A stretch of 23,815 nucleotides of DNA, taken from a virus. Within the stretch, counting starts at the first letter, position 1, and each line of letters opens with the position of its first letter. Both the position numbers and the translations under genes were made by a program. Shown here one piece after another: positions 1 through 23,815 of this stretch. The stretch is from IMG/VR virus record IMGVR_UViG_3300020193_000137, positions 1-23,815 of that record. The stretch is one strand, 5' to 3'. The notes below the pieces were generated by a model, which was given only the letters and a program-made list of their open reading frames with translations, was not told the origin of the DNA and searched no databases.

Positions 1-15
1 GAGATACCACCGTGA
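1..15 (+). CDS. 3' end of an upstream gene (partial)
   Basis: Four codons (Glu-Ile-Pro-Pro) and a TGA are in frame from the window's first base. The TGA at 13-15 overlaps the GTG start of the next gene in a GTGA arrangement, the same coupling seen throughout this window. This suggests the end of a real upstream gene, but nothing can be said of its product. Confidence 0.35.
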   Translation, partial: EIPP

Positions 16-335
16 GTGATTTCGACGGGCTCGATAAGCCGGCGCGCGGCAAGGCGAAAAAGCCGAGGCGCGACAAAAACCTGTGTCTGTCCCAGGACTG
101 CGGGCGCCGCTGGACGCACTCAGACGGCGCGGGCGTGGGCTACTGTGGGCTGCACTACTACTGGAACAAGACGGCGGCCGAGCGCGAAGCATGGCGCGAG
201 CGGGACGACCTGGCGCAGCGGAATGAGGCGGACGCGAGGCAACGCAAGCCACGCTACCCCGCGCGCGCATCGGTAACGGGAAAACCCAGCAACGGCGCGG
301 CTTGTGACCGTGTTACCGATTACGAGGAGTTCTGA
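12..335 (+). CDS. hypothetical small protein with Cys/His cluster
   Basis: A 107-residue basic protein of unknown function, starting at a GTG that overlaps the upstream stop. A lysine/arginine-rich N-terminus (residues 11-22) precedes Cys25, Cys30, Cys45 and His48. The last two lie in a CGLHYY motif, so the arrangement could bind one zinc ion as a small treble-clef or zinc-knuckle-like unit. The following segment is charged and helical-looking (residues 54-78, WNKT..AEREAWRERDD), and the C-terminus is disordered. No family was recognised with certainty. Small Cys/His proteins like this are common in the accessory regions of GC-rich phages. Metal binding is an inference from residue spacing only. 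Confidence 0.65.
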   Translation: MSDFDGLDKPARGKAKKPRRDKNLCLSQDCGRRWTHSDGAGVGYCGLHYYWNKTAAEREAWRERDDLAQRNEADARQRKPRYPARASVTGKPSNGAACDRVTDYEEF

Positions 336-357
336 GCGAAACAGGGGTATCGAGGCA

Positions 358-391
358 GTAACGGCGTAACGCAGAGTAACGGAGAGTAACG
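358..391 (+). repeat. four GTAACG direct repeats before a start codon
   Basis: GTAACG occurs at 358-363, 366-371, 376-381 and 386-391, with spacings of 8, 10 and 10 bases. The last copy abuts the ATG at 392. A further GTAACG lies at 273-278 and an inverted GTTAC at 312-316. The array also contains the GGAGA that could serve as ribosome binding site for the next gene. Roughly helical-turn spacing suits a protein-binding array, but no function is demonstrated. Confidence 0.5.
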
Positions 392-784
392 ATGGAGCAT
401 TACATCGACCAGTATATGAGGAGGCCACCGGACGGCCGCGAGCAAGAAATGGCAAGAGGAATAATGACTTACATGATGCGGCAGGGTCTGGATGACGACG
501 CCGGCATGCGTGTATTGGCGCTGATGGTGGCTTGGTACATCGAGCACCGCGAGCTTTTGCTGGATTTCAGGGCGCGCCAGACCCTGTACGACATGGTCGA
601 CCGGGTGCTGCGCATCGACAAGGAGCAACTGCGGGTGGGCGCCGAGGCCAGGAGCGCAGCGCTGCAGGCGCACGAGGCGGCCCTGGAAAAGCTCGCGGGC
701 GACCGCAAGGCCGGCGCGTCCGCAGCGCGTGCGGCGCCGACCATCGCTGACGATGCGCTCGGCAAGGTGAGCGAAACGCTATGA
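392..784 (+). CDS. hypothetical helical protein
   Basis: A 130-residue protein of unknown function. It looks almost entirely alpha-helical. Residues 1-60 are rich in Met, Arg and Tyr. Residues 60-100 form a heptad-like charged helix (DMVDRVLRIDKEQL..GAEARSAAL), consistent with a coiled coil. The C-terminus is Ala-rich and probably flexible. There is no signal peptide, membrane segment or catalytic motif. The ATG follows a GGAGA sequence at 381-385 within the GTAACG repeat array. The stop at 782-784 overlaps a possible ATG at 781. It sits upstream of the HTH and primase-like genes, so an early or replication-linked role is possible but unsupported. Confidence 0.6.
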   Translation: MEHYIDQYMRRPPDGREQEMARGIMTYMMRQGLDDDAGMRVLALMVAWYIEHRELLLDFRARQTLYDMVDRVLRIDKEQLRVGAEARSAALQAHEAALEKLAGDRKAGASAARAAPTIADDALGKVSETL

Positions 785-915
785 ACCAGTCGCGATGCCA
801 AACGAAGAGGAGAGAAACGGAATTAAAGCGCCATTTCATTCCACTTTCGGTGAACGCATGTATCCGCCTATGCTCCAGTATCGCCTCGTATCGAGAGGGG
901 AAAAGGAGCGTAGAA
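785..915 (+). other. leader region upstream of the HTH gene, possible micro-ORF
   Basis: This is AT-richer than its flanks and has no strongly supported gene. Two readings compete. An ATG at 781, coupled to the previous stop, would extend the HTH protein by 45 residues. Another frame opens with ATG at 795 and gives a 56-residue ORF ending at 965. Neither has a convincing ribosome binding site, whereas the ATG at 916 has AGGAG at 904-908. I therefore treat this as untranslated leader and possible promoter region. I could not pick out a confident -35/-10 pair. Confidence 0.35.
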
Positions 916-1143
916 ATGCAAGCTGCATCTCGACGACTGAAGGCGCTTGGATCCATCACCCCTGATGTTGCTGCAGACCCGATACCGGAGTTTTGCCGAC
1001 AGCATCGATTGTCCGTGTCGCTGTACTACAAGCTCGCACCCGAGGATCGCCCCAGAGAGATTCGGATAGGGAAGAAGGTGTTAATCAGCCGCGAATCCGC
1101 CGCGGCATGGCGCATGCGCATGGAAGCCAAGGCATTGGCGTGA
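916..1143 (+). CDS. small helix-turn-helix DNA-binding protein (excisionase/AlpA-like)
   Basis: A 75-residue protein with one recognisable unit. Residues 23-40 (IPEFCRQHRLSVSLYYKL) look like the helix-turn-helix of MerR/excisionase-type small regulators. They are followed by a short basic wing (REIRIGKKVLIS, 48-59) and a final helix (SRESAAAWRMRMEAKA). Such proteins bind DNA as transcriptional regulators, excisionases or replication accessory factors. The start at 916 is chosen because AGGAG lies 7 bases upstream. An alternative ATG at 781, overlapping the previous stop, would give 120 residues. Its place just before a primase-like gene suggests a regulatory or replication-related role, which is inference. 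The TGA overlaps a GTG in the next coupled micro-ORF. Confidence 0.65.
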   Translation: MQAASRRLKALGSITPDVAADPIPEFCRQHRLSVSLYYKLAPEDRPREIRIGKKVLISRESAAAWRMRMEAKALA

Positions 1144-1307
1144 GCGAGGGCGAAGGCAGAGATCCGACCCCCCCAGCGATTGTGAGAGATGTGGCGTTTC
1201 CCGCGATGGTTTGTTCAGTTGGCAGGCCATTCATTGGGCGGGATGCGAAATTCGGCCGTAGCCGGAGGAGCGGAGCGTCGGGAGCCGCGAGGCGGGACGT
1301 TGCGTGA
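1140..1307 (+). CDS. putative coupled micro-ORF, 55 residues
   Basis: A GTG at 1140 overlaps the HTH gene's stop (GTGA). The resulting 55-codon frame ends at a TGA that itself overlaps the GTG start of the primase-like gene, again GTGA. Coupling at both ends, filling the gap exactly, is the main reason to believe it is translated. The product is basic, with an Arg/Gly/Ala-rich C-terminus and no recognised motif. The alternative is that 1144-1303 is simply a spacer and the frame is chance. Codon statistics or ribosome profiling would decide. Confidence 0.4.
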   Translation: MSEGEGRDPTPPAIVRDVAFPAMVCSVGRPFIGRDAKFGRSRRSGASGAARRDVA

Positions 1308-2743
1308 TTGCCATTCGTGATGCCATCGAGCAATTTCGCACGGCGATCCGCAACGCCGGCCTGGAACCGCCGCACGTGATTGAACCGGGCAAGCTGCACC
1401 GTTTCCCCGGAGTCGGTAAACGCACCGGCAATACGGCGGGCTGGTGCAAGCTGTTCGACGGCGGCTTGGGCGGTAGCTTCGGCGACTGGGCTTCAGGGTT
1501 CTCCGAAAACTGGCAGGCGAAGCGCGAGAAACCGTTTTCCACCGTGGAGCGCGAAGCCTTCAAGCGCCATGTGGCGGAAGCCCAAGCGCAAGCCGAGGCC
1601 GAACGCAGCGCGGGGCAGGACGAAACCGCTGCGAAGGCGGCGGCGATCTGGCAGGCGGCGGCGCCGGCGGCGGACGATCACCCCTATCTGGTCAGCAAGA
1701 GCGTGAAGGCGCACGGCCTGCGACTGCAAGACGGGGCGCTCGTGGTTCCCATGCGCGACGGGGCGGAGTTGCACAGCCTGCAATTCATCGATGCCGATGG
1801 AGACAAGCGGTTCTTGTTTGGCGGCCGCGTGAGCGGTTGTTACTTCCCTATCGGCAAGCCGGACGGCGCACTGTGTGTCGCCGAGGGGTTCGCCACCGGC
1901 GCGAGCATCCATGAAGTGATGGGCTGCGCGGTGGCCGTTGCGTTCACCGCCGGGAATCTGCTGCCGGTTGCGCGAGCGCTGCGCGCAAAGTACCCAGAGG
2001 TGCGCCTGATTGTCTGCGCCGACGATGACGCGAACACGCCGAGCAATCCGGGGCTGAGCAAGGCGCGAGAGGCAGCACAGGCGGTGGGCGGATTGCTCGC
2101 CGTACCAAACTTCGGTGCGAATCGGCCGGATGGCGCAACCGACTTCAACGACCTGCATCGGAACAAGGGGCCGGAGGCTGTGCGCGCGTGCATCGCGCAG
2201 GCAGCACCAGTTGAGTCCGGCAGCGATGCGACAGCGACACTTGCGACATCTGCGACAGATTGGGCAGAGCCACAATCCCTCGACCGCGAAGCCGCCCAGT
2301 CTGAACCCTATCCTCTGGACGCGCTGCCCGGTGCAGTGGGCGCGGCGGTGCGTGAATATCAAGCCTACGGGCAGCAGCCTGTGGCACTGGTGGCGTCCTC
2401 CGCGCTGGCCGTAGTGTCGCTGGCGGCGCAAGGCTTGTCGTCATTTAACTTCGACGCCGGCATAGACGCGCGCGACCGCGGCATCGAGCGGGTCGAAGCA
2501 TCGAATCAAGAATTCGTTGCTTGGGCGAGGCAGTTCGCCATCGCGTTTGCTCGCAAGTACGGCGAGGTTCACATCGACGACGTTCGACGCGCCGCGCTCG
2601 ATGCTGGCATGTATCCGAAAAGCCCGGGCGCGTGGGGAACGATCTTCGCTGGGAAAATCTGGCGCAAAACTGGCGAATACAGGCGATCTACCTACGTCAG
2701 CAATCACGGCCATGCGAGCCCGGTTTGGAATTGGGTTGGATGA
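1304..2743 (+). CDS. Toprim/DUF3987 primase-like protein, helicase part replaced
   Basis: A 479-residue phage/plasmid primase-like protein. Residues 20-75 resemble the N-terminal module of this family (HRFPGVGKR, GWCKLFDGG, GSFGDWASG). The Toprim domain spans about 188-285, with the expected acidic residues Glu194 (CVAEGFATG) and Asp240-Asp242 (VCADDD), and an ATDFNDLH tail. These would bind metal for primer synthesis. Residues 335-378 (PYPLDALPGAVGAAVREY...VSLAAQGL) match the start of the DUF3987 helicase-like domain. The rest of that domain is absent: no Walker A follows. From about 384 the sequence instead resembles a separate small phage protein family (DAGIDARDRGIERVEASN...KTGEYRRS...PVWNW). 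This looks like an in-frame deletion fusing two genes. Priming may persist, but helicase activity should not. The GTG start overlaps the upstream stop. Confidence 0.8.
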   Translation: MIAIRDAIEQFRTAIRNAGLEPPHVIEPGKLHRFPGVGKRTGNTAGWCKLFDGGLGGSFGDWASGFSENWQAKREKPFSTVEREAFKRHVAEAQAQAEAERSAGQDETAAKAAAIWQAAAPAADDHPYLVSKSVKAHGLRLQDGALVVPMRDGAELHSLQFIDADGDKRFLFGGRVSGCYFPIGKPDGALCVAEGFATGASIHEVMGCAVAVAFTAGNLLPVARALRAKYPEVRLIVCADDDANTPSNPGLSKAREAAQAVGGLLAVPNFGANRPDGATDFNDLHRNKGPEAVRACIAQAAPVESGSDATATLATSATDWAEPQSLDREAAQSEPYPLDALPGAVGAAVREYQAYGQQPVALVASSALAVVSLAAQGLSSFNFDAGIDARDRGIERVEASNQEFVAWARQFAIAFARKYGEVHIDDVRRAALDAGMYPKSPGAWGTIFAGKIWRKTGEYRRSTYVSNHGHASPVWNWVG

Positions 2744-3252
2744 AGATCGAACTGTCCATCACGCCGCTACATCTGTCTGAGGCTAACGCATTTGTGGCAG
2801 AGCATCACCGGCACCATAAACCAGTGCCAGGCGCCAAGTTTGCCGTTGCCGTGAGTGACCAGACCGGAAAAGTTCGTGGCGTTGCTATTGTTGGCAGGCC
2901 CATTGCGCGCCACTTTGATAATGGATGGACCTTGGAAGTGAATCGGTGCTGCACGGATGGCGCAAAAAATGCTTGCAGTATGCTCTATTCAACTGCGTGG
3001 AAAGCCGTGCGCGCCATGGGATATCGCCGACTCGTCACATATACACTCCCAGAAGAAGGTGGCGCCAGTTTGCGTGGTGCAGGTTGGAAATTACTCGGCG
3101 AAGCCGGTGGTGGTAACTGGAGCTGCAAGACACGACCAAGAGTAGACACGCATCCAACACAGAAAAAATTATTGTGGGAGGCCAAGCAAGCCATCCACGA
3201 GCAGTTGATCGACGAGGCCTGGAAGGCATTTGAGCTGCAGGAGGAACTATGA
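2740..3252 (+). CDS. XF1762 family protein (GNAT-like fold)
   Basis: A 170-residue protein recognised as the phage XF1762 family from an N-terminal helix with a histidine cluster (EHHRHHKPVPGAKFAVAV, 21-38), GVAIVGRPIAR (47-57) and GWTLEVNRCCTDG (62-74). A central segment reads NACSMLYSTAWKAVRAMGYRRLVTYT. The layout resembles a GNAT acetyltransferase core, but substrate and activity are unknown. The ATG at 2740 overlaps the primase stop (ATGA) and is preferred to an in-frame upstream start inside the primase gene. Members typically sit among phage accessory genes near replication modules, as here. The product is probably cytoplasmic, since no signal or membrane segment is seen. Confidence 0.75.
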   Translation: MKIELSITPLHLSEANAFVAEHHRHHKPVPGAKFAVAVSDQTGKVRGVAIVGRPIARHFDNGWTLEVNRCCTDGAKNACSMLYSTAWKAVRAMGYRRLVTYTLPEEGGASLRGAGWKLLGEAGGGNWSCKTRPRVDTHPTQKKLLWEAKQAIHEQLIDEAWKAFELQEEL

Positions 3253-3467
3253 CCACGCCACCGAACGAACGCGACCACCCGCTCGTGCGTGACGTGTTGG
3301 AACGCATGTCAAAAAAAACCAACCATACGGTCACGTATTACAAACGAGTGGAGGAAAACATGACCGCCGACCCGTATCTGCGCGAACGCGCTCGCGGGTT
3401 TCGCTTCGCGTGGTGCGATGGCTACGAGGCCGGGGCGCGGGAACTGCTGGCAGAGGTTCGGCCGTGA
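3249..3467 (+). CDS. hypothetical small protein
   Basis: A 72-residue protein of unknown function, coupled to the previous gene by ATGA. The first half is polar (PPNERDHPLVRDVLERMSKKT). The second half reads RERARGFRFAWCDGYEAGARELLAEV, likely two helices with one aromatic face. No domain or motif was recognised. It belongs to a run of tiny overlapping genes between the primase-like and terminase genes. Confidence 0.6.
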   Translation: MTTPPNERDHPLVRDVLERMSKKTNHTVTYYKRVEENMTADPYLRERARGFRFAWCDGYEAGARELLAEVRP

Positions 3468-3727
3468 CTACGTCAGAGACGGACGAGTGCTGGGGTGTTT
3501 CGCCGTTCGCACCGGAGCAAAGCGCGCCGATTAGCGCGCACTGCTTCGGCGACTGCGGCAAAGTCAGCGTCGGCAGTGCGCTCGCCGCGCGAGAGTTCGG
3601 CGGGCTCTTTCTGTGCCGCGAAACGAATTGCCCGTATGAGTTGAGCGTGACGCGCGACATCGGAGAAGCTGACTTGTTCGGCAAGACCTACGCTGTGCAT
3701 TTGCGCGTGTTGCGGCCCGAATCGTGA
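3464..3727 (+). CDS. hypothetical protein with four spaced cysteines
   Basis: An 87-residue protein starting at a GTG that overlaps the previous stop. An earlier in-frame ATG at 3410 would lie inside the neighbour and is less likely. It carries CFGDC (27-31) and, 20 residues on, CRETNC (51-56). The paired spacing (Cys-x3-Cys and Cys-x4-Cys) suggests a zinc-ribbon-like or rubredoxin-like site, which is inference only. The rest is beta-rich (FGGLFLC, YAVHLRVLR). No family was recognised. It is coupled to the DUF1064 nuclease gene by a shared GTGA, so the two are likely co-translated. Confidence 0.6.
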   Translation: MTTSETDECWGVSPFAPEQSAPISAHCFGDCGKVSVGSALAAREFGGLFLCRETNCPYELSVTRDIGEADLFGKTYAVHLRVLRPES

Positions 3728-4113
3728 GGCTCCACGGCAAGCTCGCGGGGTTTCGCGCAGCCCGCAAGGTTGTGGTCGAGGGCATCACGTTCGATTCGCT
3801 CGGCGAGTCACGCCGCTACCTCGAACTGCGCACGCTTGAGCGGGCCGGAGACATCAGAGCGTTGCGCGTCCACACTCGCTGGCCGTGCGCGGTGAACGGC
3901 GTACACGTTGCGACCTACATCAGCGACTTCGACTACTTCGACACCCACACCAAGGCGCACATCGTCGAGGACGTGAAGGGGAATGCGCGCTACCAGGACG
4001 ACGCGAGCAGAGTGCGGCGCCGGCTGGCCGAGGCTGTTCACGGGCTCGTCGTCAAGGTCGTTGAAAGGCCGGCGGCGAGCGGCAAACGACGACGGAGGAA
4101 GAAGGCCAGTTGA
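3724..4113 (+). CDS. DUF1064 phage endonuclease
   Basis: A 129-residue protein of the DUF1064 family, small phage nucleases with a PD-(D/E)XK-like fold. The hallmark opening is present: basic residues, then GITFDSLGESRRYLELRTLERAGDI (20-44). The likely metal ligands are Glu28, Asp68 (YISDFDYF) and Glu82/Lys85 in HIVEDVKGN. Family members are proposed Holliday-junction or branched-DNA endonucleases acting in recombination and packaging. That is family knowledge, not shown here. The C-terminus is strongly basic (GKRRRRKKAS), suited to DNA contact. The GTG start overlaps the upstream stop. All expected active-site residues appear intact. Confidence 0.8.
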   Translation: MRLHGKLAGFRAARKVVVEGITFDSLGESRRYLELRTLERAGDIRALRVHTRWPCAVNGVHVATYISDFDYFDTHTKAHIVEDVKGNARYQDDASRVRRRLAEAVHGLVVKVVERPAASGKRRRRKKAS

Positions 4114-4115
4114 CC

Positions 4116-4202
4116 ATGAGCATCGCGACCTGCGGCTGGCCGAGCCCGGCCGGCTATCGCCGCACATGCGGCTTTCACATGCGAGAAGGAGGAAACACAT
4201 GA
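4116..4202 (+). CDS. putative micro-ORF, 28 residues, two CG motifs
   Basis: An ATG at 4116, two bases after the DUF1064 stop, opens 28 codons whose TGA overlaps the next gene's ATG (ATGA). The product contains TCGWPSPAGY and RTCGFHM, so two Cys-Gly-aromatic motifs lie 12 residues apart. These recall small Cys/His phage peptides, but the frame is too short to classify. It exactly fills the gap between two genes, and its last codons contain the strong GGAGGA ribosome binding site of the next gene. Confidence 0.35.
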   Translation: MSIATCGWPSPAGYRRTCGFHMREGGNT

Positions 4203-4453
4203 ATGCCTACCAATTTGAAGCGATTGTGCGCGAACTGCACAAAGTCGCGAACTCGATCACGCCGACTGATGTTCTACCCGCAACGACGGATAACGGCAGG
4301 AGCGTGTCCAGCCTTACGGAGGCAGTGATGTATCTCGGCGACGGACTCATGGCCGTGGCGGACGCAATCAGAGGCGCGAGCGACAACGGAGTCAACGCAA
4401 TCGATCGCATCGATCAACTGTTCCAGTTGCGGGGTGGCGGCAATGCGGAGTAG
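4199..4453 (+). CDS. hypothetical helical protein
   Basis: An 84-residue protein of unknown function. The start at 4199 is set by AAGGAGGA just upstream; a longer frame from 3983 lacks support. It looks like two or three helices (NAYQFEAIVRELHKVANSI, SLTEAVMYLGDGLMAVADAI, NAIDRIDQLFQL) with a Gly-rich end. There is no membrane segment or known motif. It overlaps the next gene by 11 bases. Confidence 0.6.
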   Translation: MNAYQFEAIVRELHKVANSITPTDVLPATTDNGRSVSSLTEAVMYLGDGLMAVADAIRGASDNGVNAIDRIDQLFQLRGGGNAE

Positions 4454-5045
4454 ACGCGAGAACGAGGAAATGCGCCGCGTGATGTCGAAGGCGCGCTCGC
4501 TCCTCGACGCTGCGGACAGGGCGCATACGGACGCTTGGATTAGGCGCAATAAACGCATCGCGCGCGTCGTCGAAACACTGTACGACGCAGACATCAGCCC
4601 GCTCTATTTCGCGTGCTGGTATTGCCTTGAGTCGGGCGATTCGATGCTGGTCGACTGGTTGTTCAAGCCGCCGGATGACCTATCCTACATGCGGAAAGAG
4701 GCGAAGCACTGGGTGCGCGCGCACGCTGGCGGCTCAGCACCGCAAGCTATGCTGCGCGAAGAATCCAGCGAGGCCGAGGAAGAGGCCGATGACGAGGACG
4801 ATGACGACGCGCCGCCAGTGAACGGCGACCTGTTCCAAGAGCGCGCACCAGCAGCAGCGGAGGAAGACGATGAGGAGGAAGACGAAGACGCGGGAAACGA
4901 AGACGCCACCGCACACTCATCGGACGTACTTGCCGCTATCGGCGCAAGCCTGCCGCCCGACGACGAACTCGAAGAACTCGCCGCCCTCGACGACGACGCC
5001 CTCCTGCGAAGAGCAGGCGCTTACGGCTACCGTTCTGATGACTGA
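4443..5045 (+). CDS. hypothetical protein with highly acidic C-terminus
   Basis: A 200-residue protein in two parts. Residues 1-100 are mixed and helical: a basic start (MRSRRENEEMRRVMSKARS), an aromatic/Cys patch (LYFACWYCLESGD) and KPPDDLSYMRKEAKHWV. Residues 105-200 are extremely acidic and low-complexity, with blocks such as EEEADDEDDDD and EEDDEEEDEDAG. I recognise no family. Acidic tails of this kind occur in chaperone-like proteins and in DNA mimics that block DNA-binding host enzymes. Neither role is demonstrated. The ATG at 4443 is chosen because GGGGTGG lies about 6 bases upstream; a GTG at 4434 is possible. It overlaps both neighbours. Confidence 0.65.
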   Translation: MRSRRENEEMRRVMSKARSLLDAADRAHTDAWIRRNKRIARVVETLYDADISPLYFACWYCLESGDSMLVDWLFKPPDDLSYMRKEAKHWVRAHAGGSAPQAMLREESSEAEEEADDEDDDDAPPVNGDLFQERAPAAAEEDDEEEDEDAGNEDATAHSSDVLAAIGASLPPDDELEELAALDDDALLRRAGAYGYRSDD

Positions 5046-5292
5046 ATTCGCCGAGCAGGCCGCCGCTATCGAGCGCCGCGTGGCGCACCGCGCAGGTTGC
5101 TATCAGGTTGCGGTCTGGTTATCCGAGGCCGGCGAGTTCGCGTGGCGCGCGGTGTCAGGGCAAGACGGCTATCAGTCATGGGCGACGGAACTGCGCGGCT
5201 CCGAGGTGGGCGTGTACGACAGGCGCGTCAAGGCGTCGGACATTCTCGACGACCTGATCGCTACCGCTCGAAGTTACGGGTGGGCAGTGTGA
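5038..5292 (+). CDS. hypothetical small protein
   Basis: An 84-residue protein starting at ATG 5038, eight bases inside the previous gene. A longer frame from 4870 would run antiparallel in composition through the acidic gene and is rejected. It reads as a helix (MTEFAEQAAAIERRVAHRAG), a beta-hairpin-like part (YQVAVWLSEAGEFAWRAV) and a C-terminal helix (ASDILDDLIATARSYGW). No family was recognised. The stop overlaps the terminase small-subunit GTG, so it may be co-translated with the packaging genes. Confidence 0.6.
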   Translation: MTEFAEQAAAIERRVAHRAGCYQVAVWLSEAGEFAWRAVSGQDGYQSWATELRGSEVGVYDRRVKASDILDDLIATARSYGWAV

Positions 5293-5990
5293 ACCGGGCC
5301 AAGTCGCGCGGGCCAGCGCTCGCCGCGGTAGATGGCCTGGACGGCCGGGCGCTGCTGTTCGCGCTCTCGTGGGCGGCGACCGGCGACACCAAGCGCGCGC
5401 TCAAGCGGGCGTACCCGTCTTGCTCGTCGTGGAGCCAGGAACGGCGCTACGTGGTCGGCAAGCAACTCGAGTCCGACTCGCGCGTCATGGCGCTCGTGCT
5501 CGAACTGCGCATGCCGGCGCACCGCGAGCAGATGGTCAACTACGAATGGTTGGTGACCGAGGGCACGAGGCAGTACTACGCGGCGCTTAAGAGCGACAAC
5601 GCGACGCTCGCGCTCGACGCGCTCAAGGTGCTATCGCGCATCGTGCTCGGCGATTCGACTGCGATTCGGCCGAAGCGGATACTAGACTCAACAGACCTGA
5701 CAGACGCTGAGATTATCGACTATGACGACGGCAACGAGGGCGGCGAGCCTGCGGCGGGTGAGGGACAAGGCGCGACGGGACTTGGCGAGTTACGCACTGT
5801 TCTGCGGCGACTACCGTCCAGCCCGGCACCACCGCCTCATGTGCGCGAGTCTGCAGATGGCGATCGAAGGTTATTTGAAGCGGGTGATGATACTGGCCCC
5901 GCCGGGAGCCGCGAAGTCGACGTACTCCAGCGTCTACGCACCCTCCTGGGCACTCGCGAAGATCCAGGGCCTGCAACTCCTGGCGTGTAG
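5289..5990 (+). CDS. terS: terminase small subunit (putative)
   Basis: A 233-residue protein immediately before the large terminase. Residues 28-60 (SWAATGDTKRALKRAYPS, then SSWSQERRY) resemble the N-terminal DNA-binding helix-turn-helix of small terminase subunits, where a GN/GD-x-AYRRAYP-type motif is common. A middle helical part (YYAALKSDNATLALDALKVLSRIVLGD) would form the oligomerisation core. The small subunit recognises viral DNA and recruits the large-subunit motor. The GTG start is coupled to the upstream stop. Oddly, no stop occurs where the large-subunit gene begins at 5722. The frame stays open to 5990, giving 88 Gly/Pro/charge-rich residues from an out-of-frame 269-base overlap. 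Position strongly supports the call; sequence support is moderate. Confidence 0.65.
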   Translation: MNRAKSRGPALAAVDGLDGRALLFALSWAATGDTKRALKRAYPSCSSWSQERRYVVGKQLESDSRVMALVLELRMPAHREQMVNYEWLVTEGTRQYYAALKSDNATLALDALKVLSRIVLGDSTAIRPKRILDSTDLTDAEIIDYDDGNEGGEPAAGEGQGATGLGELRTVLRRLPSSPAPPPHVRESADGDRRLFEAGDDTGPAGSREVDVLQRLRTLLGTREDPGPATPGV

Positions 5991-7260
5991 TCACACACAG
6001 AGCTTGGCCGACGATTTCTCGCGCCGCACCCGCAGTCAGGTGCGCTCCGCGCGCCACGTCGAACTGTTCGGCCAGCACGTCGACCCGAGCGAATCGAACG
6101 TGCGCTCGTGGACCGTACTGAGCCCGACATCGCGCATCGATAGCCGCTACCGGGCAGCCGGCGTCCAGGTCGGCATCGCCGGCAGGCGTTCGCACCTCGG
6201 CATCATCGACGACCCGTTCCGCTCGCGGAAGGACGCGGATTCTGAGGTCGTGCGCGAGGGTTCGTGGCAGTGGTATCTGACCGACTTCCGTCCCCGCCTC
6301 CTGCCGGGCGCGCCCATCATCATCGTCAACACGCGCTGGCACGAGGACGACATTGCTGGTCGCATCCTGCCCGAAAGCTACAACGGCGAGAGCGGGTGGG
6401 TGCGAGCGCGCGACGGCGAGTGGTGGTTCGTGCTCTCGATTCAGGCGCTGTGCGAGCGCGAGGATGACATCCTGGGGCGCGCCATCGGCGAGTCGTACTG
6501 GCCGGATTACTACACGCGCGCAATCTTGGAAAACGAGCGGCGCATCCAGACGCCACGCAACTGGTCCGCGCTCTACCAGCAGCGCCCGTCGCCCGACGAG
6601 GGCGGGTACTACAACCGGCAGTGGTTCCAGTGGTACGACCATTTGCCGGCGAACGTGCGCTACTACGGTGCGAGCGACTACGCCGTGACGGACGATGGCG
6701 GCGACTGGACCGTACACGTCGTCGGCGCAGCGGTCGGGCCGCGAATGTTCGAAGACCTGTACATCGTCGACTACTGGACCGGGCAGGCCGCGAGCGACGA
6801 GTGGATTCAGTCGTTCATCGACCTCGTGCTGCGCTACCGGCCGGTTGAGTGGGCCGAGGAGAACGGGCAAATCAGCCGCTCGCTCGGCCCGGTCATCGAC
6901 ACGGAGCAGCGCCGCCAGGGCGCGCAGTGCCTGCGCTCGCAGTTCCCGGTAGCCGGCGACAAGGCGCAGCGCGGGCAGGCGTTCCGCGCGGTAGCGGCGC
7001 AGCGCCGCGTGTACTTGCCGCGCCACGCGCCCTGGTCGAAAGACCTGTTGGAGCGCCTGCTCCGCTGGCAGACCGCGCGCCGCGACGATGACCACGACGC
7101 GCTCGCGCTGCTCGGCCGGTTGGTGTACGGGATGCGCGGGCACGCCGAGCCCAAGCCTCGCAACTATCGCCCGGCGCCCGGCACTTACGACTGGTTGCTC
7201 AAGGTCACCGACGAGCAGGGTATGAACCACGCCCGCAAATCCATCTACCGATCGAACTGA
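5722..7260 (+). CDS. terL: terminase large subunit
   Basis: A 512-residue DNA-packaging motor, a normal length for the family. The ATPase domain shows a Walker A of the PP-x3-KS/T type (PPGAAKST, 60-67), adenine-side helices, a Walker B at HLGIIDDP (158-165) and a coupling-type motif IIIVNTRWHEDD (199-210). The RNase H-like nuclease domain shows GASDYAVTDDGGDWT (317-330, Asp319), PVEWAEENGQI (374-384, Glu379/Glu380) and RRDDDHDALAL (453-463, Asp459). It pumps DNA through the portal into the prohead and cuts it at termination. The ATG at 5722 lies inside the small-subunit frame. The ribosome binding site is weak (CTGAGA), so expression may depend on translation from upstream. Confidence 0.93.
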   Translation: MTTATRAASLRRVRDKARRDLASYALFCGDYRPARHHRLMCASLQMAIEGYLKRVMILAPPGAAKSTYSSVYAPSWALAKIQGLQLLACSHTQSLADDFSRRTRSQVRSARHVELFGQHVDPSESNVRSWTVLSPTSRIDSRYRAAGVQVGIAGRRSHLGIIDDPFRSRKDADSEVVREGSWQWYLTDFRPRLLPGAPIIIVNTRWHEDDIAGRILPESYNGESGWVRARDGEWWFVLSIQALCEREDDILGRAIGESYWPDYYTRAILENERRIQTPRNWSALYQQRPSPDEGGYYNRQWFQWYDHLPANVRYYGASDYAVTDDGGDWTVHVVGAAVGPRMFEDLYIVDYWTGQAASDEWIQSFIDLVLRYRPVEWAEENGQISRSLGPVIDTEQRRQGAQCLRSQFPVAGDKAQRGQAFRAVAAQRRVYLPRHAPWSKDLLERLLRWQTARRDDDHDALALLGRLVYGMRGHAEPKPRNYRPAPGTYDWLLKVTDEQGMNHARKSIYRSN

Positions 7261-7269
7261 GGGACTGCG

Positions 7270-7797
7270 ATGACCAACGAAACCAAGGCGCGCACCGACA
7301 AGCGTCAGACCGAGCCAGACGTGATTGACCCGAACCCGTGGGACATTTCCCCGCGCAGCGAGACCGAGGCGCATACCCAGGCCGAGATCCAGGCGTGGTG
7401 CCAAGCGCAGCAGGCCGCTGCCGCGTCCATGCCGTCGATAACCTGGGGGCAACTAGGGTTCTCGCGCAACGCGCGCCCTGTGCTCATCGCCAAGGCGCCG
7501 CCTTTCCAGGGCATCGACTGCGGAGTTTTCGTGTTCGCGGTCGAGGGCGAAGAGGTTCTACCTAGCATCATGGGATTCCGCGCGTACAAACCGTCGTCGG
7601 TCGAGGGCGGGCTGTTCATCGTCAGTGCATCGAGCGAGCGCGATGCGCGCGCCTGGGCTCAGTTAGGCATAGATGAGGCGTGCGAGTCAGCGCGCCGGTA
7701 CCATTTCGCCGATGCGTCAGGAAAGGCCCAGGACTTGATCGACGAGCAGAACAATGCCGGGTTTTCTGTTGACCACTACGGCAGAAAAGCGCACTAA
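7270..7797 (+). CDS. hypothetical protein between terminase and virion genes
   Basis: A 175-residue protein of unknown function, starting at an ATG with GAGGG upstream that overlaps the terminase stop. The first 60 residues are polar and probably disordered. The remainder alternates beta strands and helices (ARPVLIAKAPPFQGIDCGVFVF, VLPSIMGFRAYKP, GGLFIVSASSERDARAWAQLG) and ends with DHYGRKAH. There is no signal peptide or membrane segment. A virion or packaging-related role is suggested only by its place between terminase and portal. Confidence 0.65.
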   Translation: MTNETKARTDKRQTEPDVIDPNPWDISPRSETEAHTQAEIQAWCQAQQAAAASMPSITWGQLGFSRNARPVLIAKAPPFQGIDCGVFVFAVEGEEVLPSIMGFRAYKPSSVEGGLFIVSASSERDARAWAQLGIDEACESARRYHFADASGKAQDLIDEQNNAGFSVDHYGRKAH

Positions 7798-7876
7798 TAT
7801 TGTGACGTGCGCGCGGGCACGCTGATTTCGCGCCGGATTGCCGGGCTGTTCTCGGCCACGAATTGAGGAACTCGCC
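7798..7876 (+). other. short intergenic region
   Basis: These 79 bases separate two genes that are not translationally coupled, unusual in this window. GAGGAA at 7864-7869 is the likely ribosome binding site for the ATG at 7877. A GTG-started 19-codon frame (7807-7866) is too short to credit. No confident promoter or terminator is visible. Confidence 0.35.
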
Positions 7877-8521
7877 ATGCTCTTACGTAACCTTGGCACC
7901 GTGGCCGGCGCGACCGGCCGTGGCATCACCCTTTCCAGTTCGACCAATGCGACCCCAATCGTCGCTACGCTCGGCGCGCTGCACGGCGTCCCGTCCATGG
8001 CGCAGAACCCGGTGCCGTGTCTGCGGCGCTACGGCATTTTCGGTGTCACCACGCAAACCGCGTGCAACGGCATCTGGTCACTGACGTCCACCGGCACCAA
8101 CACGTTTTCGCTTGATGGCTCTGCCGGCAACGGCGCGGCGACGGTCACCAACTCCGTGGTGACACTGATCAACGACCAAGTGCCGTTCATGTCAGGGCAT
8201 GCTGCGGTCGCGTTCATCGGCAACGCGGTTGACCAAGTCGCGGCCGACCTCACGTTCACGATCCAGGGCAACAAGCTCGGCAATCCGGCCTACGGCGGGC
8301 AATCCGCAGTCGACGGCGCGACCGACGCGGAAATCATAGCGGCGGACTCGTCCACGATCTCGACCTACTTCGAGGACAGCACGAGCGATACCTCGTTCGT
8401 CACCCCAGGGCCGACGAACGACGGCACGACCGAAATGCGCAACGTGCGCTTGCGCCGATGGATGTTCCTGAACGTCAGCGCGTGGACTGCGGGCGGTATC
8501 TCCGGCTCGCTGATCGTCTGA
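7877..8521 (+). CDS. beta-rich virion protein with E1_FCCH-like domain
   Basis: A 214-residue protein, likely part of the particle. Residues 18-95 follow the pattern of the small beta-barrel known from ubiquitin-activating E1 enzymes (FCCH domain) that recurs in phage structural proteins: a TNATPIVAT strand, an ALHGVPS turn, CNGIWSLTSTG, then NTFSLDGSAGNGA. The rest is Thr/Ser/Ala-rich beta structure ending in a MFLNVSAWTAGGISGSLIV strand. There is no signal peptide. The start at 7877 has GAGGAA 7 bases upstream, preferred to an earlier in-frame ATG at 7838. Its place directly before the portal suggests head decoration or a minor structural role. The exact role is unknown. Confidence 0.7.
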   Translation: MLLRNLGTVAGATGRGITLSSSTNATPIVATLGALHGVPSMAQNPVPCLRRYGIFGVTTQTACNGIWSLTSTGTNTFSLDGSAGNGAATVTNSVVTLINDQVPFMSGHAAVAFIGNAVDQVAADLTFTIQGNKLGNPAYGGQSAVDGATDAEIIAADSSTISTYFEDSTSDTSFVTPGPTNDGTTEMRNVRLRRWMFLNVSAWTAGGISGSLIV

Positions 8522-8527
8522 GCCTGC

Positions 8528-10918
8528 GTGGCGGCACAACCGCGCACAGTCTATCGAGACATCGACGGCGGGCACGAAAAATGCCCGCCGTTGCTCGAAC
8601 GTCTTTCCGAGCAGATCGAGGACGCGCTCAAAAACCACGAAGCCAGGGTCGCGGAGGCAGAGAAAAACCGACGCTACTCGACCGGCAGGATGCACGACGA
8701 CGGCCGCCCCGGCCTCGTGCGAACGAATCTGATCTACGCCAACACCGCAGCGATCATCCCATCCGTTTACGCCAAGAATCCCGACATCTCAGTGTCGCCG
8801 AGCACGAGCGTGTCGCCTCGGCGGTATGCAGTGGTCAAGCAGTTCGCGCGCACCATGGAGGTCGTGCTCTCGCGCGCGTTCGTGCATGAGACGAGACTCA
8901 AGCAGCGCGTGCGCTCAGCGCTGTATTCCGTTCTGAACTGCGGCGACGGTTGGTTGAAGCTCGGATTCCAGAGCGACCCGAAGTACGACCCGCTCCTGCA
9001 GGCGCGCATCAACGACACGCAGGACAACATCGCGGTCGTGCGCCGGTTGATGGCGGACACCGAAGACCCCGAACAGATTTCTCAGCACGAGACGAAGCAG
9101 GCTGAACTTGAGCAAGCGCTAAACGGCCTGATGGAAACCGCCGAGGTTGCGGTGCAGGCCGGGCTCGTGCTCGATCGCGTCCCGTCCGAGGACGTGCTCG
9201 TGCTCGACCACACGATCACCGACTTCGACTACTACGTGCAGGCCGAAGCGCTCGACCACATGGTGTGGATGACCAAGGACAGGTACATCGACCTGTACGG
9301 TGAATGGCCGAAGCAAGGCTCGCCGAGCGTGTACAACCAACGCGACTTGACGAACAAGCGCGTGGAGAGCGCGGCGCAGAAAAGACCAGCTGAACTCGTG
9401 TGCGTACACGAGGTGTGGTCGCTCAGGCTCGGGCGCGTGTTTACGTTCGGGCACGGGTCGAAGTACTGGGCGCGCGAACCGTACTCACCGCAGCGTATGC
9501 CCGAGCGCTGGTATCCGTTCTTCCGCATAGGTTGGAATTTCCTGGACTCCTCGTGCCACGCGCTCGCGGACGTATCTCTGTGGCGCGAGTTGCAGGACGA
9601 GTACAACAAGTCGCGAACGCAATGGGCCGAGCATCGCGAGGATTCGATGCCAGTGCGCGTCGTGCGCGGCGGCGGCTCGCTTACCGATGACGACATCAAC
9701 AACATCAAGAACCGCAAGTCGCGCGACATCGTCGTCGTCGAAGGTCGCCCCGGCGACCCGATCCGAAACGACATGGCCGAGTTGCCTGCCATTCCGATCG
9801 ACCCCGCCGTGTACGACACGACACCGATACGCTCCGACATGGAAATGGTTGCTGGCCGTGGCGACGCGAGCGTCGGCGGCATCATCCAGGCGAAGACCGC
9901 GACCGAGGCCGAGATCCAGCAAGCCGGTCTCGTCAGCCGGTCCGATTTCCGGCGCGACACAGTCGAGGATGTAATCCGCGACATGGCGGTCGCTGCAGCG
10001 CAGATACTCTTGCAGGAACTCACCGTCGCACAGGTGCAGTACATCGCTGGCGAGGGCGCGGTCTGGCCGCAGATGGCGCGCGAGGAAGTGTTCTCGCTGG
10101 TCGAAATCGAGGTGCGCTCGGGCTCGACCGGCAAACCGAATCGCGCGTTCGAGCAGGAACGATGGGAGAAGTTACTTCCGCACCTGCGCGAGTCGATCCA
10201 GATGATTTACGAGTTGCAGGTCGCCGGCAATCATCAACTCGCGAACGCCATGCGTCAGATTCTCAAGGAGACCCTGCGCAAGTACGACGAGCGATTCGAC
10301 CTCGAAGAGATTCTCGGGCCTGAGCAGTCGATGGACGACGCTTCGCAATCGCAAATGGCGCAGATGCAGCAGCAGATCCAGCAGTTGACGACGGCGCTCG
10401 AACAGGCGCAGCAGCAACTCCAGAGCTTCGACCAGGAGAAGCAGCGCCAGCAGGGCGTCGACCTTGAGTACCGCGAACGCGAACTTGCGCTCAAGGAACA
10501 ACAAGTGCTCGACGCGCACGACTCCGCGCAAGCCAAGAACGACGTGCAGGCCGCGCTCGACGTGCAGGCCGCCGCGCACCGCGCCGCGCTCGAAGAGCAG
10601 CGCCGCGAGTTCGAGCACAAGGCCGAGGTCGCCGCGCTACGGCAACAGGTGCAGGACGCGACGAGCGAAGCGCAGCGCCGCCTCAAAGCGGTCGAGCAGA
10701 GCGCCGCCGAGCGGGAAGAACAGGAGAGCGAGGCCGTTTCGCCCGTTGCTGAATTGGTGCAGGCGATGTTTGGTCAGATCGACGCCATGCGCGGCAGCAT
10801 CGAGGATTCAGAGCGCGCGCGCAATGAGCGCATCGCTATCGTGTCGGAAGCCATCGCTTCAGGCGACCAGCAATCACTGCGCGATGCCGCGCGCCGCTTG
10901 TCGGAGACCGCGCATTGA
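8528..10918 (+). CDS. portal protein
   Basis: A 796-residue protein matching large podovirus-type portals in size, context and sequence style. The portal is a dodecameric ring at one head vertex through which DNA is packaged and ejected. The N-terminus carries the motif NLIYANTAAIIPSVYAKNPDI (67-87). Core segments include ALYSVLNCGDGWLKLGF, DFDYYVQAEALDHMVWM, WYPFFRIGWNFLDSS, SLWRELQDEYNKSRTQ and GRGDASVGGIIQAKTATEAEIQQAG. From about residue 600 to 735 a long Gln/Glu/Ala-rich coiled coil (QMAQMQQQIQQLTTALEQA...) fits the helical barrel that extends into the head in P22-like portals. The GTG start lies two codons after the previous stop in the same frame, with no strong ribosome binding site, so coupling by reinitiation is likely. 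Confidence 0.88.
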   Translation: MAAQPRTVYRDIDGGHEKCPPLLERLSEQIEDALKNHEARVAEAEKNRRYSTGRMHDDGRPGLVRTNLIYANTAAIIPSVYAKNPDISVSPSTSVSPRRYAVVKQFARTMEVVLSRAFVHETRLKQRVRSALYSVLNCGDGWLKLGFQSDPKYDPLLQARINDTQDNIAVVRRLMADTEDPEQISQHETKQAELEQALNGLMETAEVAVQAGLVLDRVPSEDVLVLDHTITDFDYYVQAEALDHMVWMTKDRYIDLYGEWPKQGSPSVYNQRDLTNKRVESAAQKRPAELVCVHEVWSLRLGRVFTFGHGSKYWAREPYSPQRMPERWYPFFRIGWNFLDSSCHALADVSLWRELQDEYNKSRTQWAEHREDSMPVRVVRGGGSLTDDDINNIKNRKSRDIVVVEGRPGDPIRNDMAELPAIPIDPAVYDTTPIRSDMEMVAGRGDASVGGIIQAKTATEAEIQQAGLVSRSDFRRDTVEDVIRDMAVAAAQILLQELTVAQVQYIAGEGAVWPQMAREEVFSLVEIEVRSGSTGKPNRAFEQERWEKLLPHLRESIQMIYELQVAGNHQLANAMRQILKETLRKYDERFDLEEILGPEQSMDDASQSQMAQMQQQIQQLTTALEQAQQQLQSFDQEKQRQQGVDLEYRERELALKEQQVLDAHDSAQAKNDVQAALDVQAAAHRAALEEQRREFEHKAEVAALRQQVQDATSEAQRRLKAVEQSAAEREEQESEAVSPVAELVQAMFGQIDAMRGSIEDSERARNERIAIVSEAIASGDQQSLRDAARRLSETAH

Positions 10919-11139
10919 TCGCGCTCGCGTTACTCGCGTCTCTCGGCACGACCGTGGTCTCGTGTGAACGATTCGCGTCAGCAGTATCCGAAGTAGAGCA
11001 GTTCATGCAGGCACGGCCTGACGCGGCCGTTCGCGATTACATCGTTGAGCAAGGTGACACGATTGCGCTCAACCGCGCGTACAACTACATCTTGGCTGGC
11101 GGAGACTACGCATCCGCCGAGAGCATGTGTGGTGCGTGA
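10915..11139 (+). CDS. small exported protein, possible lipoprotein
   Basis: A 74-residue protein starting at a TTG that overlaps the portal stop (TTGA). Residues 1-16 are hydrophobic (MIALALLASLGTTVVS) and are followed by Cys17. VVS-C fits a lipobox, though the n-region lacks the usual basic residues. The mature part is acidic and helical (VSEVEQFMQARPDAAVRDYIVEQGD, ALNRAYNYILAGGDYASAE). It opens the lysis module, so an envelope role is plausible. Function is unknown; a non-lipidated secreted protein or a membrane-anchored peptide is also possible. Confidence 0.5.
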   Translation: MIALALLASLGTTVVSCERFASAVSEVEQFMQARPDAAVRDYIVEQGDTIALNRAYNYILAGGDYASAESMCGA

Positions 11140-11345
11140 TGGAATCGTTATTCGCAGAAATCGCAAAGACGCTCGGACCGGCTGGCATCGGCCTTATCGC
11201 AGCTATCGTTTTCTACAAGGACGCGCGCGATCTACGCAATCAGGTTATGACAGCATTCATCGAAGACACAAAGCTTAAGGTGCTGCTCACCTCGCAGCTT
11301 GAACAGTTGACGCGTGTTATCGAGAACTTGAAGACCAAAACATGA
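11139..11345 (+). CDS. small membrane protein in lysis module, holin candidate
   Basis: A 68-residue protein with one clear transmembrane segment at about 14-29 (LGPAGIGLIAAIVFYK) and a cytoplasmic-looking helical tail (DLRNQVMTAFIEDTKLKVLLTSQLEQLTRVIENLKTKT) with heptad-like leucines. The ATG overlaps the previous stop (TGATG). Small single-pass proteins with a coiled tail in this position may be holins, antiholins or accessory lysis factors. The base composition is AT-richer than the neighbours, suggesting separate acquisition. No family was recognised. Confidence 0.55.
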   Translation: MESLFAEIAKTLGPAGIGLIAAIVFYKDARDLRNQVMTAFIEDTKLKVLLTSQLEQLTRVIENLKTKT

Positions 11346-11524
11346 GAGCAGTTATGTTCAAATCGACAACAGTAGCAGTAAGAGTTCTTGACGACAACAT
11401 TGCTGCTACAGCAGCGGTCATGGAAAAACTTACTGCTCTGGTCGACGAAGCGACTGTAGTTCTGGATCGGCGCAAGGTTGACATCCCTGTTGAAGTTGAT
11501 CGAAGAAAGGAGAAAGGCGTATGA
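11342..11524 (+). CDS. hypothetical small protein
   Basis: A 60-residue soluble-looking protein coupled by ATGA at its start and by ATGA to the next gene. A second in-frame ATG lies four codons downstream. It is helical and valine-rich (TTVAVRVLDDNIAATAAVMEKLTALVDEATVVLDRR) and ends with a charged tail (VEVDRRKEKGV). No membrane segment or known motif is present. It lies in the AT-rich island; 11341-11400 is about 40% GC by hand count. Confidence 0.5.
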   Translation: MRAVMFKSTTVAVRVLDDNIAATAAVMEKLTALVDEATVVLDRRKVDIPVEVDRRKEKGV

Positions 11525-11700
11525 AAGGCTGGAAGACTCTGCTCGCTGGCGTCGGCACCATCCTGCTCGGCGCGTCACAAATCGTACTCGCGTTCGCGAA
11601 GCCGGAGGCCGGCACGAGTGTCGAGGCCGGCATGCAGACTATGCTCGCCGGGCTCGCGGTCGTGGGCATCGGCCACAAGTTGGACAAAGCCGCGTCGTGA
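11521..11700 (+). CDS. putative holin, two membrane segments
   Basis: A 59-residue protein. The start is firm: AAGGAGAAAGG precedes the ATG, which overlaps the previous stop. A basic N-terminus (MKGWK) leads into a first hydrophobic segment (6-26, ending SQIVLAFA). After a polar loop (KPEAGTSVEAGMQT) comes a second segment (MLAGLAVVGIGHK, 41-53) and a basic tail. Two short membrane helices and a total of 60 residues fit a class II holin, which permeabilises the inner membrane to release endolysin at a programmed time. Its place just before spanin-like and SleB hydrolase genes supports this. It could instead be one of several small lysis regulators, since the neighbour at 11139 also has a membrane segment. 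Confidence 0.6.
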   Translation: MKGWKTLLAGVGTILLGASQIVLAFAKPEAGTSVEAGMQTMLAGLAVVGIGHKLDKAAS

Positions 11701-11915
11701 TGTTGGAGGCGCTCGTCGGTCTGCTCGCCGCAGCCGGCGTGGCGTTGCTCGTGTACGTCGGCATGCGTTGGGAACGCGCGCGCATTCAGTACGAGACCGA
11801 CGCTGAGGTCGCGCGCATCAAAGACAAAGTCGAGCAAATCCGCAAGACAGTTGGCGGCATGAGCGACGACGAGCTGGACGACATGGTGTATGGACCGAGA
11901 AGCAAAAACGAGTAA
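11700..11915 (+). CDS. small membrane-anchored protein, possible inner-membrane spanin
   Basis: A 71-residue protein with an N-terminal membrane anchor (residues 4-21, ALVGLLAAAGVALLVYVG) followed by a charged helix (RWERARIQYETDAEVARIKDKVEQIRKTV) and an acidic end (GMSDDELDDMVYG). This topology matches Rz-type inner-membrane spanins, which link to an outer-membrane lipoprotein and disrupt the outer membrane in the last lysis step. It is short for that family, so the assignment is tentative. The ATG shares its A with the holin stop (TGATG). The gene end is overlapped by the zinc-ribbon gene. Confidence 0.5.
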   Translation: MLEALVGLLAAAGVALLVYVGMRWERARIQYETDAEVARIKDKVEQIRKTVGGMSDDELDDMVYGPRSKNE

Positions 11916-12069
11916 CGTCATCCCGTTGCACGGCAAGAGCACGGAACTCATGTGCGGGCACTGCGAGTCGAACGCGTTCAGGTTGACGAATCGCGGCGTC
12001 GAGTGCTGGGCATGCGAACGCATCATGCGGAGCCTGACATGGCACGCGCTCTCGCAGCCTGCATCGTGA
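11890..12069 (+). CDS. zinc-ribbon micro-protein overlapping the spanin-like pair
   Basis: A 59-residue protein in a different frame from its neighbours. It shares its first 26 bases with the upstream membrane-protein gene and its last 31 with the lipoprotein gene. It has two perfect Cys-x2-Cys pairs, MCGHCES (Cys22, Cys25) and ECWACER (Cys39, Cys42), the classic spacing of a small zinc ribbon. The N-terminus (TSNVIPLHGKSTEL) and a C-terminal helix are otherwise unremarkable. Chance is unlikely to yield this spacing, and the frame is needed to cover 11916-12038, which no other good gene occupies. Function is unknown; a soluble regulator is plausible. Confidence 0.6.
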   Translation: MDREAKTSNVIPLHGKSTELMCGHCESNAFRLTNRGVECWACERIMRSLTWHALSQPAS

Positions 12070-12314
12070 TGGCCGCTGCGAGTTGCGCGGCCGTGCCGGA
12101 GATAGCCTCGGGGGCGGCGAGCGCGGTCTCGGCGTACTGGTCTTATCGCAGCGCGACCGCGAAGCGCGTGCAGGTCGTGGCGCGCGAGTGCCTGTTCATG
12201 ACGACGCCCGTGTACATGAGCCGAGAGAGCACGCTGGTGCGCGAGGATAAGCTCAAGCTCGCAGAACTGAACGCGAGTTGGAATGCGATATGCGCGAAGG
12301 AGGACAGGCCGTGA
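12039..12314 (+). CDS. putative lipoprotein, outer-membrane spanin candidate
   Basis: A 91-residue exported protein. The signal region is MARALAACIVMAAAS followed by Cys16, an acceptable though atypical lipobox (Ala at -3). The mature part is Ala/Ser-rich, then carries CLFMTTPVYMSRES and KLKLAELNASWNAIC. This resembles small phage lysis lipoproteins with a paired-cysteine C-terminal domain and an xxHNxxW-like segment. Together with the membrane protein at 11700 it could form a two-component spanin. The start at 12039 is preferred to an upstream in-frame ATG because only it yields a signal sequence. The stop overlaps the endolysin GTG. Confidence 0.55.
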   Translation: MARALAACIVMAAASCAAVPEIASGAASAVSAYWSYRSATAKRVQVVARECLFMTTPVYMSRESTLVREDKLKLAELNASWNAICAKEDRP

Positions 12315-12730
12315 TACTGACGCCAGGGGATTTCGACACTGGCTGGCGCACTGTCTGGATGGAAGCGCGCGACCAGGGCGACAAAGGCATGTACGCAGTG
12401 GCCTGGGTGTTGCGCAACCGTCTCGAACGCAAAGCGAACGACCGTTGGGCGACCATCGGGCAGGTGTGCCTGGACTGGTTGCAGTTCAGTGGCTGGCGTG
12501 AGAACGACCCGAATTTCAAGCAGGCGCTCGTCGTCCCGCTCGATACGCTTGGCCAGCGCTGCGCGATTGCGTTGCTGCGCGCGATGAGCGATCCGCGCTC
12601 GATGGATCCAACAGGTGGGTCGTGTCACTACTATTCGACCAAGGTTATGAAAACTCCACCTGCATGGGCAGTAGGCAAGACGCCAGTCGCTTGTATCGGA
12701 GACCATGCATTCTTCGCGGGGGTAGTGTGA
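12311..12730 (+). CDS. SleB-family cell wall hydrolase (endolysin)
   Basis: A 139-residue peptidoglycan hydrolase of the SleB/Hydrolase_2 type. The family pattern is clear: WMEARDQGDKGMYAVAWVLRNRL (17-39) with the probable catalytic Glu19, then CLDWLQFSGW (53-62) at the family's PxQFSxW position, DPTGGSCHYY (99-108), TPPAW (115-119) and IGDHAFF (129-135). These enzymes are lytic transglycosylases that cleave the glycan backbone; as the lysis enzyme it would act in the periplasm once the holin opens the membrane. No signal peptide is present, consistent with holin dependence. The GTG start is coupled to the previous stop. It is the best-supported gene of the lysis module. Confidence 0.88.
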   Translation: MILTPGDFDTGWRTVWMEARDQGDKGMYAVAWVLRNRLERKANDRWATIGQVCLDWLQFSGWRENDPNFKQALVVPLDTLGQRCAIALLRAMSDPRSMDPTGGSCHYYSTKVMKTPPAWAVGKTPVACIGDHAFFAGVV

Positions 12731-12813
12731 TGACAGCAGTCACTCTCTACGTCATCGTCATGCTCACCAACTACGGGTCCAGTGATGGATTTGAGAACCT
12801 TGATCGACTCTGA
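12730..12813 (+). CDS. possible micro-ORF, 27 residues
   Basis: An ATG shares its A with the endolysin stop (TGATG) and opens 27 codons that overlap the start of the next gene. The product has a short hydrophobic stretch (VTLYVIVMLTNYG). It may be a tiny membrane peptide or only a translational bridge that hands ribosomes to the ATG at 12785. Evidence is limited to coupling. Confidence 0.25.
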   Translation: MTAVTLYVIVMLTNYGSSDGFENLDRL

Positions 12814-13234
12814 TCCAGCGAATGCGGCGCGCTCGGATCAGGAAGTGCTCGACTGGCTACGGCAGGAAATACCAGTGCTAGGGCATGTATCACACGGCGC
12901 ATTGCTGGCAGTGTGCGCGACCTACGATTTGATCGTGCCGTGGGAAATAGCCAAGGCGGATGCTGGCAACGTAGCCATTTCTATCCCCAACACGACGATC
13001 AACAAGCGCGGTCTCGCGGCGGCGGCGCTGCGCGTGCTGGATCGCGGCGAAGGTCTCGACCTGGGCGACCCGGATACGGGGCCGATGCTCGATGCGATGG
13101 TTGCATTTGATTTGATGTCGTCTACTGCGCGCACTGCGCTTGACACCAAGGCGTCGACGATGGAACCGAGGCACAAGGCGAATGGCATTGACCGGGTCAA
13201 GATAGGCATCGTTGCAAGAGCACGTAATGGGTAG
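12785..13234 (+). CDS. hypothetical phage protein
   Basis: A 149-residue protein of unknown function. The opening MDLRTLIDSDPANAARSDQEVLDWLRQE resembles a family of small tail- or lysis-adjacent phage proteins that begin with a DPAN..xSDQEVLD-type helix-rich segment. The middle (WEIAKADAGNVAISIP, KRGLAAAALRVLDRGEGLDLGDP) and end (TARTALDTKASTMEP) look helical. ATG 12785 is preferred to the GTG three bases earlier. Its TAG at 13232-13234 abuts the methyltransferase remnant, so the C-terminus may itself have been altered by the rearrangement. Confidence 0.6.
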   Translation: MDLRTLIDSDPANAARSDQEVLDWLRQEIPVLGHVSHGALLAVCATYDLIVPWEIAKADAGNVAISIPNTTINKRGLAAAALRVLDRGEGLDLGDPDTGPMLDAMVAFDLMSSTARTALDTKASTMEPRHKANGIDRVKIGIVARARNG

Positions 13235-13410
13235 CGTTCGGGAAGATTCTCGATGAGGTTGTCAGCGGTGACGTGCTCGCCAAGCACCGGCAGATCGGCA
13301 ACGCTGTACCCGTGGAGTTCAGTCGAAGACTCTGCGAGGCGGTGCGCCAGATGCTTGACGGGGAGTGGTGTCCGCCGGAGCGGCAGTTGCAGGCCGAGCT
13401 TGGCCTTTGA
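13228..13410 (+). pseudogene. C-terminal remnant of a C5 cytosine DNA methyltransferase
   Basis: One frame, open from the codon after a TAA at 13225-13227 to a TGA at 13408-13410, encodes the segment HRQIGNAVPVEF (13285-13320) followed by SRRLCEAVRQML. RQIGNAVP is the diagnostic motif X at the C-terminal end of cytosine-5 DNA methyltransferases, and a helix of the SRRLCEAVRQML type normally follows it. Upstream motifs (the FxGxG cofactor loop, the PCQ catalytic loop, ENV) are absent, and the frame is closed immediately before this piece. It is therefore a relic of a gene that once modified cytosines, probably to evade restriction. A GTG at 13273 could start a 45-residue peptide, but no ribosome binding site is evident. 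Confidence 0.65.
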
Positions 13411-13492
13411 GCGAATTCGTTGAACCGCTTCCAGCGTCTTACTCAAAACCCGCCACAAGATGGGGTCGGATCTCGCCGTGGCCGGCGGCCCT

Positions 13493-13562
13493 AACGTGGG
13501 AACGTGGTAACGAAAACGTGGGAATATGGGAAAAAGTGAGTTCGTTGCCACGTTTCCACGTT
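13493..13562 (+). repeat. AACGTGG direct and inverted repeat cluster
   Basis: AACGTGG occurs at 13493-13499, 13501-13507 and 13515-13521. Its complement CCACGTT occurs at 13548-13554 and 13556-13562. The outer arms AACGTGGGAACGTGG (13493-13507) and CCACGTTTCCACGTT (13548-13562) form a 15-base inverted repeat with one mismatch around a 40-base spacer. AACGTGGGAA is also repeated exactly at 13493 and 13515. The layout fits an operator or iteron-like protein-binding array more than a terminator, since the arms lie too far apart and no U-tract follows. Confidence 0.6.
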
Positions 13563-13654
13563 GCAATTCCGACATTTTGTCTCGACGTGCAAGATCCGTT
13601 TCATCATCTTCAACGAATTGGGCGTTGCGTTCGCGTTCACGCATCGATGTCTAT
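13563..13654 (+). other. AT-rich gene-poor stretch
   Basis: With the remnant and repeat cluster before it, this is part of a 420-base stretch (13235-13654) lacking a credible intact gene. 13561-13620 is about 42% GC by hand count. Frames exist (for example from ATG 13526 on the plus strand, and minus-strand frames), but their products are Ser/Arg-rich shadows without motifs. I see no confident promoter. It may be a decayed moron or the leader of the next ORF. Confidence 0.4.
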
Positions 13655-13849
13655 ATGCTGATCGCGCCTGATGGCACCAACTATCCAGCCCAGCCGGGCA
13701 CAGGCTCCACAGAAACAGACGTGCCGGAGACGTATAACGTAGGCTATATATCGTCAATTGAGCAATCAGCGCGCGCTGCGACCGATGCTCTTTTGGCAGA
13801 GGAAGCGAAACTCTTGACGATGTTTTTGCTATTCGAGGCGTGTGATTAA
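13655..13849 (+). CDS. hypothetical small protein upstream of scaffold
   Basis: A 64-residue acidic ORF starting MLIAPDGTNYPAQPGTGST and ending in a helix with LLAEEAKLLTMFLLFEACD. The frame extends upstream to ATG 13526, but that part is Ser/Arg-rich and crosses the repeat cluster, so the later start is preferred. The ribosome binding site is poor. The stop TAA overlaps the scaffold's Shine-Dalgarno, which favours a real gene end. No family was recognised. Confidence 0.4.
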   Translation: MLIAPDGTNYPAQPGTGSTETDVPETYNVGYISSIEQSARAATDALLAEEAKLLTMFLLFEACD

Positions 13850-13860
13850 GGAGGTTTCCA

Positions 13861-14919
13861 ATGGCTGGCGAAGACGTATTTGATGGCCCAAGCGGCGGCG
13901 ATCAGCTACCGGCGGTGGCGGATGGCGGCGCTGCCGATTTAGACAATGCCAACGCGGCCGATGACCTGAGCGCAGACGAAAAGCAGGCGGCGGAAGAAAC
14001 GGCGGCGGTCGAGGCCGCAATGAAAGCGGTGTCAAAAACCACCGACGAAGAAAGGAAACCGGACCAGACGACGGATATAGCACGCTCCGATGTAGGCAAG
14101 CCGGCCGCCGACAAGACGACCGACGACCTGTACCGCATTCCGCACGGCGCGAGCGGCGAGTACCGCAAGCAGTACAAGGCCCTCTCCGACCACGCGCGCT
14201 CGATCGACACGGAGCTCGCGCAGATGCGCGAATCCGCCAAGGCGAGCGCCGAGCGCATCGGCGCGTGGGAGTCCACGCTCAAGGATGCCGGCGCGAACGC
14301 GCAGGTGCTCGCCGGGCACCTCGGTTACATCAAGGCCGTGAACTCGGGAAACCTGGAGCAGGCGCTCGCTTGGATCGAGAACGAGCGCACCGCTCTCGCG
14401 CGCGCGCTCGGCCAGCCGCTCGACGGCGTCGACGTGCTCGGTGACTTCCCTGACCTGCGCCGCCAAGTCGATGAAATGGAGATGAGCGAGAACGCCGCGC
14501 TCGAACTGGCGCGCCATCGTCGCGCCGCGCAAGCTCACCAGCACGCGGCGAACGCGCAGCATCAAGACGCTCAGCGGCACGCCGTCGAACAGCAGGCCGC
14601 GCAAGTGCGCGCGAACGGCCTCGAATCGGTCAGGGCGTGGCTATCAGAGGTCGAGAAGAATGACATCAACTACGCGGCGAAGGAACCGATCGTCGCGGCG
14701 TGGCTTGAAAAGCCCGAGACGATAGCGTCCCTGCGCGCGGTTCCACCCGAGCAGTGGATTTTCGTCGTGCGTTCGCTCTACGATTCCATTCAGTCGGCGC
14801 CCGAGCGCCGCGACCCAGGCACGCTCAGGCCGCTTCGGCCCGGAGGCCCCGGTGGTCGCGGCATGTCGAAGGATGCCGACCCGACTGACGTTGCAATGCG
14901 CGCGGCCGGTTATTTTTAG
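13861..14919 (+). CDS. head scaffolding protein (putative)
   Basis: A 352-residue protein immediately before the major capsid gene, the classic position for a scaffold. AAGGAGGT at 13848-13855 gives a very strong start. Residues 1-80 are acidic and Ala/Asp-rich, likely disordered. Residues 95-300 are highly helical with coiled-coil character (GEYRKQYKALSDHARSID, LEQALAWIENERTAL, ELARHRRAAQAHQHAA), including a His/Gln-rich stretch. The C-terminus is Pro/Gly/Arg-rich, then ends with DPTDVAMRAAGYF. A basic C-terminal region is typical for binding coat subunits. The scaffold would direct prohead assembly and then exit. The call rests mainly on position and composition, since scaffolds diverge quickly. 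Confidence 0.72.
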   Translation: MAGEDVFDGPSGGDQLPAVADGGAADLDNANAADDLSADEKQAAEETAAVEAAMKAVSKTTDEERKPDQTTDIARSDVGKPAADKTTDDLYRIPHGASGEYRKQYKALSDHARSIDTELAQMRESAKASAERIGAWESTLKDAGANAQVLAGHLGYIKAVNSGNLEQALAWIENERTALARALGQPLDGVDVLGDFPDLRRQVDEMEMSENAALELARHRRAAQAHQHAANAQHQDAQRHAVEQQAAQVRANGLESVRAWLSEVEKNDINYAAKEPIVAAWLEKPETIASLRAVPPEQWIFVVRSLYDSIQSAPERRDPGTLRPLRPGGPGGRGMSKDADPTDVAMRAAGYF

Positions 14920-15044
14920 GTAGGCAAGCGGCTCGCCACCGCCGCCGCCGGCAGCGTTAAGCCGGCCGGGCTCGTGCCCGTGAGGCAGTACGTTCTTCGC
15001 CAGAACGCAACCAAGCGTATCCATTTGGCAACAGGAGAACGTCC
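14920..15044 (+). other. scaffold-capsid spacer with short hairpins
   Basis: The 125-base gap holds two weak inverted repeats: GCCGGC at 14947-14952 with GCCGGC at 14961-14966, and CGGGC-TCGT-GCCCG at 14967-14980. No U-tract follows, so termination is doubtful; they may tune mRNA stability or lower read-through between genes needed in different amounts. AGGAGA at 15033-15038 is the capsid gene's ribosome binding site. Confidence 0.35.
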
Positions 15045-16103
15045 ATGCCTTTCAATGACCAGGAAATCGCGGACGCCGGCTTGGCGGTCCTCGACCACTA
15101 CGTGAAGAACAAGCCGGTCGATCAAATCGCGGTCGATCGCATTCTGCTCTCAGCGCTCCAGGCGGCCAAAAAGACCGTCCCGGCCGCGAAGCAGTACATC
15201 GTCGAGCAGCTTCGCTACACCTACAACTCGAACTTCATGTGGTTCAACGGTGCCCAGCAGGTCACCTACAATCGCAAACAAACCCTGGCGCAGGCGCAGT
15301 ACCCGTGGCGCTCGGCACACGACGGATTCGGTCTCGACGAAGACCGTCTCGTGCAGCACGGCATCGCGGTCGACGACAACGGTCCGGGCGGGCAGGCGTC
15401 GCGCGCCGAGTTCGAGATTCTGACCAACATCATGATGGAGCAGACCGAATCGCTCCGCCTGGGATGGGAGGAGCGCTTCTCGAAGCACGCCCATTTGAAC
15501 GGCGCGCAGTCATCGGAAGCCATCGCGGGGCTCGACTTCCTCGTGTCGACGACGCCCACAACCGGCACGGTAGGCGGCATCAATCGCGCCACCGCCGGCA
15601 ACGCGTACTGGCGCAACCATGCGTCTCTGAACCTGGACAACACGACAACCACCGGCAACATCCTCGACCAGATGGAACTCGTCTGGCGCAATTGCCGCCG
15701 CAACGGCGGGCGCCCGAACAAGATCATCGTCGGGTCGACCTACCTCGACGAATTTCGCGCCCACATGCTGAAGAGCTACGGGCGCATGGACTTCGGACAG
15801 GTCGGCTTCAGCCGCGTGCAGACCGGCACCGATATGATCACGTTCCACGGCGTTGAGATGGACTGGGCGCCGGAGTTCAGCGAGTTGGATTCCGAATTCG
15901 GCGGCTCTCCGACGTGGGAAAAGCGGTGCTATTTCCTGTCCATCGGCGACAACATCAGGCTTCGTCCGATGAAAGGCCAGGACATGAAGAACCGCAAGCC
16001 GCCACGGCCATACGACCGTTACGAGCATTACTTCGCGCTGACGTGGCGCGGAGCGCTCACGATGAACCGTGGCAATCAGAACGGAGTGATGGGTGTCGAT
16101 TGA
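15045..16103 (+). CDS. major capsid protein
   Basis: A 352-residue coat protein following the scaffold gene, with a good ribosome binding site. The sequence has the look of an HK97-fold capsid protein from podovirus-like phages: N-terminal helix (LAVLDHYVKNKPVDQIAVDR), an E-loop-like segment (QAQYPWRSAHDGFGLDEDR), a spine-helix region (EFEILTNIMMEQTESLRLGWEERFSKHAH), a P-domain part with NKIIVGSTYLDEFRAHML, and a C-terminal EHYFALTWRGALTMNRGNQNGVM strand region. There is no N-terminal protease-cleaved delta domain, as expected when a separate scaffold is used. About 415 copies would be needed for a T=7 head, which is inference from phage type. The assignment is secure from context and sequence style. 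Confidence 0.85.
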   Translation: MPFNDQEIADAGLAVLDHYVKNKPVDQIAVDRILLSALQAAKKTVPAAKQYIVEQLRYTYNSNFMWFNGAQQVTYNRKQTLAQAQYPWRSAHDGFGLDEDRLVQHGIAVDDNGPGGQASRAEFEILTNIMMEQTESLRLGWEERFSKHAHLNGAQSSEAIAGLDFLVSTTPTTGTVGGINRATAGNAYWRNHASLNLDNTTTTGNILDQMELVWRNCRRNGGRPNKIIVGSTYLDEFRAHMLKSYGRMDFGQVGFSRVQTGTDMITFHGVEMDWAPEFSELDSEFGGSPTWEKRCYFLSIGDNIRLRPMKGQDMKNRKPPRPYDRYEHYFALTWRGALTMNRGNQNGVMGVD

Positions 16104-16129
16104 TACCTGAGCCTCGTTCTCTCTTGCTC

Positions 16130-16165
16130 TGCCGAGCGACGGCGTTTTGGCGTCGCCGCTCGGCA
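16130..16165 (+). terminator. strong hairpin after the capsid gene (attenuator or stabiliser)
   Basis: TGCCGAGCG (16130-16138) pairs perfectly with CGCTCGGCA (16157-16165). After one A-C mismatch, CGGCG and CGTCG-type bases add five inner pairs around a TTTTGG loop. No run of T follows, so full Rho-independent termination is unlikely. Its position just after the most abundantly needed gene suggests partial attenuation or 3'-end protection. Confidence 0.55.
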
Positions 16166-16191
16166 GGCGTCTCAATCAAAGGAGGTACTGA

Positions 16192-16722
16192 ATGAACACC
16201 CAAGCGCAAATTGGCGCGCGACCCCGCCTCGCCACGCGCAAGGACATGCGAGAAGCGGAGATACTGCCACGGCGCGTGCTCGTCCTGGTTCGCCGCGACA
16301 TGGCCGAGGAAATCCCTTCGACCGTGTTCGAGCACGAGGTGGACATCCTCGCCGAGGTGCATGGCGAGGGCAACGTGACCATCGCGAAAGACCCGCTCGA
16401 CTACGGCATTCTGATCGGCGACCCGGACACCCTGGCGCGCGGCAGGGCCGAAATGTTCAAAGCGGCGAAAGAGAACCGCCCCGTGCCGGCGTTCGTGTTC
16501 GTGCCGCTATATCCGGTTCGGGCCGATGGCGATGGGCATGTCGTACCGGCGCCGGTTCGGGCGGGCGATGAAATGCAGCGGTTGCGTGGGTGCTACGGCA
16601 TGCACCCGACGAAACCCGAATACTCGGCTGACGTGGCGTATCCGTCCGAGCGCGATCTGATCGCAGCCTGCGGCGGCGTGTACGAAGAGCACGAACAGCC
16701 AACGGTGAAGAATGCCAAGTAA
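16192..16722 (+). CDS. hypothetical protein downstream of capsid
   Basis: A 176-residue protein with a very strong AAAGGAGGT ribosome binding site (16178-16186). The N-terminus is basic (IGARPRLATRKDMREAEILPRRVLVLVRRDMAEEIP). A beta-rich section (VFEHEVDILAEVHGEGNVTIAKDPLDYG) follows, then AFVFVPLYPVRADGDGHVVPA, and RLRGCYGMHPTKPEYSADVAYPSERDLIAACGG near the end. I do not recognise the family. Position between capsid and adaptor suggests a head-completion or assembly factor. It overlaps the next gene by 11 bases. Confidence 0.7.
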   Translation: MNTQAQIGARPRLATRKDMREAEILPRRVLVLVRRDMAEEIPSTVFEHEVDILAEVHGEGNVTIAKDPLDYGILIGDPDTLARGRAEMFKAAKENRPVPAFVFVPLYPVRADGDGHVVPAPVRAGDEMQRLRGCYGMHPTKPEYSADVAYPSERDLIAACGGVYEEHEQPTVKNAK

Positions 16723-17389
16723 CCGCACACTGCAGGACTTGCGGAACAGCCTCGCGGCGCGGCTCGGTTTTGGTGCTCAGGGCGTCAACACCGGGCCGCT
16801 CGTGGCGAACCTGAACGCCATCCTGCACGACTGCCAATACCAACTCTACTGGGAGCACGACTGGTCTTACCTGCGCGCGCGCGTGGTCGATAGCATCGGC
16901 GCGTCGCAGACCAATGTCGATTTCCCGGCGAACATCGAGCCGACGCGCATCGAGTACGTGTCGGTCGAATTCTCCGGCGTCTGGTCCGACCCACTCGAGC
17001 GCGGTGTCTCCCCGCAGATGTACACCACGTCCGACTCCCCAGGCGTCCCCGTGCGTTGGGACACGAACATCTCGAGCGGCTCTCTGCAAATCGAGTTCTA
17101 CCCTGAGACTGACCAGGAGTACAACTACGCGGTCTGTGGGCAGACGCTGCTCGGCGCGTTCGCTAAGAATAGCGACGAATCGACGATCGACGGCGACCTG
17201 ATTTTCCAGTTCGCGCTCGCGGCCGCCAAGGCGCACTACGGGCACGCCGATGCTGGCATGCACCTCGAAGCGTTCAGCGCTCTGCTTGAGCGTCAGAAGG
17301 GACGTGCGCGCAACAAGCGCGTGTACAGGCCGGGTGACGACAAGGGCGAGTTATTTCCCAAGCCGCTGCTCGTTGGCCGGGACATTTGA
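16712..17389 (+). CDS. head-to-tail adaptor protein (P22 gp4-like)
   Basis: A 225-residue protein recognised as a phage adaptor from an N-terminal helical region with LRNSLAARLGF and NAILHDCQYQLYWEHDWSYLRAR (30-52). The Leu-x4-Gln-x-Leu-Tyr-x4-Asp-Trp pattern is typical of gp4-like adaptors. A beta-rich centre (TRIEYVSVEF, GVPVRWDTNISSGSLQIEFYPETDQEYNYAV) and a helical C-terminal part (QFALAAAKAHYGHADAGMHLEAFSALLERQKGR) complete the protein. In P22, gp4 forms a dodecamer under the portal that closes the head and receives the tail. The gene next door encodes a gp10-like protein, its expected partner. P22 gp4 also has a muralytic activity, which cannot be inferred here. Confidence 0.75.
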   Translation: MPSNRTLQDLRNSLAARLGFGAQGVNTGPLVANLNAILHDCQYQLYWEHDWSYLRARVVDSIGASQTNVDFPANIEPTRIEYVSVEFSGVWSDPLERGVSPQMYTTSDSPGVPVRWDTNISSGSLQIEFYPETDQEYNYAVCGQTLLGAFAKNSDESTIDGDLIFQFALAAAKAHYGHADAGMHLEAFSALLERQKGRARNKRVYRPGDDKGELFPKPLLVGRDI

Positions 17390-17390
17390 G

Positions 17391-19001
17391 GTGATCAAGC
17401 AGATCGCTTTCGAGAGCTTTCGGTCGGGGCTCGACGTGCGCAAGGGGCGTCACACGGCCGGCGCGGATGCGATGCGCCAGCTTCAGAACGCGCACGTCAA
17501 CCACGGCATGGAGATCGAAAAGCGCGCGTGCTGGAAACATCTATATACCCTAGAAACCGGAACGGTCGGGCTCGAATGGGCACTGTCAGTTCTGAACACG
17601 TTCACCGCAACCCACCCTTTCGTCGGGCACTCCAACCCTCTTTTCACATCCCGGCCAGTTCCGCACCGGACGAGCAGCGCGCGCAGCGCGTCGAAGTGCC
17701 ACTTCGCTTCCGCGTTCTTCGGCTATCTCTACTGCGTCATCGAGTACGACGACGGCAGTGTGTACCACCATTACCTGGATGACCCTGGAGCGTGGGTCGC
17801 GGCGACGAATTACAGTATCGGGAATTTCCGCCGCCCGACGACACCGAACGGATTCCGTTACGAGGTCACGGCTGACGCCGGCAGCGCGGGCGGCGTAGAG
17901 CCGACGTGGCCGACCACCGTTGGCTCGACTGTGGTCGATTCCGGCATCACTTGGACATGCCGCTCTTACGCGGTGACGGACACGAACTGCCCGCACTCGA
18001 AAGAGGTTGTCATCGCCGCGAGCAAGATATGGGCGCTCGACGGCGAAGACTTGCGCTGCTCGGCGACGGGCGCGGCGCGCGACTGGTCGACCTCGACGCA
18101 AGCGGGATTCTTGGCTGTGACGGCCAACCAGGACGGCGCCGGGAACCCGACCGGGCTGGGCCTGTTCAACAATCAACTCGTGGTATTTTTCGAGGATTCC
18201 GCGCAAATCTGGTCGCTTGACCCGGACCCGTCGAAGTGCGTGCTTCAGACCCGCGCGACGCAGAGCGGCACGCCTTACCACAAGAGCATAGCGCCGGTTG
18301 CGCAGGACACGTTCTATCAGTCCGCGTTCGGGTTTCGCTCCGTGGCGCTGAACGAGGAGGCCGTCACCACCCAAGATTCCGATGTGGGCAGCCCGATCGA
18401 CAAGCTGTTCCTGGCGCGCGCTTCCGTCGCGCAACCACCGCAAGCGAAGTGGGTGTCGGCTTATGGGCAGTACGTGTGCATAGACGCTGAGAACGCGTGG
18501 GTGTTCACTCATTCGCGCATCTCGAGGGTGGCGGCGTGGTCGCAGTACCTGTACTCGACAGGCGCGACCGGGCTATCAGCGCTGACAGTCAAGCAGGGGC
18601 TTTTGTATGCCCGTTACGGGGACACTGTCGTGTACGCCGACCGCGACAACCACCAGGACTACAACCCCGACACTGGACCCGACACTGCTGAGTACATCTC
18701 GCCCCAGGTCATCGTCGAGTTCCCGTTCGTGGACTGCAAAACACCCGGCGCCATGAAACTGTTCCAGGGCATCGACATCGTTGGCGAGGGCACGGTATCT
18801 GTGAATATCCTGTGGATGGATGATGCACAAAACATCTTCGAAACTGGTCCGATAACGGCCGATGATGTGACCTTGCCGGGCGCTCTTCTGCCGGTAGAGG
18901 TGTGCGCCACGGCGATCGCGCCGAAGATAACTCATCAAGCCAACGAGCGTTTTTCGCTCTCGCGAATCATCGTCTATTACCAGCAATTGGGAGTCGCGTG
19001 A
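17391..19001 (+). CDS. packaged-DNA stabilisation protein (P22 gp10-like) with beta insert
   Basis: A 536-residue tail-machine protein starting at a GTG one base past the adaptor stop. The beta-propeller-like repeats typical of P22 gp10 relatives are visible: FGYLYCVIEYDDGSVYHHY, KEVVIAASKIWALDGEDLRCSATGAARDWS, LGLFNNQLVVFFEDSAQIWSLDPDPS, TFYQSAFGFRSVALNEEAVTT and GLLYARYGDTVVYADRD. gp10 sits below the adaptor and helps retain DNA. Residues about 131-191 form an insert (GAWVAATNYSIG, FRYEVTADAGSAGGVEPTWP, GSTVVDSGITWTC) that matches a small module common in phage tail proteins and thought to bind carbohydrate or serve as decoration. The N-terminal 17-100 region is less regular than usual. The in-frame ATG context upstream at 17250 is inside the adaptor and rejected. 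Confidence 0.75.
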   Translation: MIKQIAFESFRSGLDVRKGRHTAGADAMRQLQNAHVNHGMEIEKRACWKHLYTLETGTVGLEWALSVLNTFTATHPFVGHSNPLFTSRPVPHRTSSARSASKCHFASAFFGYLYCVIEYDDGSVYHHYLDDPGAWVAATNYSIGNFRRPTTPNGFRYEVTADAGSAGGVEPTWPTTVGSTVVDSGITWTCRSYAVTDTNCPHSKEVVIAASKIWALDGEDLRCSATGAARDWSTSTQAGFLAVTANQDGAGNPTGLGLFNNQLVVFFEDSAQIWSLDPDPSKCVLQTRATQSGTPYHKSIAPVAQDTFYQSAFGFRSVALNEEAVTTQDSDVGSPIDKLFLARASVAQPPQAKWVSAYGQYVCIDAENAWVFTHSRISRVAAWSQYLYSTGATGLSALTVKQGLLYARYGDTVVYADRDNHQDYNPDTGPDTAEYISPQVIVEFPFVDCKTPGAMKLFQGIDIVGEGTVSVNILWMDDAQNIFETGPITADDVTLPGALLPVEVCATAIAPKITHQANERFSLSRIIVYYQQLGVA

Positions 19002-20470
19002 TGGCGATCAATCCTGACAATGCGGGCCGGCTAGGGTACTCCGTGGGCGACCTGCCGCTCGGACAACCCGGCGTCGCGGCAGCGAATTACGGTGTCAACG
19101 AAGACAACGTGTTCGACTGGATGACCAAGCTCTGGCAGGGTCGTGGAGACAAGCGAGGCGGGTCAAAGGTCACGTTCGAAAAGATGATGCGGTGGGCATC
19201 GCCCGAACAGGTCAGGAGCAGGGGCGGGAACCCGAACGACTTGCAATGGCAACTGTTGCGGCAATGGGGCGAGACGGGCGTCATTGACCCGCGCCTGAAT
19301 CCGACCTTGGCAGTTCGGGGTTATGACCTGGGACTGGCGGAAAACGCTCGCCGCATGCAACACAAGGATATAGGCCTGTTAGAGCGCATCGCTTCGGTCG
19401 CGGCTCCGATCGCGCTCTCGGCGATTCCTACCATCGGCCCTTACCTCGGCGCCGCGTCCGGCGGGTATATCGGCAGCCGCCACGGCGGCGGCGCGCTCGG
19501 CGCCTTGCTCGGCGCTGCCGGCGGGTACTACAGTGGCACTCAGATCGCGAACGCTGGCGGCATAGGGAACTACGCGTCGAACCTGGTCAATAGCGCTGGT
19601 AACTTCATTCGGCATCCGATAGCCACCCTGACCGGAGAGGGGTCATCGATAGCGCCCGGCGCGATCAGGCCAGGATGGGAGGGCCTTGAGCAAGGTGTCG
19701 GCGCGCTAAATCAGGCCGCTGGCGCAGCGAGTGGCGCAGCGAGTGGCGCAGCGGGAGGCGCAGCGAGTGGCGCAGCGGGAGGGTTCGCCGGCCGCGCCCT
19801 GCCGTACTTGGTCGGCGCCGCCGCCCTGGCCCCCGCGCTCGGCGGCGCGGGTGGTACGCCCATCGGTGACGCCGCGTACAGTGCGGATGCCATCAACCGC
19901 GAGCTTCGCGGCACGGGGCAAAGGAACGTCAACCGCGCCTTCTCCGGCCTCAACGACGACTATTACGGTGGTCTGCGCAATGACATCTACAGATTACAGA
20001 TGCACAATCTCAACGAGCGCATGAAGGACGAGGCCCGAGAAACGAAGTTCGAGCTTGCGCGGCGCGGGCACTTAGGAGGGTCGCCGCAAATCGAGGCGAA
20101 CGCCGACCTGAATCGCTTGTACAACGAGGGCAGACTGAACGCCGGGAGGCTCGCTGACGAGGTGGTGCTCGGCGCGCGGCAGGCGGACGAAATCGCGCGC
20201 GTCAACGCGCAGCGCGACATCCTCGGTGGCATGGACGCTTCGCAAGCGACCGGGCACGCAATCAACAACGCGAGGCTTCAAACGCAGCAACTCTCGGACG
20301 CGGCGCGCGGCCAGAACCTCGGTGACATTTTCTACGGCGCTTCGTACTTGTACAACCAACGCAATCGTGCGCGCGACGCGGCGCGCGGCGTGGCGGCTTA
20401 CAACGCGCTGCGAGGCGGCGGCACGGCGCCCGGCGCCGCGAGCAGCGACAGTGGGAGGATTTACTCATGA
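19001..20470 (+). CDS. ejection/internal virion protein with glycine-zipper membrane region
   Basis: A 489-residue protein starting at an ATG that shares its A with the previous stop (TGATG). Residues about 122-185 are hydrophobic and rich in small residues (LLERIASVAAPIALSAIPTIG, GALGALLGAAGGYYSGTQ), with many GxxxG/A spacings. This is a glycine-zipper-like pattern seen in phage proteins that insert into membranes during DNA ejection. Residues about 240-265 consist of GAAS/GAAG repeats encoded by a 12-base tandem repeat. The second half is helical and Arg/Asn/Asp-rich (MHNLNERMKDEARETKFELARRGHLGG). In podoviruses, genes after the tail machine encode proteins expelled into the envelope to form a DNA channel, as with P22 gp7/gp16/gp20 and T7 gp14-16. 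No sequence family is certain. Confidence 0.65.
   Translation: MAINPDNAGRLGYSVGDLPLGQPGVAAANYGVNEDNVFDWMTKLWQGRGDKRGGSKVTFEKMMRWASPEQVRSRGGNPNDLQWQLLRQWGETGVIDPRLNPTLAVRGYDLGLAENARRMQHKDIGLLERIASVAAPIALSAIPTIGPYLGAASGGYIGSRHGGGALGALLGAAGGYYSGTQIANAGGIGNYASNLVNSAGNFIRHPIATLTGEGSSIAPGAIRPGWEGLEQGVGALNQAAGAASGAASGAAGGAASGAAGGFAGRALPYLVGAAALAPALGGAGGTPIGDAAYSADAINRELRGTGQRNVNRAFSGLNDDYYGGLRNDIYRLQMHNLNERMKDEARETKFELARRGHLGGSPQIEANADLNRLYNEGRLNAGRLADEVVLGARQADEIARVNAQRDILGGMDASQATGHAINNARLQTQQLSDAARGQNLGDIFYGASYLYNQRNRARDAARGVAAYNALRGGGTAPGAASSDSGRIYS
19726..19785 (+). repeat. 12-base tandem repeat encoding GAAS/GAAG
   Basis: Units of the form GGCGCAGCGAGT alternate with GGCGCAGCGGGA, about five in tandem, within the ejection-protein gene. 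They encode Gly-Ala-Ala-Ser and Gly-Ala-Ala-Gly tetrapeptides. The period is a multiple of three, so copy changes would keep the frame. Confidence 0.7.
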
Positions 20471-21234
20471 GCCTGATGAATCTGCTCCATCCCGCGCTCA
20501 TGATGGGCGGCGGCTATCTGCTCAAACAGCACGCGGAGAACAAAGCCGAGAAGCGGCGCGGTCGCATCCTGGGGCGCATGGGTGAACTGAACACGGAAGC
20601 TCTGCGCAAGAACATCGCGAACCTCGAGGACAGTGTCCAGCAGTACCGTCCCGAGTTGCGGATGCCAGCATACGAACAGGCCGCAGAGCGGCGCACGGGC
20701 TCGCTCACGCGGGACGTGCTCGCGCCGCCGAGCGTTCCCATCGGCGCACAGTACAGTGGGCGCGCCAGCGAGAACTTCACCGCCGGGCAGGCGGCGCGGC
20801 AAGCCGACGAAGCCGAGTACGCGGTGCGTCTCGCGCGCCTGATGGGGCGCGCCTCGGCGCCGGCTGAACTGGCCTTCGAGGAAGGGCGCTCGAACATCGA
20901 CCACGCTCTCGACCGCGAGCGCACGAACGCCGACTTGCGTGGCGCGCTCGGAGCAGAAGAACTGCGTTTGGGCGAAGTGCAGCCGAGCCCTGGTTTGACC
21001 GCTGCCGGCGACCTGTTATCGATGGGCGGCATGATGGCGGGCACGCAAGACCCTTACGCCGAGCTTCTCGCCGGGCTCTTGCGCCTGCGCCCGAGCGACA
21101 TGCCCCCGCCCGAAGAGCCTCAGATTCCGCCCGGAGTCGCGGCTGGCACAGGTAAAAAAGCGGTTCGTTTCACGCCAGCACGCGGCAGAGATTTTTTCCG
21201 TATATACACGCCTCCTTTCGTGCGAATAACTTGA
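20467..21234 (+). CDS. ejection/internal virion protein with C-terminal VRFTPA motif
   Basis: A 255-residue protein coupled by ATGA to the previous gene. The N-terminus has a short hydrophobic stretch (NLLHPALMMGGGYLL) and then a long helical region (KQHAENKAEKRRGRILGRMG, ALRKNIANLEDSVQQY). The centre is charged and Ala/Arg-rich with helices (TAGQAARQADEAEYAVRLARLMG). A Pro-rich part (RPSDMPPPEEPQIPPGV) leads to KKAVRFTPARGRDFFRIY near the end. VRFTPA recurs in the next-but-one gene. Length, composition and position fit a DNA-ejection protein, but no family was recognised. The last 25 residues have unusual composition (Phe/Tyr/Ile-rich, from an AT-richer stretch) and may be a recombination scar. 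Confidence 0.62.
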   Translation: MSLMNLLHPALMMGGGYLLKQHAENKAEKRRGRILGRMGELNTEALRKNIANLEDSVQQYRPELRMPAYEQAAERRTGSLTRDVLAPPSVPIGAQYSGRASENFTAGQAARQADEAEYAVRLARLMGRASAPAELAFEEGRSNIDHALDRERTNADLRGALGAEELRLGEVQPSPGLTAAGDLLSMGGMMAGTQDPYAELLAGLLRLRPSDMPPPEEPQIPPGVAAGTGKKAVRFTPARGRDFFRIYTPPFVRIT

Positions 21235-21267
21235 GAATGGTCTGACCGACTACCGGGAGCATCCGCG

Positions 21268-22377
21268 ATGAGATTCAGAGCTTACCAGGGTGCCCGGCCG
21301 GGCATCATGTCGATGATGCAGGCGCTCAATTCCCCTGGCGGGTCTACGTCAATGGACGCCATGCGCGACTTGGCGTACCTCGATTCATCGGCAGCTAGCG
21401 CCCGTGGGTCGGACGCCCAGGCGGCACTTGCCGAAGACGAACTCGCCGCGCGAGGCGGCTTGCCGGCCGCTCTGGCACATTTCAGCGGGCAAATCGGCGC
21501 CGACCCGGAAGCTTGGGCGACCATATTCCGAGCGAGCGCGAATCCGAACCTGCGTGACCTCACGCTAGGGCACGCTGACCTGAACAAGGAGGCCCGCACC
21601 GATGCCGCCATGCAGGCCGCGCACAGTGGCGATGTCTCGCTCATGAATCGCATCAATTCCGTTCTGGGCGTTGGGCAGTACCACCCTCACACCTTCGGAG
21701 AATACGGCACGGGCAACCAAGAGACCGGCCAAGTAACGCCATCAGGGTCCAGTATCGCGCTCGCCAACGAACGCAACGCTGCGGCCTACAACAACGCTGC
21801 ATCGGCCCGCAGAAACGACGCGCTCGCGCGCGCCGCTGGGTCTATGACTGTGCCGCCAGGGTATTCCGTAATAGAGACTCCCGACCCCAACGCCCCGCCC
21901 GTGTGGCAAACCATCCCAACCCTGAAAGGGGAGGGCGACAACGCCATCATCACGAAGCTTGATGGCGCCCTGATGCGGCAGTCGCCACAGGAGTTGTTCC
22001 GCGCGCCGTATGCACCCGGCAGCAACAATCTTTCTGACAAGCAAAAAACTTACGCCGCCCACATCGAGCAGGGAATGCCACCGGCAATTGCGCACGGACT
22101 GGCTTACGGTTCCTTGGAGAAGATCAACGACCCGGCGAGCATGCGCGTCAAGATAGTCGACTGGGGCGCCCCCGGCGGCATGCAAGAAGTCGCAAATGTG
22201 TCGAGTCGCGGTATCGAAATGACCGATTACGGCAAGCGTCTGTACTCGCAGAAAGGCGCTCGCGGCGGCGCGCCGCAATTTGAACAAATCGAAGTTATCG
22301 CGCCGGATGGCACGAGGGGCTTCATCCCCGCCGAAGACCTGCCTGCCGCCATGCAAGAGGGGTACAGAAGGATCTGA
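21268..22377 (+). CDS. internal virion/ejection protein (hypothetical)
   Basis: A 369-residue protein with a CGGGAG ribosome binding site (21254-21259). It begins MRFRAYQGARPGIMSMMQ, and an acidic-helical section (DAQAALAEDELAARGGLPAAL) follows. A long Ala/Asn-rich helix (SSIALANERNAAAYNNAASARRNDALARAAGS) lies centrally. A beta-rich C-terminal half follows (SVIETPDPNAPPVWQTIP, MQEVANVSSRGIEM, QIEVIAPDGTRGFIPAEDLPAAMQEG). The IAPDGTRGFIPAEDLPAA end resembles the C-terminal motif of some phage virion proteins where a peptide of this type closes the chain. No enzymatic motif is visible. It lies between other ejection genes, so a structural or ejection role is likely. Confidence 0.62.
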   Translation: MRFRAYQGARPGIMSMMQALNSPGGSTSMDAMRDLAYLDSSAASARGSDAQAALAEDELAARGGLPAALAHFSGQIGADPEAWATIFRASANPNLRDLTLGHADLNKEARTDAAMQAAHSGDVSLMNRINSVLGVGQYHPHTFGEYGTGNQETGQVTPSGSSIALANERNAAAYNNAASARRNDALARAAGSMTVPPGYSVIETPDPNAPPVWQTIPTLKGEGDNAIITKLDGALMRQSPQELFRAPYAPGSNNLSDKQKTYAAHIEQGMPPAIAHGLAYGSLEKINDPASMRVKIVDWGAPGGMQEVANVSSRGIEMTDYGKRLYSQKGARGGAPQFEQIEVIAPDGTRGFIPAEDLPAAMQEGYRRI

Positions 22378-22379
22378 TC

Positions 22380-23815
22380 ATGGCGGTTCGTTTTACGCCA
22401 GCGAGTGACATGCCCCAGCCCCCGGACGCCGCCCTGCCGGCGGCGAGGCCTCGGGTGCGCTTTACGCCAGCCCCGCAAACGGAATGGGATGACCTGCACT
22501 TAGGCCGGCACGCCCTCGCAGGCGGGCAGCAGATGGTGGGCGGCGGGGCTCGTGCAATCGCTTCTGTTGCACGCGCGTTGGCCCCCAGTGCTAACCCCTA
22601 CGCACGCCCAGTGCGTCGAATAGCGGACGCCCTGGACGAGTTGGGGGCCGGAATTTACGAGTCCGGTGAACGCAACCTTGAGCAAGCGCGCGCTGAAACG
22701 AGCGGCAACCCCTCTTTCCTCCAAGAGGGTGCTCAGGTGGTCGCACAGAGCGCTGTGCCGATGGTGCTCTCGCTTCTGCCCGGCATCGGCGCGGTGTCTC
22801 GCGCCAAGGCTGCCGGCATGTCGGCGCAGGAAGCTGGAAGACTCGCGGCCGGTGTAGGGGCGGGTTCTATCGGCGCCACGACCGCAGCCTCGAAGTACGG
22901 TGAGGAGCGGTCGGAAAGGAAGACGCCATCGGAAGCCGGCCAGACCGCTCTTGCCGAAGGCCTCATAGAGTTGGCGACTGAATACGGACCGCAGAAATTC
23001 CTGTTCGACACGGCGGCCGGCGGCTACTTGAAGCGCCTCGCCAAGGGCCTCGCCGCTGACTACCTTGGCGAGCAGGTTGCCCAGGCCACGCAAGGCCCTC
23101 TCGATGTCATCGCCGGCCGGCCCGACCCTGGCGCGCCGGAGCGAGACCGAACCTTGTCCGAGTACTACGGGCAGGGTGGCGACCCGACGCTTAGGGACGA
23201 CCCGACGCTTAGGGACGACCCGACGCTTAGGGACGACCCGACGTTTCGGGACGTGAGAACCGATGACCTGACCTCGCGCTTGCGAGGGTTGATGAACTCA
23301 GAGGCTATGCGCGAGCAAAGGGCCGCTCTCGCTGCGTCGACCGTTATGGCGCCCCTCCAGGCTGCGGGCACGGCCATCAACCAACCGCGCAACCGGCCCA
23401 AACTAGACCTCGACAAGCTGCGCGAAGACCTCGGCGTGGCATTCGACCCGGTGACAGGGGAGCCCGTCCCGCCCGGTCAACAGCCCTTCGATCCCACTCC
23501 TGTCGTGGCGCCGATTGAGCCTCAGCCCGGCGGGACGGGCACTTTTGTGTCTCGCCCCGAGGTGGTCGAAATCGAGGGCGCTCCGGCACCGGCCGCGCGC
23601 TACCCGACCGACCCGAACGTCGACATCATGCGAAGTCTGCGCCAACTCGCCGAGGCGCCGCCTGTAACAAAACCGGGGTTTCATTCCGGCCCGACCGACC
23701 CGAACGTCGACATCATGCGAAGTCTGCGCCAACTCGCCGAGGCGCCGCCTGTAACAAAACCGGGGTTTCATTCCGGCCCGACCGACCTGATCCCGACCGA
23801 GCTTGCCCCGCCGCC
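22380..23815 (+). CDS. N-terminus of a large polyvalent/ejection protein (partial)
   Basis: An ATG at 22380, two bases after the previous stop, opens a frame that runs to the window end without a stop (478 codons). The start carries two copies of VRFTPA (4-9 and 26-31). Residues 44-70 and 95-175 resemble N-terminal regions of giant phage ejection proteins: FLQEGAQVVAQSAVPMVLSLL, then AAGVGAGSIGATTAASKYGEE, a membrane-prone Ala/Gly helix pair (118-140, 154-171). TALAEGLIELATEYGPQKFL and KGLAADYLGEQVAQATQG follow. Residues 268-291 are four DPTLRD-type repeats, and 409-466 are two identical 29-residue repeats, giving a long disordered Pro/Asp-rich linker. Later domains (for example transglycosylase, protease or methyltransferase) may follow outside the window; none is visible here. 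Confidence 0.7.
   Translation, partial: MAVRFTPASDMPQPPDAALPAARPRVRFTPAPQTEWDDLHLGRHALAGGQQMVGGGARAIASVARALAPSANPYARPVRRIADALDELGAGIYESGERNLEQARAETSGNPSFLQEGAQVVAQSAVPMVLSLLPGIGAVSRAKAAGMSAQEAGRLAAGVGAGSIGATTAASKYGEERSERKTPSEAGQTALAEGLIELATEYGPQKFLFDTAAGGYLKRLAKGLAADYLGEQVAQATQGPLDVIAGRPDPGAPERDRTLSEYYGQGGDPTLRDDPTLRDDPTLRDDPTFRDVRTDDLTSRLRGLMNSEAMREQRAALAASTVMAPLQAAGTAINQPRNRPKLDLDKLREDLGVAFDPVTGEPVPPGQQPFDPTPVVAPIEPQPGGTGTFVSRPEVVEIEGAPAPAARYPTDPNVDIMRSLRQLAEAPPVTKPGFHSGPTDPNVDIMRSLRQLAEAPPVTKPGFHSGPTDLIPTELAPP
23181..23252 (+). repeat. 18-base tandem repeat (DPTLRD), four units
   Basis: Units at 23181-23198, 23199-23216 and 23217-23234 are identical (GACCCGACGCTTAGGGAC). The fourth (23235-23252) differs at two bases. 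Each encodes Asp-Pro-Thr-Leu-Arg-Asp (Phe in the last). The period keeps the frame. Confidence 0.85.
23603..23787 (+). repeat. 87-base tandem repeat, two perfect copies plus a partial third
   Basis: 23603-23689 and 23690-23776 are identical over all 87 bases, and 23777-23787 repeats the first 11 bases. The period is 29 codons, encoding PTDPNVDIMRSLRQLAEAPP followed by VTKPGFHSG. Perfect identity implies recent duplication, gene conversion or a collapsed/expanded assembly of a larger array. Confidence 0.9.

Follow-up and report, generated by a model that had tools for sequence, protein, structure and literature searches.

A probable non-functional C-terminal remnant of a C5 DNA methyltransferase in the variable portal-scaffold interval of a tailed phage

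A short open frame that resembles the very end of a C5 DNA methyltransferase, standing amid the structural and lysis genes of a tailed phage, raises the question of how it arrived there and whether it still has a role. The frame occupies positions 13228 to 13410 on the plus strand of a 23,815-nucleotide stretch of viral DNA (IMG/VR record IMGVR_UViG_3300020193_000137), the whole of which we call the window. Its translation in frame 1 begins WVAFGKILDEVVSGDVLAKHRQIGNAVPVEFSRRLCEAVRQML and reads in full WVAFGKILDEVVSGDVLAKHRQIGNAVPVEFSRRLCEAVRQMLDGEWCPPERQLQAELGL, ending at a stop at 13410; upstream, as the first-pass annotation had described, it is closed directly before the remnant by a TAA at 13225 to 13227. 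Detectable homology is confined to about 37 central residues, encoded on the plus strand by 13261 to 13371, which comprise methyltransferase motif X (HRQIGNAVPVEF) and the C-terminal helix. The only common start codon available, a GTG at 13273, would yield 45 residues and sits within the homologous part, and the peptide is put at 45 to 60 residues in length.

Judged from its sequence, the segment of about 37 residues clearly derives from the C-terminus of a C5 DNA methyltransferase, with motif X and the last helix preserved. Methyltransferase profiles from PADLOC, which are independent of the remnant sequence, matched it with E-values from 0.03 down to 1e-5, and all 18 matches were to methyltransferase families (among them MTase_II, DruM, DrmMII and an orphan methyltransferase), aligned near the C-terminal end. 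Weak matches were also obtained to the PHROG families phrog_116 (DNA methyltransferase), phrog_23910 and phrog_13621 (E 0.018 to 0.12), and 17 of 19 matches among PDB sequences fell on motif X of DNMT1, each weak when taken alone (E 0.46 to 1.5). A translated pattern search of IMG/VR with the remnant peptide returned 38 viral loci, in 33 of which the peptide terminates a methyltransferase-type frame of at least 320 codons with the usual upstream sequence; in four others the frame runs past the start of the locus, and two of these (L012 and L020) are also long. A profile built from 31 viral methyltransferases, which is biased in that its members were found with the remnant as query, gave a score of 37 bits for the window frame, aligned over some 37 C-terminal columns, while none of 2000 shuffled copies of the remnant scored above 3.2 bits. 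Neither Pfam PF00145 nor NCBIfam gave a methyltransferase match to the remnant, even at E 10, presumably because the remnant is so short, and a search of the fragment against 349 bacterial genomes from one order, run without a positive control, found nothing at E 1e-4, a result that carries no information. The earlier identification of a methyltransferase relic is thus upheld by the PADLOC matches and the viral loci. We also considered whether residues 1 to 10 (WVAFGKILDE) are homologous to a region further upstream of motif X, which would indicate an internal deletion; the resemblance involves few residues and is not significant.

The rest of the enzyme is missing from the window. A six-frame profile search of its entire length detected no other methyltransferase segment, with no score above 2.3 bits beyond the motif X segment, and so bears out the earlier statement that all upstream motifs are gone: of the elements that define a C5 DNA methyltransferase (PF00145), motif X is present, and motifs I, IV (PC), VI, VIII and IX and the target recognition domain were not found. 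The base composition of the remnant by codon position (0.72/0.41/0.75) is nonetheless coding-like, and its frame preference points the same way as in real genes, which suggests that the remnant is young or still translated.

On its 5′ side, the remnant adjoins an uncharacterised ORF (12782 to 13234, plus strand) that ends in the next frame, 7 nucleotides beyond the stop closing the remnant frame, and for which we found no family match and no viral relative. Both that stop and the end of the ORF lie within about 30 bases of the onset of homology. Further upstream is the endolysin of the lysis cassette, a cell-wall hydrolase identified by its match to Hydrolase_2 (12278 to 12730, plus strand). 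On the 3′ side, the 450 bases from 13411 to 13860 carry no clear coding signal and are followed by a scaffold-like gene with a strong Shine-Dalgarno sequence (13861 to 14919, plus strand), which marks the conserved edge of a variable interval. Between the remnant and this gene lies the repeat cluster noted in the first-pass annotation, which the sequence confirms: two AACGTGGN repeats of 8-bp units, inverted to each other, span 13493 to 13562 and form a long hairpin stem of about -36 kcal/mol. The hairpin may serve in replication, packaging or the control of transcription, and its three-unit pattern is rare, occurring in 3 viral contigs and in 2 of 349 genomes. In one of these viral contigs (L111), a ACGTGGCA array at 3471 to 3489, which resembles the repeats in the window, lies about 0.9 kb from a methyltransferase-like ORF (4424 to 5884, judged by eye from its N-terminus). 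That the repeats and the methyltransferase tail were imported together from another phage was entertained and set aside, as this single contig is too little to conclude from. A DNA search of 12200 to 14200 against phages gave no match; the endolysin, the upstream ORF and the portal, used as probes in viral contigs, recovered no relatives, and a tail-region protein recovered three distant loci.

Relatives were gathered by the capsid protein, giving 67 loci (a few contigs fetched twice), most with 45 to 66% identity; none of these loci showed an orthologous stand-alone frame at the position of the remnant. Comparison of these loci shows the portal-scaffold interval, at 10918 to 13861 in the window, to be a variable insertion site within this capsid group, enlarged by about 3 to 6.7 kb in a third of the relatives (L039, L049, L057, L080, L085, L090, L096, L101 and L103 among them). 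Of the 48 loci with a portal match, 31 have it within 3 kb of the capsid, and in the other 17 the distance is 4 to 7.7 kb, with intervening ORFs that differ among relatives; in the window it is 4.1 kb. A short ORF with W-S-W-G-like repeats directly precedes the scaffold gene in four relatives (L049, L080, L096 and L101), L085 carries an endolysin in the interval, L096 has both an endolysin and a spanin there, and in L039 scaffold and capsid are separated by an endonuclease VII-like gene. When nine interval proteins from five relatives were scanned against families, four belonged to lysis or unknown-function families and five had no match, identities that cover a minority of the interval ORFs. 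The site had been proposed as a hotspot for gain and loss of anti-restriction genes. Variable cargo is borne out, and anti-restriction cargo is not, the genes recognised in the relatives examined being lytic or uncharacterised; the interval is a general variable-cargo site rather than a demonstrated anti-restriction hotspot.

Taken together, the segment is very probably a non-functional scrap of a C5 methyltransferase C-terminus. Under this explanation, some 37 codons encoding motif X and the last helix would have been left behind at a recombination joint, most plausibly formed by illegitimate recombination, in the variable stretch between the portal and scaffold genes of this tailed phage, and the piece would have no function. 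Its source may have been a whole gene that once stood here or a tail brought in by itself, and the coding-like composition suggests that the event was recent. The same joint was not found among the related loci. The first-pass annotation had read the locus more narrowly, as one from which the phage seemed to have lost a self-modification gene, which would mean that the direct ancestor had a complete methyltransferase gene here and that its deletion spared the tail. We regard such a deletion as possible but somewhat doubtful. The surviving piece is exactly a 3′ end with its stop, and coding composition has been retained, as expected from deletion in place, but no methyltransferase was detected in the fetched flanks of any of the 67 related loci, in a profile search for which known methyltransferases in the same file served as positive control. 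PF00145 matched at E ≤ 1 in 3 of 49 related records, one of them weakly; the two that exceed the family cut-off contain convincing methyltransferases, but both lie elsewhere in the record, and whereas the remnant has QIGNAVP, the one in L107 ends in GYGNAQVP, a different type, and that in L108 has no readable motif X in its open frame. The relatives are distant, so a recently gained gene could still have been lost. Import of the tail with a recombined segment and deletion of a gene acquired by this lineage alone both fit, and we consider import of the fragment at least as likely as loss of the gene in place.

Could the frame instead be a small functional gene, its product being either the C-terminal half of a split methyltransferase or a motif X peptide that stands alone? 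The short phage families phrog_23910 and phrog_13621, whose C-termini match the fragment, speak for this, but several observations make a working gene very unlikely. In both natural and engineered methyltransferases that function as complementing halves, the division comes after motif VIII and before the target recognition domain (PMC5944983), so a piece consisting of motif X, with neither the recognition domain nor motif IX, is ill suited to the split-enzyme design; in length, too, it falls far below the smaller half of such enzymes. The small subunit of such an enzyme carries the recognition domain and motifs IX to X in one polypeptide and is accompanied by a partner gene; neither feature was found, although the record may be a fragment and a partner could lie at a distance outside the window. 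A Shine-Dalgarno sequence was sought at GTG 13273 and not found, in contrast to the scaffold and capsid genes, which carry AGGAGG or AGGAG at proper spacing; this is a weak argument by itself, as some other genes in the window also lack one.

It is similarly improbable that the joint is an assembly artefact, in which a metagenomic contig wrongly joined a methyltransferase tail from another genome. The contig is from an uncultivated virus, its joint is confirmed by no relative, and both the surrounding DNA and the upstream ORF are without a match; but the remnant is flanked by portal, lysis, scaffold and capsid genes in a sensible order on one strand, and a chimeric contig would require two separate joins in a stretch of about 600 bases. 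We consider it less likely than either import or lineage-specific deletion. There is only the slightest chance that the motif X peptide of 45 residues is made and works in trans, perhaps on a C5 methyltransferase of the host that it disturbs or completes.

The remnant would then be a single dead-gene scar, in a phage group that has received little study, at a site of variable content between portal and scaffold. Such leftovers are to be expected where mosaic phage genomes have recombined, and this one represents ordinary decay that leaves the understanding of methyltransferases and of counter-defence unchanged. With C5 DNA methyltransferases (Pfam PF00145; MTase_II, DruM and DrmMII in PADLOC) it has in common motif X (QIGNAVPV) and the helix that follows, and it differs from them in missing all of the catalytic and SAM-binding motifs I to IX. 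One of the 38 viral loci contains what is apparently a second remnant, in which motif X lies in a 156-residue frame that is missing the upstream methyltransferase (L010, 5809 to 6276). The C-terminal ends of phrog_23910 and phrog_13621 resemble the remnant, but their models, at 99 and 121 positions, extend beyond motif X, and the remnant aligns over 24 positions near those ends; phrog_23910 has a further match in the C-terminal part of ordinary viral methyltransferases. C5 methyltransferases that are bisected in nature (cited in PMC5944983) resemble the remnant in that part of the enzyme is encoded separately, and they differ from it in where the protein is divided, their C-terminal portion retaining the recognition domain and motif IX.
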